A stretch of DNA of 64,000 nt from Myxococcales bacterium. GTDB lineage: Bacteria > Myxococcota_A > Polyangia > Polyangiales > Houyiibacteriaceae. Below, piece by piece: positions 1-64,000 of this stretch (within the stretch, counting starts at the first letter, position 1; each line of letters starts with the position of its first letter). The stretch is from contig JAOTYL010000003.1 of assembly GCA_029861865.1 (NCBI GenBank), positions 62,001 through 126,000 of the forward strand, given 5' to 3'. A model generated the notes under the pieces. It saw only the letters and a list, made by a program, of their open reading frames with translations, was not told the origin of the DNA and searched no databases. A program made the position numbers and the translations under genes.

Positions 1-657
1 CATGTGGTTCATGGTGAGCGACATCGAGTAGCAACCGATGCGATTGCCCACGAAGTTTGGCGTGTCCTTGCCGATGACGATGCCCTTGCCGAGCTGGTCC
101 GTCCCGAAGAGCCTCATGCGATCCATCACGGCAGGGTCGGTCTCCTCGCCGGCGACCAGCTCGAGCAGCTTCATGTAACGGACCGGATTGAAGAAGTGCA
201 TCACCAGGAAGTTCTTGCGGAATGAATCGCCGCGCCCGTGGAGCATGTCCTCGATGCGAAGTCCCGAGGTGTTGGAGGCGATGACCGTACCTTCGTCCAG
301 GGTGTTCTCTAGCTTTTCGAAGAGGCTTCGCTTGATGTCGAGGTTCTCGATGATCGCCTCGATCACGAGGTCACACCCCTTCAAGAGCTCGATGTCGTCC
401 TCGAGGTTGCCGATCCTGACCCGCTTTGCGTAGACCGGATGAAAGAAGGCCGCGGGCCTCGCTTTGAGCGCGCCCTGGAGGCCGCCAGCCGCAAACTGAT
501 TCCGCCTGGCAGGATTCTTCTTCTCTTCGTCGCTCAATCCCGGGGGCACGATATCGAGCATCACCACGTCGATCCCGGCGTTGGCAAAGTGCGCCATGAT
601 GCCGCTGCCCATGACACCCGCTCCGATCACACCTGCTCGCCGAACTGGTTTGGTCAT
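1..657 (-). CDS. 3-hydroxyacyl-CoA dehydrogenase, N-terminal part (runs off the left edge)
   Basis: The reverse strand from an ATG at 657 stays open to base 1 and encodes 219 residues. It begins with a Rossmann NAD-binding motif GAGVMGSGI (about residues 12-20) and an acidic strand end, VVMLDIVPP. The motif IASNTS and the family signature MHFFNPV, which holds the catalytic His, follow. These features define the 3-hydroxyacyl-CoA dehydrogenase step of beta-oxidation, the NAD-dependent oxidation of L-3-hydroxyacyl-CoA. A long insert after the first Rossmann unit resembles the FadN-type fusion with a C-terminal enoyl-CoA hydratase more than the roughly 280-residue stand-alone enzymes. The missing C-terminus prevents a firm choice between them. 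Confidence 0.85.
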   Translation of the reverse strand, partial: MTKPVRRAGVIGAGVMGSGIMAHFANAGIDVVMLDIVPPGLSDEEKKNPARRNQFAAGGLQGALKARPAAFFHPVYAKRVRIGNLEDDIELLKGCDLVIEAIIENLDIKRSLFEKLENTLDEGTVIASNTSGLRIEDMLHGRGDSFRKNFLVMHFFNPVRYMKLLELVAGEETDPAVMDRMRLFGTDQLGKGIVIGKDTPNFVGNRIGCYSMSLTMNHM

Positions 658-733
658 ACCTCTCTCCTGCTAGTTGAGCGTGAGAACCTTCAGCAAGACG
701 GGCTCTGAGGCAAGTCGTTAGTTCGGAAGGCTG

Positions 734-1537
734 TTAACCCTTAGATGTGACTCTCAGTGCCGCGACGAGCTCGTCGTGGATGGCGCCATTGCTGGCGACA
801 GCGCTACCTCCATAGATCGTCTGCTCGCCGGTCATCGAAGTGAGCCTTCCACCGGCTTCGCGAATCAGGACGGCTGCAGCGCAGATGTCCCAGGGTTTGA
901 CCCCGGGGTCGACCATCGCGTCCGCTCGACCCAGCAGGACCTGCTTGTACCCGTCGAAATCGGGATACCCGCGCGCCGAGTCGCAGGCGTCAGCAAGCCG
1001 GACCAGCGTATCGCCGACGCCCGCTTCGGTGAACTGTTGAAGACCACCATGCATCACCGTGGCATCACCCAGCGAGGTCACCTTCGACACGTGCGTCTCA
1101 ACTCCATTGTGGGTCGTGCCTTGACCGAGGGCCCCGACGAACAAGTCACCGGCCGACGGCATGTACGCGATCCCCACCACCGGGGTTCCGTCGATCTCGA
1201 TCCCGAGGAGCACCGACCACGTCGGCAGGCCTCGGACGAAGGCGCGCGTGCCATCAATGGGATCAACGATGAAACGCAGCTCGGCATTGTCGCCATGTCG
1301 GCCGGTCTCCTCGCCGTAGAACTCCGCGTGTGGATAATGCTCCACGACGTAGTCGCGAATAATCTCCTCTACTTCGCGATCGGCGATGGTCACCGGGCTG
1401 CGATCTGGCTTCTTCTCAGGTACGACCCCCCGATTGAAATGTTTCAGCGCGATCTCTCCAGCTTGGACGATCAGATCGGATAACCCTTGTAACGCGCCCG
1501 AGCCACCGATGCGATCTGCGTCAAACCCCTTGCCCAT
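734..1537 (-). CDS. Inositol monophosphatase family phosphatase (HisN-like)
   Basis: The product has the metal-dependent phosphatase motifs in order: GEETG, DPIDGTRAFVRG and, near the C-terminus, KPWDICAA. These residues bind Mg ions and position the phosphate in the inositol monophosphatase superfamily. The RGLPTW context and short length suit bacterial histidinol-phosphate phosphatase (HisN) or a general sugar phosphatase; substrate cannot be read from sequence. The frame is open to a TTG at 1651, but that extension is low-complexity and overlaps the divergent acyltransferase gene. The ATG at 1537, about ten residues before the conserved domain, is therefore preferred, although it has no strong ribosome binding site. 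Confidence 0.82.
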   Translation of the reverse strand: MGKGFDADRIGGSGALQGLSDLIVQAGEIALKHFNRGVVPEKKPDRSPVTIADREVEEIIRDYVVEHYPHAEFYGEETGRHGDNAELRFIVDPIDGTRAFVRGLPTWSVLLGIEIDGTPVVGIAYMPSAGDLFVGALGQGTTHNGVETHVSKVTSLGDATVMHGGLQQFTEAGVGDTLVRLADACDSARGYPDFDGYKQVLLGRADAMVDPGVKPWDICAAAVLIREAGGRLTSMTGEQTIYGGSAVASNGAIHDELVAALRVTSKG

Positions 1538-1642
1538 GGAGGGAGCATGACCTGCCAGCCCCTCTGCGGGAAGTGGGCGTGTCCCTGTCTTGTTTCGCGC
1601 TTTCTCATTGACGGATCCAGCCTTCTTCTCCACGATGGCGGT

Positions 1643-2572
1643 ATGTCTCAAAGGGGGTCGATCGTGCCGTTCGCCGGCTGGCGGCGGCCGCGATTATTGG
1701 GGGATTCCCACTGGCGGGCCGCCCTCCGCTCGGTGGGGGACCGCGTAGTCCGGATCGCCGAAGAGGTGGTCGGCCAGGACATCGACGCCCGCATCGCCGG
1801 GATCCGAACTCATCCCAACGAAGTCGGCCACGACCCCTTTGGCTTCGATCCAGAAACCAGCCGCTATGCCCTCGCCATGGCGGGTCTGCTGCACCGTCGT
1901 TACTTTCGTACCCAGGTGTTCGGAATCGAGCGTATTCCCGAGGGGAGGGTGCTGATCGTCGCCAATCATTCCGGCCAGCTCCCGATCGACGCCGTGCTGA
2001 TCGCCTGCGCGCTCATGCTCGATGCGAATCCCCCGCGATTTCCGAGAAGCATGGTCGAAACGTGGACCGCCGAGCTGCCCTTCATTTCGACGCTGTACCC
2101 ACGGCTCGGCCAAGTGGTCGGCTCGCCGGAGAACGCGCGCCGCCTGCTGAGGCAAGAGGAGTCGCTGATCGTCTTCCCCGAGGGAGCCAAGGGGATCAGC
2201 AAGACCTTCGATCAGCGCTATCAGCTCACCGACTTCGGTCTCGGCTTCGTGCGGCTCGCGCTCGAGACGAATACCCCGATCGTTCCGGTCGCGGTCATCG
2301 GCGGCGAAGAACAGTATCCGTCGATCGCGGACTTCAAGCCGCTCGCCAAGCTCCTTCGGATGCCCGCGTTTCCGGTCATGCCGCAGCTATTCTTCGGGAT
2401 GATTGCGCCCTTGCCGACGAAATACCGCCTCTACTTCGGGGAGCCATTCCGGTTCGCGGGCGACCCCGACGACGAAGACTCGGCCGTCGAAGAAAAAGTC
2501 TGGCTCGTCAAGAGCACGATTCAAAGCATGGTGAATCGCGGCCTGCGCGAAAGAAAAGGCGTGTTCATCTGA
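1643..2572 (+). CDS. Lysophospholipid acyltransferase family protein (PlsC-like)
   Basis: The product carries the acyltransferase block NHSGQLPID, a variant of the NHxxxxD catalytic motif with wider His-Asp spacing, followed by the substrate-binding motif FPEGAKG. These are hallmarks of glycerophosphate and lysophosphatidate acyltransferases, which transfer an acyl chain to a glycerolipid at the inner membrane. There is no obvious long transmembrane segment, so it is probably peripheral. The frame is open from 1547, but the ATG at 1643 (MSQRGS) lies in the gap between this gene and the divergent phosphatase gene and is the better start. The exact acceptor lipid is unknown. The epimerase-like gene follows 20 bases downstream, so the two may be cotranscribed. 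Confidence 0.78.
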   Translation: MSQRGSIVPFAGWRRPRLLGDSHWRAALRSVGDRVVRIAEEVVGQDIDARIAGIRTHPNEVGHDPFGFDPETSRYALAMAGLLHRRYFRTQVFGIERIPEGRVLIVANHSGQLPIDAVLIACALMLDANPPRFPRSMVETWTAELPFISTLYPRLGQVVGSPENARRLLRQEESLIVFPEGAKGISKTFDQRYQLTDFGLGFVRLALETNTPIVPVAVIGGEEQYPSIADFKPLAKLLRMPAFPVMPQLFFGMIAPLPTKYRLYFGEPFRFAGDPDDEDSAVEEKVWLVKSTIQSMVNRGLRERKGVFI

Positions 2573-2592
2573 GGTAACCCGCAACCGTTCTT

Positions 2593-3696
2593 ATGCCTGA
2601 CACACAACCCACCCGTCCCAGCAAACCAAGCGCCCGTCCTCGGGGAGAGCCGGCCGAAATTCGCCCGTCCGCCCGCGCGTCGGTGGCACGGGGGGTGTTT
2701 GGTGATGCGAGCCAGCCGAGCGCGAAGCCTTCGCGTGAGAGTAGCGTTCGCCTCAAGGCCGCGGCCGAGGGCGCAGTGCTCGTGACGGGGATATGTGGAC
2801 GCCTTGGCAAGCTCCTCGCGCGCGAGCTCCACCGCTCGGACACGGTAGTGGGGGTCGATCGGCGGCCATTCATCGGGCGCCCAAAGGATATCACCCACCA
2901 CGAAGTCGACATGCGCCGAAAGAAGATGAAAGACATCTTTCGCGGTCGGAACATCCGAGCGGTCGTTCACGTCGGTGTCCTTCACAACCCTCGCCGTAGT
3001 GACCGGGAGCGACACTCCTGGAACATCGTCGCGTTTCAGAAGCTGCTCGAGTACATGGCGCAGTACGAGGTCCCGAAGCTCGTGGTCCTCTCGGGCGCCA
3101 ACGTGTACGGCCCGCAGGCCAACAACCCTCAGTTTTTGACCGAGGACGCGCCCCTGCTAGGCGCGCAGCACTTCGGCGGGATGCGTGACCTGGTCGAGCT
3201 CGACATGCTCGCTCAAAGCTTCTTCTGGAAGCATCCAACCACCGACACCGTCATCCTTCGCCCGTGCCACATTGTCGGGCGCGTCCGGAATGCCGCGAGC
3301 AACTACCTGAGGCTCGATCGTCCAGTGATGATCATGGGGTTCGACCCGATGATGCAGATCGTGCACGAAAAGGACGTGACGCGTGCGATCCAGCTCGCGC
3401 TGCGGCCAGGGGTCCGTGGCATCTTCAATATTCGCGGCCCGGGGGAAATGCCCCTTTCCCATCTCGTGCGCAAGGCAGGTGGGCGTCCGAGGGTGCTTCC
3501 GTCGCCGCTTGCGCGTCTGGCGCTCGACCAGTTGTGGCGGCTGCGTCTCAGCAACTTCCCGTCCCAGGAGCTCGACCATTTGCGCTATGTCTGCATGGTC
3601 GACGACACGCGGGCGCGCGAAGAGCTCGGGTACGAGCCGATCCATTCGATCGACCGGGCGCTTCGCGACCTTCGGCGCGTTCGGTATCTGCGCTAG
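2593..3696 (+). CDS. NAD-dependent epimerase/dehydratase family protein (extended SDR)
   Basis: After a basic, Pro/Ala/Ser-rich leader of about 60 residues the protein shows the extended short-chain dehydrogenase Rossmann motif TGICGRLGK and an acidic VVGVDRRP strand. Further on it has HVGVLHNP and LSGANVYGP, the region of the catalytic Ser/Tyr. The usual YxxxK is not obvious; the equivalent area reads GAQHFGGMRDLVE, so catalysis may be altered. The family acts on nucleotide sugars or quinone-like substrates. The protein follows the acyltransferase gene closely, which hints at an envelope or lipid role, but no substrate is assigned. Confidence 0.7.
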   Translation: MPDTQPTRPSKPSARPRGEPAEIRPSARASVARGVFGDASQPSAKPSRESSVRLKAAAEGAVLVTGICGRLGKLLARELHRSDTVVGVDRRPFIGRPKDITHHEVDMRRKKMKDIFRGRNIRAVVHVGVLHNPRRSDRERHSWNIVAFQKLLEYMAQYEVPKLVVLSGANVYGPQANNPQFLTEDAPLLGAQHFGGMRDLVELDMLAQSFFWKHPTTDTVILRPCHIVGRVRNAASNYLRLDRPVMIMGFDPMMQIVHEKDVTRAIQLALRPGVRGIFNIRGPGEMPLSHLVRKAGGRPRVLPSPLARLALDQLWRLRLSNFPSQELDHLRYVCMVDDTRAREELGYEPIHSIDRALRDLRRVRYLR

Positions 3697-3700
3697 CGCG

Positions 3701-4642
3701 CTAGCGGCATTTGCCGTCGATGCAGTCTTGGCCTTCAGGGCACTCGCTCCGGATGCGGCAGTCGCTCTGCATTTCGCTGGGCGCGTAGCAGAGGTTGTCG
3801 AGACCGCAGAGCGGCACTTGGCCGTCGAAAGACTCGCAGATCGCGTCGGGATCGGGTGCGGTCGCATCACACTCGGTGCGGCACACACCCTCGACGCAGA
3901 CCGAGCCGTCACAATCGAGGTTGGTTCGGCAGAACGGGTTTGGCGCGTTCGGGTCGGGGTTGGTGCGCGGGCGGCAGAAGCCCTCCGCATCGCACGTCTC
4001 GATCGCCTCGTCGCAGCCGGAATCACAGCGCCGTAGGCAGGCCCCCTCGACGCAGTTCGTGGTCAGGTCCGGGCAATCACTGCTGTCGATGCATTGCCCA
4101 GCCACCGGGAGGCAGAGGCTATCTTGACAGGCCGTGCCGCCCGGGCAGCGCGTGGTGCCGCCGCAAAGCAGTCGGCAGCGGTTGTTCGCGCAAGTGAAGC
4201 CGGCGGCACATTGGAAGTCGAACTGGCACGTTTCGATCACCGGTACGCAGAGGTTCTCGACACAGAGCTCCTCCGCGCCGCAATCGGCATCGAGGAGGCA
4301 GTTGCCTTCGACCTCCGGGCGACAGCTTTCTCTGAAGTCACACTCGAACCCCACGGCGCAATCCGGATCCTCGAGGCATTCGGAAAGCGCGGGGATCAAA
4401 CACGCGCCCTCGGACCGCTCGCAGTAGCTTCCAACCGGGCAATCGCCGTCGGTGAGGCAGATCCCAAAATCGATGGCGACACACCCGTTGGTCGATGGGT
4501 CGCAGAACGCTTCCGAAGGACAGTCGAGGTCGTCGAGACACGAGACCGGCACGTCGCGCTGGACGGGGTCTGGTCCGTAGACGGGACAGCCGACGAGGAG
4601 GAGCACTGCGGGTAGCAATGAGAAAATACGTGCTTTGGCCAT
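3701..4642 (-). CDS. Cysteine-rich lipoprotein with Dickkopf-like repeats
   Basis: The N-terminus MAKARIF is followed by a hydrophobic stretch and a lipobox LLVGC (Cys19), so this is a predicted lipoprotein. The remaining roughly 290 residues are a tandem array of short modules with the spacing C-x(4-5)-C-x(4-6)-C plus D/E-rich linkers, such as CLDDLDCPSEAFC, CLTDGDCPVGSYC and CQFDFQCAAGFTC. Such EGF/Dickkopf-like cysteine repeats are common in surface lipoproteins of Myxococcota. They presumably form a disulphide-rich extracytoplasmic rod. A GAGGGGT ribosome binding site precedes the ATG. The function is unknown. Confidence 0.72.
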   Translation of the reverse strand: MAKARIFSLLPAVLLLVGCPVYGPDPVQRDVPVSCLDDLDCPSEAFCDPSTNGCVAIDFGICLTDGDCPVGSYCERSEGACLIPALSECLEDPDCAVGFECDFRESCRPEVEGNCLLDADCGAEELCVENLCVPVIETCQFDFQCAAGFTCANNRCRLLCGGTTRCPGGTACQDSLCLPVAGQCIDSSDCPDLTTNCVEGACLRRCDSGCDEAIETCDAEGFCRPRTNPDPNAPNPFCRTNLDCDGSVCVEGVCRTECDATAPDPDAICESFDGQVPLCGLDNLCYAPSEMQSDCRIRSECPEGQDCIDGKCR

Positions 4643-4687
4643 ACCCCTCGGACGCCCGGGCTCCGGGGGTATTCAGGCTGCCGAGAA

Positions 4688-5203
4688 CTAGTCCAGAAAG
4701 GTCTCGTTTAGAGCTCGATTTTGACGCAGTGCCTCATAGAGGACGATGGCGACGGCGTTGCTGAGATTTAGGCTCCGAACCGGTCCCAGCGTAGGGATCG
4801 CCCAGACACGATCGCGCCGAGCGACGAGGGCCTCGGGGAGGCCAATCGACTCTCGCCCGAAGACCAAGGCGTCCCCGGGCTCGAAGCCCGCCTCGAGGTA
4901 AGAGCGGGATGCTCCCGCGGAAAAGAAATGAATTCGGGTGGATGCATTGGATTCTTCGAAGGCGTCGAACGATTCGTGACGGTGGATGTCGACCAGATTC
5001 CAGTAATCGAGGCCTGCACGGCGCACGGCGTGCTCGTCGATCGAGAAGCCGAGTGGCCCGACGAGATGCAGGGGCGAGCCGGTCGCGGCGCAGGTCCGCG
5101 CGATCGCTCCGGTGTTCGGTGGGATTTCCGGTTCGACCAGAACCACGTGGAACGGATTCTCGAGGGGCCGCGCGCGGAGCTTCGGGCCTTGGGGCATGAC
5201 CAT
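4688..5203 (-). CDS. trmL: tRNA (cytidine(34)-2'-O)-methyltransferase TrmL
   Basis: This short SPOUT methyltransferase (171 residues, near the usual 155-160) has all three SPOUT motifs. They are EPEIPPNTGAIARTC near the N-terminus, FGRESIGLPEAL in the middle, and VRSLNLSNAVAIVLYEALRQ at the knotted C-terminus that binds S-adenosylmethionine. TrmL (YibK) methylates the 2'-OH of the wobble nucleotide 34 in tRNA-Leu isoacceptors. The ATG at 5203 gives MVMPQG; the second Met at 5197 is equally possible. The start overlaps the start region of the divergent gene at 5196, so the two promoters must lie inside each other's coding regions or share a small region. Confidence 0.88.
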   Translation of the reverse strand: MVMPQGPKLRARPLENPFHVVLVEPEIPPNTGAIARTCAATGSPLHLVGPLGFSIDEHAVRRAGLDYWNLVDIHRHESFDAFEESNASTRIHFFSAGASRSYLEAGFEPGDALVFGRESIGLPEALVARRDRVWAIPTLGPVRSLNLSNAVAIVLYEALRQNRALNETFLD

Positions 5204-6311
5204 TCTTACGATAGAGCCTATCCACGTGGCAAAGCGGACTTGGCTTTGGGTGCTTTTGGTGGGAGCGGTGGCGGTGGTGATCTGGAACTACCAGCGCCGA
5301 CCCGAGCCGGCGGCGGCGCTTACCCCTTGGACCGATGTGGTGGCGTTGGTGCCACCCCCCCGGGGCCTCGATTGGGTGGACCCAAAGGACTATCCCGCCG
5401 TGAGCGAAGCCGTTCGAGGATTCGATCCGGACGCGCTTCGTGACGCGCTCGATGAGGCCGAGCTCAATGCGCTTTGGGTCGGCGTGACCCCTAAGGCTCC
5501 TTGGGGGCCGGAGCTCCCGCTTGCCGACCGCTTCGCGGCAGGAGGTGTCATCCGAGGGTTTCATGGAGTGTACCTCGCACCAGAGGGCCTACTTTACGCG
5601 ATCGACAGGACCGAATGGCCTGAGGCGCTGGCCGATCGCGTGCTCGGGCCGGTCGCACGAGAGATCTTGGAGGGGCGCGACCCCCCGCCGCTTGACGCCT
5701 TTCCCGAGGCCCTCACGCGCCGGCAATCGGTCGAGGTGCTGGTCCTGCTTCGCGGGGCCGACGGAGTTCGGCTTTGGCGGTCGGCACGTGCCGAATCGAT
5801 CGCCGAGGCGCTGAACACCTCAGCACTCGCGGCGCGCAAACGTTGGGAGGAGCGAAGTGACACGATGGGCGGGCCGCTCGAAGAGCGACTCGACCGGCTC
5901 GACGTGGAGGTGGCCTTGCTGTTCGATGACGGCACAATCGATGAGCGCGCGGTGTCCTTGATCGACTCGTTGGTGAAGCCGTTGCATGGGGTGGCTTACG
6001 AGCAGCCGGCGCGATGGCGCTATCTGTTGCCGACTGCCACCCACCACGAGAAAAGCCCGACCGAAGCTTACCGTCGGCTGTTTCGCGACAACGGGCTTCC
6101 CGAGGAGAGCTTCGACCGAGCCGACCTGAGGCTCTATCGGCTTCGGATGAAGACCATTTCGTTGGATCACGGCTCGGCGGCCTCGAGGCGAGGGGAGGTC
6201 GACTCGGGCTCCGACGAGCGCTCGGCTCCTCGGTCGGACTCGAGTATCTCGAAGGAGGAGTCGGGCTCCTCTGCGGGCAGCAAGACGACAAACGTCGTGC
6301 CAAAGCCCTGA
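5196..6311 (+). CDS. Membrane-anchored protein of unknown function
   Basis: The protein begins with a single hydrophobic anchor (LWVLLVGAVAVVIWNY) and then has a soluble domain of about 340 residues. I do not recognise a family. Visible features are a Pro-rich segment ALVPPPRGLDW and a Leu/Arg-rich C-terminal half ending in RLYRLRMKTISL, followed by a Ser/Glu-rich tail of about 50 residues. A GTG at 5226 (VAKRTW, just before the anchor) is an alternative start; the frame is open further back to a GTG at 5112, but that would lie inside trmL. The last 145 bases overlap, antisense, the 3' end of the histidine kinase gene. The tail encoded there is low in complexity and may be dispensable. Confidence 0.6.
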   Translation: MTILTIEPIHVAKRTWLWVLLVGAVAVVIWNYQRRPEPAAALTPWTDVVALVPPPRGLDWVDPKDYPAVSEAVRGFDPDALRDALDEAELNALWVGVTPKAPWGPELPLADRFAAGGVIRGFHGVYLAPEGLLYAIDRTEWPEALADRVLGPVAREILEGRDPPPLDAFPEALTRRQSVEVLVLLRGADGVRLWRSARAESIAEALNTSALAARKRWEERSDTMGGPLEERLDRLDVEVALLFDDGTIDERAVSLIDSLVKPLHGVAYEQPARWRYLLPTATHHEKSPTEAYRRLFRDNGLPEESFDRADLRLYRLRMKTISLDHGSAASRRGEVDSGSDERSAPRSDSSISKEESGSSAGSKTTNVVPKP

Positions 6312-8305
6312 CGGCTCCGAACGTCGATCCGGCCGCCTGATTCCGACACGATGCGTTGCGAGATCGCCAACCCGAGCCCCGTACCCTGCTGCTTCGTCGT
6401 GACGAAGGGAACGAACACGTTCGCAAGGAGGCCGGAGGCGATGCCGGGCCCCGTGTCCCGCACGCTTATCTGGACCCATTGGTGCGCTCCTCCGCCGATG
6501 CGGAAGCGGTCTTGGGTGCGGGTCTCGACGAAGATGTCCCCACCGCTCCCCATGGCTTGAAGCGCGTTCTGCACGAGGTTGATCAACACTTGGCGAAGAT
6601 GCTCGATGTCGATTCGAACCTGGGGGAGGCCTTCATCGATGGTGACGTGAAGAGTCACGTCCGCCGCATCGCATTCCGGCCGCAGCAGTTGAAGGGTTCG
6701 TTGGACGGCCGCGTTCACGTGAATCGGTTGGGGGTCCGTGTGCGGTGGGCGCGCGTAATCGAGGAACGAGCTGACCACGCGATTGAGCCTGTCGACCTCA
6801 TCGACGATGATGTCGAGAAACTCGCGGCGGTCCTCCGGACTTCGGTCAGCCTCGGAGAGGTATTGGGCGCTCGCTTTGATCGAGCCGAGTGGATTCCGGA
6901 TTTCGTGGGCAAGCCCGGCTGCCATTTCGCCGAGCGCCGCAAGCCGATCCTTTTCCTTCATCTGTTGGTAGAGCTCGGAGTTTTCGAATGTGATCGCAAC
7001 TTGGGTCGCCAGGCCGGCGAGGAGCTGGACCTCTTCCCGCGAAAACGCGTCTCGCAACCGATCGTCTCGAACGGTCAACAGGCCGTAGAGATGGCCGCCT
7101 TCGCCGCGCACCCCGAGGCACACCGATGCTTGGACGGTGCGAAGGATCACGGCGACGTCATGGAGCGTCTCCGCCTCACGGTCGTCGCCGCGCTGGCGGC
7201 ACTCTTCGAGCTCGCGCTCGGTATTTTCGAGGACGGCCGTACCGGTGGCGGCGAGCCGGTCGAGGAGGGGTCGGGCCGGCGCCATATCGATTCGCTCCGG
7301 AGGAGGAGGACCGAAGTAATGCCGCGCGACAAACGTCAGCGCGTCGGGCTCGAGTAAGTAGAAGGCGCCCTGGGTGAACCGTGGTGAGGCGTCTAGACCG
7401 TTCATGAGGGCAGCGCCGAGCTCGTCGACGTCGAGGATGTGGGTCAGAGACCGACGGAGGGCGAGCACCGTTTGTTCGAGCTCGAAGCGTTCGTGGAAAA
7501 AGACTTGGGAAATCCATTGTTGGACCCTTGTCCGAACCGGGTCGAAGAGAATCAGCACGACGAAGGCTGACACGACGACGTGAAGGAATAGCTGCTCGCC
7601 CGACACGAGCCGCATCAGCCATAGCATCAGCGCCAACATGAAGGCGAGGGCGGTCAATACACCCAAGCGGCCGGCGAGCTCGTAGAGATCGATGAGGCGG
7701 TAGTGGGTGATCGACTGCGAAAGGGCGTAGAGAAAGACGAGGATCAGGATCGTCCCTACCGGCGGGATGTCGAGGCCGACGTACGGTAGATACTCGATCA
7801 ACGTGAACAAACCGCCGAGACCGCCCACTAGGGCGATGTATCGAAGCCGGGCGCCCTCCAAGCGTGATGTCGTTTCGGATCCGAGCTTGTAGAGGTACCG
7901 CAGAGCCAAGGTCAGGAACACGATGACGTAGAGGAGGAGCCCGGTGACGACGATCGCGTGATCGTAAAAGGGGGTGAGCATCGCACCGAGCAGGACGACT
8001 GCGGCCACGACCGATGCCCGCCCGATGAATCGGGTACTCCCCGTTTGCCACGGCACCATCACCCCGAAAAAGCGGACCGCCGAAAGGGGGAGAAGGACCG
8101 CGCAGATCAGATTGAAGCGCTCCCAAAAAGGCACGCGCCCCACGACGCCGAGCATGAACGTGCTGACGTACCAAAGGCCCGTGTTGAGCGCGAGAATGCC
8201 GAAAAGCCAGTGGGCACGTTGCCGCTGAGTCCGCAGGAGTACGCTTGCTGCCAGCGCTACGCACAAAAGGGCCGCAATGAACGAGGTTTGGGTACGTGCG
8301 TCCAC
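6167..8305 (-). CDS. Membrane sensor histidine kinase (7TM-GAF-HisKA-HATPase)
   Basis: The first 250 residues hold about seven to eight hydrophobic segments of the type found at the N-terminus of 7TM histidine kinases. A GAF-like domain (about 275-440) follows. The dimerisation and phosphoacceptor box GLAHEIRNPLGSIKASAQYL contains His467. The ATP-binding domain has an N box (INLVQNALQAM), a G1 box (VRDTGPGI) and a G2 box (TGLGLAI). It would autophosphorylate in response to a membrane or cytosolic cue and pass phosphate to an unlinked response regulator, as no regulator is adjacent. The start is a GTG at 8305. The C-terminal 30 residues are Ser/Glu-rich and overlap the convergent upstream gene. 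Confidence 0.9.
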   Translation of the reverse strand: MDARTQTSFIAALLCVALAASVLLRTQRQRAHWLFGILALNTGLWYVSTFMLGVVGRVPFWERFNLICAVLLPLSAVRFFGVMVPWQTGSTRFIGRASVVAAVVLLGAMLTPFYDHAIVVTGLLLYVIVFLTLALRYLYKLGSETTSRLEGARLRYIALVGGLGGLFTLIEYLPYVGLDIPPVGTILILVFLYALSQSITHYRLIDLYELAGRLGVLTALAFMLALMLWLMRLVSGEQLFLHVVVSAFVVLILFDPVRTRVQQWISQVFFHERFELEQTVLALRRSLTHILDVDELGAALMNGLDASPRFTQGAFYLLEPDALTFVARHYFGPPPPERIDMAPARPLLDRLAATGTAVLENTERELEECRQRGDDREAETLHDVAVILRTVQASVCLGVRGEGGHLYGLLTVRDDRLRDAFSREEVQLLAGLATQVAITFENSELYQQMKEKDRLAALGEMAAGLAHEIRNPLGSIKASAQYLSEADRSPEDRREFLDIIVDEVDRLNRVVSSFLDYARPPHTDPQPIHVNAAVQRTLQLLRPECDAADVTLHVTIDEGLPQVRIDIEHLRQVLINLVQNALQAMGSGGDIFVETRTQDRFRIGGGAHQWVQISVRDTGPGIASGLLANVFVPFVTTKQQGTGLGLAISQRIVSESGGRIDVRSRQGFGTTFVVLLPAEEPDSSFEILESDRGAERSSEPESTSPRLEAAEP

Positions 8306-8355
8306 GCGCGAAGCGTACCAGGGATCAGGCGCTAGAGTAGTGGGTAGAGGGTCGG

Positions 8356-9201
8356 ATGCAGATTTTGGACGGGCCGATTGGGACGGAGCTCATTGCGCGA
8401 GGGGTCGCGCTCGACGGCGCAGATTGGAGCGCCCGCGCGATCCGCGGTGCGCCAGAGGTTCTGTCCAACATCCATGCCAGCTACGCCGAGGCAGGTGCGA
8501 CTCTTCATACGGCGAACACCTTTCGAACGCAGCCGGGCGTGCTCGGAGACCGATGGGGTGACGATCTGCGCGCCGCGGTGACGATCGCGAGAAGCGCGGT
8601 TCCGGTGGGGCAAAAAGTGCTCGGCAGCATCGCCCCGATCGAAGATTGCTATCGGCCCGACCTCAGCCCGGGAAAAGCGGCCTTCGCCCAGCACCGCAAG
8701 ACGGCTCGCGCGTTGGCCGAGGCAGGCTGTGATGCGTTGCTCTGCGAGACCTTTGCGCATCAGGCGGAGGCACTTGCCGCACTAGAAGCGGCACGCGATA
8801 CAGGGCTTCCGGTTTGGCTGTCGCTGACGGCGGGTCCCTTCGGAGAGCTTCTGACACCTTCGGATTTCGGGCAGATAGGTCGTGAAGCGGTCGCGCTTGG
8901 CGTCGATCGTCTTCTTGCAAATTGCATTGCGGCGACCCGGATGACGCCCTTCGTGGAGGCGTTGGCATCGCTCGGCGTACCACTAGGCGTCTACGCCAAT
9001 GCCGGGGCCAAGGATGAGCGACTCGGGTGGGGTGACGCCGCAGAGGACGCAGCCGAGCGGTACGTCGAGCTCGCCGAGCGATGGGCAGAGATCGGCGCAA
9101 CGGTCATCGGTGGGTGCTGCGGCACAGGGCCTCTTCATATTCGCGCGTTGAGCAAACGCTTTCGGTCAGGAGCTGGCGACGTTCTTGGCGCCGGCGTCTG
9201 A
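8356..9201 (+). CDS. Homocysteine S-methyltransferase family protein
   Basis: The protein begins with ILDGPIGTEL, the strand-1 motif of the Pfam S-methyl_trans barrel. It contains ANTFRTQP and ends with the zinc-binding signature GGCCGTGP; together with the Cys of LANCIA these give the three zinc-ligand cysteines. Members transfer a methyl group from S-methylmethionine, betaine or methyl-folate to homocysteine. At 281 residues this is the short stand-alone form, not MetH. A GAGGG ribosome binding site precedes the ATG. Its last 36 bases overlap the convergent hybrid kinase gene. The methyl donor is not determined by sequence. Confidence 0.85.
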   Translation: MQILDGPIGTELIARGVALDGADWSARAIRGAPEVLSNIHASYAEAGATLHTANTFRTQPGVLGDRWGDDLRAAVTIARSAVPVGQKVLGSIAPIEDCYRPDLSPGKAAFAQHRKTARALAEAGCDALLCETFAHQAEALAALEAARDTGLPVWLSLTAGPFGELLTPSDFGQIGREAVALGVDRLLANCIAATRMTPFVEALASLGVPLGVYANAGAKDERLGWGDAAEDAAERYVELAERWAEIGATVIGGCCGTGPLHIRALSKRFRSGAGDVLGAGV

Positions 9202-10608
9202 CTCGACGAGCTCGCGAACGCACAATACGAGGTCCGAGGGATCGAACGGCTTTCGGAGCCACCGATCGGGCTGCCCGTTCGGATCGATGTCCTCGGGTGG
9301 GGGTGCGCCGCTCATGATCGCGGCACGCGACACCAAGCCCTTGTCACGCAGCTGGCCTAGAAGAATGTCGCCCCTTGCATCGGGAAGGGTGAGATCGATC
9401 AACGCCGCCGAAAAAATTTCCTCGCGCGCGAGCGCGTTGGCCCCCGATGAAACGCATGCCGATGTCACTCCTCCGAGGGCGAGCGTCGTTGCGATCAGAC
9501 CGCGGACCCCTTCGTCGTCTTCGACCACCAAAACGTGGATTCGCTGTGCCTCTTCGGGCTTCATGACGCGACTGATTCGCGTTTGCCGTGGAACGAGCTC
9601 AGACTCGCGTTTCACGCCTGCCTCGGGGAGTTGAATCCTGAATTTCGCTCCATGACCTGGCGAAGTGTCCAAGCGGATCCGACCGCCAAGCGACTCCACG
9701 GTGCCACGGACGATTGCGAGGCCGAGACCGGTGCCCTCGGAGCGCGTCGTGTAGTACGGCTCGAATGCGCGCTGCTGCTGAGCTTCGGACATCCCCGGCC
9801 CGTCATCGCGCACCTCGAGGTCGATGAGTTCTCCGTGGTGGCGCGCATGGATGGACACTTCCCCACCGCTCGGTACCATCTGCACCGCGTTGTGGGCTAG
9901 GTTCCAGACGATCGAGAACAGCTGCGAGCGCTTGGCGTCCACCCAACATTCATCTTCCGCCTCTGCATGAACCGTGACCCGCTTTTGCTGAGCTTCCGGA
10001 CGAAGCAAACGAGCGACGTCGCGGATGACCACACTGAGGTTGGTGCGACTCCGCTCGTGATTGGTGTGGCGCACCATCCGCAGCAAGTCCTGGGTGGCAT
10101 CCCGCGCGACCTGCGCGCTCTTTTCGATGAGTGACAACGCTTCCTCGAGCGGGGCCTTGTCTGGGCGTTCACGAGCGACTTGGGCCCAACCGACGATCGC
10201 GCTCAGCGCGTTGGCGACTTCGTGCGAAACGCCTGCGGCGAGATCCGCCGCCGCCGCCTTGGCCTGTACGCTTTCCGGCACTGGGCTCTCCTGTGATGTG
10301 ATCAACAAGGCGACCCCATCGGCTGCTGTCGGTATCGCGAGCACCTGTACACCGGGGCGGGGGTCGAAGGCGGCTTGTCGCCCCGCGCGCGCCTCGGCAA
10401 CCAAGTCTTCGAGCTGATTGGTGTCCGCGGCGTCGACGAGCTTCCGCGCGTCTTCGAGCAGGCCGCTCGGCTGGTGCGCGCCGAGCCGTTCGAGCGCATG
10501 AATGTTGGCACTCAGCGTCCCCTTCGAGTCCTCCTCGAGGAGCGACAGACCGAGTTGGTTAGCCAGCCAACGAATTAGTTCTAATGACACCGCAAACGTC
10601 CGTTTCAA
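9166..10608 (-). CDS. Soluble hybrid histidine kinase with C-terminal receiver domain
   Basis: No transmembrane segment is seen. The first 110 residues form a poorly conserved sensory region. The phosphoacceptor box is AAGVSHEVANALSAIVGWAQ with His129. The ATPase domain shows WNLAHNAVQMV (N box), VRDDGPGM (G1) and TGLGLAIVRGT (G2). After a short linker a receiver domain starts at VLVVEDDEG and continues to ALIDLTLPDARG (phosphoacceptor Asp) and RKPFDPS (Lys). The arrangement suggests an intramolecular phosphorelay without an output domain, so the final partner is elsewhere. The open frame begins with a TTG at 10608; a GTG at 10590 is an alternative and neither has a clear ribosome binding site. 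Confidence 0.88.
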   Translation of the reverse strand: MKRTFAVSLELIRWLANQLGLSLLEEDSKGTLSANIHALERLGAHQPSGLLEDARKLVDAADTNQLEDLVAEARAGRQAAFDPRPGVQVLAIPTAADGVALLITSQESPVPESVQAKAAAADLAAGVSHEVANALSAIVGWAQVARERPDKAPLEEALSLIEKSAQVARDATQDLLRMVRHTNHERSRTNLSVVIRDVARLLRPEAQQKRVTVHAEAEDECWVDAKRSQLFSIVWNLAHNAVQMVPSGGEVSIHARHHGELIDLEVRDDGPGMSEAQQQRAFEPYYTTRSEGTGLGLAIVRGTVESLGGRIRLDTSPGHGAKFRIQLPEAGVKRESELVPRQTRISRVMKPEEAQRIHVLVVEDDEGVRGLIATTLALGGVTSACVSSGANALAREEIFSAALIDLTLPDARGDILLGQLRDKGLVSRAAIMSGAPPPEDIDPNGQPDRWLRKPFDPSDLVLCVRELVESDAGAKNVASS

Positions 10609-10763
10609 CCAAAATGTACGACTTTTCCCATCGTTTCGTCAACCGAAAGGCACGTTTTGGTGAGCAAGTGCGCAGTCCTCGCTTCGCGGGTGTCTGCGAT
10701 CTAACGTTTTGCTTGCGATATCATAATGTTGCGCGCGCTAGGACGCCGTCTCACCTCGCCTCG

Positions 10764-10787
10764 TTGACCTGACGTAGACATGAGGCG
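10764..10787 (+). promoter_or_regulatory. MerR/SoxR-like dyad following a TTGACC box, copy 1
   Basis: A TTGACC box runs into an imperfect dyad ACCTGACGTAGACATGAGGC. The half-sites ACCTgACgT and AcaTgAGGc are arranged as in MerR-family operators, which overlap the -35 element. A closely related copy lies at 60752-60774. No convincing -10 box follows and no merR gene is in the window, so this may be a relic or a site for a distant regulator. Confidence 0.3.
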
Positions 10788-10844
10788 GCGCGGAGGGCTC
10801 GAGATCGGCCACCAGTCGGAGCTGAGCCCGCTGCCCGAGGCATG

Positions 10845-10877
10845 AGGTCGCTGGTTCGCATCCAGTCGCCCCGACTA
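10845..10877 (+). other. 3' remnant of a tRNA gene (proline-like)
   Basis: Bases 10850-10866 form a T-arm (GCTGG, loop TTCGCAT, CCAGT) followed by a plausible 3' acceptor strand CGCCCCG, a discriminator A and CTA. This matches the last third of tRNA-Pro-type genes. No matching 5' acceptor strand, D-arm or anticodon arm is found upstream, so it is not a functional tRNA. Such 3' tRNA pieces are typical scars of integration and excision at a tRNA. Confidence 0.4.
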
Positions 10878-10978
10878 ATCATCTCAGCGGGTTGCGCCAA
10901 CAACGCGGCCAATGACGAAATCCCCGAAGGAAAGATCGAGGTCGCTCGACCGATATCGAAGTCGAAAAAGTGTCACGG

Positions 10979-12058
10979 CTATACCCGCCTTCCACGCAGA
11001 GCGACCTCGGCCAATTGCTTCTTTCTGACCTCGCCCAAGGGGAACACCGTGGCCAGCCATTCCGACAGGTCGGCTGGCCCGATGACGACCGGCTGGGTGT
11101 CCAACACCTGCCGGATGGCCAACTCCATTTCCTTCGCGCTCTTCCAACGGTCGGCGGGATTGCGCTCCAGTGCCTTGAGCACGATTCGATCCAGCTCTCT
11201 CGGGGCGTCTGGTCGGAGTTTGGACGGGGGACGAATCTCATCGTAGACGACCGAAAGGACAGTGGTCCTTGGCGCGTCGCGCTTGAAGAGCCGCCTCATG
11301 GCCAGCATCTCCCAGAAAACGACGCCCAGCGCCCAGATGTCAGCCTGGTGATCGACCCGGCCGCCCATCAACTGCTCGGGGGCCATGTAAGAAAGGTTTC
11401 CTCTGAGGTCTTCGGAGCCGTCCGAATGCAGCCTCGTCGCCGCGCTGGCGATGCCGAAGTCGAGCACTTTCACCATTCCATCATAGAGCACGAAGATGTT
11501 TCGTGGCGTCACGTCCCGATGTACGATTTCGAGCAGGTTTCCATTGGCATCGCTGACGGTGTGCGCGGCGTGGAGCCCGGCGCATGCGTCGGCGACAATC
11601 CGCGCCAGTCGCCACGCCGCCGACGGATACTCGAGAGCTTGTGGCTCTCTTGCGCAACGATTCAACAACCGAGCAAGGGGCTCGCCGACGAGGTATTCCA
11701 TGGCGAGGTAGTACTCTTCTTCGGCCTCGCCGAAGTCGACAACGGAACAGACGTTGGGGTGCGCGATCTGAAACGTCAGGCGCGCCTCATCGAGAAACAT
11801 CTCTCTGTAGCCGGCCGTTCCCACCAAATCGCGATGGACACGCTTGAGGGCCACGATTCGGTTGAGTCTTGGAGGAGCGCTGGTCTCGCGCGCGAGGTAG
11901 ACGTCCGCCATGCCCCCTGACGCGAGCTTGAACACCAACTCATAGTGGCCCACGCGTTCCGGAGCCACTGGCGTTGGAGGTACCGAGTCGTCCAGCTGCC
12001 GGACTTGTGTAAAGAGGTCGGGTGCGAGCGTGTGCTGGCCGCTTCGGCTAGTTCCCAC
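10979..12058 (-). CDS. Serine/threonine protein kinase (soluble)
   Basis: This is an eukaryote-like kinase of about 359 residues with all catalytic elements. They are a glycine loop KLASGGMADVY, the lysine in VALKRVHRD, the loop HRDVTPRNI (Thr replaces the usual Lys), the metal motif DFG in KVLDFGIA, and APEQL. HRDVTPxN is a frequent variant in myxobacterial kinases. No transmembrane or sensor domain is visible, so it is cytoplasmic and probably controlled by partners or autophosphorylation. The GTG at 12058 sits directly against a GGAGG, which is too close for ideal initiation, so the start may lie slightly downstream. Confidence 0.87.
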   Translation of the reverse strand: MGTSRSGQHTLAPDLFTQVRQLDDSVPPTPVAPERVGHYELVFKLASGGMADVYLARETSAPPRLNRIVALKRVHRDLVGTAGYREMFLDEARLTFQIAHPNVCSVVDFGEAEEEYYLAMEYLVGEPLARLLNRCAREPQALEYPSAAWRLARIVADACAGLHAAHTVSDANGNLLEIVHRDVTPRNIFVLYDGMVKVLDFGIASAATRLHSDGSEDLRGNLSYMAPEQLMGGRVDHQADIWALGVVFWEMLAMRRLFKRDAPRTTVLSVVYDEIRPPSKLRPDAPRELDRIVLKALERNPADRWKSAKEMELAIRQVLDTQPVVIGPADLSEWLATVFPLGEVRKKQLAEVALRGRRV

Positions 12059-12350
12059 CCCTCCACATTAGGCGATTGCTATACACCGCTGCCAGCATAA
12101 TAGTACTTCAAAATTGTAACTAGAAATCACCTTCGCTGCGAGCGCGGGTGCACAGGTGTGCAGTCGATTGACCGACTGCTTGATGCACCCGACGTGAGCT
12201 TTTGCGTGGCACCGAACCCGGACAGGCAGATCGGGTTGGGCCTGATTGAAAAGCCTTGGAACTGCTTCACGGGCGGCGGAGGTTTCGGTTGAGGCTTTGG
12301 ACGATCACAGGCTCGCCTCAAAGGCCGGATCTGCTACTTTCGGCGCCCCC

Positions 12351-12656
12351 ATGGCTGAGCCAAAAATCAAGCTGGACGAGGTTTTGCACGTGGCCGAGCT
12401 GGCCAGGCTCCAGCTGTCAGACGACGAAGCGCGCCAGATGCAGGCCCAGCTCGATTCGATTCTGGGGTACTTGGCGGAGCTCGATGAGCTGGATGTCTCG
12501 GACGTCGAGCCCACCTTTCATTCGATCCCCATGGACGCGCCTCTTCGGCGTGATGTCCCGGTCCCCTGCAGTGACCGATCGGAGATCCTCGCCGAGGCCC
12601 CCGAGAGTGAAGCCGGGGGCTTCGCGGTGCCGCTGGTCCTCGAGGTCGACTCATGA
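12351..12656 (+). CDS. gatC: Asp-tRNA(Asn)/Glu-tRNA(Gln) amidotransferase subunit C
   Basis: The 101-residue product has the GatC pattern: VAELARLQLSDDEARQMQ, then LDELDVSDVEPTFHS, and a C-terminal strand near FAVPLVLE. GatC is the small linker wrapped around GatA and GatB in the amidotransferase that converts misacylated Glu-tRNA(Gln) or Asp-tRNA(Asn). The ATG at 12351 fits the family length; the longer frame from 12246 adds unrelated sequence. It overlaps gatA by four bases (ATGA), indicating translational coupling. No strong Shine-Dalgarno sequence is visible before it. Confidence 0.93.
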   Translation: MAEPKIKLDEVLHVAELARLQLSDDEARQMQAQLDSILGYLAELDELDVSDVEPTFHSIPMDAPLRRDVPVPCSDRSEILAEAPESEAGGFAVPLVLEVDS

Positions 12657-14119
12657 CGAGCTTTCCATGGCAGAGCGCGTTTGAAATCCGCGAGCAAGTC
12701 ATAAGTGGCGCCATGACCGCGGTCGACGTCACACGGGCCTACCTCGCGCGGGCCGAGGCGCTGAACCCGAAGCTCTCGTGCTTTCTCTACCTGGATCACG
12801 AGGGCGCGCTCGCAGCGGCCGCTCAGGTCGACCGCGCTCGCGAAGTTGGCGAACCGCTCGGGCCGCTGGCGGGTGTTCCGGTCGCCATCAAAGACAACCT
12901 TTGCACGCGGGGTGTCCGCACGACCTGTGCATCGAAGATCCTCGGCAACTACATCCCGCCTTACGATGCGCATGTGGTCGAAGCGCTCCGCGCGTCCGGA
13001 GCCGTGATCGTCGGGAAGACCAACTTAGACGAGTTTGCGATGGGGTCGTCGAACGAAAACTCGGCGTTTGGCAACGTGCACAACCCCTGGAACCTCGATC
13101 GCGCTCCGGGAGGGTCGTCGGGAGGTTCCGCCTGTGCCACCGCCGCCGGCCTGGCGCCGCTCGCGCTCGGCAGCGACACTGGAGGCTCGGTTCGCCAACC
13201 GGGGGCGTTTTGCGGAATCACGGCGATCAAGCCAACCTATGGTCGCGTCTCCCGGTACGGGTTGATCGCGTTTGCCTCGTCGCTCGACCAAGTGGGCCCC
13301 ATGGCCCGATCGGTTCGCGAAGCATCGCTCTTGCTCGAAGTCATTGCCGGCCACGACGAGCGTGATGCCACGTCGGCCGATCGTGAGCTCGGGGCGTATC
13401 ACGCGGCTTGCGGTCGTGGGGTGCAGGGGTTGCGAGTTGGCGTCGTTCGCGCTCAGCTCGATCAGCTCCAAGATCCCGAGGTGCGCGGGGCGGTCGAAGC
13501 AGCCCTTGAAAGCCTCGAGGAACAAGGCGCGACGCTCGTCGACGTTGCGCTTGCGCACGCGAAACATGCCGTGTCCGTCTACTACCTGATCGCTCCCGCG
13601 GAGGCGTCGAGCAATCTGGCGCGATTCGACGGGATTCGCTATGGCTTGCGGGTTTCGGGAGAGGACCTTGCCGACACTTACGCACGGACGCGGGGGCAAG
13701 GGTTTGGGCCCGAGGTGCGCCGACGAATCATGCTCGGCACATACGCGCTTTCCGCCGGTTACTACGATGCGTTCTATCTTCGCGCGCAACGAGTGCGAAC
13801 CCTGATTCGTCGCGATTACGACGCCGCATTCGAGTCGTGCGACGTGCTGTGCACGCCAACCACCCCCACACCCGCGTTCGCACTCGGAGAAAAGACGAAC
13901 GATCCGCTCGAGATGTACCTCGCCGACATCTTCACATTGCCGCCGAGCCTTGCCGGGCTGCCTGCGCTGAGCACTCCCTGCGGGCTCGCGGCCGACGGGC
14001 TTCCGATTGGGCTACAGATCGTTGCCCCCCCATTCGAAGAGGAAAAGCTCTGTGGGGCGGCGCAGGTGGTCGAAGACGCCTGCGGCCTCGTTACTTCCCA
14101 TCCACCTGCGTTTGCATGA
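12653..14119 (+). CDS. gatA: Asp-tRNA(Asn)/Glu-tRNA(Gln) amidotransferase subunit A
   Basis: This amidase-signature enzyme is 488 residues long, the normal GatA length. It shows GVPVAIKDNLCTRG with the catalytic Lys, the Gly/Ser-rich signature PGGSSGGSACATAAG with a catalytic Ser, and GSDTGGSVRQPGAFCG with the nucleophile. It releases ammonia from glutamine for amidation of the misacylated tRNA held by GatB. Unusually, gatB does not follow. An opposite-strand diguanylate cyclase gene lies between them and its 3' end overlaps gatA by 29 bases. Confidence 0.95.
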   Translation: MTSFPWQSAFEIREQVISGAMTAVDVTRAYLARAEALNPKLSCFLYLDHEGALAAAAQVDRAREVGEPLGPLAGVPVAIKDNLCTRGVRTTCASKILGNYIPPYDAHVVEALRASGAVIVGKTNLDEFAMGSSNENSAFGNVHNPWNLDRAPGGSSGGSACATAAGLAPLALGSDTGGSVRQPGAFCGITAIKPTYGRVSRYGLIAFASSLDQVGPMARSVREASLLLEVIAGHDERDATSADRELGAYHAACGRGVQGLRVGVVRAQLDQLQDPEVRGAVEAALESLEEQGATLVDVALAHAKHAVSVYYLIAPAEASSNLARFDGIRYGLRVSGEDLADTYARTRGQGFGPEVRRRIMLGTYALSAGYYDAFYLRAQRVRTLIRRDYDAAFESCDVLCTPTTPTPAFALGEKTNDPLEMYLADIFTLPPSLAGLPALSTPCGLAADGLPIGLQIVAPPFEEEKLCGAAQVVEDACGLVTSHPPAFA

Positions 14120-15581
14120 TCGTCGGGGTCTTTCGCCGTTCCTCTCCTGCGACTTCGACCCGATTACGACCGCGCGCCTTGGCGCGGTAGAGCGCTTGGT
14201 CGGCCTGCTCGATCAGCATTTCCGCGCTGATGCCGTGACCGAGCATGGCAAGCCCGACGCTCACCGTAATCTGGTCAGGGCCACCTTCGACTTTGGGCAT
14301 GTTCGCAAGTCGGCCTCGGAGTCGCTCGGCCACGATGCGGGCGGCGGTGAGTTTGATTTCGGAAAAGATCACCAGGAACTCTTCGCCTCCCCACCGTGCG
14401 ACGATATCGTTCCGTCGCACGTACTCGGTGAGGGAATTCGCGATCTGTTGAAGCACGCGGTCGCCTGCGCTGTGCCCAAACTCGTCGTTGATGGCCTTGA
14501 AGTGATCCACATCGCACATCGCGACGCAAAGGCCGGTGCCATTGCGATGTGAGCGCGCGATTTCCTCCTCGAGTCGCTTCGCTGCATGGCGGCGATTGTA
14601 CAAACCGGTCAAACCATCGGTAAGCGCGAGTAGCTGGGTCTCTTCCATCAGGAAAAGGGACTTCACCACAATCCCGAGCGCGCTGGCGATGAGCTCGGCG
14701 CTTTGAATGTCGACATCGGCGCAGCCATTCACGCCGCCGAAGATCTGAAGGGCGCCGAGGGTCTCGTCCCGGACGCGGATTTCGCAGGTATGGGCCTTGC
14801 CGCCGATGACGTGTTGGCCTTCGCCGAACCGCGGATCGACGTCCACTTTGGTGTGGGCGGCTGGTATACAGCGCTCCGGGATCGCAAGCGCAGCGAGGCC
14901 AGCAGTGGCGTCGCCTTCGGGCCACGGACCGCGCGCGCGGATCGAGTAGGTTGGGCCCCCGGGACCCAAAAGCTCGAGTACCAGATAGGGGCAGCCGAGG
15001 ACCTCCGAGGCCAGCTGGAGTGCTTTCTCCCCAAACTCGATGCGATCGTGCACGTGGTCCATCAGGTTGCGGACCTCGGAGGCGACGACGACGTCGAACA
15101 AGTGGTGGTCGAGCACGGCGCTCACCCGCTCGAGCGGAGTGCCTGTCAGCTCTGGGCGGGTGCTGTCGCGCGGAACGCGACCCCTCATCAGCTTTTCGAC
15201 CGCCGGAAGGAGCTCCTCTTCCATGTCTTCCTTCGCAAGGTAGCAATCCGCCCCAGCGTTTCGGCCCCAGAACCGTGTCTTGGCTTCCTTGGCTGCGGTC
15301 AACAACACGAACGCAATGTCGGCCATGCCTGGGTCTCCTCGAAAGACCCGGCAAAGCTGGACCCCGGTAATCGACCCCATCTCGATGTCGCTCACCACCA
15401 AGTCGAAGGTCCGATCCAGAGTCAGCTCCAGCGCCTCTTCCCCCGAGCTAGCCTCGGTGATGTGGAACTTCTTCGTCTCGAGCTTCTGAACGACACGCCG
15501 GCGAATCGACGGACTGTCGTCGACCACCAAGACCCGAAAAGTCTCGGCCGTTTTGCTCCCCTGCCCAGCGTTCGAAGGCAT
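14091..15581 (-). CDS. Response regulator with GAF and GGDEF domains (diguanylate cyclase)
   Basis: The N-terminal receiver domain reads FRVLVVDDSPSIRRR, VVSDIEMGS (phosphoacceptor Asp) and LLTAAKE. A central GAF-like domain follows. The C-terminal GGDEF domain includes CDVDHFKAINDEFGH and the intact active site RWGGEEFLV, so it should make cyclic di-GMP from GTP. No RxxD inhibitory site is evident just before the GGEEF. The ATG at 15581 is chosen because it precedes the receiver domain and has GGTGGAA and GGAGG upstream; the frame is open to 15683. The gene lies antisense between gatA and gatB, and a palindrome in the shared 5' region may control it. Confidence 0.9.
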   Translation of the reverse strand: MPSNAGQGSKTAETFRVLVVDDSPSIRRRVVQKLETKKFHITEASSGEEALELTLDRTFDLVVSDIEMGSITGVQLCRVFRGDPGMADIAFVLLTAAKEAKTRFWGRNAGADCYLAKEDMEEELLPAVEKLMRGRVPRDSTRPELTGTPLERVSAVLDHHLFDVVVASEVRNLMDHVHDRIEFGEKALQLASEVLGCPYLVLELLGPGGPTYSIRARGPWPEGDATAGLAALAIPERCIPAAHTKVDVDPRFGEGQHVIGGKAHTCEIRVRDETLGALQIFGGVNGCADVDIQSAELIASALGIVVKSLFLMEETQLLALTDGLTGLYNRRHAAKRLEEEIARSHRNGTGLCVAMCDVDHFKAINDEFGHSAGDRVLQQIANSLTEYVRRNDIVARWGGEEFLVIFSEIKLTAARIVAERLRGRLANMPKVEGGPDQITVSVGLAMLGHGISAEMLIEQADQALYRAKARGRNRVEVAGEERRKTPTIMQTQVDGK

Positions 15582-15598
15582 TTCCACCCATCCTCCAT

Positions 15599-15620
15599 AT
15601 TGGTAAAATCGATTACCAAT
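15599..15620. promoter_or_regulatory. Perfect inverted repeat between the divergent cyclase and gatB genes
   Basis: ATTGGTAA, a six-base spacer AATCGA and TTACCAAT form a perfect 8-bp dyad. It is AT-rich in a GC-rich setting and lies 18 bases upstream of the diguanylate cyclase start. A dimeric helix-turn-helix repressor or activator is the likely ligand; the protein is unknown. Confidence 0.45.
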
Positions 15621-15648
15621 TGCCAGTCTATCTGAGGAGCCACACGCC

Positions 15649-15699
15649 ATGGCTATCGTTGGCGGGTGCGCTATAAAGCGCACGCATGGCCGGCTATGA
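15649..15699 (+). CDS. Possible 16-residue leader peptide overlapping the gatB start
   Basis: An ATG at 15649 is preceded by a strong GAGGAG Shine-Dalgarno sequence with a nine-base spacer and opens a 16-codon frame ([16 protein letters not shown]). Its stop TGA at 15697 lies downstream of the gatB ATG at 15686, so ribosomes ending here would be placed to restart at gatB. gatB itself has no Shine-Dalgarno, and its start is flanked by a GTGCGC-TATAAA-GCGCAC hairpin that translating ribosomes would open. This suggests translational coupling. It is inferred from sequence only. Confidence 0.35.
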
Positions 15700-17152
15700 G
15701 CCCGTGATTGGACTTGAGGTGCACGCGCAGATGCGCTCCCGCACGAAGTTGTTTTGTGGGTGCCCGACCGATTATGGAGCTCCCCCCAACGAGCACACCT
15801 GTCCAGTGTGCCTCGGCCTTCCGGGGGCGCTACCGGTGCCTAATGAGAAGGCGATCGAGCTTGCCGTACGGGCCGGGTTGGCGCTCGGCTGTCAGGTGGC
15901 GCCACATAGTCGCTTTGCCCGCAAGAACTACTTTTATCCCGATCTCGCCAAGGGGTATCAAATCTCTCAATTCGAGCTGCCGCTCAACGAAAAGGGTCAC
16001 CTCGACATCGAAGTCGAAGGAGAGGCCAAGCGAATCGGCATCACCCGAATTCACGTCGAAGAGGACGCTGCCAAGAACCTGCATGGCATAGGGTCCGGCG
16101 CGGTGACTCTCGTCGATTTCAATCGGGCTGGAACTCCGCTCATCGAGATCGTGAGCGAGCCGGATCTGCGGGGCGCGGATGAGGCCGAGGCCTATTTGAA
16201 GAAGCTTCGGGACATCTTGATGTTCATCGGCGTCAACGATGGAAACCTCGAGGAGGGCTCGTTTCGCTGTGACGCCAACGTGTCGATTCGACCGGCGGGC
16301 CAAACGGAGCTTGGGACCCGCGCCGAGCTCAAGAACATCAATTCGTTCCGTTTCGTGAAAAAGGCTATCGAGCATGAGATCGCTCGCCAAGAAGGAGTGC
16401 TGCAGGGTGGTGGCGAAGTCGTTCAAGAAACCCGCACCTGGCTCGAAGCGCAGAACAAGACCGTGTCGATGCGAGGTAAGGAAGAGGCGCATGACTATCG
16501 GTATTTCCCAGACCCCGATCTACCGCCCCTGGCGTTCGACGCGAAGCGGATCGAGGCGCTGCGACAGGCATTGCCCGAGCTTCCGGAAGCGAAACGCGCG
16601 CGTTGGCAAAAGGATCTTGGCTTGACCGAATACGACGCGGGCGTGTTGTCTGCTCATCCCGAAGTCGCCAAGTACTTCGAAGCAGCAGCCGAGGCGCTCG
16701 CCAAGAGGGCGGATAAGATGAAGGCGAGCGAGGCGGGGAAGAAGGTCGGCAACTTCATCCAGTCCGAGGTGCTCCGGCACGTTTCGACCGATGGGCTTTC
16801 AGCCACGTTCCCGGTGGGGCCGTCGGCCGTAGCGGGGCTCTTGGCGGTTGTCGAAGATGGAACGATCAACGGCAAGATCGCCAAGAAGGTGTTTGCGACG
16901 ATGGTCGATACCGGGAAGTCGGCACGAGCGATCATCGATGAAGGGGGCTTTGCTCAGGTGACCGACAAAGGTGCGATCGAGGACGAAGTGCGGCGCGTCC
17001 TCGAGGCCAACCCATCACAAGTCCAGCAGTACAAGGGCGGCAAGACCGGGGTCCTCGGGTTCTTCGTCGGTCAGGTCATGAAGGCGACGCAGGGCGCCGC
17101 CAATCCCAAGATGGTCAACGAGACGCTCAAGCGGCTTTTGGACGCGCCATGA
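15686..17152 (+). CDS. gatB: Asp-tRNA(Asn)/Glu-tRNA(Gln) amidotransferase subunit B
   Basis: This is a full-length GatB of 488 residues. It begins [13 protein letters not shown], then shows zinc-site cysteines ([17 protein letters not shown]), FDPxR-like substrate loops, [12 protein letters not shown] and the C-terminal tail domain (helical GatB/YqeY region) with [11 protein letters not shown]. It binds the misacylated tRNA and phosphorylates the acyl group before amidation by ammonia from GatA. It is separated from gatCA by an antisense regulator gene and overlaps mtnA by four bases. Initiation may depend on the upstream leader frame or on a leaderless transcript, because TATAAA sits just nine bases before the ATG. 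Confidence 0.95.
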
Positions 17153-18225
17153 CCCACGGCCTCTCTCGCGAACCGTTGAGCGGCGCCGATTGGTTTGCCG
17201 TCGAGTACGACCCCGCTACCGACGAGGTGGTGATGCTCGACCAGCGTCTCTTGCCCGCGGAGATCGAGTATCGCCGGTACCGCACCCCCGACGAGGTGGC
17301 AGGGGCGATTCGCGACATGGTCGTCCGGGGCGCCCCAGCGATCGGCATCGCTGCAGCATACGGGCTCGCTCTGCTCGCGCGGCACCAGGACGCCGATGAA
17401 AAGATGTTCTTGGTCGCCAACGGGATGGCCGGGCGCATCCTCAACGAGACCCGCCCGACGGCAGTCAACCTCGGCTGGGCGATCGCGCGAATGTCACGCA
17501 AGGCGGGGGCACTTGCGGAGCGCCCTCCCCACGACCGTTTCGAAGGGATGTTGGCGGAGGCGGAGGCGATTCATCGCGAGGACGTCGAAGCCTGTCGCCG
17601 GATGGGAGAGCTCGGCGCCGCGGATGTGCCGGAGGGCGCGGTGATCCTGACGCACTGCAATGCGGGCGGGCTCGCCACCGGGGGGTACGGGACAGCGCTC
17701 GGTGTAGTCCGGGCGGCACATGCCCAGGGCAAAGGGATTCGTGTGCTGGCGGACGAGACGCGACCCTACCTCCAAGGCGCACGGCTCACGGCGTGGGAGC
17801 TTCATCGGGATGGCATTCCGGTCGAAGTCATCACCGACAACATGTCCGGGCATTTCTTTCAAAAACGCGAGATCCAGTTCGTCGTCGTCGGGAGCGACCG
17901 TATCGCGGCGAATTCCGACGTGGCGAACAAGATCGGCACCTATGCCGTTGCCGTGCTCGCGAATCATCATGGGGTTCCCTTTACCGTTGCTGCGCCGTGG
18001 AGCACCGTCGATCTTCGCGCAGCTTCGGGCGCCGACATTCCGATCGAGCAGAGGTCGCGCGCCGAGGTTGCGCAGATCGGGGGACGGACTTTGGTGCAGG
18101 ACGGCATTCCTTGTCGCCATCCGGCGTTCGACGTCACACCGGCCAATCTCGTCGACGCGATCTATACCGAGCGCGGGGTCGTGCGCCCCAAGATCGGCGA
18201 GCGTCCCGACGTCCTGCGCGGCTGA
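17149..18225 (+). CDS. mtnA: S-methyl-5-thioribose-1-phosphate isomerase
   Basis: The product, 358 residues, matches the eIF2B-like isomerase MtnA. It contains [18 protein letters not shown], the catalytic Cys region [20 protein letters not shown], and the catalytic Asp in [20 protein letters not shown]. MtnA converts methylthioribose-1-phosphate to methylthioribulose-1-phosphate in the methionine salvage pathway. The ATG overlaps the gatB stop (ATGA), so the two are cotranscribed and coupled. No other methionine-salvage genes are adjacent. Confidence 0.94.
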
Positions 18226-18271
18226 GCAGCGCCCGGCACGCGGCGACCGGTCCCGATGATGGTGACGCCGC

Positions 18272-19567
18272 TCATGCCAGGATTTCGCCTTGCCAGAGGG
18301 CTTCTGGGCCGCTTCGCTCGCGGATCACACGCGAACGCATGCCATCGACCAGCACCTCGGGAGGAAGGGGTCGTGCGTTGTACATGCTCTGCATCTCTCG
18401 TCCGTACGCACCGGCTCCGCGGATGGCAAGTAAGTCGCCGGGCTTCACAGGTGGCAAGGGTCGATCCTTCGCGACGAAATCACCCGATTCGCAAACCGGG
18501 CCTACTACATCCACCGGGGCGAGCACGGCATCCGATGCTGGCTCGTCGATCGGCATGATCGCGTGATACGCCCCGTAGAGGGCGGGCCGGATCAGCTCGG
18601 TCATCGCGGCGTCGACAATGACGAAGCGACGGTCGCCCTGAGTCTTCGTGTAAAGGACGCGGGTGAGCAGGACACCGGCATCACCGACGATGGCGCGGCC
18701 GGGCTCGGTGATGATTTCGATGTCGGGTCGCAACATACCGGCCGTCTCGAGGCCTTCGCGAATCGCCTCGCCGAATACCTTGGCGGGAGGATAGGGGTCC
18801 ACCTCTTGTCCGTAGTGCATCGGCCAACCGCCCCCGATGTCGATCGCGCGCAGCTTGGCGCCGCGCTCCAAACAGAGCTGGGCGAAACTCCCCAAGATCT
18901 CGATCGACTCGCGCAGCGGCGCTGGGGACGTGAGCTGAGAACCGATGTGACAGGCGACCGCCTCGAGCTCGAGGTGCGGGCTCTGTACAATCCGCGGAAC
19001 GAGCTCTTCGGCCACGGGAATGGCGAGCCCAAACTTCGATTCTCGAAGCCCGGTCGCGATGTAGGGGTGGGTCTTGGCGTCGACATCCGGGTTGACCCGA
19101 AGCCCGATGGGCAATGGCCTTCCAACTTCCTTCGCGACGCTCTCTACGACATCGAGCTCCTGAACGTTTTCGACGTGGATTGCGCGAATACCGGCCTCAG
19201 CTGCGGCTGCGATCTCTTCTCGCCGCTTGCCGACGCCGCTGAACACGATGTGGTCGGGAGAGAAGCCCGCCTTGAGCGCGCGCTGCATCTCGCCGAGCGA
19301 CACGATATCCGCGCCACATCCTTGCGACGCGAGCCGCGCCAGCAAGGAGAGGTTCCCGTTGGCCTTGACCGCATAGGCGATCAGGTGCGGCGCAAATTGG
19401 AGCGCCTCGTCGATAGACCGGTATGCATCGTCGATCGCTCTACCCGAATACACGAACGCCGGCGTGTTAACCTCATCGGCGATCGAGTCGAGCGGAACTT
19501 GCTCGCACGAGAGCAGGCCGTCTCGGTACGAGAACCACTCGGATTCGGGGATGTGCGCATTGGACAT
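18272..19567 (-). CDS. lysA: Diaminopimelate decarboxylase
   Basis: The 431-residue PLP enzyme has the group IV decarboxylase pattern. It shows YAVKANGN with the PLP-binding Lys, the conserved HIGSQL, the glycine loop IDIGGGWP, EPGRAIV, and VGPVCESGDFVAKDR with the active-site Cys from the second subunit. It decarboxylates meso-diaminopimelate to lysine. It follows argH by ten bases on the minus strand and is the last gene of a three-gene run that starts with the degenerate P-type ATPase gene. mtnA converges on it with 46 bases between. Confidence 0.95.
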   Translation of the reverse strand: MSNAHIPESEWFSYRDGLLSCEQVPLDSIADEVNTPAFVYSGRAIDDAYRSIDEALQFAPHLIAYAVKANGNLSLLARLASQGCGADIVSLGEMQRALKAGFSPDHIVFSGVGKRREEIAAAAEAGIRAIHVENVQELDVVESVAKEVGRPLPIGLRVNPDVDAKTHPYIATGLRESKFGLAIPVAEELVPRIVQSPHLELEAVACHIGSQLTSPAPLRESIEILGSFAQLCLERGAKLRAIDIGGGWPMHYGQEVDPYPPAKVFGEAIREGLETAGMLRPDIEIITEPGRAIVGDAGVLLTRVLYTKTQGDRRFVIVDAAMTELIRPALYGAYHAIMPIDEPASDAVLAPVDVVGPVCESGDFVAKDRPLPPVKPGDLLAIRGAGAYGREMQSMYNARPLPPEVLVDGMRSRVIRERSGPEALWQGEILA

Positions 19568-19577
19568 GGCCGTCCCT

Positions 19578-20969
19578 TTATGATCCGCGCCTCGTCTCGA
19601 GTCGACCCCTGAGCTCGTCGATCGCCTTGGTCACGTGGTTTCGGGCTGGCCCGCCGGGCACGTCGCGACGCTCGATCGCCGTCTCCATGTCGAGCGCGTC
19701 GAAGACCGTCGCATCGAATGAGGCGTGGGCCTCTCGATAGGTCTCGAGCGGTAGCTCCGCCAACGTCTTGCCGAGCTGATGCGCCCGATCGACGAGCGTG
19801 GCTGCGATGTGGTGTGCCTCGCGGAAGGGCACACCTCGCGAAGCAAGCCAATCGGCGACCTCTGTGGCAGCGAGATGACCCGTATGAAGCGCCTCGGCCA
19901 TGCGTGCTTTGTCGAACGTGGCGGAAGCGATCGCCCCCGTCAGCACGGCCAAACAGTCGTGGACGGTGTCAAAGGCGTCGAAGACAGGCGCCTTGTCCTC
20001 TTGTAGGTCGCGATTGTACGCGAGTGGCAGGCCCTTGAGCATGACCAAGAGGTTCACGAGGGCGCCGACGACTCGACCGGTCTTGCCGCGGACCAGCTCG
20101 GGCATGTCGGGGTTCTTCTTTTGCGGCATGATCGACGAGCCGGTGGTGAATGCGTCGCTCATTTGCACGAAGCCAAACTCCTCACTCGACCAGAGCACGA
20201 GCTCTTCGGCCACGCGCGACAGATGCACGGAGCAAATTGCCAACGCGCTCACTGCTTCGAGAAGAAAGTCCCGATCGCCGACAGCGTCTATGGAGTTTTG
20301 CATGGGTCGATCGAACCCGAGGGCTTCGGCCGTGGCCGCCCGATCGATTGGGAAGGTCGTCCCAGCGAGGGCAGCGCTCCCGAGTGGCGACTCGTTCATT
20401 CTCTTGGCGGCGTCGAGCACACGGCTCCGATCGCGCTCCAACATCTCGCACCAGGCTAGGAGATGATGGGCGAGACGGGTGGGTTGGGCGCGTTGCAGGT
20501 GGGTGTAGCCTGGCATCACGAAATCGACGTGAGCCTCGGCCTTGTCGGCCAGTGCTAGCAGCAATGCGTCGATGTCGGTTGCGATCGAGTGGCAAGCTTG
20601 GCGCGTCCACAGGCGCATATCGCTGGCGACCTGGTCGTTCCGGCTCCGAGCCGTGTGAAGGCGTCCGCCTGCCTCCCCGATCGCCTCGGTGAGCGCCGCT
20701 TCGATGTTCATGTGGACGTCTTCTTTGTCGGCGTCCCATTCGAACTCACCCCGCTCGATCACAGCGCGGATCTTCTCGAGGCCCGCCACGATCTTCTTGG
20801 CATCCTTGGCGGTCAGGATCTTCTGATCGGCGAGCATGCGCACGTGTGCGATCGAGCCGTCGATGTCCTGCGGCCACAGGCGTTGATCGACATCCACGCT
20901 CGCGCTGAATCTCGCTGCGATGGCGTCCAACTCTTCGTCGAAGCGCCCGCCCCATGCCTTTTTACTCAT
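19578..20969 (-). CDS. argH: Argininosuccinate lyase
   Basis: The 463-residue protein carries the fumarase/aspartase superfamily signature GSSIMPQKKNPD, with the catalytic Ser loop. It also has HTARSRNDQVASDMRLW and MPGYTHLQRAQPT, which are diagnostic of ArgH. It cleaves argininosuccinate to arginine and fumarate. A GGAG sequence lies about nine bases before the ATG. Thirteen bases separate it from the upstream ATPase-like gene, so the two are likely cotranscribed. Confidence 0.96.
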   Translation of the reverse strand: MSKKAWGGRFDEELDAIAARFSASVDVDQRLWPQDIDGSIAHVRMLADQKILTAKDAKKIVAGLEKIRAVIERGEFEWDADKEDVHMNIEAALTEAIGEAGGRLHTARSRNDQVASDMRLWTRQACHSIATDIDALLLALADKAEAHVDFVMPGYTHLQRAQPTRLAHHLLAWCEMLERDRSRVLDAAKRMNESPLGSAALAGTTFPIDRAATAEALGFDRPMQNSIDAVGDRDFLLEAVSALAICSVHLSRVAEELVLWSSEEFGFVQMSDAFTTGSSIMPQKKNPDMPELVRGKTGRVVGALVNLLVMLKGLPLAYNRDLQEDKAPVFDAFDTVHDCLAVLTGAIASATFDKARMAEALHTGHLAATEVADWLASRGVPFREAHHIAATLVDRAHQLGKTLAELPLETYREAHASFDATVFDALDMETAIERRDVPGGPARNHVTKAIDELRGRLETRRGS

Positions 20970-20981
20970 CGTGGTTCTCCG

Positions 20982-23027
20982 CTATTGCTGCATCGGCACC
21001 CGCAGGTCTACACGCCGAAGCAGTCGGGAGCCAGCCCGGAGCGTCCAAGCCTCAGTTCCAAGCCCGAGCAGAGCCGCTGCCATCGGCGTCATCCAGCCAA
21101 GCGCGGCACCAACGACGACGGCGAGTGTGGCTGCCCCGCAGACCCCGAGGCTCCGCCAGACCGTCCTCCGAGCGGCCCGGGCAATCCAAAGTGCGCCGGC
21201 GGCATCGCGGACGTCGTGGCTGGCGATCGCGACTCCGCGGTCTTCGAGCGCCGAGCCGACCAAGCGAAGAGGGATCGGCACGTCCGCTGCCGCAAGCAGC
21301 ATGTCGTCGTCTCCGCCCCGGCCAACCATGGCGACGATGCCTCCGGTCTCTCGAAGCCCGCGCACTTCGGCAACGCGCTCTGCCGGCAATAGGGGAGCCT
21401 TGACCTGCGGGGCCCCGAGGTGAGTCGCGATCCGCTCCACCGTCTTGCGATCGTCGCCGGAAAGAATGACGACTTCGGACGGCAAGTCGGAAATCCGCTG
21501 GACGGCATCCCGAGCCTCGACGTGCGTGGGGTCGAGGATCGCCACCAGCGCTTCGAGCCGGCCATCGACCGCAATGAAGATCGGCGTCAGCCCCTCGTGC
21601 TCGATGTGCTCAGCGTCGGCGTCGGCACTTGCGACGCTGATCCCTTCGTCCAAGAGCAGCTGGCGCCGACCCACGACGAGAGGAGCTCCTTCGTGTGTGA
21701 CCGCGGTGACGCCGAGCCCCGGGTGCAGGCAGGCTCGACGCACCTGAAGTGCCACGTCACCGTGCTCGGCCGCGTAATGACGAATCGCCCGCGCGATAGG
21801 GTGGTCTGCGACGATTCGCTCCGCCGCCGCCGCCATGCCCAACAGCTCAGCAAGCTCCATTTCCCCCAACCTCTGCACCTGTTGGACGATGGGCTCGCCT
21901 GCCGTCAGCGCCCCCCGCAAGACGATCGCGGTGGTATTCACGCGGCCCGCGTCGCGGAGGGCCTTCGAGCTACCGAAAAACATCCCGCGTCGTGCCGTTG
22001 CCAGCGAGGCGGCCGCGACGGGAACATCGAGAGACGCGAGCATGCCGATCAGAGGCACTCCAAGTAGCAGCGCTGCGGCGCTATCCAGTCCGTTCCACAC
22101 AGCCAACGCGATCACGATCGGTCCCAGCACGGCCCAGCTCCACTGGTCGATCGCCCAATGCAAACGGCTGGCGGCCCCTGCGTCTTGCTGCCTACGACGC
22201 GCGAGCTCGACGGCTCGCACGATCCCGCGGCGCTTGTCGGTGCGGCGAACCCGAACGTTGAGTGCGCCGTCGATCACGCGAGTGCCGGCGAGGAGAAAAT
22301 CTCCTTCGTCGTACTGTCTCGAGAGCGCGGCCTCGGGGTATCTCAATGCCACGCCAGAGCCTCCCTCGACTGTGCCGTCGGCAGGGACGAGCTCTCCTTC
22401 AAGAACCACGACGAGGTCGCCTTGTTGCAGATGCTCCACCGGCACTTCTTCGTAGGTCGATCGATCGTAAGAGGGCACACGGGCCTTGGTCGGCAAGCTT
22501 TCGAGAAGTGCTCGTTCAGCTTTGCGCAGCGACGAGACTATCGAAGCGTAAACCCATCCCCGGACGGACACGACGAGCGCTGCCACTCCGAGGCCAATGA
22601 TCGACCACGTGGACGGACGTTCGCCAAGTGTCATGAGCGTCGAGACGGCCGCGAGCGTCAAGCCCACCGGTGCAGTCACCTGGACCAAGCGACTCGCATC
22701 GACCGCCCAAAGGGGTGCGCGCGCGCTGCCCAGGGAAGGGCCGTTATCTTCGCGCACCAGCGTCGCCTCGCGCACGAGGTGAGGCACGGAAGGGCGCACG
22801 ACGCTGTGCTCGTCCACGCTCTTGGAGATCGTCGAATCGAAATGATGGTCGCCCCTTAGAAATCGCTCATGACAGCCCTCACCGCAGAGGTATCGTGCCC
22901 CGTCTTCGCGCCACAGCATCAGGGGAGCGCGGAGCGGGTCGACCTGTTTCCCGCACGAAGGGCAACGGCGAGGCGGCACGTGGGGTCGCTCAGGGCGCAT
23001 CTTCAGGCTCCTACGAGGAATCGACAT
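20982..23027 (-). CDS. Degenerate heavy-metal P-type ATPase-like protein (predicted pseudoenzyme)
   Basis: The fold follows P1B ATPases along its 681 residues. There is an N-terminal Cys4 module (Cys22, Cys25, Cys48, Cys52; YHS/TRASH-like), paired helices, an actuator-like domain (DLVVVLEGELVPADGTVEGG), a phosphorylation/nucleotide region and a C-terminal helix pair. The HP-type motif ADHPIARAI is kept. Every catalytic motif is changed: DKTGT is replaced by LRGA in IVLRGALTAGEP, the membrane CPx motif by LDVPVA, and GDGxND by GRGGDDD. The frame is intact throughout, so it is not a simple pseudogene. It probably binds metal or acts as a scaffold without pumping. It heads the argH-lysA run, divergent from fumC. 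Confidence 0.8.
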   Translation of the reverse strand: MSIPRRSLKMRPERPHVPPRRCPSCGKQVDPLRAPLMLWREDGARYLCGEGCHERFLRGDHHFDSTISKSVDEHSVVRPSVPHLVREATLVREDNGPSLGSARAPLWAVDASRLVQVTAPVGLTLAAVSTLMTLGERPSTWSIIGLGVAALVVSVRGWVYASIVSSLRKAERALLESLPTKARVPSYDRSTYEEVPVEHLQQGDLVVVLEGELVPADGTVEGGSGVALRYPEAALSRQYDEGDFLLAGTRVIDGALNVRVRRTDKRRGIVRAVELARRRQQDAGAASRLHWAIDQWSWAVLGPIVIALAVWNGLDSAAALLLGVPLIGMLASLDVPVAAASLATARRGMFFGSSKALRDAGRVNTTAIVLRGALTAGEPIVQQVQRLGEMELAELLGMAAAAERIVADHPIARAIRHYAAEHGDVALQVRRACLHPGLGVTAVTHEGAPLVVGRRQLLLDEGISVASADADAEHIEHEGLTPIFIAVDGRLEALVAILDPTHVEARDAVQRISDLPSEVVILSGDDRKTVERIATHLGAPQVKAPLLPAERVAEVRGLRETGGIVAMVGRGGDDDMLLAAADVPIPLRLVGSALEDRGVAIASHDVRDAAGALWIARAARRTVWRSLGVCGAATLAVVVGAALGWMTPMAAALLGLGTEAWTLRAGSRLLRRVDLRVPMQQ

Positions 23028-23064
23028 CGGGTCAAGGACGCGGTAAGTGACCGCCGGAGGTCAG

Positions 23065-24459
23065 ATGGCAACGCGTGTGGAAACCGATTCGATGGGCCCG
23101 ATCGAAGTGCCCGCCGACAAGTACTACGGCGCTCAGACCATGCGGTCCCGCAAGAATTTCAAAATCGGTCAGGAGCGCATGCCGATTGAAGTGATTCATG
23201 CTTTTGGAATCCTCAAGAAGGCCGCGGCCATCACCAACCTCGAGCTCAAGAATCTCGACCAAGACATCTGCGATTTGATTGTGCGGGCCGCGGATGAGGT
23301 CATCGAGGGCAAGCTCGATGATCACTTTCCGCTCGTCGTCTGGCAGACCGGCTCGGGCACTCAGTCGAACATGAACGTCAATGAAGTGATCTCGAATCGC
23401 GCCATCGAGCTTGCTGGTGGGGAGATGGGGTCGAAGAAGCCCGTTCATCCGAACGACCACGTCAATCGATCGCAGTCTTCGAACGATACCTTTCCCACGG
23501 CGATGCACATTGCCGCGGTCATCCAAATCGAAGACAGGCTTCTTCCGCGCGTTCGCATTCTGCGCGATACACTGCAAGGGAAATCCGAAGCCTTTGCCGA
23601 TATCGTGAAAATCGGAAGGACGCACCTTCAGGATGCGACGCCCCTGACCCTCGGGCAGGAGATAAGCGGTTGGGTCTCGCAGATCGATCACGGGCTCAGC
23701 ACCATCGAAGCGACGCTCCCCCAGCTTCGCGAGCTCGCGCTCGGGGGAACGGCGGTGGGTACTGGGCTCAACACGCATCCCAAATATGCCAAACGCGTCG
23801 CGGCCAAGATCGCCGAGCTCACCCGAAAGAAGTTTGTCACGGCGCCCAACAAGTTTGCAGTCCTCGCCGGCCATGATGCGTTCGTTGGAACCAGTGGCGC
23901 ACTGAAACAACTGGCCGTGGCGCTCATGAAGATCGCCAATGACGTTCGCTGGTTGGCGTCCGGGCCGCGCTCCGGCATCGGGGAGATTCGGATTCCAGAG
24001 AACGAGCCGGGTAGCTCGATCATGCCGGGCAAGGTGAACCCCACTCAATGTGAGGCGCTCACGATGGTGTGCACGCAGGTGATGGGCAACGACGTGACCA
24101 TTGGTGTCGCAGGTTCGCAAGGGAACTTCGAGCTCAACGTGTACAAACCGGTGATGGCGTACAATCTCCTCCAATCGGTGAAGCTTCTCGGCGACTCCGC
24201 GAAGAGCTTCAACGACAACTGCGCCGTGGGGATCGAGCCCAATCTCGAGACGATCGACGACAAGCTCCGACGTTCATTGATGCTGGTGACCGCCCTCAAC
24301 CCGTCGATCGGCTATGACAATGCGGCCAAAGTCGCCAAACATGCCTACAAGAACAACACGACCCTTCGAGAAGCAGCGATCGAGCTCGGTCTGCTGACCG
24401 GTGAGGAGTTCGACGAGGCGATCAAGCCCGAAGAGATGGTGGGTCCGCTCAAGGTATGA
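23065..24459 (+). CDS. fumC: Fumarate hydratase class II
   Basis: The protein has the class II signature [16 protein letters not shown], the [14 protein letters not shown] block, and [14 protein letters not shown] with the active-site His. It interconverts fumarate and malate in the citric acid cycle without an iron-sulphur cluster. The ATG at 23065 is preferred over 23047 because GGAGG lies six bases upstream and the N-terminus then reads [11 protein letters not shown], as in homologues. It overlaps the following GNAT gene by four bases. Confidence 0.96.
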
Positions 24460-25592
24460 GCATCGAGATCATCGAACACCAGCCGGGCGGAGACCTGGAC
24501 GATTTCATTCAGGTCGCATACGAAATCTATCGCGGCGACCCTGCTTGGGTGGCGCCCTTGCAAATGGAGATTCGGGATCGTTTAGCACCGAGCAAGAATC
24601 CGTTCTTCGAACATGCCGAGTGTGCGCTCTTCACGGCCCGAAAAGACGGGAAGCTCGTTGGTCGCATTTCCGCACAGGTCGATCACGAACATCTGCGCGT
24701 ACACCAAGACACCGCTGGTTTTTTTGGCTTCTTCGACACGATCGACGACCAAGAGGTGGCCAGCGCGCTGCTTTCGACCGCCGAGAAGTGGCTGGCTGAT
24801 CGGGGCATGGCGGTGATGCGCGGCCCGTTCTCGCTCTCTATCAACGAGGAATCAGGTTTGTTGATCGAGGGGTTCGATACCCCGCCGGTGCTCATGTGCA
24901 CTCATCACCGGCCCTATCAAGGAGCGCTGGCCGAAGGCGCTGGGCTCGTGAAGGTGCAGGACCTCTTTGGATGGATGTACAAGGTCGAGCCACCTCCGCC
25001 GCGGGCCGAAAAGGCGTGGCAAACGATTCAAAGCATGCCGGAGGTGCGGTTTCGATCCATTCGCCCCCGCGACTTGAAGCATGAAATAAGCGTGCTGCTC
25101 GAGATCTTCAATGACGCTTGGGAAGAGAACTGGGGCTTCGTGCCCTCGACCGAGGCCGAAGCGAAGAAGATGGCGAAGGACCTAGCGCTCATCCTCGACA
25201 GAAGGCTTTCGTTCTTCGTTGAAGTCGATGGCGAGCCCGTGGCGATGTGCGTTTGTCTTCCCAACGTCAACGAGGCGATTCGAGATTTCGATGGGAAGCT
25301 GAACCCGGTGACGATCACCAAGCTTCTGTGGCGGCTCAAAGTGCGCGGCGTGAAGTCGGCCCGTTTGTTGCTGTTGGGGATTCGAAAAAAATTTCGCGGA
25401 TCGCGGCGCTACGCGCCGCTCTCAGCGAGCATGTACTCGGAGATTGCCAAGCGAGGAATTAAGGCAGGCTACGAATGGGCCGAACTTGGTTGGACGCTCG
25501 AAAGTAATCGTGCGATCAATGCCGGCATAAGAGGCATGCGCGCACAAGTCTACAAAGTATACCGCGTATACGAGAAGGCGATCGGCACCTAG
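24456..25592 (+). CDS. GNAT-like N-acyltransferase family protein (YghO-like)
   Basis: The 378-residue protein begins with a strand-helix unit including [16 protein letters not shown] and [18 protein letters not shown], which corresponds to the acetyl-CoA-binding core of GNAT proteins. A second half includes [16 protein letters not shown] and ends with [19 protein letters not shown], typical of the conserved YghO/FemAB-like group. The reaction and substrate are unknown. It is translationally coupled to fumC through an ATGA overlap, which implies cotranscription but not a shared pathway. Confidence 0.72.
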
Positions 25593-25620
25593 CTATCAAG
25601 CTGTGGACGAGGATGGGAGT

Positions 25621-27951
25621 TCAAGGGGAGAGGGTGATCATGTCGCCTCGCCAAGTGTGCACTTCGAGCGTCGTGCCGTCAGTCTCGACGGTGACTCCGC
25701 CGTCACGATCGGTGCGAAAGACCCGGGCGCCGGCGTTTTGGAGGCGGTCGATGACGAGCAGGCTAGGGTGCCCATAGAGATTGTTGGCGCCCATGCTGGC
25801 CACGGCGAGGTTAGGACGGACGACGTCGACGAGCTCCTCAATTGTTGAGGTCTTGGAGCCGTGGTGGGCAACTTTCAGCACATCGCTTTTGGAAAGTCGC
25901 CCTTGGTGAAGGAGTCGTCGCTCAGCCTCGGCTTCCAGATCACCAGTAAAGAGGAACGAGTGGGCTCCGAAGCTCACGCGCAAAACGATCGAGTTGTCAT
26001 TGAGGTCGAGCTCTGGGTCGTACCGGGGGCAAGGCCAAAGGACCGCGAGGTACGCACCTCCAATGTCGCTGTGTGACCCGCACACATCTTGTACGAACCT
26101 AACCTCGGTTCCCCTGCTGCGGGCGATGACGAGCAGACGTTGCATCGTCCCGTCGCTCTCTTCGGCGAGGAGCTGGCCGTTGACCCACAGCTGCCCGACG
26201 TCGATTTCGTCGAGGAGCTGTGGCAGCGCCCCGAAATGGTCTGGGTGCCCATGCGTGATGATCAGGCGATCGATGCGCGCGCGGCGGCGTTCGCGAAGGA
26301 GGCGGATGATCTCGCGCCCCGCCGGATGTCGGCCGCCCTGGCCGGTATCGATCAGGACGAGACTGCCATCAGGAAAGTCGACCAGAGTCGCGTCTCCTTG
26401 CCCCACATCGAGGAATGCGACGCGAAGCACGCCCCGGGGCTGCTGGTGCTCGATGAGCCGATGCTCGGCGACAAACCAAATCAGACTTGCTATCAGAGTA
26501 ATCGCGAGACGCGCGCGCCACCTTCGTGTCATTAGTAGCCCGATGCAGGCGGCGAGGACGGTCAGTCCCTGTGTCGCATCGAGGGGCGGCAGTCGTTGGG
26601 TGATCGCGAGAGGCGCAACAACGTCGCATGCGACGAGCAGCAGGTGCACGGTCCCTGAGAGCAAGGCGCTGACCCACTCGCCGAAATGGGGAACCTCTGC
26701 GAACAAAGCGAAGAAATGCGCGAGTGGGATCACGACCAGGCTCCCGAACGGAAGCACGATGATGTTGGTGAGCCACCCGATCAACGGAACACCGCCGAAC
26801 CACCACCAGACCATCGGTGCGGTAGCTACCAAGGTTCGAGCGCTGACCGTCGAAGCCGCACGCACCCATTTCCATCGGCCTCGTTTCGCGTTCGGGGCGC
26901 TCAGGATTGCGGTCGTTGCGACGATCGAAAGAAGAAACGCGGGCCTCAATGCCATTGATGGCTCGGGGACGGACAGGAGCATGGCGGCCGCTGCGGTGAC
27001 CGCAGTGGCCGAGGACCGCCTTCCTAATAAGACGACGCTCCACGTGAGGGCTGCGGTAACCGCTGCACGCCATGCGCTCGGAGATCCTCCCGCGAAAGTC
27101 GCGTGAAGCAACGTGAGCGGGATGCCGACCGCCGCGGCGATCCGCAACGGGTCGGCCCGCACGATGCATCCGCGAATCAGCCAATGAAGCCCGCGCACCA
27201 GTGTCCCGCTCACCAGCGCGATGTGAAGCCCGGACACCGCAAAGAGGTGAGCCAGGCCGACCGCCGCGATGGTTTGCCTCTGCTCGTATGCGAGCGCTGC
27301 CCCGTCGCCGAGCACCAACGCCCGTGCAACGCTGGCGACTTCCTCGGGAAGCCTATCGACCATGCGCCGGCGAACGCGCTGACGCGCACGATCGATCCAT
27401 TTCTGAAAGTGCGAGGCCGAAATGATCTTTAACCCGGCCCCGCCACCGGCCTGCCCCCAACACGCCCCGCCGTGCGTTCGAGTGAGCGTCGGCTTTGGCG
27501 ATCGGTTGCGGAGCACCGTCGGCGGATGGACCTTTCCCAAGAACCTGACGGTGCTACCGGAGGGGGGTGCGGCGTCGAGGGGGAGCCGTGTGTTGATTAG
27601 CAGTCCTTCTCGGACACGCTCGTTCGAAGGAACCCACCGGCCGTCGATCACCCGTAACCGGACGCGCGCTTCATCGACCCCGTACCGAACCGAGTCGACC
27701 GCGGCACTCACCGACACTTCGCCACGAGACGAGCAGGAAGGCAGAGCATGGTGAGCGACTCCAAGTCCCGCCGAGAACGCAAAAAGCGAGAGCGGCACCA
27801 CCCAAAGCTGTGCGCGGAGCTCCTGTCCATGCATGGCGAGCGCCCCGGCACCCAAAACAGCCGCGGCGACCAGCCCAAGTCCCGCGTCGCTCTGCCACTG
27901 CGCTCCGACGAAGAGCCCAACGACCCACGCCGCACCGATTCCAGCAAGCAC
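25621..27951 (-). CDS. comEC: ComEC/Rec2 family DNA-uptake protein
   Basis: The 776-residue protein has the three parts of ComEC. An N-terminal hydrophobic and OB-like region comes first. The Competence domain follows, with many helices and AVSGLHIALVSG. A C-terminal metallo-beta-lactamase domain has FLDVGQGDATLVDF, IITHGHPDHFGAL, LFTGDLE and KVAHHGSKTS. ComEC forms the inner-membrane channel for single-stranded DNA during natural transformation, and the lactamase-like domain is thought to degrade the other strand. The start is a GTG at 27951. No other competence genes are nearby. Confidence 0.92.
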   Translation of the reverse strand: MLAGIGAAWVVGLFVGAQWQSDAGLGLVAAAVLGAGALAMHGQELRAQLWVVPLSLFAFSAGLGVAHHALPSCSSRGEVSVSAAVDSVRYGVDEARVRLRVIDGRWVPSNERVREGLLINTRLPLDAAPPSGSTVRFLGKVHPPTVLRNRSPKPTLTRTHGGACWGQAGGGAGLKIISASHFQKWIDRARQRVRRRMVDRLPEEVASVARALVLGDGAALAYEQRQTIAAVGLAHLFAVSGLHIALVSGTLVRGLHWLIRGCIVRADPLRIAAAVGIPLTLLHATFAGGSPSAWRAAVTAALTWSVVLLGRRSSATAVTAAAAMLLSVPEPSMALRPAFLLSIVATTAILSAPNAKRGRWKWVRAASTVSARTLVATAPMVWWWFGGVPLIGWLTNIIVLPFGSLVVIPLAHFFALFAEVPHFGEWVSALLSGTVHLLLVACDVVAPLAITQRLPPLDATQGLTVLAACIGLLMTRRWRARLAITLIASLIWFVAEHRLIEHQQPRGVLRVAFLDVGQGDATLVDFPDGSLVLIDTGQGGRHPAGREIIRLLRERRRARIDRLIITHGHPDHFGALPQLLDEIDVGQLWVNGQLLAEESDGTMQRLLVIARSRGTEVRFVQDVCGSHSDIGGAYLAVLWPCPRYDPELDLNDNSIVLRVSFGAHSFLFTGDLEAEAERRLLHQGRLSKSDVLKVAHHGSKTSTIEELVDVVRPNLAVASMGANNLYGHPSLLVIDRLQNAGARVFRTDRDGGVTVETDGTTLEVHTWRGDMITLSP

Positions 27952-28064
27952 CCGCCGGGTGCAGCAAGCCGCGTGCCGTCGAGCCGAGCGCGAAAACGGC
28001 GTGATCGTGCCACTCGGCCCTGACGGCCGCCGCCGGTGCCCACTTTGTCCGCCACTCCGCTTAG

Positions 28065-28667
28065 CTAAAGCGCAGCCGGGGTCCCAGGCTCGTAGTCATC
28101 TTCGTCTTTGCCCCAGGACACCCCGATTCCAAGGCCGAGCACGGGTCCCTTGATTCCGACGCCGCCAACCGTGACGGGCGCAATCACGTACCCTGTGCGC
28201 ACGTCGAGGCCTAACCAGAATTCCCCGCGCAGCCGCCAGTAGAGGAGCGCGCGCAAATATGCGCTCGACACGAACTCGTTTCGTGGGCCCACACGACCCC
28301 ATCCGAGATCAAACATCGCGCCCGCTCCAAACCAGCGGTTCCAGTCGCCGGTCCCCCACAGGGCGCCGATAGCTCCTCCGGCCGTGCGCATTTTGAGATC
28401 CGGGGTTCCATCTTTGCGGCCGAACCTCGCAAAGGCTTCGCCAGCAAAATGGATGCACTTGTCGAAAGGCCTGTAGAACGCCCCCAACGCGAACCCGGTG
28501 AGTGCGGCGTCGGCGTTTGGGTAGATGCGGGTACTAGAAGAGAGATCTGCGAACAGCTTCGGCGCTTCTCCCCCCGAAGCGCTCTGCGCCAACGCGCCTG
28601 TTGTGGTGGCGAGCAGGACGATTCCAACGGCCAGGCAAGTCACACGGATCATTCGCCTCGTGATCAT
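28065..28667 (-). CDS. Putative outer-membrane beta-barrel protein
   Basis: A signal peptide with the hydrophobic core LAVGIVLLATTTGA is followed by a probable cleavage after ALAQ. The mature part, about 170 residues, is rich in Gly, aromatic residues and alternating hydrophobic residues (FALGAFYRPF, AYLRALLYWRLRGEFWLGLDV), consistent with an eight-stranded barrel. It has no recognised family. It may be transcribed after the larger barrel-like gene upstream on the same strand, 183 bases away. Confidence 0.55.
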   Translation of the reverse strand: MITRRMIRVTCLAVGIVLLATTTGALAQSASGGEAPKLFADLSSSTRIYPNADAALTGFALGAFYRPFDKCIHFAGEAFARFGRKDGTPDLKMRTAGGAIGALWGTGDWNRWFGAGAMFDLGWGRVGPRNEFVSSAYLRALLYWRLRGEFWLGLDVRTGYVIAPVTVGGVGIKGPVLGLGIGVSWGKDEDDYEPGTPAAL

Positions 28668-28850
28668 CGGTCCCCTTCTAGGCCGCAGCCTCTACGCCGC
28701 ATACCTTACAGTGGACAGTGCGCAGATGGCTAGCGCTTCGTCGGCGTCGCGTTCTATACGCGACCACTCTTTTGAATCTCACCCCCTGAACCCGAACAAA
28801 GCTCGGACTCCGAAAGGCCGGGGTGCGCCTCGAACACTAAAGCTAGGCCG

Positions 28851-30029
28851 TCAAAAGATCCGGGCGCCGAACGCGACCAGCCCCGAGAAATAGGGTGGGT
28901 CGAGCAACCAGCTGACCGGGAAGCCCCAGCTAACCCGGATGTTGACCTGGTAGCGGCCTGCGGGGCCAAAGCGCAGATCGCCCAGCAATGCCAAGCCGCC
29001 AGCGCCGCCGTAGTTGCTGAGAGCTCCAATCCGATAAACGTCGTTGAAGGCGCCGCCCCCGACCAAAAGACCGAACTCGTGCTGCGAGCTTTCTTTAGCT
29101 TTCAAATGAAGGCCGAGCTGGCCTGCCAAGAGGCGCTCGGAGATCAGACCGGGCCAGGGAAGACCAGGCACTGGAATCACGTAAGGGCTGACGCCGCCCA
29201 TGCGACGGCGCGTGATGTCATCCTGCGCCCAGCCGTAGTTACCCCACTCATCAAGCTGCAAACGGACAAACGGCCCCAATTGCCAACCGGCCCGCAGCCA
29301 TTGGCTGACACTGTACATCACTTTGCCGGGGTCGTTTCGCCCGTCGTCGAGGCCCCATCGTTGGACGTCCGATCGCACATCGAGGCCGCCGTCAATCCCC
29401 ACTGCCACACCCGTGATACGCGGAAAGATACGATGAGCCTCCCATTCCGTGGCGGGTACGTCGATGTTCCAGTAGTTGTACCCAATGCGAGGCTCGAAAA
29501 CCCATGTGTTGGGTGGAAGCTGATAGTCAGCTGAAGTGCTGCTTCGCTGCGCGAACCACCAGCGCCGCGCACCCAAAATGACCTCGAGGGTCTGATTCTT
29601 TCCCGGATACCACTGCAGCTTGGTGCTGACCAAGACATAACTTGCCTTGAAGCCGTACTCGCTGATCCGGAGCCCCTGCTGGAAGTAGTCGTTGAGGAGC
29701 TGCGAAATCACTGCCTCTCCTTCGACGAAAGCGAAAAACGCGAGCTTGTCGTCGGCGAAGGACAGTCGCTCGATACCCACATGAAGCTTCGTCGTGTTGT
29801 AGAACAGCCTGAGGTTGCCGCCGCCAACAATTCCCTCGCCCACGCTGTCGAAGGAAGCCCAACCGTGCCCGGTGAGTTGCTGGTCGAGCCCCGGCACGAA
29901 GTTGAGCTCACCGCCACCCAGAGCCGCGGCATGCCAGGTGTCCGGCTGCGCCATGGTGGTCGAAGGCAAGACCACAGCGACGACCGCCACTATCAAAGCA
30001 CCTGCGATGGTCGATCTGCTTCTCAACAT
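28851..30029 (-). CDS. Putative outer-membrane protein
   Basis: The product has a signal peptide (GALIVAVVAVVLPSTTMAQ) and a roughly 370-residue mature region of amphipathic strands with frequent Tyr/Trp, such as YQVNIRVSWGFPVSWLL near the C-terminus, and it ends in Phe (ARIF), as outer-membrane barrels often do. No domain is recognised. Directly upstream on the same strand are two decayed genes, so the promoter region may have been rearranged. Confidence 0.55.
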   Translation of the reverse strand: MLRSRSTIAGALIVAVVAVVLPSTTMAQPDTWHAAALGGGELNFVPGLDQQLTGHGWASFDSVGEGIVGGGNLRLFYNTTKLHVGIERLSFADDKLAFFAFVEGEAVISQLLNDYFQQGLRISEYGFKASYVLVSTKLQWYPGKNQTLEVILGARRWWFAQRSSTSADYQLPPNTWVFEPRIGYNYWNIDVPATEWEAHRIFPRITGVAVGIDGGLDVRSDVQRWGLDDGRNDPGKVMYSVSQWLRAGWQLGPFVRLQLDEWGNYGWAQDDITRRRMGGVSPYVIPVPGLPWPGLISERLLAGQLGLHLKAKESSQHEFGLLVGGGAFNDVYRIGALSNYGGAGGLALLGDLRFGPAGRYQVNIRVSWGFPVSWLLDPPYFSGLVAFGARIF

Positions 30030-30038
30030 GCAACAACG

Positions 30039-30339
30039 CTATTCGCTTTGGCTCACGGGATTGTACCAGATGGGCGAGGTCCAGGCGCTCTCCTGGCAGC
30101 ACTGTTTGTCGATCAGGCGTTCTTGCTTGTCGCAATCGTATTTCGCCTCCACGCACATTCGAGTCTACCATGAGACCGCCGCCGCTGAAGTACATGCGGT
30201 CCGCGAACTCGATGACCTCGTCACCCAGCCGCATGTCTCCTGCGCCACCGCCCCCTCGGAACTCCAAGACTCGGACGTAGTAGTAAAGAAGGGTTGTCGA
30301 CTCTAGCGAACGCCGAGGCGCGAACGGTGATCAGGTGCC
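30039..30339 (-). pseudogene. Frameshifted small gene
   Basis: Two overlapping minus-strand frames each look protein-like. The first covers roughly 30339-30160 (LLYYYVRVLEF, then RLGDEVIEFADRMYF). The second, 30158-30039, begins MCVEAKYDCDKQER and ends ESAWTSPIWYNPVSQSE. Joining them at about 30158 by a one-base shift gives a continuous Cys-containing polypeptide. No start codon with a ribosome binding site is evident. I read it as a decayed gene, but a sequencing error is possible. Confidence 0.3.
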
Positions 30340-30789
30340 ACGCTTCTCGACCCACCGTGTGAGAAACGCGCACTCCTTTGCGCGCGCGCTCCGCAGCTCT
30401 TTTTCGATGCTCGACTCGATTAGGCCCCCGAGACCGAACATTTTCGCCTCGATGCAGAAATCGTCGGTCCGTCGGCAATGTCCCTCACCAGCCGCTTCGA
30501 CGCGGACCGTCCCGTGCATCGTGACTACGTCCTTCCGCGGCTTGCTCGTGGGGTCAAGGTTCGTGGGCTGCACCACCCGCCACGCCCACTCGGTCGAGTG
30601 TGCCGTTTCTGCGGCGGTCGTTGCGAGCGCCCGAAAGAGATTCCAACGGACCCACCTTGCTTCGTTGAACTGCGCCCGCGCCCGAGCGAGGTCGGCGATT
30701 CGCGCGGATGAATTGCTGGAGCACGTGCGTGGCGCCTGGGGAGCGCTGCCCTTGGTTTGAGGGGCGCTCCGTGAACCAGATTGAAGGCA
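30331..30789 (-). pseudogene. 5'-truncated DUF2505/SRPBCC-like gene
   Basis: The frame from a stop at 30790 down to 30331 reads sensibly, with FNEARWVRWNLFRAL, TMHGTVRVEAAGEGHC, then FGLGGLIESSIEKELRSAR and a terminal RWVEKRG. The GLGGLIE-type helix and strand pattern match the C-terminal half of START-like lipid-binding (DUF2505/SRPBCC) proteins. The N-terminal half and any start codon other than an internal GTG at 30576 are missing. It follows the 30805 gene by 15 bases. Confidence 0.4.
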
Positions 30790-30804
30790 CTACGCTGACC
30801 GGTC

Positions 30805-31725
30805 TCACTCGCTGGTGGGGCGATCTTGGAGCTGGCCGTCTTCGACCAGAAATCTCGTGCTGTCGCGCACGTGCTCAACCGTCGAGCGATAATGGTCGCG
30901 TTCGAAGTACGCCTGGAGTGGCAGGTTGATGGCGAGAACCTGCGGGCGCCCCTGCCATCGAAGCGTATCGCCATCGACCTCTCGGACCCGTCCCATGGCG
31001 ACGGCGCTGCTGGCATCTCGCAAAGATAGGTCAGCCAGATCCCGCTCCAGCGCGCGGAACCTCCCTTCGTCGACTGGATCGACGAACTTCATCGCCCTTC
31101 CATAGAGGTTGGCGTTGTGGAATCCCTGCGGGTTGTTGACCAGACCGTCGCACCCAAGTCGTGTCGCCATTAGCCGCAGCAGCTCCCCCTGCCAGCGGAA
31201 TAGCCCGAGGCCCGGATATCTTTGGTCAGGCAGCGGCTGTTGATCGGACGGAAAATCGGTGCGGGGATCCTGCATCAGCAGCCATTCGATGCTCAGCATC
31301 CTATGCGTGGTGCCGTCGGGGAGCCGCAGCGGTCGAAACCCGAGAACCATTTCGATCAGCAGGTGTTCCGCATCCCGCTGGTCGAAATGGATACGCAGCC
31401 TATGACGTGACGCATCGCTTGTGTCGAGCGATAGGAGTAGTTTCTCGAAGCCTTTGTCACGCAGCAACTGCAAGAAGCCATACCGCTCGAGCGCCAGCTG
31501 CCCACCTTCGGCGCTGTACAGCCCCAGGAAGCGGTCGACCCGGCCTTCCGGTGGCCCCAACAGGCTCGCTAGATCACTCTCCGACAGCTGCGGGTCCTCG
31601 CGGGATAGTTCTGCACGCGTCAGCCGGTCGTACACGCGACCGTATTGGTCTTGGACGCCGGCGGGCCGAAGCCAATCACGCAGATCGCGCAATCGGCTCA
31701 CTAACCCCTGGCGAACGGTCGTCAT
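30805..31725 (-). CDS. Conserved protein of unknown function
   Basis: The 306-residue product is charged and soluble, with no signal peptide. Recognisable stretches include GPPEGRVDRFLGLYSAEGG, LRIHFDQRDAEHLLIEMVLG and a C-terminal LAINLPLQAYFERDHY. Codon use and the absence of low complexity support a real gene, but I recognise no family. The ATG at 31725 (MTTVRQGLVS) is preferred to the more distal start at 31797. Confidence 0.6.
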   Translation of the reverse strand: MTTVRQGLVSRLRDLRDWLRPAGVQDQYGRVYDRLTRAELSREDPQLSESDLASLLGPPEGRVDRFLGLYSAEGGQLALERYGFLQLLRDKGFEKLLLSLDTSDASRHRLRIHFDQRDAEHLLIEMVLGFRPLRLPDGTTHRMLSIEWLLMQDPRTDFPSDQQPLPDQRYPGLGLFRWQGELLRLMATRLGCDGLVNNPQGFHNANLYGRAMKFVDPVDEGRFRALERDLADLSLRDASSAVAMGRVREVDGDTLRWQGRPQVLAINLPLQAYFERDHYRSTVEHVRDSTRFLVEDGQLQDRPTSE

Positions 31726-32087
31726 GAGGACGGATGGTAAACGCCTTTCGTGGTCCTGAGAAAGGGGTCTCGTTCGAGCCCAGCTTTTGATTCGCACGAA
31801 AGTGGTCGCCAGCTGACCGGATTAGTGAAGGCGGTGGGAATCGAACAGCCTGCAGCTCACCCGATTCAGGCGATTCTCGAACGGTTTTGCGGACAGGTAT
31901 CCCCGAAGACACTGTCAAACAATACGGGCAAAACGCGGTAGCGGACGTTCTTATGACAATGTCACAAATCCCGGACGTGAATCGGGAGCTCGCAGAGGTC
32001 CGGGCGATGTTCGCGGTGTTTGACGTGCGGCGGCGGAAGCGTGGACCCCAGTGTGCCGCGCGCGCCACTAAGGGCCCGTCCAGCGCG
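31726..32087. other. Spacer with a possible gene remnant
   Basis: No intact gene is seen. On the plus strand around 31850-32040 two frames read like parts of one protein (HPIQAILERF, then after a shift IPEDTVKQYGQ and RELAEVRAMFAVFDVRRRK). It could be a decayed gene of unknown type. Support is weak. Confidence 0.25.
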
Positions 32088-32222
32088 TCATTTCGGCAAT
32101 CGATGATGCACGCCGCTTCCAGCAGAGCCACCGCTTCCACCATCGCCCGCAGTCTCACCGCAGCCAACGATTGGCATGACACCCAGCGCCAGCACGTAAA
32201 CCAAACCCATTAAGTACCGCAT
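32088..32222 (-). CDS. Lipoprotein stub (44 residues), probably truncated
   Basis: The ATG at 32222 has a perfect GGGAGG eight bases upstream. The peptide has a hydrophobic core LMGLVYVLALGVMPI, a lipobox IVGC and a glycine/serine linker (GDGGSGGSAGSG) of the kind that tethers large lipoproteins in Myxococcota. It stops eight residues after the linker, so the globular domain is missing. Either it is a tiny lipoprotein or, more likely, a gene truncated downstream of its export signal. Confidence 0.45.
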   Translation of the reverse strand: MRYLMGLVYVLALGVMPIVGCGETAGDGGSGGSAGSGVHHRLPK

Positions 32223-32643
32223 CAGAAACCTCCCGCTGACCCTTCCCACCGGAGCGCCATCAAGCAGAGCCATGTAGAAGCATCCGGTGTGCCAACGCAG
32301 ATCGGTTGGTTTCGAGGGGTTTTACAAAACCGTGACGTGCGCGTTCTGCGTTACGACGCGAATGAGTGCATAGAGTGCAGCATACTTTACCCCTTCGCTT
32401 TGGCGATTGACACTGGGTTCACCGTGGTTCACCAGCGGGGCGCTCATCGAAAACGACAATCAAGTTTGTCATTCAATTATTCGAGGCCAGCAACCAGTAA
32501 ATCAGCGCTGATGCTCTTCAGAAACCATCGTGAACGACAACCGATATTGACGTTCGTTCTGAGAGACGAATTGCGCGGAATGGCGCCGAGGGGCGAATAG
32601 AGCTATCAGGGCTGCAACACTCTCGAATAGGAACGAACGCAAA

Positions 32644-32841
32644 ATGGCTGAAGGTACAATCAAACGTCTTACGGACCGAGGCTTCGGTTTCATCGAAACC
32701 TCTCCCGGTAACGACATCTTTTTCCACATGTCGAACGTGGATGGCGTGCGCTTCGAGGATTTGCGCGAGGGACAGAAGGTCTCATTCGACGAAGGCCAAG
32801 GTCCCAAGGGGCCACGCGCGGAGAACGTCCGCCCTCTTTGA
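32644..32841 (+). CDS. Cold-shock domain protein (CspA family)
   Basis: This 65-residue single cold-shock domain carries RNP1 (RGFGFIE) and RNP2 (DIFFH), the aromatic residues that stack on single-stranded nucleic acid. It acts as an RNA chaperone. The 5' region is AT-richer than its surroundings and longer than 100 bases, as is common for cold-shock mRNAs. A short GC hairpin (CGAGGGC-GTG-GCCCTCG, 32874-32890) downstream may act as a weak terminator but has no T-run. Confidence 0.92.
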   Translation: MAEGTIKRLTDRGFGFIETSPGNDIFFHMSNVDGVRFEDLREGQKVSFDEGQGPKGPRAENVRPL

Positions 32842-32972
32842 GGCCGTGCGCAGATCTGCGTGAGGGCAGCTCGCGAGGGCGTGGCCCTCGTGCCCCTGAT
32901 CTTCAGGCGACTTCGACGCGCTTGAGCCGAGACGTACGACTCCAGCGCGAGCGCATAGGCCGCTTTCGTCGC

Positions 32973-33254
32973 TCAGCGCTGACGCTCTTCAGCAATGTCT
33001 AACCCTCGCTCCGCTGCCATCTCCGTCAGTCGCCGTTGAACATCCGTGCGTCCGAGTAGCCTGACGCGTTTCGACCCGAACCTTTGCTTGGCGACCTTCA
33101 CGAGCTGCTCGAGCGCATCATCGCGGGCCTCGCCGAGGAGCTCGATCGATTCTGCAGACTCTCGGAGCCGCACCTCGCCTGGCAGGTTGTGAACGATGCC
33201 TCCGCGACTCGTCCACAATTTTACGAGAGGGCAGGGGCTGAAGTCGGATCTCAC
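32973..33254 (-). CDS. Fragment resembling the LPD7 domain of relaxase-type proteins
   Basis: The sequence VRLRESAESIELLGEARDD, followed by a helix with KVAKQRFGSKRVRLLGR and RLTEMAAERGLDI, follows the beta-alpha-beta pattern of large-polyvalent-protein domain 7. That domain is attached to relaxases and other mobile-element proteins. No relaxase catalytic domain is adjacent, and the N-terminal 20 residues look unrelated. It is best read as a stub of a mobile-element gene. Confidence in the family is low. Confidence 0.3.
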   Translation of the reverse strand: MRSDFSPCPLVKLWTSRGGIVHNLPGEVRLRESAESIELLGEARDDALEQLVKVAKQRFGSKRVRLLGRTDVQRRLTEMAAERGLDIAEERQR

Positions 33255-33287
33255 GGCTCTTGATCGCCAGCCCCCGCAACTGCCGGC

Positions 33288-33500
33288 TCAAACGCCGCAG
33301 TGCACGATCAAGACCTTGAAACGGTCCTCGGGGCTCGCGCGTTCAGCCATGCCGCCCGTGCCCCCGGAACGACCTGGTCCTGCCATGCCGCCTCTTCCAC
33401 CGGAACCACCTGGTCCATTAACTGGGGGATCGTCCCCGCAGCCGCCCATCCCACCAAGGCAACCGAGCACCACTGTGAGAATCAATCTATAGGAGTTCAT
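33288..33500 (-). CDS. Glycine-rich lipoprotein stub
   Basis: The ATG at 33500 (MNSYRLILTVVLGC) is preceded by AAAGGCGG. The export signal ends in a lipobox GMGGC and is followed by DDPPVNGPGGSGGRGG, a Gly-rich linker. After about 50 residues the frame ends without a domain (FKVLIVHCGV). This is the second truncated lipoprotein within 1.3 kb. Confidence 0.45.
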   Translation of the reverse strand: MNSYRLILTVVLGCLGGMGGCGDDPPVNGPGGSGGRGGMAGPGRSGGTGGMAERASPEDRFKVLIVHCGV

Positions 33501-34015
33501 AGTTCCGCCTTTGCTTCTGAGTCCCGAAGGAGCCGACGTTTGCAACGATTCGCTCGTTACGATGCACGATCGAGCCTATCGTGACCATCGGCGTACGACT
33601 GACTTCGCACTTCCAAATGAGTCGTTGCCGACATCAAGAATGCTGAGAGGCTCGCGACTTCGCGGACCAGTCAGCAATTCGTAAACGCGATCTCGGCAAC
33701 TGCCCGATTGACGCATCCACGGCTCTGCCTGTGTTCGTAGCAACCTGCGGAACGAGGCGCGAATTTCGGTTCTTCCGGCTCCGGCTTCTTTGTTTAAGCG
33801 GCCTAGATCCGTCCGGCGCGCACGGGTAGCCAGTACTGACCGGTGAAACAGCCGATGGCGTTCATTGTTACCGTGTCAAGGGCTCTTCACTGTCGCCTCC
33901 GAACGCGTTCTGCATTAAGAAGAAGCCAGCCACCGGCGGGTCGCAACCGGTCACACGGCCCTAGCCCCAGACGAGCACGAACTTCCATTGCTGACCCGTG
34001 AAGACTACTAGGCTC
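33501..34015. other. Region with no supported gene
   Basis: No frame here has a ribosome binding site together with plausible protein sequence. Minus-strand stretches such as VVFTGQQWKFVLVWG (ending near 33965) look like protein ends out of context. The region is probably decayed sequence. Confidence 0.4.
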
Positions 34016-34111
34016 GGCCGCGAGCACCTGATGCAGAAGCTTGGCACACACAGCGTGGCCGGCCTCACGAAGTTCGCGATCCGGGAAGGGGTGACGGTGC
34101 TCGAGGAGTGA
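34016..34111 (+). pseudogene. C-terminal remnant of a LuxR/NarL-type response regulator
   Basis: The frame ending at the TGA 34109-34111 reads REHLMQKLGTHSVAGLTKF followed by AIREGV. This matches the recognition helix and last helix of NarL/LuxR-type HTH domains (consensus near MEKLGVHSVAELTRYAI). No receiver domain or first HTH helices are found upstream, so only the last 31 residues remain. Confidence 0.5.
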
Positions 34112-34212
34112 TCGCTGCCGGTACAAAATGATGGCAGGAACTCCATGAACCGCAACGCAGATGGCCGCTTTGGCTCGCCGGTGTATAGTCTGCGGTAGCC
34201 TCGGAGGGACAG

Positions 34213-34596
34213 ATGAGCGAGAAGAAACAAGGATTCAGGCTATTGGACGTCGAGGATTCGGGGGAGAACCTCATCGCGTACTCCCTTGGCGAAGGCGAGG
34301 TGACCGACGACGAGTTGGAGCCCTATTGGAAGCGGTTCGATGAGGCCGTAAGCGACGGCAGAAAGCTGCGAATCTACGCCGAGATGCACGCGCTTCCAAG
34401 CTTCGGACAGGGACTTGTGGTCGAGAAGCTCAAGCGGTTAACGACCGTCACGTCCGCCGTCGAGCGGATGGCAATCGTCGGTGATGCAAGATGGCTTGCG
34501 GCCTACGCGAAGAACGTCTCTCCAATCATCGGGGCCGACATCAGGCACTTCCCGATGGCGGACAAAGACGCAGCGTTGGACTGGGTCCGCGAATAG
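34213..34596 (+). CDS. SpoIIAA-like STAS-fold protein
   Basis: The 127-residue protein has the pattern of the SpoIIAA-like family. It starts with a strand ENLIAYSLGEGEVTDDEL, continues with a helix and KLRIYAEMHAL, and then has MAIVGDARWLAAYAKNV and a C-terminal ALDWV. These small STAS-fold proteins are thought to bind lipids or partner proteins; no reaction is known. GGAGGGACAG precedes the ATG. It converges with the FAD oxidoreductase gene with one base between. Confidence 0.75.
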   Translation: MSEKKQGFRLLDVEDSGENLIAYSLGEGEVTDDELEPYWKRFDEAVSDGRKLRIYAEMHALPSFGQGLVVEKLKRLTTVTSAVERMAIVGDARWLAAYAKNVSPIIGADIRHFPMADKDAALDWVRE

Positions 34597-34597
34597 T

Positions 34598-36313
34598 TCA
34601 CGGAAACAGGATGTCACCCCAGGACGGTCCACCGGCCTCCAGGAGAGCTTTGTCGATGGCATGGGAGATATCGAAAACTTGAGGCTCCGGGTAATCCCAG
34701 ACACCGCAGGGTGGGTGGCCTGAACCTGATGCAGCGATTACTGCGTTTGCAGCGCGTCGCCCTGCCTCGTTTGCCCCTTCCATGGTTGCGATATCGACGT
34801 TGGTCCTCACATAGTCCGCTGCAAGCATCAGATTCTGGATTGCAGTGGCAGTTCTTGGCCTATCGCTCAACGAACACGCCGTGTTGGTCAGCAGCGGCTC
34901 GGCATTTTGCGCCGCCCCTCCCTGCGGGAACGAAATGGCCGGGTCGAGAAAGAAGTCGACCGGATCTTCGGCGCCCAGAGGTAACGTCACGGAATTCGGC
35001 AGATGTGCGACCAACTGTTTCCAGGTCTCGTCGGCGACTTCGTTGGGTGTAGTACACTGCTCAGCGGTCTTGACGTGCACCTTGTCGCCCGGCGTCGTCC
35101 AATCCGATATGACAATCGACAAGAGGCCGTTGAGCGTGCCATCGCCGTAGTTTGATAGCTGGTCGTTTGGCCAGAATTGGGGCTGCGAAATCCCGGTCAA
35201 CGCCCACTTGGAGTCCGCGAAATTGACGTGACCTTTAACGATGGGAACATCCTTACTCAAATAGAACATGATGCCGGTCATCCACGACACCTCGAGATTC
35301 TTGATCCCGTTCAGGGAAGGCGCGGCTGTTGTCAACGCGAGATTCGACTCGGCCAATGGTGTCATGACTTCCACGGGAACCGCGGCGACATAATAGTCTG
35401 CGGTTACCGTCGTCGCGGCATTGGTCTGGGTATTCTCGACGGTTGCCGACGTGATCGTCGCCGGCACGGCGCCCGTGCTGACGTTCAACCCGGTCAGCTT
35501 TTGTTCCTGGTGAAAGTTGACTCCCTTGTGACTTAGATAGGCGACCCACGGGCTGAGCCAGGCATCGTTGGTGGGGGCATTCAGCACCCGATCCATCGTG
35601 CCTTTCCCAAAGAATACGCGGAAGAACTGGGCCAGCGTGTTGCCTCCGGTCATCGTGCTTGCCTTTTGTGCATCCATTGCCACGAACGCCCGAGAAAATC
35701 CTGTCACAAACATCTTGTTGTACTGAGCCGAACGCTGGATTGGAACATTGTGGTAATCCCACCACGTCACGCACTCGTATTCCTTCTCGCGCCGCTCTCG
35801 ACACATCGCAAACAAGCGCAGTATTCGTTTCAGCAGTATTTCCTTCTCACCGGGGGCCAACCCCAACTCCGGATTGCCGAAAAAACTATCGAGCGCGACA
35901 ATCCACTGCGGCAAGGTCTTTGGCGTATCGGGGGTCAACTTGTAGAGGGCTTTCCCCTCCTGGGCGATCGCGAACATTCCCGCATCGACCAGATTGTCGA
36001 ACGCGGTCGAGGGACCGATCGGCGCGGTCGAGGGACCGATCGGCGCGGCCGAGATACTGTTCAGCGGTCCGAGCGGGATGCGTTTCATCGTATCGTCGAG
36101 GTGCTGATAGAACCCCGGAAAGAAACGAAACCCGTGCTCGCCGGGTAGGTCCGGAAGAGGGGGAGTGCCGGTTCCTCCTTTCTCCAGGCTTCGAGCCTTG
36201 CCGCCGCAAATCTTGTTCTTTTCATAGACGTCGACTTCGAATCCACGCTCTCTCAATTCATGAGCAACGGTCAACCCGCCGACCCCGCCGCCGAAAATCG
36301 CTACCTTCGTCAT
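34598..36313 (-). CDS. FAD-dependent desaturase-like oxidoreductase (amine oxidase superfamily)
   Basis: The N-terminus KVAIFGGGVGGLTVAHELRE is the FAD-binding dinucleotide motif, followed by VDVYEKNKICGGKARS, as in phytoene desaturases, hydroxysqualene dehydroxylases and related amine oxidases. GEHGFRFFPGFYQHL is also characteristic of that branch. The C-terminus (MEGANEAGRRAANAVI) completes the FAD site. It likely oxidises or isomerises an isoprenoid, but the substrate is not proven. A 7-residue repeat (APIGPST twice) is present. It is the last gene of a minus-strand run, and its start at 36313 overlaps the end of the cyclase gene. Confidence 0.78.
   Translation of the reverse strand: MTKVAIFGGGVGGLTVAHELRERGFEVDVYEKNKICGGKARSLEKGGTGTPPLPDLPGEHGFRFFPGFYQHLDDTMKRIPLGPLNSISAAPIGPSTAPIGPSTAFDNLVDAGMFAIAQEGKALYKLTPDTPKTLPQWIVALDSFFGNPELGLAPGEKEILLKRILRLFAMCRERREKEYECVTWWDYHNVPIQRSAQYNKMFVTGFSRAFVAMDAQKASTMTGGNTLAQFFRVFFGKGTMDRVLNAPTNDAWLSPWVAYLSHKGVNFHQEQKLTGLNVSTGAVPATITSATVENTQTNAATTVTADYYVAAVPVEVMTPLAESNLALTTAAPSLNGIKNLEVSWMTGIMFYLSKDVPIVKGHVNFADSKWALTGISQPQFWPNDQLSNYGDGTLNGLLSIVISDWTTPGDKVHVKTAEQCTTPNEVADETWKQLVAHLPNSVTLPLGAEDPVDFFLDPAISFPQGGAAQNAEPLLTNTACSLSDRPRTATAIQNLMLAADYVRTNVDIATMEGANEAGRRAANAVIAASGSGHPPCGVWDYPEPQVFDISHAIDKALLEAGGPSWGDILFP
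36005..36046. repeat. Tandem 21-bp repeat inside the FAD oxidoreductase gene
   Basis: The 21-base unit beginning GGTCGAGGGACC occurs twice without a gap at 36005-36025 and 36026-36046. It is in frame and adds seven residues (APIGPST) to a surface loop. It is a recent slippage duplication. Confidence 0.7.
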
Positions 36314-36314
36314 C

Positions 36315-39300
36315 TCAACCCTCCTCACTAGTCAACACCGGGCCCATCGTGATCAACTGACTAGGCACTTCGATTTCAAACAGCCGTACCGGTCGCGAAA
36401 CGCCTTTGAACTCGCTGGGGCCCCTGTCTTGCAACTGGAGCTCATCCGCTAGTTCCCTCGCCGTCGTCTCACTGATGAGGATCTGACCACCAGTCGCGTG
36501 GTCCGCGATTCGTGCCGCCAGATTCGTCGTCGGTCCGTGCACTGTGTATGCCCAGCGTTCGTCCGTCTTGCCTCCGAGCCTACTCAAACCCACCAGCGCC
36601 GGCCCCGAGTTGATTCCGATGTTGATCACTACCGTCGGGAACTCTGACTCGTGTTTTGCGTTCAATTCCGCCGTGCAAGCTTGCAGCGCCACGGCCGTTT
36701 GCGCTGCGAGCGGCCCGTGCGTTGGATTCTCGAAAACGGCCATGAAACCGTCCCCCGCCGTTTCCACGATTTCGCCTTGTCGCTGCCAGATTTCTTCCGC
36801 AAAGCTCGAAAAATAGGTGTCCACGAGCTTTTCGACGGCCTCTTTCCCGAGCAGTTCGTTCATCTGGGTGTATCCAGCGATGTCGACGAACATCACTGAC
36901 ACCTCGCGTTCCTGCCGGACCATGTCCGGCGCCTCTGGATTCTCCGCGAGCAGCCGCCTAACAGGGACTGGAACAAACTTACCCAAATGATCGCGATGCT
37001 GCTCCAGCTTCGAGATCGTGCGTCGCGTCTGCTCGAGACGCGATTGCTTCTCTCGAAGATCGGCGAGCATTTGATTCCTGGCCATTGCCGTTTCGATCGC
37101 CGCGAGATACGAACGGGTTGCGGCGACGGTCGCTTCGGAAAAAATACTCGGCAGCGACCGGTTCTCGAGATACACGACGCCGATCGGGTCGTCTGTATTG
37201 CCCAGCATCCTGCAGAAGACTGATCGTGGCCTGTGCGTAGCCAAGTAAGGGCACTTTGTGAAACGCGTGTCCTCGGCGCAGTCTCGAATGGCGATGCTCG
37301 TGCCACTCTTGGCAACGTAGCGGACGATTGCAGATGCGCGGACGCTCTGCACGTCACGCGTGGCGTCACGCGCAGTTATGAAATCCAGACCACGGTCGGT
37401 AAGCCCAAATACGACGCCCCAGTCTGCGTTAGCATCGCGACACAGGTCTTCGAGCACGTGATTGATCGAATCTGTGGCCCCGCCCAGGGGCACCGCCGAC
37501 GTCGGCGCCGTTGCGCCGTGTGCGTAGATCTTTTCGTCTTGATCGTTGGCGACTTCATCGAGCACGCGCAGGTGCGCATGCTTCCGCGCAAGGCGGCGCG
37601 CCTTCCGGTAGCCGTTCCACTCCCGGTAGAGCCGCCAGGCTCTCTCCAGAAAGACACCGGCAAGGTCCTCGCGCTCCTCCCGCGCAAGGTGCTCTGCGGC
37701 AAGCTCGTTTGCGAGCGCTTCAATGTGGATGAAGCCGTTTCCGGCAGCCGACTTCATCGCGCGTTCGTAAGCATTGAGCGCGTTCTTTCCGCGTACCGAC
37801 TGGAGCTCGGCAGAGAGCACTTCGTGTTGCTGGCCGAAGTTCTCGGGGCAGCCCTCAGCCCACTTGCGGAATCGACGCCTGCAATCCTTGAGCGTACTAG
37901 CGTATTTCTTCTGATGGTCCGGTTTCGACTTTGCGAGCGCTGCCGCCGACAGGCCGAGATAGAAGAACAGATCGGCCACGACTATCTGCCCGAGCACGCT
38001 GTCGCTATGGGACTTGGCCCGCATGCCGAATTTGTAGGCCGTCGCGTAATCCTCATCGAGATAATGAAGCTGCGTCTTCAGCGCCCAAAAGTAAGTCAAC
38101 GCAGTCTGGTTTCCGCTCGCCCGGAATTGGCGCATCGCCCTTTTTTCAGCAGATGGATCGAGCGATACCGCCGAGTCATCGAGCATCGTCCGTGTGGCCT
38201 CCCGCCACAGCCGGTGCGTTTCCATGGAGAAAGTATCGTTGGTACGCCGGACTAATGGCTCATAGCGTTCGTTCAATGAAAGCACTTCAGAGAGCGGAGC
38301 GCCGGAGGAGAACATCAGCGACACGGTGCCGAGCACCGCATAGTTGGCGTACTGAATATCGCCGGCTTCGAGAGCCTGCGACAAAGATGCACTTAAGATG
38401 TTCAGCGCGGTTGTGACTGGTTGCGACCAGAACGCAATAAACGCGCCGCTGATCATCCATATCTTGGATCGGAGAATGATGTCACCGCCCCGATCGGCAA
38501 GCTTCATGGCCAATTGAGCAAAGCGGTAGCCGTGTTGGGGTTTGCCGGTCACGGCGCTGAGAACCAGCCCGTAGATGACGTAGCCGAAAGCGGATTCCGT
38601 CGTGTGCGCCTGCGATATCGAGCGATTGAGCAGCCGCAATCCGACAAATGCCATGATGCTGGTGTTTCGAAAGTACGCGGCCGGACCGATGATCATCAGA
38701 AGGGCGTTCGTCGCTTTCAACGTCTTGTCCTCGCTGAACGGCGACTCCGCTAGGCGATCCAGCGAACGAAACGCGGTTTTCGACCGCGCCAGCAGTAGCT
38801 CGCTCAGAACTTGTGCCCGGCTAGGCTGGGCCGCAATCCGCATACCCAGGGAACGAAGCGCTTTGACACCGGTTTCGACGGCCTCGTCGCCCCGATTCGC
38901 GCCGGTCAACAACAAGATCTTGGTGTACACGACGCCAGCCAGATCGTGGCGGTCCTCAGCATGGGATTCTAACGATTCGAAAAGTGCATTGGCGGCGGCC
39001 GGATTGCCGTTTAGATACTCACTCTCGAACGTTTCGCTGTACAGGTCGAACATCAGCCGATGATCGCTCTGCCATGCCGATTCGGGAGCCCACTTCATGC
39101 CGGCTCGGAAATAGTTCAACGCGTCACGATATGCAGCCTCGCGCCGAGCTTCCTGTCCTGCTTGAAGATTCAACTCAGCATATGCCAACCGCTGTTTCGG
39201 GTCGGCGACGGCACCAAGACCAAAGTTGATGTTGTTTACGACGTCGACCGGCACGTCGCTCTTACCGGAATCGGCGAGCTCTTCGAGCAACCGCTGACCA

Positions 39301-41354
39301 AAGTGAAGACGGATCGCGGACAGTTCCTCGTCGGACACGATACAATACGCAGCCTGCGCCAGTTTGTCGTGGATGAAGCGATACCCCGAACCGACGTGTG
39401 TGAGGACGCCCATAACGACGGCCTGGTCGAGCAGGGCCCGCACGGTTTCCTCCGGCTCTTTGATCAGACACGCGATTCGCTTCGGCTCGAACGGATTGCT
39501 AATACAGGCACCCGCCAAGAGTGCGGATTTTGCACGGGGCACGAGGCGATCGAGCTTTGCGCGGGCAAGGTCGATAACGTCATCGGTGATCGCTCGCTGA
39601 ACAATTTCGTTTGGATCCCAATTCCATTGATCGAGCCGCTCGTCGAACACCAACAATCCCTGCGCGTGCAAGTGTTCGAGCAAGTGGCGAGCGAAAAGCG
39701 GGTTGCCTTCGGTGCGTTCGTGTACCAGCTCGCTCAACTGCGCACACATCGATGCGTCAGTCGCGGGACCGAGCGCTTCCCCGACGAGCTGGGCGATCTG
39801 CGGTTCTTCCAGACCCTCAAGTCGAAGAATCGACGTCGAGGCTCCCGAGTCCGCCATCCTTTGAAGGCTTTCTTCGGCCCTGATTGCGCCGTCGCCGTTG
39901 CTTCTGAAGCAAAACAACACCAACACGTCGGTAAGAGATTGAGCTGAAACGAGGTATTCCAGGAGGGTCAATGAACCGGAGTCGGTCCACTGCACGTCAT
40001 CGAAGAAAAGACAGAGGGGGCCACCGACCTCGACCAAAATTTTCACGAATCTTTCGAACGTCGCGTTGAACCGATTCAGGCCCTCACTGGAAGGCACCTT
40101 GGGCGCTTCGGTCAACGCGCCGACGATCGGCGAGAGCTGTGGAATCACGTCAGTAATCAATGACGCGTTCACGCCGAGCAGTTCCTTCACGCGGTTGGCC
40201 AGCGTGTCTAGCTGACCTTCGCGGGCGGCCATCTGCGCGACCCGTGCTTCGATAGCCTGCACGAACAGTCCGTAATGGATGTCGGTATTGAACTGATCGG
40301 CCTTCCCGCCGACAATCTCCATCCCGGTTCGGCGGATACGTTCGCGCACCGTCAAAACAAGGCCCGATTTCCCGATGCCGGGGGTGCCGCTGATGGCGAC
40401 CAGCTTCAGCGGCCCCGAACGCGCCGCCTTTGCAGCTTCGAGAATAAGAGCCTGCTCCTGCTCGCGGCCGCGAAACGTATCGGGCACGCCGAAAGCTGCG
40501 AGCAGGTCTCTGTCGCCAATACGCGACTGGCCGGCACCTAGCTTACCGCCGCGCTCCGCAAGGCTTTCAGTAAGGTCGTAGGTCAGACCATAGTGCGTCT
40601 GGTACCTTTGCTCCGGCGCCTTATTCAGTAGGCGCATCACGAGCTCCGACACCCATACCGGAACCGTCGGGTCCAGCTCGTCGGGTCGCGCCGGCATTTC
40701 CGTCAGTAATTTGTGACGGTGTGAATCCACGTCGAGCGCTTCGAACGGACGCTGACCCGTAACACCGCGATAAAGAAGGACGCCTAACGCAAAGAAGTCG
40801 GCGCGGTAGTCACAGCCGAAGGCTGTCGAACCGACTTGCTCGGGGGCCAAATACAGCAACTCTGGCGGCGGGGCGGAGCGCGGCCTGCCTTCCTTGGTCG
40901 ACGAACCGCTGAGGTCGAACAATCTGACCCCCGGAAGATCCGCATGAACCCAGACGGTCGCAGGGCTGAGCCGGTTATGGTTCATCCCGGTCTTGTGCAG
41001 CAGTCGCAACGCGTGCGTCACATCATGGCCCAGTCGCAGGCTGGCGCTCAGATCACCAACGTATCGGCGTCTGAACGGCCGGAAGCCCTCGTCCCGATAC
41101 ACGAGATAAGGCTTGTGTTGAATCTTCAGCCGCCCAAGACACTCATGAACCGTTCCGGGCGGCGCCAGCGCGTGCGCATGCTCGTCATGGTGAAGCCACT
41201 GCAGTTCAACAGGGGACGGCTCATCGGATTTGAACGTGCGCAACAGCAACCGATCGCCATCGAGTCCGCTGCCTTCGAACAGAATGCTGAAGGAATCTTC
41301 CCAGACGGCGTCTCCGAGCTTTATCTCGGATAGATGCACGCGTTCCTGCGTCAT
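36315..41354 (-). CDS. Giant signalling protein: pseudokinase, AAA ATPase, helical repeats, GAF, class III adenylate cyclase
   Basis: The 1679-residue protein starts with a kinase-like fold (about 10-270) that keeps LAPEQVG and DYRADFFALGVLLY. The loop HRDxKPxN reads HNRLSPAT (126-133), which removes the catalytic Asp and Lys, and DFG reads DLS. An AAA ATPase follows with Walker A SGTPGIGKSG (about 322-331) and Walker B LFFDDVQWTD. Some 600 residues of helical repeats come next, then a GAF domain, a coiled coil, and a C-terminal class III cyclase with FVDIAGYT, ETAGDGFMAVF and NLAARIAD holding metal and transition-state residues. The ATG at 41354 overlaps the methyltransferase stop (TAATG), so the two are coupled. 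The architecture resembles PknK-type hybrid proteins. Confidence 0.88.
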   Translation of the reverse strand: MTQERVHLSEIKLGDAVWEDSFSILFEGSGLDGDRLLLRTFKSDEPSPVELQWLHHDEHAHALAPPGTVHECLGRLKIQHKPYLVYRDEGFRPFRRRYVGDLSASLRLGHDVTHALRLLHKTGMNHNRLSPATVWVHADLPGVRLFDLSGSSTKEGRPRSAPPPELLYLAPEQVGSTAFGCDYRADFFALGVLLYRGVTGQRPFEALDVDSHRHKLLTEMPARPDELDPTVPVWVSELVMRLLNKAPEQRYQTHYGLTYDLTESLAERGGKLGAGQSRIGDRDLLAAFGVPDTFRGREQEQALILEAAKAARSGPLKLVAISGTPGIGKSGLVLTVRERIRRTGMEIVGGKADQFNTDIHYGLFVQAIEARVAQMAAREGQLDTLANRVKELLGVNASLITDVIPQLSPIVGALTEAPKVPSSEGLNRFNATFERFVKILVEVGGPLCLFFDDVQWTDSGSLTLLEYLVSAQSLTDVLVLFCFRSNGDGAIRAEESLQRMADSGASTSILRLEGLEEPQIAQLVGEALGPATDASMCAQLSELVHERTEGNPLFARHLLEHLHAQGLLVFDERLDQWNWDPNEIVQRAITDDVIDLARAKLDRLVPRAKSALLAGACISNPFEPKRIACLIKEPEETVRALLDQAVVMGVLTHVGSGYRFIHDKLAQAAYCIVSDEELSAIRLHFGQRLLEELADSGKSDVPVDVVNNINFGLGAVADPKQRLAYAELNLQAGQEARREAAYRDALNYFRAGMKWAPESAWQSDHRLMFDLYSETFESEYLNGNPAAANALFESLESHAEDRHDLAGVVYTKILLLTGANRGDEAVETGVKALRSLGMRIAAQPSRAQVLSELLLARSKTAFRSLDRLAESPFSEDKTLKATNALLMIIGPAAYFRNTSIMAFVGLRLLNRSISQAHTTESAFGYVIYGLVLSAVTGKPQHGYRFAQLAMKLADRGGDIILRSKIWMISGAFIAFWSQPVTTALNILSASLSQALEAGDIQYANYAVLGTVSLMFSSGAPLSEVLSLNERYEPLVRRTNDTFSMETHRLWREATRTMLDDSAVSLDPSAEKRAMRQFRASGNQTALTYFWALKTQLHYLDEDYATAYKFGMRAKSHSDSVLGQIVVADLFFYLGLSAAALAKSKPDHQKKYASTLKDCRRRFRKWAEGCPENFGQQHEVLSAELQSVRGKNALNAYERAMKSAAGNGFIHIEALANELAAEHLAREEREDLAGVFLERAWRLYREWNGYRKARRLARKHAHLRVLDEVANDQDEKIYAHGATAPTSAVPLGGATDSINHVLEDLCRDANADWGVVFGLTDRGLDFITARDATRDVQSVRASAIVRYVAKSGTSIAIRDCAEDTRFTKCPYLATHRPRSVFCRMLGNTDDPIGVVYLENRSLPSIFSEATVAATRSYLAAIETAMARNQMLADLREKQSRLEQTRRTISKLEQHRDHLGKFVPVPVRRLLAENPEAPDMVRQEREVSVMFVDIAGYTQMNELLGKEAVEKLVDTYFSSFAEEIWQRQGEIVETAGDGFMAVFENPTHGPLAAQTAVALQACTAELNAKHESEFPTVVINIGINSGPALVGLSRLGGKTDERWAYTVHGPTTNLAARIADHATGGQILISETTARELADELQLQDRGPSEFKGVSRPVRLFEIEVPSQLITMGPVLTSEEG

Positions 41355-42250
41355 TACAATACTCGGCCCGTTCCGCCCGGCTTTTGGGCGACAAGTATCT
41401 TGTACTGCCAAAGGCGCTTTTGAAGCGCTTCGTACTGGTATCTTGCGGAAAGGAGGTTTCCGTGCGCGACGTCGCTGCGAAGGCCGGCCTTGTTCAGAAT
41501 GAACGAAAGCCAGTGGCAGATCCGTGCCAGACAATACAACCGAAGCGACGATCGTCGCATTCTGTTTGTCCAGTCATGCACTTCGATCCGTTCGAAGCCC
41601 ATCGAATCGGCGTTTTCCTTATGCTGCGTCTCTGTATCGAGAGAGGGAATACTCCATCCCGACAGCCAGTCCGCGACGAGCTTCTGGTCCGCCGGCAGCA
41701 TGTCGATTTCTGTAACCATGTATTCGGCGATTACGAGCCGGCCACCCGGTCGCAGTAGCCGACACGCTTCCGAATAGAAGTCGACCTTTCTCGGACTGTG
41801 ACACAGGCTCTCCAGGGCCCAGACCACATCGAACGAGCTGGCCTCGAAGGGCGTCTTCGTATAGTCGGCCCGTCGGAACTCGGTCCGTCCGCTCAGACCA
41901 CGCCGATCGGCTTCCTTTCTCGCATAAACGAGTTGTGACGTAACGAGGTTTACTCCTACGGGCCGTGCACCGAGCTTCTCTGCCAGCCAAAAGCAGCTCC
42001 CGCCGCGACCGCAACCTGCGTCGAGCACTATGTCGCCCTGCTTGACCGCGGCGAAATTCGCGAGCGTCGCATTGGCATTGGCTACCGCCCTTCTATGGTG
42101 ACGGCATTGCTCGTCGTAATAACCATAGTGGAACGCGGGGTCCGACCGATGCGCCCAAAGCGAGCTGTAGTCGAAGTGGGTGTGGTCGTAGTAACGGATG
42201 ATTGACCCAATCAGGTCGACGCCCGCGGCGCTACTTGTCATGTCCACCAT
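41354..42250 (-). CDS. SAM-dependent methyltransferase, sterol/tocopherol-type
   Basis: The class I methyltransferase motifs are VLDAGCGRGGSCFWLAE (SAM binding), VGVNLVTSQLVYAR, FDVVWALESLCHSP and LLRPGGRLVIAEYM. The preceding YYDHTHFDYSSLW and the position of motif I resemble C-methyltransferases acting on prenyl lipids (tocopherol, sterol or geranyl diphosphate types). Starts at 42250 and 42241 are both possible; the frame is open to 42331. It is the first gene of the run that continues with the giant cyclase protein and the desaturase-like enzyme, and it is divergent from the cNMP-binding kinase gene. Confidence 0.8.
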   Translation of the reverse strand: MVDMTSSAAGVDLIGSIIRYYDHTHFDYSSLWAHRSDPAFHYGYYDEQCRHHRRAVANANATLANFAAVKQGDIVLDAGCGRGGSCFWLAEKLGARPVGVNLVTSQLVYARKEADRRGLSGRTEFRRADYTKTPFEASSFDVVWALESLCHSPRKVDFYSEACRLLRPGGRLVIAEYMVTEIDMLPADQKLVADWLSGWSIPSLDTETQHKENADSMGFERIEVHDWTNRMRRSSLRLYCLARICHWLSFILNKAGLRSDVAHGNLLSARYQYEALQKRLWQYKILVAQKPGGTGRVL

Positions 42251-42577
42251 CGCCAGTCGTCCTTGGCTGTTGCGGTCTAAAGAGCGGTTTCTGAGGATAC
42301 CCGATTTCGAGGCCCCCGTCGTGGCCCGCATCGGCGCGGGCGCATGGTTCTTGAGCTGCCGCCCGCACCTCGGTAATTCGACGAGCCGTCAGCGTTCAAC
42401 CCAGCCGGGCTGGCATCAGGTTGTCGCTTGCTTTGTCCTGGCCACCTTGGGTACCTTCAGAGACGCATAACTGGCGGCCATGACCAATACTCATACCCCT
42501 CCTAGCCCGACGCACGAGAACGCCGCGAAACATTCTCTAAACGAGGTGCTCTGCCAAGGGGAACACGGCTGGACGGG

Positions 42578-43807
42578 GTGCGGCCGGTGACCGGCAGGCC
42601 GAGCGCTTCCAACGGCCACCCGGCCGTCACAAATAGCGCCGATTCTAAACGATTTGAGCGGCAGTCCCTGCTAGGCGAAGGGGGCATGGGAACAGTGCAC
42701 CTCGCATTCGACCATCTCATCTTGCGAGAAGTAGCCCTGAAGACCCTACGCGACGATTTGAGCGAGTCCGAGGATCTTCAACAACGCTTTATTCAAGAGG
42801 CCCAGCTCACAGGGCAACTGGATCACCCCAATATCGTCCCGGTGTATGAATTGACGACCAGCAGCGACGGTGGCGCGCCATCCGTCATCATGAGGTACGT
42901 GGACGGCGAAACCTACTCGGAGCTGGTCGAAGGACTCCATGCCTCCCCCACCGACGCGAAGTTGCAAAAGACACTACAGGTATTCCTCAAAGTTTGCGAC
43001 GCCATCTCGTTCGCACATGAGCGGGGAGTCATACACTGTGATCTGAAGCCAGAGAACATCATGGTGGGGAAGCACGGTCAGGTCTATGTGATGGACTGGG
43101 GCATCGCTTTCCTCCGGGAAGCGGAGCGGGTGCCGCTCGGTGGAACCCTCGGCTATATGGCGCCCGAACAACTGACGGGTGACCGAAGTGCGATCAACGC
43201 GACCACGGATGTTTACGGCTTAGGCGGGATTCTATGCGTTCTTCTCACCGGCGAGCCCCCACGGACCGAAGCGTCTGCCCTTGCGGACTGGTCTGAGACT
43301 CCGCGCCTCGAGGACAGAAAAGCCATGCCAGAGGTGCCGCCTGAGCTATGCCGCATCGCTGAGCGAGCGCTGAGTCCCGCACAGGCAGACCGCTTCCAAT
43401 CTGTCGATGAGCTGAAATGCGAAATGGAAGCATTCATGGCAGGAGGGGGTTGGTTCGCAACACGGCACTATTTGGGCGGCGACGTCATCATCCGTGAAGG
43501 CGACAGTGGCTCTGAAGCGTTCATCATATCGAGCGGCGTCTGTGACGTCTTTAGGGGCAAGCCTGAGGGACGTCGCCAGTTCATCCGCAGTATGGGGCCC
43601 GGGGATACTTTCGGCGAGCTCTCCGTCCTCACCCGCATGCCGAGGAGCGCCACCGTAGTGGCACAGACAGACGTAAGTTTGCGACTAGTGACGTTAGAAG
43701 CACTCGATCGCGAGCTCAAGCGTAACCCCGTCCTCGCCTCCTTCATATCCGCCGTTTCAAACAGATTCTGCGATCTGGAGGCTCGCCTCAATGCGAGCAA
43801 GCAGTGA
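42578..43807 (+). CDS. Serine/threonine kinase with C-terminal cyclic-nucleotide-binding domain
   Basis: Residues 25-285 form a complete kinase. It has the glycine loop GEGGMGTV, Lys55 in EVALKTL, the loop HCDLKPEN with Asp155, DWG (173-175) in place of DFG, and APEQL. Residues about 290-395 form a cyclic-nucleotide-binding fold with GGDVIIREGDSG and the phosphate-binding cassette FGELSVLTRMPRSATV. Glu347 and Arg356 of this cassette are the residues expected to bind the ribose and cyclic phosphate. The product resembles PKA/PKG with the order of domains reversed. The GTG at 42578 follows GGACGGGG. A short frame at 42480-42590 (MTNTHTPPSPTHENAAKHS) may be the original N-terminus, separated by a frameshift. 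Confidence 0.9.
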   Translation: MRPVTGRPSASNGHPAVTNSADSKRFERQSLLGEGGMGTVHLAFDHLILREVALKTLRDDLSESEDLQQRFIQEAQLTGQLDHPNIVPVYELTTSSDGGAPSVIMRYVDGETYSELVEGLHASPTDAKLQKTLQVFLKVCDAISFAHERGVIHCDLKPENIMVGKHGQVYVMDWGIAFLREAERVPLGGTLGYMAPEQLTGDRSAINATTDVYGLGGILCVLLTGEPPRTEASALADWSETPRLEDRKAMPEVPPELCRIAERALSPAQADRFQSVDELKCEMEAFMAGGGWFATRHYLGGDVIIREGDSGSEAFIISSGVCDVFRGKPEGRRQFIRSMGPGDTFGELSVLTRMPRSATVVAQTDVSLRLVTLEALDRELKRNPVLASFISAVSNRFCDLEARLNASKQ

Positions 43808-44008
43808 AGTGCTGTGGTACGAGTCCGCGTCTTGCATCTCGACGGCCACCGGTTCCGACGGACTCCACTGGATCTGAGTCAGCAAGATCGGAATCGCGAC
43901 GACCAAGAGCGTAACGACCCGGTGCTTGCGGATGGATCTGCCGATGAATTCTGCACGCTGCTGCTTTGCCTGTTCGATGATTCGGTAGCTTTCTTCATAA
44001 TTGGTCAT
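43757..44008 (-). CDS. Small single-pass membrane protein
   Basis: The ATG at 44008 has an excellent GAGGAG ten bases upstream. The 83-residue product has a charged N-terminus (MTNYEESYRIIEQAKQQRAE), one transmembrane helix (VVTLLVVAIPILLTQI) and a short periplasmic tail. No family is recognised. Its 3' end overlaps the convergent kinase gene by 51 bases, so the two could influence each other's transcription. Confidence 0.55.
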   Translation of the reverse strand: MTNYEESYRIIEQAKQQRAEFIGRSIRKHRVVTLLVVAIPILLTQIQWSPSEPVAVEMQDADSYHSTSLLARIEASLQIAESV

Positions 44009-44137
44009 GGTGAAACTCCTCGCTGTTGGTTGCGTTCGACGCTGGCGAATCTGCCTTGGGTAGGAAGCACGTGCTGTGCCAACTCGAAAACGCCGCAATC
44101 TACATCGGTAGGTCGGGTCGAATGACCGGAGATCGAC

Positions 44138-44167
44138 GATGAACGTCATCTATTGACGACGCTCGTC
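44138..44167. promoter_or_regulatory. Two tandem palindromes between divergent genes
   Basis: GATGAACGTCATC (44138-44150) and GACGACGCTCGTC (44155-44167) share the form GAyGAnnnTCrTC and are 17 bases apart centre to centre. This is a plausible paired operator in the space between the small membrane protein and lipoprotein genes. The regulator is unknown. Confidence 0.35.
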
Positions 44168-44303
44168 ATCGTTTCGGGTCGACCAGGATTGGTGCAGGCG
44201 GTGAATTAGCGGATTTCTTCGTTGGTACGAACACTGCATCGCTTCGCCTGCATGGGCTGCTGTCCTCAACAAACTCGGCCAGTCCATTAGAGAGGAGTCC
44301 ATC

Positions 44304-44909
44304 ATGAAGAAGAACATCAGCGCAATGTTGCGAAAGTGCGCGTCTCTTGCTCCAGTGTCTGCACTCGGACTTGCTGCCGGTTGCCTCTACATGGGTGACC
44401 CTGGCCACATCCCACCTGACGCCAGCGTGGCCGCGAGCATGGAAGGTGTGCGCGTCGAGCTCGTTCGTCACTCGACGGGCTGCCAATCGACCGAGCCGCA
44501 AGGTCTCATCGTGGAAGTCGGGCCAGGGCTGGAGTACCCCGCCCATGCGGTCAGCGCGCTCAAGGCGGACTGCTCCCAGGTGCTCAATCCCGGCGTCGAG
44601 GTGAACGTCGAGGAGAACGCCGCGGTCTTCGACTTCTCAAACGTAGCCGAGCCTGGCCGGTTCCCTGACGGCGAGTTCGAAGGCTACATCCTCAACATCG
44701 TGCGCACCGCCGATGCTCCCGTTTTGATTTTAGCGCTGGTCGATTTGCAGATGTCCACGCTGGACGTCTTTGAAGGTGACCTGAGCTTCGACGGCGACGG
44801 TCTGGCGGTTAATCTGGCCGGCATGACTTTCGACTCAAACAGCTTTCTCAGGATTGATTTGTATCTGGTCTCCGTTGGAGGGGATGGCGACTCATCCGAA
44901 GCAATTTGA
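44304..44909 (+). CDS. Lipoprotein of unknown function
   Basis: A GAGAGGAG ribosome binding site precedes the ATG. The signal region ends with the lipobox GLAAGC, giving a mature lipoprotein of about 175 residues. The mature part is acidic and beta-rich with Cys residues (HSTGCQSTEPQGLIVEVG, ALKADCSQVLNPGVEVNVEE). No family is recognised. Confidence 0.6.
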   Translation: MKKNISAMLRKCASLAPVSALGLAAGCLYMGDPGHIPPDASVAASMEGVRVELVRHSTGCQSTEPQGLIVEVGPGLEYPAHAVSALKADCSQVLNPGVEVNVEENAAVFDFSNVAEPGRFPDGEFEGYILNIVRTADAPVLILALVDLQMSTLDVFEGDLSFDGDGLAVNLAGMTFDSNSFLRIDLYLVSVGGDGDSSEAI

Positions 44910-44986
44910 GCTGGGACACCTGCCGAGTCGGTGACGGAGTCATTTCCGGCTCGTATGAGCGGCGACTCAGGCTGGCTGAACGCTAT

Positions 44987-46582
44987 TCAACCAATCGATT
45001 TCGTCGTACCCGCCCGGCTCTTGAAGCGTTCCGGGTCGATATCCAGGGTCGCCATGCGGCTGATCAGCCCGGTGCGTGGAACGGAAAGCATGCGGGCGGT
45101 TCTTGCCACGATGCCCTCGCACGCCGCGAGCGCGTCTTCGATGATCGCCTTTTCGAGGTCGTCGAGCTCTGATTTTTGGTCGTCGAGCTCCTGCCAGCGT
45201 CCCTGGATTCCGTCTCGGGTCCGCGGGTCGGAGGACATCGAGGAGGCGCGCGTCGGTTTTGTGTCGACCGGCCCCGCCGCTTCGAGGCCGAGATGACGGG
45301 CTTCGATGACGGCGTCTTTCGGATTGGTCGCGCGGGCGCGGTTTCGTGCGCGCTCCAACACCGCCTCGAGCTCGCGGATGTTGCCGTCCCAAGTGAACAG
45401 TCGAGAAGTAAGCAGCTCCACGGCGCTGCCGTCGAGCTCCCAGTCGGTCTGTGCGTCGGTCCGGTTCAGGTAGCGGCCCGCGATCGAAGGTATGTCGGCG
45501 CGTCGCTCGCGCAGAGGCGGAAGGACGATCGGCACGGTGGCGAGGCGATAGTAGAGGTCCTGTCGGAAGCGCGTGTCCGCGATCGCCTTTTCCACGTCGC
45601 CGTTGGTTACCGAAATGAGCCGGAGGCTGGCGGTCTTTGGCTCGCGACCTTGGTAGCCAAGGGGTCTGTAGGATCCGAACTGGGTGAAATCGAGCAAGAG
45701 CTGCTGCGCATTCAGCGGCAAGTTCAACACCTCGTCCAGGATTAGGGTTCCGCCATCTGCGTACTCCACGAGCCCCTTGCGTTTAGACACGGCGCCGGAG
45801 AATGAGCCCCGCTCGTGCCCGAAGAGCTCGGAGGTGATGGTGTTGAGATCGTCGGCCATCCCGAGTGTCGCGCGGACGATGGGCTCTTGGTTGCTCGCGC
45901 GCGCGAACGCGGTGGCGAGTTGGGTCTTCCCCGTGCCTGACTCGCCCAAAAACATAATCGACGCTTGGCCGGCGGCTGCCGCGCGAAGCTCCTCACGAAT
46001 AGCGGTCATGCTGTCGGGGCTGAGCAGATCGTCGAGGCTCAAATAGTGCTCGTTTCGGTCCTTGGCGCGCTCGACGCGAAGGTCTTCCCTCGTAGTCTCG
46101 ATCAGCGTCTGCTGTGCGATGACGCCGCCAAGGAGCGACCCTACGCATTCGATGAACTCCAGCACTTCTTTTCTAGTTCCTTGGTCACCCGAGAACTCGA
46201 GGTACATGGCGCCGATCAACGTACGACCACGCCCGGACGCCGTAGGGTGCGACCAGAGCGGGACAGCGGCAAACGACCCCTCAGGCGCGAACGGAACGGG
46301 GCCTGCGAACGTCTTGAGCTCGGCTTGCACTTGGCTGAGTGACTCGGTCACGTGCTGAGCCAGGACCGCAGGTGGCACACCGCGGAAGCTTGCCGTGCGG
46401 GAGCGATGCATTGGGCCTGCACCCTTGGTCTCTAGGGTGCTCCACGCTGAGGCAGCGCCGATCTGCACACAGAGTGCTTCGAGGGTCTCCTCGATGAAGC
46501 GACCTCCGTGAAGCCCCTTCACGACCGCGGATACGATGTCGCGCATGCGCGGCCAGGGATTCGTGATCTCTACGCGGCCCAT
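44987..46582 (-). CDS. Sigma-54-dependent transcriptional activator with GAF sensor
   Basis: An N-terminal GAF-like domain (about 1-170) is followed by an AAA+ domain with Walker A FLGESGTGKTQLA, Walker B TLILDEVLNLP and the arginine-finger region. A Fis-like HTH follows at the C-terminus (IVARTARMLSVPRTGLISRM). The loop that contacts sigma-54 reads GSFSGA instead of GAFTGA; replacement of the Thr by Ser is conservative but uncommon. It probably responds to a small ligand at GAF, as no receiver domain is present. The SRPBCC gene lies about 400 bases upstream on the same strand. Confidence 0.88.
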   Translation of the reverse strand: MGRVEITNPWPRMRDIVSAVVKGLHGGRFIEETLEALCVQIGAASAWSTLETKGAGPMHRSRTASFRGVPPAVLAQHVTESLSQVQAELKTFAGPVPFAPEGSFAAVPLWSHPTASGRGRTLIGAMYLEFSGDQGTRKEVLEFIECVGSLLGGVIAQQTLIETTREDLRVERAKDRNEHYLSLDDLLSPDSMTAIREELRAAAAGQASIMFLGESGTGKTQLATAFARASNQEPIVRATLGMADDLNTITSELFGHERGSFSGAVSKRKGLVEYADGGTLILDEVLNLPLNAQQLLLDFTQFGSYRPLGYQGREPKTASLRLISVTNGDVEKAIADTRFRQDLYYRLATVPIVLPPLRERRADIPSIAGRYLNRTDAQTDWELDGSAVELLTSRLFTWDGNIRELEAVLERARNRARATNPKDAVIEARHLGLEAAGPVDTKPTRASSMSSDPRTRDGIQGRWQELDDQKSELDDLEKAIIEDALAACEGIVARTARMLSVPRTGLISRMATLDIDPERFKSRAGTTKSIG

Positions 46583-46983
46583 ATCGCCCGCTTAGCCTAC
46601 ATGCTCGAACCGTTCTCGACCAGAAGCGTTCAGCCGCCGGGTCGCGGATGTACGGCACGTTGGGTAAGGCAAGGATAAAGCACCGCCCTGTCGTTCCTCA
46701 AAACGTTGTCCGTCGCGAGATGATGGCGAAGCTGACCCAGCCGACGGAACTCGGACCCCTACGTGCGTTGCCGACGGTTCGACGAGCGCGAAATGAGCGC
46801 GGCATGCACCTTAGCCTCGCGCAGTGCGCGCAGCTCACGCTCACGTCCGACTTCGTGTGGGAACCACCATCCTCCGTAGTCCACACGTAATTCTTCGCTT
46901 GTCGTCGTTGCGCGGAACTTTCGTCGCCCTGCGTGGACGCGGATAGAGAAAACGACGTGCAGCGAACGTCTCTGAGTGTCGTT
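46583..46983. other. Intergenic region with no supported gene
   Basis: Short frames on both strands lack ribosome binding sites and protein-like composition. It holds the promoter region of the sigma-54 activator gene; no clear -24/-12 element was found. Confidence 0.4.
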
Positions 46984-47412
46984 CTAGACCTCCAACCGTT
47001 CCTTGATGTTTTCCATCGACAGCTGGGCTTCTCGTTGGTTGCGCTTGAACACGATTTTCTCGGCCAGCTTCCCCAACACGGGAACCGGGATCGTGTAGTC
47101 GACGTCGAAATCCAGCTTTGTCCCGCCTTCATAAGGCGTGAAGGTGAAAGTAATCGTGCTTGTCATTCCCCCTTCTTGCTTGGAGACCGAGCGCTGGTTC
47201 GGGACCTGCTCGGTAATCTTGCTCTCTCCATGAAACGGAATGCCAATCATGGAGTATGTCCAGCGATTGCGCTGGCCAACGCCCGAGCCGCTTACGTCGG
47301 TCACTTCCGTCAAGCCGACGAACCACTCGGGAAGTTTCGTTGGGTCGGTGACGTATGCGAAGACCTTCTCGACCGGTGCACTGATGCTGATGCTCTTGTT
47401 TATCGTGGGCAT
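46984..47412 (-). CDS. SRPBCC (START-like) ligand-binding protein
   Basis: The 142-residue protein starts MPTINKSISISAPVEKVFAY, the typical first strand and helix of polyketide-cyclase/START-like proteins, and ends with KIVFKRNQREAQLSMENIKE, the long C-terminal helix. These proteins bind a hydrophobic ligand in a helix-grip fold. AAGGAGGG precedes the ATG at 47412, which sets the start. Confidence 0.82.
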   Translation of the reverse strand: MPTINKSISISAPVEKVFAYVTDPTKLPEWFVGLTEVTDVSGSGVGQRNRWTYSMIGIPFHGESKITEQVPNQRSVSKQEGGMTSTITFTFTPYEGGTKLDFDVDYTIPVPVLGKLAEKIVFKRNQREAQLSMENIKERLEV

Positions 47413-47539
47413 GTCTTCACCCTCCTTTTCGGAAAAGGTGATGCTACCAGGGCGCTCAATTCTTGAACATGCGTAATTATTCACCCTCGCCGACGGCTGC
47501 ATCTCAAACGCCCCCACGTCGCACATCGAGTCCCAGGCG

Positions 47540-47820
47540 TCAGCCACCGCCCCCGTCGGTCGTCCGCAAGATGGTCCCGGCTGGAGCCCACGACCGTCCC
47601 CGCCTTGGCATCAGTAAACAAGACGCCCTGAAGGTATTCCATGGTGCTGCTGCTCTGCTCGGTCCAGGTCACCCCCCGTCGGTCCGCAAGATGGTCCCTT
47701 CCAAGCCGACCGCGGTCCCGGTGTTCGCATCGGTAAACAACACGCCCCAGAGACTGAGGGTGGTGCCGCTATTCTGCGCGGTCCACGTCGCCCCCCCCGC
47801 CATTTTGCGGACGACCGACG
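47540..47820 (-). pseudogene. Decayed beta-propeller (YCF48-like) repeat gene
   Basis: On the minus strand the frames read TWTAQNSGTTLSLWGVLF, then TDANTGTAVGLEGTILRTDG, then after a frameshift TWTEQSSSTMEYLQGVLFTD and KAGTVVG. This is the YCF48/BNR-type repeat (WxxQxSGTxxxLxGVxFxDxxxGxAVGxxGTILRTxDGG). At least two frameshifts, at G-runs, break it. Near 47800 the same repeat (AILRTTDGG) reads on the plus strand, so an inversion also occurred. Confidence 0.55.
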
Positions 47821-47939
47821 GGGGAACGACGTGCTGGATCTCGTATGTGCCCGACCACAGACTAGCTGAGCTCCGTTCGTTCGTGCTCTTGTCGGTGACG
47901 GGACCTTTGTTGATGGGGGCGTTGTGGGCTCAGCCAGGC

Positions 47940-48443
47940 GCGTTTCGACGCAACACGGATCCGCGCGCTGGGCGAATAAACGGGATCTCATCCGGGCCGG
48001 TCTTCTTAGAAGGGTCGAACGCGGCGGGGTCTTCGTCGGCGCGTGGCGCGATCGTTTGGGTAGCGTGCGTTGAAGCGCTCGAACGGATCGCGCCCGAGGA
48101 AGGCTTGATCTTTAGCCGGTATGACTACCGGAGGACCCTCCGCAAAGCGGCCGCCCAGGTCATTGGCGAGGAGCGCGCTCGCTACCTCACGCTCCGAGAC
48201 CTGAGGCACGCCGCACTCACCGATCTCGCAGAGTGTACGCAGAGCGTCGGCGCCGTGGCGGCCATTGCAGGCCACCGAGACCTCCAGACCACGAGCCGCT
48301 ACTTCAACGCTCGCAAGCGCGCGGCGACGGCGGCGCTCAGGGCCCGAACAGCGGCCGATCGCCGGCTTGCAACTGTAACGGGAACTGTAACAGTGCCCGA
48401 TCCCCAATCGGGGACAACGACTTTACCCCAGAAAATAGGGGAT
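47940..48443 (+). pseudogene. C-terminal remnant of a tyrosine recombinase/integrase
   Basis: From about 48060 the plus strand encodes GLIFSRYDYRRTLRKAAAQ, then LTLRDLRHAALTDLAECTQS and VAAIAGHRDLQTTSRYF. These contain the RHxxxT box, the HxxR box and the catalytic Tyr of tyrosine recombinases. The first catalytic Arg region and the N-terminal DNA-binding domain are missing. The frame runs uninterrupted into the tRNA-Arg gene and stops at 48548, as in integrases whose end abuts the attachment site. Confidence 0.65.
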
Positions 48444-48582
<139 letters not shown>

Positions 48583-48732
48583 CCCCCCAAACCCTTGGCC
48601 AGGTGTCGGTCGGAAGCCGCGTAGAGCGCTGCCCGCGGGGGGCATCTGCCTGCAGACGATATTCTTCGCGCCTTGATCGCACGAGGACGTTAGGTTCTGG
48701 CAAGAGCGCTTGACCGCGGCTAGATTGGAGTC

Positions 48733-49062
48733 GTGCGGCGGCTCATTCCTGGCATCGCGATCTTGCTCGCATATTCGGTCACACCAGGCGCCGGGGAGAT
48801 CACCGAAAATGTGGCGCACCTCTTGCGTGACGGTCACGGGGCCCATGTGGCACACGAGGCGAGCCATGCGCCCGAAGAGGATACGCACGGGTGCTCCGGT
48901 CCGTTTCAAACCTGCCCTTGCCACGGGACATCGGCGTTTTTGACAGCCGGGGCTCCTTTTGAAATCGGAGTCTCGCAAGAAGCGCTACTCGCGCCATCGT
49001 TCACCCGCGACCGCCGGTCGGACGGCGTCCTAATCAGCGTCTTCCGGCCGCCCATCTCCTAG
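48733..49062 (+). CDS. Small secreted His/Cys-rich protein, putative metal-binding
   Basis: A GTG at 48733 follows GGAG at a good distance. The 109-residue product has a signal peptide (RLIPGIAILLAYSVTPGAG) and a short mature part with HGAHVAHEASHAPEEDTHGC and CSGPFQTCPCH, a dense cluster of His and Cys. It immediately precedes the metal-efflux genes, which suggests a periplasmic metal chaperone or sensor. No named family is recognised. Confidence 0.6.
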   Translation: MRRLIPGIAILLAYSVTPGAGEITENVAHLLRDGHGAHVAHEASHAPEEDTHGCSGPFQTCPCHGTSAFLTAGAPFEIGVSQEALLAPSFTRDRRSDGVLISVFRPPIS

Positions 49063-49185
49063 CTCGACGTTTCAAGAGACGAGTGCGCCTGCAGACCGCC
49101 GAGCTTCGTTTCGGGTCGGTCCGCAGTGGTGCAAACGACGACGAACATCGAGCAGCGCCCCGAGCGCGGCGCAAAGGAGGGAAAG

Positions 49186-50508
49186 ATGAATTTCGCAGCG
49201 TGGCTGCGCGCGAGCGCGATGGCTCTCGCAATACCGTTGGTGTCGATGGGCGCCGAGGCCGAAGGTGGCGACAAGACATCACCGGTTTCGCTTTACAACA
49301 TACTCGCCTATGCGGACGAGCATGCTCCCGGGGTCTTGGTTGCCCGCGCGCAGACCGAACGCGGGCAGGCCGCCGTCGATGGCGCCCGGGTCGTGCTACA
49401 AAAGAACACCATTGCTGGCGCCATGGCTGGCCCGCGATTCGCGCAAGGCGCGCGTGGCACCGACTACCAGCTCTGGTTGCGGCAACCGATCGAAATCGCC
49501 GGCGAGCGCAAGCAACGGCGCAACACAGCCGAAAAGACACGGGAGCGGACCCACAAGGAGCTCGAGGAGGTCCGGTGGCAGGTGCATCGCGAGGTACATG
49601 CCGCGTTTCATCTGGCGCTCGTCGCGAGGGAGCGCTGGTCGCTTGCCGAGAAGATCCTGGTCTCGACGGAGGAGCTCCTGTCCGTTGCCGAGCGCCGTCA
49701 TCAGGCCGGTGACATCTCGGAGCTTGCCGTGCGTCTTGCCAAAGGCGAGCTCGCGCAGGCGCGACAGGCGTCGCTTGCTGCCGAGCAGGAGTACCGCTCG
49801 GCCCAGCTCCGGCTTGCGGAAGTGTCGGGCTGGCCCGCCGACGTCCTTCCCGAGCCGGTGGGCGAGCTCGACGAGCCCAAACGTGCGCCCCCGATGGAGG
49901 AGCTCGCAGCTCTTGCGCTCGCGAAGCACCCCGGTATCGGGGCTCGGGTGGGGGCGATCGCGGAAGCAGAGGCGCGGGTCCGACTCGAGGACCGCGAGGC
50001 GTGGCCCGAGCCATCCCTCGGTGTGACGTACACGCGCGAGTCTTTGCCGATCGTCGGGCTCAACGAACACATCGTGCAAGGGCTGATGACGTTGCCAATC
50101 CCCTTCACGCAGCGGAACCAGGAAGGCCGCGCGCGGGCGCGCGCAGAGCTTTCGGTCGCGAAAGCCGAAAAACAGGCATTCGTCCAAGCGCTGAAAGTCC
50201 GCCTCGCTCGCGCCGCCAACGCGGTGAACGCGGACGCGGCGCGCATTGCGGCATACGGGACGGAGATCCTGCCTGCGTTCGAAGGCAATCTCACCTTGCT
50301 GCGCCGAGCGTTCGAGCTCGGCGAAGCCGACCTCTTGCAGGTGCTCGTCGGGCGGGAGCGCTTGCTGAGGATTCAGCAGGACGCCCTGACCGCGTACCAG
50401 GACTATTACCGCGACGCCGCGGCACTCGAAGCCGAGGTGGGCATCGAGGTCTGGCCCGACGAGCACCATCAGGACGAAGGCGACCTCGGAGAGCAACATG
50501 ACCATTGA
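49186..50508 (+). CDS. czcC: Outer-membrane channel of a heavy-metal RND efflux system (TolC family)
   Basis: The 440-residue protein has a signal peptide and two TolC-type repeats of long coiled-coil helices (TERGQAAVDGARVVLQ, RLAKGELAQARQASLAAEQE, ELSVAKAEKQAFVQALK). These form the outer-membrane duct and periplasmic tunnel. AAGGAGGG sets the ATG at 49186. The C-terminus is acidic and His-rich (DEHHQDEGDLGEQHDH). It overlaps the adaptor gene by 11 bases, so the three efflux genes form one operon. The symbol is by analogy with the czc operon. Confidence 0.85.
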   Translation: MNFAAWLRASAMALAIPLVSMGAEAEGGDKTSPVSLYNILAYADEHAPGVLVARAQTERGQAAVDGARVVLQKNTIAGAMAGPRFAQGARGTDYQLWLRQPIEIAGERKQRRNTAEKTRERTHKELEEVRWQVHREVHAAFHLALVARERWSLAEKILVSTEELLSVAERRHQAGDISELAVRLAKGELAQARQASLAAEQEYRSAQLRLAEVSGWPADVLPEPVGELDEPKRAPPMEELAALALAKHPGIGARVGAIAEAEARVRLEDREAWPEPSLGVTYTRESLPIVGLNEHIVQGLMTLPIPFTQRNQEGRARARAELSVAKAEKQAFVQALKVRLARAANAVNADAARIAAYGTEILPAFEGNLTLLRRAFELGEADLLQVLVGRERLLRIQQDALTAYQDYYRDAAALEAEVGIEVWPDEHHQDEGDLGEQHDH

Positions 50509-51700
50509 CGCACGAACCACGTTCTTCCTCACTGCAGCCGCGCTAATGATGGGTTGTCCGAGCCGCGCGCCCGAGGCTCACGACCACACGGACGAGGCGC
50601 ACGGCGCCGAGGCCGCGCACGATGATCACGCCGGGCACGACAAGGGTGAGCTTGCTGAGCTCGTCCGCATCTCCGAAGCTGGCCTACGGCGGAGCGAGAT
50701 CCGAACCGAGCCAGTGCGCATGGAACGGCTGATTGGCGGCATCGACGTTCCTGCGGAGATCCGGCTCAACCCGAACCGCACCGCGCACGTCGCGCCGATG
50801 GTGGAGGGGCAGATCGCCGAGGTACGCGTCGTCCTAGGCGATGCAGTCGAAGACGGCCAGATCCTCGCCACGATGCGTAGCGTGGCTCTCGGCGAAGCCC
50901 GCTCGGCGGTGGCCAACGCGCGGGCGGCGGTCGAAGTCGCGCGCGCCAATTTCGTTCGACAGGAGGAGCTTAAGCGCGAGGGCATCGGCTCGGAGCGCGC
51001 CTATCTCGAAGCTCAAGGGGACCTTCGAAGAGCCGAATCGGATTTGGCCGCTGCAACCGAGCGACTCCAAGTCTACGGCGGCCGAAAAGGGCGCGGCAGC
51101 ACGACGTCGATTCGGAGCCCGCTCACGGGAACAGTCATTCAACAACATGCGACAGCGGGGGAGGTCGTGTCCGAAGGGAGCTCGCTCTTCGTGGTGTCCG
51201 ACCTTTCACGGATTTGGGTCGTGGGCCGAGTGTACGAGCAAGACATCGCGGCCGCGCGAGTGGGCGCACCTGGGGTCGTTTCGCTTCAAGCCTACCCCGG
51301 AAAGTCATGGGAGGGAGAGGTGAGCTACGTGAGCCACACGCTCGATCCGAGGACGCGCACCGTCGAGATCCGCGTCGAGCTCGACAATCCGGATGGCACG
51401 CTTCGACCGGGCTTGTTCGGAAGCATTGCCTTGAGCCCTGACGCCGATCAGCTCGAACAGGTCCCGGTGATTCGGCACGCCGCGGTGCAGCACATCAAAG
51501 GCCGGCCGTTGGTGTTCGTCGCGAACGAAGAACAGGGGGTGTTCCGTCCCGTGTTCGTCACGCTCGGCGCGAGGTCAAGCGGGAAGGTCGAGGTTCGCGA
51601 GGGCGTGACAGAGGGAGAACGAGTCGTCGTCTCCGGTGCCTTCACGTTGAAGTCGGAGCTCCTCGGCAGGGCGCTTTCGGACGACCACCACGGCCACTGA
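50498..51700 (+). CDS. czcB: Periplasmic adaptor of a heavy-metal RND efflux system, lipoprotein
   Basis: A signal with the lipobox LMMGC (Cys20) is followed by a His/Asp-rich segment (HDHTDEAHGAEAAHDDHAGH) likely to bind metal. A membrane-fusion protein follows, with a barrel-sandwich part (VAPMVEGQIAEVRVVLGDAV), a helical hairpin of about 85 residues and beta-barrel and proximal domains. It links the CzcA pump to the CzcC channel and may load metal into the pump. Confidence 0.9.
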   Translation: MTIDARTTFFLTAAALMMGCPSRAPEAHDHTDEAHGAEAAHDDHAGHDKGELAELVRISEAGLRRSEIRTEPVRMERLIGGIDVPAEIRLNPNRTAHVAPMVEGQIAEVRVVLGDAVEDGQILATMRSVALGEARSAVANARAAVEVARANFVRQEELKREGIGSERAYLEAQGDLRRAESDLAAATERLQVYGGRKGRGSTTSIRSPLTGTVIQQHATAGEVVSEGSSLFVVSDLSRIWVVGRVYEQDIAAARVGAPGVVSLQAYPGKSWEGEVSYVSHTLDPRTRTVEIRVELDNPDGTLRPGLFGSIALSPDADQLEQVPVIRHAAVQHIKGRPLVFVANEEQGVFRPVFVTLGARSSGKVEVREGVTEGERVVVSGAFTLKSELLGRALSDDHHGH

Positions 51701-51710
51701 GGAAAAGACC

Positions 51711-54836
<3,126 letters not shown>

Positions 54837-55080
54837 CGGCGGCGGTCTGTGCTCTGAGTGCGGCTCTCGCTGAGTGTGCTCAACAGCACCCAGCGGGCAA
54901 GCTTGACTTCGCGCTCGGTGGCGCTCCTGTCCTCCAAGACGGCCCAGGCCAGCTGCACAACTTGGGGTGGGATTACTAATCCCATGAGCGCGCAAAACCG
55001 AACACTTTCGCGCGCAGCGGCACACTGTTCAAAATCACGAAACCCGGAAAAACGCAGGGAAAACGTGATCGCGGATTGGG

Positions 55081-55187
55081 CTCCGGAGGCAGAAGTCGTG
55101 GGTTCGAATCCCTCCGCGTCCGCTGCGATTTCAAGTGGTTAGCGGTTTCGTGACGAGGCAGTAACGCCGGGACTAATCCCAGTTGCG
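55081..55187. repeat. Direct repeat, right copy with tRNA-Arg 3' half
   Basis: Bases 55081-55122 reproduce the 3' half of tRNA-Arg from the anticodon loop, and the rest matches the sequence downstream of the tRNA gene at 48518-48582. Unrelated sequence precedes it, so no second tRNA gene exists. It marks the right end of the putative island. Confidence 0.8.
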
Positions 55188-55952
55188 GATCGAAACCCTT
55201 TGCACAGTAGGGCTGGGATCCGCGTAGAGCGCTGCCCACGGTGGGCAGCGTTCCTTGTGGGAACTTCACTCGCACGCGCGGCGCGTCGATGCACAAGCAC
55301 GTTCAGCTATGATTAGTGGAGAACCCGAAAGCCGATGGGTTTCTCGGTGGAGATGGCACCCGCGAGTTCTGCGACCTTCGGGCAGAAGACCCGAGGGCCG
55401 CGAACCGAACGGGTACACCGACACTCGTGTCCCGGGCATCTGAGCCCAGCGGAGTACGAGCGCCGGCATGCTTCAGGAAGGACTTACACAGCTTAGGAAA
55501 CCTGTCCGTAGAGATGGGGGAAGATCATACCTGAGCATCGCAAACGTGAAAGCCTCTCGCAGCGCGTCTTCTTCCAACCGCGAGGGCGCCCTGCTTGCAA
55601 GGGAGGGCTCAGCGCCCAGCTACGCAGCAATCAGTCGGCGCGAGCCCAAACGCAGTCCGCATCGCGCAGGAACGATCAGTTTTCCCAGCCTTTTCGCGAC
55701 ACAGATTCGACGCTCGCGGACGTGTACCTCGGGCGAAAAGCCCGACATTCCAAGAACCTCGAATGCGGTCACGCGTCTCAGTCCATGGGGAGCAGTCTTG
55801 AGGGCTCATGGAGCTCGCAACTCTTGTGTTGACTTTTTGCAGCCTCGCTCGATCATTCAATGCAACAACGTCGGCGCTGAGACCGGTTAGACGACCGCGT
55901 CCCCACCATCCCCGGTGCGCGTCGGCTCAATTCGAGACAAAGGAAGAAGACG
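55188..55952. other. Intergenic region right of the island
   Basis: No gene is supported. It contains the 10-bp palindrome at 55230-55250 and several Arg/Ser-rich frames with no ribosome binding sites. It may be decayed sequence of the island or its target. Confidence 0.4.
55230..55250. terminator. Strong hairpin downstream of the tRNA 3' fragment
   Basis: CGCTGCCCAC, a single G and GTGGGCAGCG form a 10-bp perfect palindrome. A weak T/C run (TTCCTT) follows on the plus strand. A similar, imperfect hairpin lies the same distance downstream of the intact tRNA, near 48627, so it is probably the ancestral tRNA-Arg terminator copied with the repeat. Confidence 0.4.
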
Positions 55953-56135
55953 GTGGCGAGGGTACAAGACGTGGTGTGCGGCATGACAGTCGATACTGAT
56001 ATCGCAAGCCACAAGTCGAACTACAAGGACAGGACATACTATTTCTGCTCTCCCGGCTGCAAGACGGCCTTCGAAGGCGAACCGGAGAAATACGTCTCCA
56101 ACCCTGCCGGTGGACGGGAGAACCGGAATGACTGA
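55953..56135 (+). CDS. YHS-domain protein (small metal-binding)
   Basis: The 60-residue protein contains a complete YHS domain: DVVCGMTVD, then YYFCSPGCKTAFEGEPEKY. The cysteines may bind metal. YHS domains occur alone or at the ends of copper ATPases. GTG at 55953 is the start, with AAGGAAG upstream. Its stop overlaps the start of the following membrane protein gene (ATGACTGA), indicating an operon. Confidence 0.8.
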   Translation: MARVQDVVCGMTVDTDIASHKSNYKDRTYYFCSPGCKTAFEGEPEKYVSNPAGGRENRND

Positions 56136-56517
56136 AGAGCGGAGCGATATGACGGCAGAAGGTCGCAAAAGCGAAAAAGAGGCGCGCAAACGCGCTGAGG
56201 GGTTGTGGTGGGCAGGGGCGTTGATTTGGGCAGGTCTAGTCTTTGGGGCTGAAAGCCTGGACGTCCTGCCGCGAGTCGGTGGCGCCAACGCATGGAGCTG
56301 GGTGTTCCTCGGGGCGGGCCTATACGGGCTGCTCTCCAATCTCTACTACCTGCGCTCGGCGTCGCCCTACAAGCCGTCGACATGGGATTGGATCTGGTCC
56401 GGTGGCCTCACTCTCGTGGGGTTGGGCGGTTTCACGACCATTGAGATCTCATGGCCACTCATTTTGATTATTGCCGGCATAGCGATCCTGGTCAGCCAAT
56501 ACCTGCGGCATCGCTAG
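56128..56517 (+). CDS. Small multipass membrane protein
   Basis: The product, 129 residues with four hydrophobic segments (LWWAGALIWAGLVFGAE, WSWVFLGAGLYGLLSNLYYL, GLTLVGLGGF, WPLILIIAGIAILVSQYL), has a charged N-terminus. It resembles small LiaI/LiaF-like or DUF-type membrane proteins but I cannot name it. It is translationally coupled to the YHS gene. Confidence 0.6.
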   Translation: MTEERSDMTAEGRKSEKEARKRAEGLWWAGALIWAGLVFGAESLDVLPRVGGANAWSWVFLGAGLYGLLSNLYYLRSASPYKPSTWDWIWSGGLTLVGLGGFTTIEISWPLILIIAGIAILVSQYLRHR

Positions 56518-56567
56518 GACCACTACCTCAAGCAAGGCGCCTTCCATCGTCAGCTAGCAATGCGAGA

Positions 56568-56798
56568 TCAGGCTGCTTGCGGGGGTGCCTGTTGCTCTGG
56601 CAGCTCACCCTCGGCTGCCCTCACGATCTCTTCGTGGAAGGGACAGCCTGGCATTGGACACTTCGGCATCCCGCCAGCTTTGATCTCCTTCCTCATGCCT
56701 CGAGCGGCGAGCCCAAAAAGCACAAACCCAATTGCCGCAAACCCGAGGATGAGGATGACGTTTGCCACCAACACAGAGACTACGATTGCCCAATCCAT
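56568..56798 (-). CDS. Small membrane protein with Cys-rich tail
   Basis: One long hydrophobic helix (VVSVLVANVILILGFAAIGF) is followed by a cytoplasmic tail with KCPMPGCPFHEE, which could bind a metal ion through Cys and His, and a Pro/Gln-rich end. AGGAGGTGAGGAG upstream makes this start strong. The function is unknown. It is adjacent to the kinase gene on the same strand but downstream of it. Confidence 0.6.
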   Translation of the reverse strand: MDWAIVVSVLVANVILILGFAAIGFVLFGLAARGMRKEIKAGGMPKCPMPGCPFHEEIVRAAEGELPEQQAPPQAA

Positions 56799-56881
56799 TA
56801 CTCCTCACCTCCTCTCCAACTCGGTGAGTTTCGAAGGCATCTGCACACTAAGCATGATGGGCCGCGTTCGGAACCCTGTCC

Positions 56882-58507
56882 CTATTCGGCGATACGCCCG
56901 GCGATGTCGACGGCAAGCGTAGGTAGCGACGACGCAATGGCCTCGGTAGTGGTGGCTGGCGCCTCCACCGGTGTGCGCCGCTCCTTCCACCACGCTGTCG
57001 CCCGCTCTGCGCTCCATCTTGGCGCAATCCCAGTCGCGACGAATGCGTCTTTGAGGTCCTTGGCGCTGCTGGGGCGGTCAGCGGGATCCTTCGCGAGACA
57101 CCGCCGCAGCAGTGAGGCTACGTCTTCGGGCACCGGCTGTTCCGCGCGCTCTGACAGCGGCGGCGGCGGCGTGTGGAGATGGTGACCGCAAACCTCGACG
57201 ACGGTTACGGCATCGAAGACCGGCTTGGCACTGATGAGGTAGTAGCCCACCGCACCGAGCGCATAGAGGTCAGCACGAGCATCGGCGTCTTCGGGGTGCG
57301 CGATCGATTCAGGCGCCATGTAGTGTGGCGTGCCCACGAGCGCATTCACGTCTGTGAGGCCCGGGGAAGCACCCTGGTGCGCGACATCTTTCACGAGCCC
57401 GAAGTCGACCACCTTGGCGACATCGGGCTCGCCGCCACGGTCACACAAGATGATGTTCGCGGGCTTGATGTCGCGATGGACCAGCCCAATGCCGTGCGCT
57501 TCGGACAACGCCCCACAGACTTGCTGGAGCACGTGGAGGGCGCGTTCGATGGGCATTGGCCCCTCGTCGGTGATCAAGCGCTCGAGATCGATCCCGTCGA
57601 GAAGCTCCATCGCGTAGTAGAAGAGGCCGTCCGGCGTGCGACCGTAGTCGTAGATGGCGACGGTGTTGGGATGGCTCAGTGAGGCTGTGAGCTGAACCTC
57701 ACGCTCGAATCGGGCGAGGTTGCTCTCCCCGGCTTTCTCCGGCGGAAGCAGTTTGATTGCCGTGGGACGCCGGAGCATCGCGTGATGGGCCCGGTATACG
57801 ACACCCATCCCTCCTTCACCGAGCTTCTGCTCCAGCGTGTACTGTCCGAGTTGCCGGACTTTGCGAATCTCCTGTCGGAGGCCATAGATGACACGCGAGG
57901 CCACGGTGGCGAGGACGACTGCGGCAAGCGAGAAAGCGAAAGTCCACACATTGATCTGGCCCTCTGAGAACCACTGGGGGAGGTCGAGGGTAGGCGCGAA
58001 CGCGATGGCGACGGCATGGACGGCCGCTGCGATTCCGAGGCTGACCCCAAACGTGCGCAGACCCGTGCTCGGGACGAAGACCGCTCGGCCCACCGAGCCG
58101 ATGAAAACGATCATCGGGGGCAGGTAAGTGTAATACTGCATGGGATCGTCCAGGATCGTGTACAGAACGGAGATTGGACAGCCGATGAGGACGATTCCCA
58201 CATCGATGGCCCGCAGAACGGGATAGCTGAGAGGCCTCCGCCGCAGTGCAAACCAGGCGGCTCCCCAGATGACCACCACCGTGAGATGAAGGAGCTGTAC
58301 TCTCGCCTCGGGAGGCGGCTCCGCCGACAGAAAAGACAGAAGGTTCGCGAGGACGAAGAAGCTCGCGGTGATCAAAAAGCCCAGCTTGGCCCAGATCCGC
58401 AAACGCCCCTGGAAGAAGGCGCGCCCGCTTTCGGTATCCGTGGCCGGAACGGACGGTGGTTGGGGCCACACATGTGGCGAAGACCGCACCGAGAGATAGT
58501 AGATCAA
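56882..58507 (-). CDS. Membrane-anchored serine/threonine protein kinase
   Basis: The N-terminal 215 residues hold about six transmembrane helices and form the sensor part. The kinase domain begins at YTLEQKLGEGGMGVVYRA and includes Lys in TAIKLLPP, the loop HRDIKPANI, the metal motif VVDFGLVKD and APESIA. All catalytic residues are present. The C-terminal 60 residues are a Pro/Thr-rich tail. Expected to phosphorylate partner proteins in response to a membrane signal; the partner is unknown. Confidence 0.9.
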   Translation of the reverse strand: MIYYLSVRSSPHVWPQPPSVPATDTESGRAFFQGRLRIWAKLGFLITASFFVLANLLSFLSAEPPPEARVQLLHLTVVVIWGAAWFALRRRPLSYPVLRAIDVGIVLIGCPISVLYTILDDPMQYYTYLPPMIVFIGSVGRAVFVPSTGLRTFGVSLGIAAAVHAVAIAFAPTLDLPQWFSEGQINVWTFAFSLAAVVLATVASRVIYGLRQEIRKVRQLGQYTLEQKLGEGGMGVVYRAHHAMLRRPTAIKLLPPEKAGESNLARFEREVQLTASLSHPNTVAIYDYGRTPDGLFYYAMELLDGIDLERLITDEGPMPIERALHVLQQVCGALSEAHGIGLVHRDIKPANIILCDRGGEPDVAKVVDFGLVKDVAHQGASPGLTDVNALVGTPHYMAPESIAHPEDADARADLYALGAVGYYLISAKPVFDAVTVVEVCGHHLHTPPPPLSERAEQPVPEDVASLLRRCLAKDPADRPSSAKDLKDAFVATGIAPRWSAERATAWWKERRTPVEAPATTTEAIASSLPTLAVDIAGRIAE

Positions 58508-58582
58508 ACGGCCCGTCTGGGCTCCGAAAACGCGAAATCAAGTGGGCAAAGCACGTCGGCATGATCGGTTATGCTTCCACCG

Positions 58583-58951
58583 ATGGAACAAGCGCGAGAA
58601 CGCGCCGCGTCGATCGCGTTTCTGACGTCGATTCCGATGGTCGCGCAGCTGATCGGAGGGCGCGCTGTCCGCGACGCGCTGTTTCTCGCCGAGTACGACG
58701 CGGTACTTCTGCCTCGCGTGATGTTGGCCGCGGCGGCCCTTTCTCTGGGAGGTGCGGTCTCAGTGGGCCGCGTGATGCCTACCCACGGGCCAAGCGCACT
58801 CGAAAAATTCCCACCGCGTCCACCAGACAAGCGCAAGGATTGCCGCGGGTTAGCGAATTCGGAAGGACGGCGTCGCGACGCGCACGAAGACCGAACTCGC
58901 GGCAGCGAAAACCCGGAGTCTGCGGAAGCGCACACTGACCAACGCGAGTAG
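58583..58951 (+). pseudogene. Truncated nucleotide-translocase-like (Npt/MFS) gene
   Basis: The first 70 residues from the ATG at 58583 read FLTSIPMVAQLIGGRAVRDAL and ALFLAEYDAVLLPRVMLAA, followed by a second hydrophobic segment. This resembles the N-terminal helices of Npt1/Npt2-like nucleotide transporters of Myxococcota. After about residue 75 the frame becomes Arg/Glu-rich and non-membrane. The remaining ten or so helices are missing, so the gene is truncated. Confidence 0.4.
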
Positions 58952-58973
58952 GATGCGCTCGACGAGAGTCCTC

Positions 58974-59402
58974 ATGAGCAGGAAATCACACCGACCGCGC
59001 TGTTTCGTCCCGGCTGGTCTGGTATTGGTCGCCGCGTGTAGCGGAGGTGGCGGTGCCGACGGCAATTCGCCCGGAACCGTACAGCTGCTTCAGACCTCTT
59101 TGGTTGCACCCGAAGGGACGATCGTTAATGTCCGAGTCGCCCGCAGCGCTGGCAGCGACGGCGTCGCGAGGGTCGACTATGAAACCGTGGACGGAACCGC
59201 AGAGGGAGGCTCCGACTACACTCCCGCAAGCGGCACACTGAGCTGGCCGGATGGTTGGTCCGGCAATCTCACCATCAGTATCGCCATCGCCGAGGATGGC
59301 GTGGAAGAGCCTGTGGAGTCGTTTCGTGTGGTAGTGAGCAATGCCATGGGGGCAGCGCTCGGCGCAAACACGTCGGCCACGATCGATATCGTTGCGCCTT
59401 AG
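58974..59402 (+). CDS. Calx-beta domain lipoprotein
   Basis: A signal with the lipobox LVAAC and a Gly-rich linker (SGGGGADGNS) is followed by a single Calx-beta domain: VAPEGTIVNVRVARS, VDYETVDGTAEGGSDYTPAS and EPVESFRVVVSNAMG. Calx-beta domains bind calcium and occur in adhesins. The start at 58974 (MSRKSHRPRC) is preferred over 58953. Confidence 0.8.
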   Translation: MSRKSHRPRCFVPAGLVLVAACSGGGGADGNSPGTVQLLQTSLVAPEGTIVNVRVARSAGSDGVARVDYETVDGTAEGGSDYTPASGTLSWPDGWSGNLTISIAIAEDGVEEPVESFRVVVSNAMGAALGANTSATIDIVAP

Positions 59403-59411
59403 AGAGCTTGC

Positions 59412-59834
59412 CTATCCACGCTCGTAAAGCCAGGCTCCAACGAAGGCGGCGGCTAGCGTTTCGAACAACGTCCAGCCGACCGTGCTCACGTACAGCTTGA
59501 TCGAGTAGACTTCCATGGCGGCTGACCATCCAAAGGCCAACACATACACCAGCAACCAAGTGATCAAGCCCGCGGCGATAGCTGCTTTGTGGCCCTGTCC
59601 GAACCGTGGGGAAACGGCCGCGTAGATCCACACGAGGGCCAACCCCATCACGAACCCCATGAGTATCAGCCAAACAGCTGAAGCCCCGCTGATGGGCGCT
59701 CTGTCGAGGGATTGCAAGGCGGCGTCCCATTGATCCTTCATGACTAGCTCGTTCTGGATGGACCCTCCGATGTTGATGACCAAGCCGGCCAGCAGGCCGC
59801 CTTTGATGATGCCGCTAGTGTTGATTTCTTTCAT
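59412..59834 (-). CDS. Four-helix membrane protein of unknown function
   Basis: The 140-residue product has four hydrophobic helices (GIIKGGLLAGLVINIGGSI, AVWLILMGFVMGLALVWIYA, AAIAAGLITWLLVYVLAF, VGWTLFETLAAAFVGAWLYE). The ATG at 59834 has AAGAGG upstream; the longer frame to 60386 overlaps the DsrE-like gene. It follows that gene by 56 bases and is probably cotranscribed with it. Confidence 0.6.
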   Translation of the reverse strand: MKEINTSGIIKGGLLAGLVINIGGSIQNELVMKDQWDAALQSLDRAPISGASAVWLILMGFVMGLALVWIYAAVSPRFGQGHKAAIAAGLITWLLVYVLAFGWSAAMEVYSIKLYVSTVGWTLFETLAAAFVGAWLYERG

Positions 59835-59890
59835 GAGCTCGCGCCTCTTTGCCGCCGCCCTGTAGTTCGGTGAACAACTTCTCGAGGCAT

Positions 59891-60610
59891 TCAGATGTAC
59901 AGCTGGATGTCGGCTCGTTCCATGATCGCCATGAACGTGAAGTACTCCACGAGCGGGAGGTCGTCGAAGATCAACTCGTCCTGGGTGACCTTGAAGTGCG
60001 GCATGGAGGCACCGCAAATGTAGAAGTGGGCTCCGAGGTTCCGGAGTTGTACGAGCTTTTGCTTCGCAGGGATGTGTCCGGTCTTGCGCATACCGGCCTC
60101 GGCAAATCGGCTGAACGGCCGGGACCACCCACGCAACTTGGGTCGGAATCCCGGGGAGAGCACGCGCACAGCCGGTCCTTGAAAGTACAGATTGACATCG
60201 ATGCCCTCGAGGGCCGCGGCCAGCGCGAAGCCCAGCGGGGACAACAGCTCTTCGAGACCATCGCTTGAGATCACCATGGCCAAGCTGGTGTCCTTGGCCC
60301 GGGCCGGTTGTTTCTCGATGAGGAAACGAAGCCCCGCCGTTGTCGACTCGGTTCTTGCGAGTCGCTGGCCGGTAGCCTGACACCATGTGGCGATATCCGC
60401 GCGGAAGGGTTCGAAGTCGTCGGTGATGACCTCCAGAACCTCTCCTTCCGCCATCGTGGCCAGCTGTTCGGCGGCATCGTAGATGACGAAGGTGGTGACG
60501 GTCTTACCCCGTCGGTCCAGCGTGTGATGGATGGTGATGGCTTCCACAGGGCAGGCTCTTCGAGACCCTGCACCGAACGCTCGGGAAATGGAAGAGGTTT
60601 GGATGACCAC
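59891..60610 (-). CDS. TusA-like/DsrE2-like fusion protein
   Basis: The N-terminal part (about 35-100) follows the TusA fold: LDRRG, EQLATMAEGEVLEVITDD and WCQATGQRLAR. The CPxP motif with the sulphur-carrying Cys is absent at its expected place (GKTVTTF instead). The C-terminal part (about 105-239) is DsrE/DrsE2-like, with LAMVISSDGLEELLSPLGFA and HFYICGASMPHFKV, which keeps a Cys. The family relates to sulphur relay. The lost TusA Cys makes the sulphur-carrier role doubtful. The start is a GTG at 60610. Confidence 0.7.
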   Translation of the reverse strand: MVIQTSSISRAFGAGSRRACPVEAITIHHTLDRRGKTVTTFVIYDAAEQLATMAEGEVLEVITDDFEPFRADIATWCQATGQRLARTESTTAGLRFLIEKQPARAKDTSLAMVISSDGLEELLSPLGFALAAALEGIDVNLYFQGPAVRVLSPGFRPKLRGWSRPFSRFAEAGMRKTGHIPAKQKLVQLRNLGAHFYICGASMPHFKVTQDELIFDDLPLVEYFTFMAIMERADIQLYI

Positions 60611-60719
60611 TCGGCCAACGACCAGCTACGCCACAATCACCACCTCCATCGGCACCCCAAACTCCACCGGACAACGCTGTGCGTATCCGGCCCCCGCAAC
60701 CAATGATTTCAATTGTTGA
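60603..60719 (+). CDS. Small ORF (38 residues) ending at a terminator
   Basis: An ATG at 60603 follows GAAGAGG and opens a frame MTTRPTTSYATITTSIGT, ending GQRCAYPAPATNDFNC. Its TGA is directly followed by a stem-loop and T-run. This is the layout of a genuine short transcript on the plus strand. The peptide is Thr/Ser/Pro-rich with two Cys. It could be a small protein, a leader peptide or part of a small RNA. Confidence 0.3.
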   Translation: MTTRPTTSYATITTSIGTPNSTGQRCAYPAPATNDFNC

Positions 60720-60746
60720 GGCGGCCCCAAGGTCGCCTTTCTTTTT
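60720..60746 (+). terminator. Intrinsic terminator, plus strand
   Basis: GGCGGCC, the loop CCAA and GGTCGCC form a 7-bp stem (one G-T pair) followed by TTTCTTTTT. The T-run is on the plus strand only. No annotated plus-strand gene lies upstream except the 38-residue frame, so a plus-strand transcript is implied. Confidence 0.65.
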
Positions 60747-60751
60747 GCCCG

Positions 60752-60774
60752 TTGACCTGACGTTGACGTGAGGT
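60752..60774 (+). promoter_or_regulatory. MerR/SoxR-like dyad following a TTGACC box, copy 2
   Basis: TTGACC overlaps ACCTGACGTTGACGTGAGGT, a 20-base imperfect palindrome (16 of 20 positions symmetric). It closely resembles the copy at 10764. No -10 box or merR gene is near. It lies a few bases after the terminator. Confidence 0.35.
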
Positions 60775-60793
60775 GGGGAAGCGGGCGCAAAAC

Positions 60794-61573
60794 CTAAAAA
60801 ACAACCCTTAGCGAAAACCCCTGCGGTCCGACGCTCAGGTCGAGGTCGAGCCTATCGTCGCGACCGGTATCGTAGTACTTCCCGGAGCAGGCCAAGCCTC
60901 GGTACTCTTCCCAGGCGGGGCGTGCGTTTTTGGGGGCGGTGAGTACTGCGGCGGTCGAGATGACGGGCGGGAGAATAAACATCAGTGCGGTGACCTCGGG
61001 GCTCGAGCCTGTCCACTTGGCCGCCTTGACCGTGCCGCCAACCACGGCGTACACGGTGCTGAAGAGGACGGTGCCCGGCCCGCTGTTGAACGTCTCGATC
61101 TTTGCGTTCTGCTCCAGCTTTTGGGTCGCATAAAGCAGCTTTGCCCGGCGTTGCGCCTCGGTTTCGTCCGGCATCCGTCGAATACGCTTGAGGCCCCATG
61201 CTCCTGGCATCGGCGTGAGCAACAGGCGCGCCGACGCGAAATACCCACCTGCGGCTATGTAGGCCGAGGCAAATTTATCCGGGGTTCGGCCTTCGCGCGC
61301 CGCGATGATGGCGTTCGTCGTGACCGCTGTGGCGAGGGCCGCCGTGCCGACCGACCACCCTATGCGCCAGCCCATCGCCTTATTCTTGCCCTTGGCGAAC
61401 GTCTTTTCGATCTTATCGATCCGATAGCGGACCTCGTCGTCGCTTAGATCTTCGATGCAATGGTACGCATCCTGCGCGTGAGCGGTGTTTCCGCCGACCG
61501 CGGCGAGGACGCAGGCCACGGCGAGGTAGCGAAGCAGCCTAGTGGCTAAAGGTGGTCGTACAGCGTCGCGCAT
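60794..61573 (-). CDS. Exported protein of unknown function
   Basis: A signal peptide (LLRYLAVACVLAAVGGNTAHA) precedes a mature domain with YHCIEDLSDDEVRYRIDKIE. Two hydrophobic segments follow, near 65-110 and 205-220, separated by a charged helix with RRMPDETEAQRRAKLL. No family is recognised. Its ATG directly follows the stop of the FadL-type gene on the minus strand, so the two form one transcript. Confidence 0.55.
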   Translation of the reverse strand: MRDAVRPPLATRLLRYLAVACVLAAVGGNTAHAQDAYHCIEDLSDDEVRYRIDKIEKTFAKGKNKAMGWRIGWSVGTAALATAVTTNAIIAAREGRTPDKFASAYIAAGGYFASARLLLTPMPGAWGLKRIRRMPDETEAQRRAKLLYATQKLEQNAKIETFNSGPGTVLFSTVYAVVGGTVKAAKWTGSSPEVTALMFILPPVISTAAVLTAPKNARPAWEEYRGLACSGKYYDTGRDDRLDLDLSVGPQGFSLRVVF

Positions 61574-62863
61574 TCACTCGCCCCACCGGTATGAGAAGTC
61601 CCACATCAGGAAGTTGCCGTACGCCTCGTACCTTCCCGGGCCGCCGCAATTCGAGCATTCCGTGAGGAACCGCATTTCATAATCGGCGCCAAGATCCTCT
61701 TCGTTGATCGTGGTTCCCGACCAGGCGTAGGCGTACGCGACGTTCATCTGCCACGGACCGTGATTGTATCCTGTGCCAAACGTCACCGCGTAGGCCGGTG
61801 CGGGCGGCGAACCTCCCGGGGTCGGATATCGTCGGCTCGTACTGCGGTTGTTGTAGGCGAAGCCCAGGCGGACCGGCAACCGGTTGTCGAAGAACCGGTA
61901 TTCAATGCCGACCCGCACGTAGTAGTGGTCTTTCCAGTCCAAAGTGTTGGTCACCTGATCCTGGCCGAGCACTTCGAGTAGCGGGGGCACGGGCTGAGGC
62001 TGCAGCAGGATGGCTTGGTTTTGTGAGTTGAAGAGCCATTCGAAGTCGCCAACGAAGGAGAAGTCGCCAAAGTCCAACCGAATCCCCCCACCAAGACGCG
62101 TCGGAAGCGTGAGTGTCGTGCTTATCGAGTCGAGCGCCTCGCCGACGAGCTCTCCTCCGTTGCCGTCGACGTTGACGTCGATCTTGTGTCGATATGCGAA
62201 ACCAACCGTCAGATGCTTGGTGGGTTCGGTCCATTGGAAGCCCATTCGAAAGCCCGTGAAGTCCCCTCCCTGGGCCCTAATCGAGACGTCTGGAAACGCT
62301 TCGCGTCTTCGTGTGAGCTGCGCAAACGTCATGCGATAGCTTGCGCCGATGCGAAGGCCGATGGAATCGACGTTGATCGCCAAGCCGACCCCCGTCTCGA
62401 GAAAGAAGATCTCGGTCTCGTCCTTCGTCGCCGTTGGGTCGTCCGGATCGACCTTGTACTCGAACTGGACGGCGGATCCTCCGGAAGGGAAGACAGCCGC
62501 ACCGACGGTTAGGTAGTCGTTGATGCGACCGGTGCCGCCCAAGAACGGAAAGATCACGGGAACACTGTCGCCAGGGACGTTGAGGTCCGGCTGATTGAAG
62601 AGCGGCGTGGCTCGGCCGCCACCCCACGCGTTGGTGAGCGACACGTCGAGGGCGCCCTTTGGGACATTCCCGAGGCCAGCAGGATTGAAGAGCAACGCGC
62701 GGGTGTCGTCGGTGTATGCAATCGCCGCGCCTCCCATCGCGCTCTGCTTGGCAGCGTGCATGAGAATAAGGTCGAACCCCGCGGCCTTCGCCGTCGACGG
62801 TGCCGATACGATCGCCGTCAGCAAAAGCAGCAAGTGCCAGTGGCCGCAGCCTCGCTCCTGCAT
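61574..62863 (-). CDS. FadL/OmpP1-type outer-membrane transport protein
   Basis: The protein begins with a signal peptide and then AAGFDLILMHAAKQSAMGGA and YTDDTRALLFNPAGLGN, which are the N-terminal hatch motifs of FadL/OmpP1/TodX porins. About fourteen amphipathic strands follow. These barrels bring hydrophobic compounds such as fatty acids across the outer membrane. The ATG at 62863 gives a good signal; the longer frame to 62902 is less likely. Confidence 0.82.
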   Translation of the reverse strand: MQERGCGHWHLLLLLTAIVSAPSTAKAAGFDLILMHAAKQSAMGGAAIAYTDDTRALLFNPAGLGNVPKGALDVSLTNAWGGGRATPLFNQPDLNVPGDSVPVIFPFLGGTGRINDYLTVGAAVFPSGGSAVQFEYKVDPDDPTATKDETEIFFLETGVGLAINVDSIGLRIGASYRMTFAQLTRRREAFPDVSIRAQGGDFTGFRMGFQWTEPTKHLTVGFAYRHKIDVNVDGNGGELVGEALDSISTTLTLPTRLGGGIRLDFGDFSFVGDFEWLFNSQNQAILLQPQPVPPLLEVLGQDQVTNTLDWKDHYYVRVGIEYRFFDNRLPVRLGFAYNNRSTSRRYPTPGGSPPAPAYAVTFGTGYNHGPWQMNVAYAYAWSGTTINEEDLGADYEMRFLTECSNCGGPGRYEAYGNFLMWDFSYRWGE

Positions 62864-62938
62864 GGTATTGGCACGGATACTGACAAAAGCATGGAATTGC
62901 AAGCCTGATTTGGGTCCCTCAAGCTCGGGGCTGGCGAG

Positions 62939-63178
62939 TCACCGAGCGGGTTTCGGAGACCTGTTTCGCTCTTGCGCCCAAATCCGCAAACGATTGCCCA
63001 ACTCCTCCAGCACTTGCAGCAAGAGGTAGCTGTAGGGGTCTGTGATCCGGAGATAGACCGTAACCCGATGCGGCTGCCCTTTTCGAACCCGCCGGCGCTC
63101 CGCCTGGGCACGGCTGAGCTTTCGCAATCGCGGGCTGGTGATCGCTTTGACGACGTACGGGACGATGGGATTCGACAT
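62939..63178 (-). CDS. Truncated DsbA-family (2-hydroxychromene-2-carboxylate isomerase-like) protein
   Basis: The 79-residue product begins MSNPIVPYVVKAITSPRLRK, then HRVTVYLRITDPYSYLLLQV and LEELGNRLRIWAQER. The YLRITDPYSYL motif is the first strand and helix of thioredoxin-fold DSBA/HCCA isomerase proteins, which normally have 200 or more residues. It stops after the first helix, so the rest is missing. It is divergent from the DUF4345 gene with a palindromic operator between them. Confidence 0.5.
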   Translation of the reverse strand: MSNPIVPYVVKAITSPRLRKLSRAQAERRRVRKGQPHRVTVYLRITDPYSYLLLQVLEELGNRLRIWAQERNRSPKPAR

Positions 63179-63204
63179 AGGGTGCGCCTGTCCTTGCGAA
63201 TCTA

Positions 63205-63233
63205 CACTATTGGCAGTACAAGCGTCAATAGTG
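63205..63233. promoter_or_regulatory. Inverted repeat between divergent genes
   Basis: CACTATTG (63205-63212) and CAATAGTG (63226-63233) are a perfect 8-bp inverted repeat separated by 13 bases. It lies 26 bases upstream of the truncated DsbA-like start and 32 bases upstream of the DUF4345 start, in the position of an operator for a TetR- or MerR-like dimer. Confidence 0.5.
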
Positions 63234-63265
63234 CGAAATCCGTCGCAGCAGCAATGGGAGTAACC

Positions 63266-63667
63266 ATGCAATGGATGCCAAAGATCATCGTTGGGCTGGT
63301 CACCGCGATGTACGCGGCGCTGGGGCTCGGCTTCATGTTTTTCCCCTCCATCGTGCTCTCGCAACCTGACTTCGCGCTCATCCCGAACGGGGTCGCGGGT
63401 TTGAGCACTGCGCGTGGCGTCTTTGGCGGCCATTTCATTGCGATGGCGCTCCTTTGCGTTCACGGCTTGAGAAGCAGCCGGTACGACATTTTGAAAATCG
63501 TCGCGTTACTGATCGCGTTCGTGGCGTTTGGACGATTGGTCGGAGTGATTCTGGATGGCGTTCATCCGAAGGCCATCGTCGGCTTGGTCGTCGAAGTGCT
63601 GGCCACCGCGGGGCTGCTCTTTGGGGCACGACGCCTGGAAGGCCTCGACCAGAAAGCGACGAGGTAG
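63266..63667 (+). CDS. DUF4345 family membrane protein
   Basis: The 133-residue product has four hydrophobic helices (IIVGLVTAMYAALGLGFMFF, GGHFIAMALLCVHG, VALLIAFVAFGRLVGVILDG, VVEVLATAGLLFG), consistent with DUF4345. GGGAG precedes the ATG by five bases. The function of the family is unknown. The partial hydrolase gene follows by three bases and is likely cotranscribed. Confidence 0.7.
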   Translation: MQWMPKIIVGLVTAMYAALGLGFMFFPSIVLSQPDFALIPNGVAGLSTARGVFGGHFIAMALLCVHGLRSSRYDILKIVALLIAFVAFGRLVGVILDGVHPKAIVGLVVEVLATAGLLFGARRLEGLDQKATR

Positions 63668-63670
63668 GCA

Positions 63671-64000
63671 ATGCGTTGGACAATCGCAGCTGTGTTGGTT
63701 CTAGCGGTGGTCTTTTTCGTAGGCGCGCGCTCCGAGACGATTCAAGATCGCTTGCTCGACAAAGGCCTGACGGTACTGCTCACCAACCAAGGCCACGACA
63801 TGCTCGAGCAAGACGCGCTTCGAGCGCTGCTTTGTGGCACGTCGGCGCCGCTTCCTCATGCATCGCGGGCCAAGGCCTGTGTTGCGGTCTTCGCGGGCGG
63901 AAAGTTCTGGCTCGTCGACACCGGCCCGGGTTCCTGGAACAAGCTGAGTCTCATCGGTATCGACCCCACGCGCATCGGCGGCGTGTTTCTCACGCACTAT
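63671..64000 (+). CDS. Metallo-beta-lactamase-fold hydrolase, N-terminal part (runs off the right edge)
   Basis: The 110 visible residues start with a membrane anchor (AAVLVLAVVFFVGARS) and reach CGTSAPLPHASRAKACVAVF, FWLVDTGPGSW and GGVFLTHY. TDG-like and LTHYH are the first metal-site elements of the superfamily, and the metal-binding His cluster would follow just beyond the window. Anchored hydrolases of this type resemble arylsulphatase/ribonuclease-Z-like proteins. GAGG precedes the ATG. Confidence 0.75.
   Translation, partial: MRWTIAAVLVLAVVFFVGARSETIQDRLLDKGLTVLLTNQGHDMLEQDALRALLCGTSAPLPHASRAKACVAVFAGGKFWLVDTGPGSWNKLSLIGIDPTRIGGVFLTHY

Follow-up and report, generated by a model that had tools for sequence, protein, structure and literature searches.

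A conserved P1B-type ATPase-like family without catalytic residues in the order Polyangiales and its frequent linkage to arginine biosynthesis genes

Results and Discussion

Analysis of a 64,000-nucleotide stretch of contig JAOTYL010000003.1 from a Myxococcales bacterium of the order Polyangiales (hereafter the window) revealed a minus-strand gene whose product is built like a P1B-type heavy-metal ATPase and is without the residues with which such pumps work. Its homologs in other genomes of the order share these losses. The family is almost certainly a conserved pseudoenzyme, in which the pump scaffold is kept without the P-type cycle. Its genes are often associated with genes for arginine synthesis, although this linkage is not universal.

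Catalytic and transport motifs

The motifs were placed by alignment to 31 control P1B-ATPases of the same phylum, and 95 members of the family, one per genome, were read from 95 genomes of the window's order. In the window copy, DKTGT was changed to VLRGA (21909–21923), TGE to PEAA (22326–22337), PxxK to PAER and GDGxND to GRGGDD (21306–21323), while no Cys was found at the place of the CPC ligands for metal in the membrane (22047–22055). The first Asp of GDGxND was thus lost, and the last one was found in 90 of 95 members. The window copy retained the HP motif of the N-domain (21798–21803; His in 66 and Pro in 87 of 95 members), the (S/T)GD motif as SGD (21453–21461; Asp in 65 and Glu in 21 of 95 members) and the N-domain glycines. 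All of these places are on the minus strand.

The phosphorylated Asp was present in all 31 controls and in none of the 95 members, of which 55 had Cys, 15 Ser and 11 Leu at its place. The residue was Val in the window and Leu or Met in its relatives. Moreover, 72 of 95 members had Arg in place of the DKT Thr. The Glu of TGE was found in 0 of the 92 members with a letter at that place versus 30 of the 30 controls with a letter. The CPC cysteines, which form the membrane metal site, were absent from all 95 members and present in 31/31 controls. The Lys of LPxxK was kept in one member (Arg in 87/95) versus 31/31 controls, and the first Asp of GDGxND also in only one of 95 (Arg or His in 77) versus 31/31 controls. 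Finally, by plain pattern matching, DKTGT and GDGxND occurred together in 27 of 27 fetched controls, and neither occurred in 33 of 33 further members. As both the phosphorylation cycle and the metal site in the membrane are gone, transport by the known P-type mechanism should, on established grounds, be excluded for proteins of such sequence.

A sequence-only reading of the window had noted that DKTGT, CPx and GDGxND were changed and that an N-terminal Cys4 module and the HP motif remained. Alignment to the same-phylum P1B-ATPases bore out the three changes, both retained features were found in the window copy, and the losses of the TGE motif and of the LPxxK Lys are additions to that list. 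The family alignment that this reading had proposed showed losses and replacements common to the members. A motif-bearing copy at this locus, which it would have taken as a mark of recent decay, was not found, as the catalytic Asp was missing from all 95 members, whether at this locus or elsewhere in the order.

Homology and structure models

The window protein matched the Pfam families E1-E2_ATPase (1e-13) and HAD Hydrolase (1.8e-10), both over their cut-offs. Matches to the heavy-metal ATPase models of NCBIfam stayed below the respective cut-offs, with 206.4 bits against a cut-off of 346 for TIGR01525 (E of 8.7e-61), and its match to the general HAD-IC P-type ATPase model TIGR01494 was just over the cut-off. 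The best match among solved structures was CopA (6.3e-32), whose structures match residues 121–649 of the protein, and the homology to P1B-ATPases covers the A, P, and N domains (residues 121–656). Two AlphaFold runs with three sequences each gave mean pLDDT values of 34.0 and 34.8, and values above 70 were confined to a strand-strand-helix portion of the Cys4 module. Given these poor models, the fold assignment rests on sequence homology.

Extent and origin of the family

Of 144 genomes of the order searched with a profile, 96 gave a match at E <= 1e-90. The 95 rows consist of the window, two sets of 60 and 33 loci, and L201. These rows are loci fetched with wide flanks, and five further family-like loci (in G017, G026, G027, and G028 of the same genus, and in G011) are outside the count. 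Three uncounted loci, L007 (G028), L009 (G027) and L019 (G011), were read separately and also lacked the phosphorylated Asp. G001, G004, and G029 also contain contig-end remnants next to argH, which remained uncounted. In six of the 95 members, the N-terminal part was absent from the open reading frame read, at contig ends in L096, L099, L174, L178, and L179 and by an internal stop in L180.

When a wider profile (A2) was run against 115 genomes of the class and 112 genomes of the phylum, all matches of at least 450 bits were inside the window's order. The member in G049 scored 306 bits with A2 and 351 bits over the whole frame. Matches outside the order reached at most 324.5 bits, and every one of those fetched retained DKTGT. 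L201 of family f2 scored only 213 bits, yet it is at the same place upstream of argH and possesses the Cys4 module, so that the searches may have overlooked weaker members. In a quickly built tree of 46 members and 28 controls, one branch with an SH-aLRT of 100 separated the two groups. The inner order of the tree is unsure, given the long terminal branches of L106 and L136 and the simple model. Catalysis was most likely lost once, in an ancestor.

The frames were long and open in nearly all members. For six same-genus pairs (dS of 0.28–0.92), dN/dS of the pseudo-ATPase gene ranged from 0.14 to 0.21, and in the same pairs it was 0.07–0.14 for argH and lysA and 0.13–0.16 for comEC. The window copy gave 0.206 with its nearest relative and 0.168 with the next, and these two relatives gave a similar value (0.172) with each other. 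In other genera, one pair gave 0.06 and another 0.30; the higher value came from stop-to-stop frames in a pair whose argH and lysA values were also high (0.26 and 0.42). By these values, the family is under purifying selection within the genus.

The gene and its operon in the window

The open reading frame of the pseudo-ATPase occupies positions 20982–23027 of the minus strand and contains 681 codons plus stop, with no internal stop. The start is likely the ATG at 23000, because an AGGAG at 23012–23008 ends seven bases before it and an in-frame TAG is found just upstream of the equivalent Met in four same-genus matches. The most likely coding part is therefore 20982–23000 (minus strand), which encodes 672 amino acid residues plus stop, and the nine codons at 23001–23027 (minus strand) are probably 5' leader. 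The next gene on the same strand is argH (19578–20969; TIGR00838 match of 615.5 bits at this place), followed by what we take, from its translation, to be lysA for diaminopimelate decarboxylase (18272–19567, minus strand). The intergenic gaps are 12 and 10 nt. The divergent neighbor at 23047–24459 (plus strand) is, again judged by its translation, presumably fumC. A promoter scan of 18100–23300 gave one promoter-like site, on the plus strand and inside the pseudo-ATPase gene, which is about the level of shuffled sequence.

The window copy is without 46 codons (138 bases, in frame) that carry the first transmembrane hairpin in other members; the junction is at 22742/22743 (minus strand). This absence is unique to the window copy among the members read over that part, and it may be an assembly fault. 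As the missing piece amounts to an even number of helices, the topology of the remainder could stand. Frame or assembly errors as the source of the motif losses are ruled out, as these losses are common to the members.

Retained domains

Among 36 rows, the P-domain (0.45 and 0.51), Cys4 module (0.46) and N-domain (0.44) had the highest mean pairwise identities, and the linker (0.18) and M3–M4 (0.26) had the lowest; M3–M4 is the region of the metal site in real pumps. The N-domain residues Gly437, Gly439, and Gly453 (21669–21719, minus strand) were kept in 95/95 members, Glu403 in 84/95 and His409 in 66/95; we take these five to correspond to positions of the ATP pocket in CopA. His409 and the TGD Asp vary among members, which is a point against the explanation preferred below. 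The balance of probability tilts slightly toward a pseudo-ATPase that would still bind nucleotide. The actuator domain, whose role is dephosphorylation only, was missing in four members (L080, L081, L155, and L201), which still possess the Cys4 module and the N- and P-domains. Because these members come from f1, f12, and f2, the domain was probably lost more than once.

The Cys4 module (22872–22964, minus strand) is TRASH/YHS-like, with the pattern C-x2-C-x22-C-x3-C and a DPLRA motif. Its ligand places read CCCC in 88 of 89 readable members and CCCH in the remaining one. Modules of this type occur in ribosomal L24e, the adenylyl cyclase of M. phlei and the N-termini of some Cu-ATPases. The ligands reported for the cyclase YHS domain are D178, C181, C204, and C208, whose x-x2-C-x22-C-x3-C spacing equals that of the pseudo-ATPases, and in L24e, a TRASH protein, four Cys coordinate Cd (PMC4626032). 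Different from the cyclase, the first ligand of the pseudo-ATPases is Cys as in L24e, and DPLRA is specific to the family. Pfam matches to the module in 36 members were all weak, the best being DUF7576 (9e-05; 21/36), besides TRASH_HVO_1752_C (0.01; 3/36) and zf-FCS. Judged by ligand pattern and spacing, it is fairly probable that the module binds metal.

Gene neighborhoods across the order

In families f1, f4, f8, f9, and f10, argH directly followed the pseudo-ATPase gene in the same orientation in 28 of 31 loci. Among the exceptions, L082 and L097 end at a contig edge and L079 is a true exception, so that this order was found in 28 of 29 loci with downstream sequence. With L201 of f2, which has the same order, the total is 29 of 30 testable loci in six families. 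In f12, whose genomes reach 13.6 Mb and which probably corresponds to Polyangiaceae, the pseudo-ATPase gene was preceded by argD or argF in the same orientation in 40 of 45 loci, or 40 of the 42 with upstream sequence; L174, L178, and L179 end at a contig edge, and L114 and L164 are true exceptions. In the f12 locus L173, argD is at a distance of 3.8 kb. NCBIfam models confirmed argD and argF in L113 and L121 and argD in L120. No arg linkage was found in the nine loci of f5, and the order of pseudo-ATPase gene and argH was not found in any of the eight loci of f3. In two of these eight (L083 and L084), the gene is divergent to argH, with the upstream region common to both. No metal-resistance gene was recognized beside the pseudo-ATPase in the loci inspected.

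The sequence-only reading had described an open frame over 681 residues in an operon with argH and lysA, and both the frame, apart from its shorter likely coding part, and the operon are real. Its further proposal of a conserved pseudo-pump at the head of amino-acid genes holds for the conservation and for the place before argH and lysA in the 29 loci above, and it does not extend to f3 and f5. The metal-sensing or scaffold role that it had attached to such a protein is a putative one.

Adjacent argH and lysA without the pseudo-ATPase gene were found outside the order (L202, L203, L204, L205, and L207) as well as inside it (L212, L219, and L220), which suggests that the pair is older and that the pseudo-ATPase gene joined it later. 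Neither argD nor argF was found beside argH in 20 argH loci examined (BLAST, 1e-15). An ancestral operon of argD, argF, the pseudo-ATPase gene, argH, and lysA that was later split was accordingly not seen among these loci.

The two true exceptions of f12 are from G136 (L164) and G140 (L114), in which no argH or argG match was found, nor any argF match in G140. Both lack arg neighbors and keep the pseudo-ATPase with an open frame. A third f12 genome, G108 (L186), also gave no argG or argH match, but its pseudo-ATPase gene is beside argD/argF. At 92–96% completeness of the three genomes, absence of these genes is likely, not certain, and the three are likely arginine auxotrophs that retain the pseudo-ATPase. 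The unlinked loci of f3 and f5, together with G136 and G140, weaken the case for an obligatory arginine-specific role. The argH matches of f12 fall into several score classes (about 250–560 bits), with two to four matches in some genomes, a pattern suggesting that the ancestral argH was replaced in this family.

Possible functions

Taken as a whole, the observations may best be explained by a non-transporting membrane protein that binds nucleotide and metal and serves as a regulator or scaffold in connection with arginine synthesis, an explanation put forward here tentatively. With a metal-site-like N-terminal module, an N-domain resembling a nucleotide pocket on a dead P-domain, and a membrane part as the pieces retained, a regulator or anchor that does not transport would be the simplest role. 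The scaffold of a heavy-metal pump would have lost its metal site in the membrane along with phosphorylation and dephosphorylation and then have been kept as a protein. The pseudo-ATPase would sit in the membrane, its N-domain would bind nucleotide without hydrolysis, and its Cys4 module would bind a metal ion of the Zn or Cu class. The nucleotide/metal state would be passed on to partner proteins, among which ArgH, ArgD, and ArgF are the first candidates, being encoded by operon mates. The protein would thus regulate the enzymes made from the same operons (ArgH, or ArgD/ArgF) or anchor them at the membrane, and it would not be a transporter. That its function centers on arginine-pathway enzymes is a possibility we hold with reservation. 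A more specific version is rather doubtful, namely that a pump turned once, in the ancestor of the order, into a membrane receptor whose shape is set by nucleotide and metal and which recruits or tunes ArgH, or ArgD/ArgF after rearrangement.

The protein could instead be a membrane metallochaperone or metal sensor without any connection to arginine, in which case its position in arg operons would reflect an inherited neighborhood or shared expression. The Cys4 module is among the most strictly kept features, f3 and f5 lack the operon with arg genes, and G136 and G140 keep the pseudo-ATPase without argG/argH matches, all of which would fit such a role. The two clades, however, have different arg contexts (argH-lysA and argD-argF), and the absence of argD and argF beside argH in the 20 argH loci leaves no ancestral cluster in view that could have been inherited. 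We regard this alternative as rather improbable. An unlikely alternative is a regulatory subunit of a true P1B-ATPase, which would pair with the active pump and either present metal to it through the Cys4 module or damp it. The N-terminal module does resemble a metal site, the window's genome contains one further P1B-like match (G000:C15, open frame of 732 amino acid residues), and the unlinked and arginine-lacking genomes leave room for such a partner, but no metal-resistance gene was recognized beside the inspected loci, where the linkage is to arginine synthesis.

It is very unlikely that the family members are unusual ATPases that work without aspartyl-phosphate by means of other residues. 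Such an enzyme could make use of the Cys found at the Asp place in over half of the members, of the invariant N-domain glycines and of the conserved set of replacements (Arg at the Thr of DKT and for the Lys of LPxxK). Against it, the window and its relatives have Val, Leu, or Met and not Cys at that place, the Mg-coordinating Asp, TGE, and membrane CPC site are gone, and four members are without the actuator domain. Finally, a pseudogene or recent decay, to which the missing hairpin piece of the window copy and a TGA inside the G143 copy might point, is hardly credible, and recent decay of the family as a whole is ruled out by the dN/dS values over long open frames and by losses common to 95/95 members of one old branch.

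P-type ATPases rank among the molecular machines that are understood best. A large, old, and selected family that lacks the working residues but retains a metal-site-like module and the glycines of the nucleotide pocket would show uses of this scaffold beyond pumping. As TIGR01494 scores over its cut-off, automatic annotation would probably call these proteins P-type ATPases, and transporter counts in the order would then be inflated by roughly one for each genome with the gene. Through the linkage to arg genes, function can be approached directly in culturable myxobacteria. If the arginine-related role is true, this would be, to our knowledge, the first P-type ATPase fold acting on amino-acid metabolism.

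Comparison with known proteins

Similar to P1B-ATPases such as CopA and ZntA (TIGR01525), the pseudo-ATPases possess A, P, and N domains, membrane helices, the HP and TGD motifs and the N-domain glycines. Different from them, the family is without the phosphorylated Asp, TGE, CPC, the LPxxK Lys, and GDGxND, and the window protein scores under the TIGR01525 cut-off. In FUPA family 24 of Chan et al. (2010), a dead type I half is reportedly fused to an active type II half. Like the family described here, it would retain a non-functional type I P-type ATPase at the protein level; the myxobacterial pseudo-ATPase, however, stands alone and mostly in arg operons.

No description of this myxobacterial family was found in the open-access literature. 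The nearest printed case is human TMEM94/ERMA, a P-type-ATPase-like protein, for which one group described a protein without TGES that binds AMPPCP and has no ATPase activity (PMC12134183). This is disputed by a 2026 paper that names TMEM94 the ER Mg ATPase (PMC13322241). On the first description, TMEM94 resembles the pseudo-ATPases in lacking this motif, but it is eukaryotic and of another lineage.

One of the control ATPases, L144 from G149, is an active-looking P1B-ATPase whose N-terminus has a YHS-like stretch as in the pseudo-ATPases. It possibly gives a picture of the ancestor before the loss of catalysis.

Follow-up and report, generated by a model that had tools for sequence, protein, structure and literature searches.

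Crp-Fnr transcription factors are described as the most prevalent bacterial receptors of cAMP and cGMP (PMC10127613), and bacterial guanylate cyclases have been regarded as rare, to judge by a 2004 title cited in PMC4215837. Cyclic-nucleotide-binding domains are also described on enzymes. Bd1971 is presented as a cAMP-sensing c-di-GMP phosphodiesterase (PMC6717892), and PP2C phosphatases with a C-terminal cNMP domain are noted as a combination found only in Myxococcales (PMC2887360).

Here we describe a locus that combines a Ser/Thr kinase carrying a cNMP-binding domain (K-cNBD) with a class III cyclase. The window, i.e. the whole stretch of 64,000 nucleotides that was analysed, stems from a Myxococcales bacterium and contains the following genes:

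34598..36328, minus strand: FAD-dependent flavin oxidoreductase of the HpnE/carotene-desaturase superfamily (PF01593 57.1 bits, PF13450 45.1 bits)
36315..41354, minus strand: cyclase gene, about 1,680 aa, with pseudokinase, AAA_16 (STAND-type ATPase), helical region, GAF and class III nucleotide cyclase
41354..42331, minus strand: SAM-dependent methyltransferase leading the putative minus-strand operon (PF08241, Methyltransf_11, 76.5 bits)
42578..43807, plus strand: K-cNBD Ser/Thr kinase, 409 aa, GTG start

The methyltransferase TAA and the cyclase ATG share bases (TAATG), and the flavin oxidoreductase gene overlaps the 3' end of the cyclase gene (an alternative oxidoreductase ATG is located at about 36313). 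The three genes, overlapping end to end, probably form a single, co-transcribed operon. A previous sequence-only reading had placed the divergent kinase gene 300 bases from the cyclase gene. This overlooked the methyltransferase: the gap of 246 bases separates it from the kinase, and the starts of the cyclase and kinase genes lie 1.2 kb apart. As specific functions, hydroxysqualene dehydroxylase (HpnE) was not supported for the flavoenzyme (78.4 bits vs a curated cut-off of 283.05) and geranyl diphosphate 2-C-methyltransferase, known from the 2-methylisoborneol-type terpene locus, for the methyltransferase (66.1 vs 400 bits). The methyltransferase is also below cut-off for every other NCBIfam equivalog shown.

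The kinase chain has the following parts:

42653..43393, plus strand: kinase domain, residues 26-272 (PF00069, 129.5 bits)
43463..43726, plus strand: cNMP-binding domain (cNBD), residues 296-383 (PF00027, 78.1 bits)
43610..43657, plus strand: phosphate-binding cassette FGELSVLTRMPRSATV, holding Glu347 and Arg356

Both domains, their order, which is the reverse of that in PKG, and the positions of the two cassette residues are as the sequence-only reading had given them. The catalytic set is complete (Lys55, Glu74, HCD with Asp155, Asn160, DWG with Asp173, APE), and the HCD triplet makes this a non-RD kinase. There is a single PF00027 stretch, in contrast to the tandem cNBDs of PKA and PKG. An AlphaFold2 model (mean pLDDT 89.6, pTM 0.85) has PknB as its nearest solved kinase fold (Z 32.2). 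The Foldseek and VIA lists obtained with the whole model were full of kinase domains and hardly probed the cNBD, which was therefore placed by sequence. Its closest solved sequences belong to an apicomplexan cGMP-dependent protein kinase (E 5e-29) and PKA RI-alpha (E 6e-20).

The cyclase protein was predicted as a large chain with a kinase-like region, an ATPase, a GAF domain and a C-terminal cyclase, and all of these were recovered:

40593..41027, minus strand: degenerate kinase region (HNRLSP, FDLSG), a pseudokinase
39918..40475, minus strand: AAA_16 ATPase (Walker A GTPGIGKS, Walker B LFFDD)
37089..37463, minus strand: GAF domain (PF01590, 25.9 bits)
36402..36914, minus strand: class III cyclase catalytic domain (Guanylate_cyc, 85.5 bits)

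The kinase-like region had been called a pseudokinase, in agreement with a catalytic loop reading HNRLSP and with FDLSG in place of DFG. The active-site set of the cyclase domain is D-E-D-T-N-R, comprising the metal-binding Asp pair, the transition-state Asn-Arg, and Glu and Thr at the base-selecting sites. Aligned to Cya2, the domain shows two metal Asp, Asn-Arg and Glu at the first base-selecting site, the residues expected in a guanylate cyclase of class III. According to the residue rule for base selection in class III cyclases (PMC4215837), the Glu-Thr pair marks the window cyclase as guanylate type, and its product is most likely cGMP. The closest solved relatives of the domain are Cya2 and CyaB.

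Genome searches for cyclases, cNBDs and kinases identified two class III cyclases, and no more, in the genome of the window. The window cyclase is the sole one of the Glu type; the other, an FHA-GAF-cyclase, has Lys/Thr and is of the adenylate type. The window K-cNBD is the sole kinase ORF with a cNBD found by these searches, and eleven further cNBD places are located elsewhere in the genome. Neither the kinase nor the cyclase gene was matched in any of 18 congeners at the thresholds used. One congener has an unrelated gene joined to the sequence that follows the kinase stop in the window.

Homology searches yielded 111 distinct homologues of the K-cNBD chain, which is a family of the Myxococcota. 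The earlier statement that bacterial chains uniting a kinase with a cNMP domain are uncommon goes too far for this phylum. The catalytic residues are virtually invariant in the family (Lys in 110/111; Glu, HxD Asp and D(W)G Asp each in 111/111), as are the cassette Glu (110/111) and Arg (109/111). The residue following the cassette Arg is Thr, Ser or Ala in 59, 25 and 17 homologues respectively.

The neighbour check proposed in the sequence-only reading was run for this family. Of the 111 homologues, 17 have a class III cyclase domain at most 6 kb from the K-cNBD gene; without the window the count is 16, vs about 1.1 expected from 0.99 class III cyclase domains per Mb over 49 genomes. With the window left out, the Poisson p is about 1e-13, and 6e-7 at threefold density. 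The label ‘cyclase-associated’ is scattered on the kinase tree and needs 17 changes, or at least 12 when judged by well-supported branches, indicating that the association arose repeatedly. The builds of the partner cyclases differ as well (response-regulator-cyclase, FHA-cyclase, TPR-cyclase, tandem-cyclase-AAA, kinase-AAA-GAF-cyclase). No confirmed cyclase was found at 19 kinase-only control loci and at 21 kinase-only loci mostly from other phyla, a control which is small, with less than one cyclase expected by density, and so is on its own no proof of specificity. The proposed kinase-cyclase pairing thus stands as a recurrent proximity, but not as an exclusive divergent pair: the methyltransferase gene intervenes, the cyclase belongs to the putative flavoenzyme operon, several cyclase-flavoenzyme pairs are without a nearby K-cNBD, and about 85% of the K-cNBD homologues, the nearest relatives of the window kinase among them, are without a cyclase within 6 kb.

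The partner cyclases are enriched in guanylate-type sites. The base-selecting Glu occurs in 5 of 15 partner cyclases vs 1 of 40 background cyclases (p 0.004; 0.013 without the window) and Lys in 2 of 15 vs 38 of 40, it being understood that the background was picked from strong PF00211 matches, which favours canonical sites, and that the rule for base selection is imperfect. At this site, several partner cyclases carry neither Glu nor Lys. In the reverse direction, 15 matches to a Cya2-type motif were collected, and L351, L353 and L362, being without a cyclase domain, were dropped. A cNBD protein adjoins five of the remaining 12 confirmed guanylate-type cyclases: two K-cNBD, one cNBD-kinase in PKG order, one cNBD-GGDEF and one cNBD-protein pair. 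The PKG order (cNBD, then kinase) adjoins a guanylate-type cyclase at L350, in another genome.

We propose a local relay in which a STAND/GAF cyclase signals to a separate kinase through a cyclic nucleotide, probably cGMP, and put the probability of this reading at about 0.5. The STAND-type receptor (pseudokinase, ATPase, helical repeats, GAF) would control its C-terminal cyclase. The cyclic nucleotide produced, most likely cGMP, would bind to the cNBD of the divergently transcribed kinase, whose pocket and kinase residues are intact, and switch its activity. The kinase could thereby supply the phosphorylation output lost with the dead N-terminal kinase of the cyclase protein. Methyltransferase and flavin oxidoreductase would probably represent a branch of metabolism or redox chemistry which the receptor either reports on or regulates. 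The relay is supported by the conservation of kinase and cassette residues in nearly all homologues; by a cyclase proximity above expectation, of repeated origin and with varied partner builds; by the Glu enrichment and the cNBD neighbours of Cya2-motif cyclases; by the presence of a sole Glu-type cyclase and a sole cNBD kinase in the genome, the latter with a cNBD nearest to PKG and PKA among solved structures; and by the findings in the congeners, i.e. the unmatched gene pair and the single unrelated join. Counted against it are the many homologues without a cyclase, the intervening gene, the frequent pairing of cyclase and flavoenzyme without a K-cNBD, the imperfect base rule, partner cyclases with neither Lys nor Glu, and the ability of canonical cNBDs to bind other ligands.

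The kinase might instead respond to a cell-wide cyclic-nucleotide pool supplied by the second, adenylate-type cyclase, while the neighbouring cyclase serves other cNBD proteins. The FHA-GAF-cyclase, the eleven further cNBD places and the majority of K-cNBD genes without a cyclase neighbour are compatible with this; the strong and recurrent proximity and the Glu enrichment among neighbouring cyclases speak against it, and we consider it rather improbable. Equally doubtful is the view that the minus-strand operon (flavoenzyme and STAND kinase/cyclase, with the methyltransferase) constitutes the functional unit, the kinase being a bystander in the same accessory block. Flavoenzyme homologues adjoin STAND-like kinase/cyclase genes in about 9 of 20 loci for the window subfamily and 13–15 of 20 for the other, mostly without a K-cNBD. 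At L255, cyclase and flavoenzyme are ordered as in the window, and the genome of the window itself holds a second flavoenzyme with a STAND kinase/cyclase (L272). As the flavoenzyme is a more widespread neighbour of STAND kinases/cyclases than K-cNBD is, the module is no obligate pair. However, five further loci (L223/L039, L145/L275, L056, L038/L075, L173) unite K-cNBD with an AAA-cyclase and the flavoenzyme, and K-cNBD-cyclase proximity is also found without the flavoenzyme.

The cNBD could also be a docking or dimerisation fold that is no longer regulated by cyclic nucleotides or that has a different ligand. In trypanosomatid PKA, canonical cNBDs respond to ligands other than cyclic nucleotides. 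We regard this as unlikely for a family that retains the cassette Glu and Arg almost throughout and has cyclase neighbours. An anti-phage system of the Pycsar kind, with a pyrimidine cyclase product and a cNBD effector, is highly improbable: the cyclase domain matches the PADLOC PycC models weakly (55.9 bits), yet the solved structures nearest to it are Cya2 and CyaB, and at E<1e-3 none of the matched chains carries the name PycC. The effector here is a kinase and neither a membrane nor a TIR protein, and the remaining PADLOC matches reflect generic kinase/methyltransferase similarity.

Returning to the local relay, the repeated occurrence of related kinases beside different kinds of cyclase suggests that bacteria may have their own version of the eukaryotic cAMP/cGMP-to-kinase relay. 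A further-reaching reading is that Myxococcota evolved their own cGMP-dependent kinases, guanylate-type cyclases of many builds being recurrently paired with cNBD kinases of either domain order, and that in the STAND receptor of the window a dead kinase in cis was replaced by a kinase in trans via cGMP. We hold this to be possible but tentative. A dead kinase in the cyclase protein is tied to a nearby K-cNBD in only two independent lineages (the window; L223/L275), and the kinase is intact in five cyclases that have no K-cNBD nearby, L157 being the one exception. If true, the recurrent pairing would constitute a prokaryotic PKA/PKG-like phosphorylation relay that is genetically and biochemically tractable. 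It would reveal whether the coupling of cyclic nucleotides to Ser/Thr kinases arose independently of eukaryotes, and would explain what some of the numerous unassigned myxobacterial kinases do.

Among known systems, the TOMM system kinase/cyclase fusion (TIGR03903) is likewise a kinase-ATPase-cyclase fusion; it was not supported as an assignment for the window cyclase (76.3 vs a curated cut-off of 705.75 bits). The Synechocystis guanylate cyclase Cya2 (2w01) is also of class III and shares the Glu at the first base-selecting site, the metal Asp pair and Asn-Arg. Its second site is Gly, whereas the window cyclase has Thr and is part of a 1,680-aa STAND receptor. Bd1971, as described in PMC6717892, is also a non-transcriptional bacterial cNBD effector enzyme, but of cNBD-EAL type and not a kinase. 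The myxobacterial PP2C-cNMP proteins similarly carry a C-terminal cNBD on an enzyme of Ser/Thr phosphorylation; they are phosphatases rather than kinases, and the parts of PMC2887360 considered here mention no cyclase linkage. PKG (e.g. Plasmodium PKG, 5ezr) also combines kinase and cNBD in one chain, with the cassette Glu and Arg, and provides the best solved-sequence matches of the window cNBD. As to a possible AGC-group kinase domain, the top fold matches of the window chain are to bacterial PknB; and where PKG has several cNBDs before the kinase, the window chain has one, after it.

The putative signalling locus comprises a kinase chain with a C-terminal cyclic-nucleotide-binding domain (K-cNBD; the domain itself, cNBD) and an operon of three genes on the opposite strand.

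42578-43807, plus strand: K-cNBD kinase of 409 residues (Ser/Thr kinase domain at the N terminus, cNMP-binding domain at the C terminus)
41354-42331, minus strand: SAM methyltransferase, first operon gene
36315-41354, minus strand: protein of about 1,680 residues with a kinase-like region, an AAA_16 ATPase, a GAF domain and a class III cyclase domain (STAND cyclase), second operon gene
34598-36328, minus strand: FAD-dependent oxidoreductase (flavoenzyme), third operon gene

The methyltransferase stop and the STAND cyclase start share bases in TAATG, and the flavoenzyme reading frame overlaps the 3' end of the cyclase gene. The sequence-only reading had taken kinase and cyclase to be directly divergent; this overlooked the methyltransferase, and the 246-base gap lies between it and the kinase. 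Neither the kinase nor the STAND cyclase had a match in any of 18 congeners at the thresholds used, and about 34.1-43.5 kb of the window was covered by none of the congener matches listed. Congener G005 matches the window from 43,836 onwards, 29 bases past the kinase stop codon, and an unrelated gene precedes the matching sequence there. This pattern suggests that the four genes form a single accessory block, with its right-hand junction seen in G005. Just downstream, and kept in G005, is a sigma-54-interacting AAA activator with a Fis-type HTH (44987-46582). Short dispersed repeats of intergenic type (31822-33300, 46690-46860, 48440-48520) have many copies in the genomes of the genus, including this one. 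An ORF at 47463-48548, whose phage-integrase match barely passes (28.3 bits; cut-off 27.1), overlaps a polyketide-cyclase-like minus-strand ORF and may be spurious.

The kinase and the cyclase domain retain their key residues. Lys55, Glu74, Asp155, Asn160 and Asp173 are all present in the window kinase and nearly invariant among 111 distinct homologues; 110 and 109 of these retain, respectively, Glu347 and Arg356, the phosphate-cassette residues already recognized from the sequence. The AlphaFold2 model is confident (mean pLDDT 89.6, pTM 0.85); the nearest fold to its kinase part is PknB (Z 32.2, 256 residues, 2.1 Å), and the sequence of the cNBD is nearest to those of apicomplexan PKG and PKA RI-alpha. 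The cyclase domain retains both metal-binding Asp residues and the Asn-Arg pair. Its base-selecting sites are Glu and Thr; in class III guanylate cyclases the first site is Glu and the second C, S, T, H, A or G (PMC4215837). Synechocystis Cya2, a guanylate cyclase, aligns with it and has Glu at the same position. As read from the sequence, the N-terminal kinase region of the STAND cyclase is a pseudokinase: it has neither catalytic Asp nor DFG motif.

When each species was represented by a single genome, a scan found the kinase-cNBD layout at 58 loci (L051-L108), nearly all from Myxococcota by title. In the phylum sample at least 51 of 377 genomes had a K-cNBD match (E<=1e-60), a lower bound as four candidates were scored per genome. 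The window kinase is the only kinase with a cNBD found in its own genome, which has just two class III cyclases, the second being of the Lys/Thr adenylate type.

To look for cyclase neighbours, a profile built from the window domain was run against the six-frame translations of every K-cNBD locus retrieved. The proposed association held: a cyclase domain lies no more than 6 kb away from 17 of the 111 distinct K-cNBD genes, including that of the window. At a density of 401 cyclase domains in 404 Mb (49 genomes), the 1.13 Mb of flanking sequence should hold about 1.1 by chance; for the 16 non-window loci the Poisson p is ~1e-13, or 6e-7 at three times the density. At L223/L039 and L145/L275 a large cyclase lies one gene farther off than in this set. 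The partners have the following builds: response regulator-cyclase (L086, L100, L149, L174), FHA-cyclase (L041), TPR-cyclase (L169), tandem cyclase-AAA (L056, L038/L075), cyclase-AAA (L173) and kinase/AAA-GAF-cyclase (window, L066, L223, L275, L157). On the kinase tree the cyclase-neighbour label requires 17 changes, at least 12 of these forced by well-supported branches. Recurrence of the pairing with cyclases of unrelated build favours a link via the product over common descent of one cluster. At L086 (6515-11329), two K-cNBD kinase genes flank one response regulator-guanylate-type cyclase.

The first base-selecting site is Lys in 38 and Glu in one of 40 background myxococcal cyclases; among 15 K-cNBD-associated cyclases it is Glu in five (window, L086, L100, L149, L152) and Lys in two. 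Fisher p-values (Glu 0.004, or 0.013 without the window; Lys depletion 7e-9) are only indicative, as the background was drawn from stronger PF00211 matches, which favours canonical sites. Searching 377 genomes with the Cya2-type motif written as a DNA pattern gave 15 matches, 12 of them confirmed as cyclases, and a cNBD protein adjoins five of the 12. These neighbours suggest that the phylum has guanylate cyclase-cNBD circuits, with kinases as one output. The neighbour is a K-cNBD in G447 and G297. At L350 (G158:C71, 6781-9909) a response regulator-guanylate-type cyclase adjoins a 540-residue protein with the cNBD before the kinase, the eukaryotic PKG order; at L352 (2103-3455 and 2-1225) the neighbour is a cNBD-GGDEF protein, making cGMP-controlled c-di-GMP synthesis possible; and at L359 (2155-4991) such a response regulator-cyclase is divergent from two adjacent cNBD-only proteins.

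Across Myxococcota (L255-L294), HpnE/carotene-desaturase-like flavoenzymes recur next to large STAND proteins of the kinase-AAA or cyclase-AAA type. The 1,041-residue HpnE-like flavoprotein of L223 belongs to a family found in five loci with K-cNBD and cyclase (L223/L039, L145/L275, L056, L038/L075, L173); the window flavoenzyme is distantly related to this family (profile E 2.5e-9). Both subfamilies often adjoin a STAND protein of one of these two types, in most cases with no K-cNBD, so the wider association is that of flavoenzyme and STAND kinase/cyclase, which K-cNBD joins in a subset. L255 has the same cyclase-flavoenzyme order as the window, and a second flavoenzyme in the window's own genome adjoins a 1,255-residue kinase-AAA protein. 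The N-terminal kinase is dead in large cyclases with K-cNBD nearby (window, L223/L275), L157 being an exception; HxD and DFG are retained in L255, L277, L278, L279 and L292, whose fetched flanks have no K-cNBD. The K-cNBD-bearing subset may thus be non-random and tied to a dead in-cis kinase, in numbers too small for a claim.

Most likely, the STAND/GAF receptor would switch the cyclase, its product, probably cGMP, would bind the cNBD of the kinase, and the kinase would supply a phosphorylation output. The domains, the intact active-site and pocket residues, the gene overlaps in the operon and the repeated proximity are observed; the product, its binding, this direction of regulation and any role of the methyltransferase and the flavoenzyme we infer.

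A search of mainly open-access literature, the 2008 myxobacterial kinome not among it, turned up no description of a bacterial chain joining kinase and cNBD and partnered by a cyclase. Earlier work noted myxobacterial PP2C phosphatases that carry a cNMP domain at the C terminus (PMC2887360), a precedent in this group for cNBDs on phosphorylation enzymes. With one cNBD, the opposite domain order and a PknB-like kinase, the window kinase is by membership neither PKG nor PKA, but in the proposed relay it would work like them.
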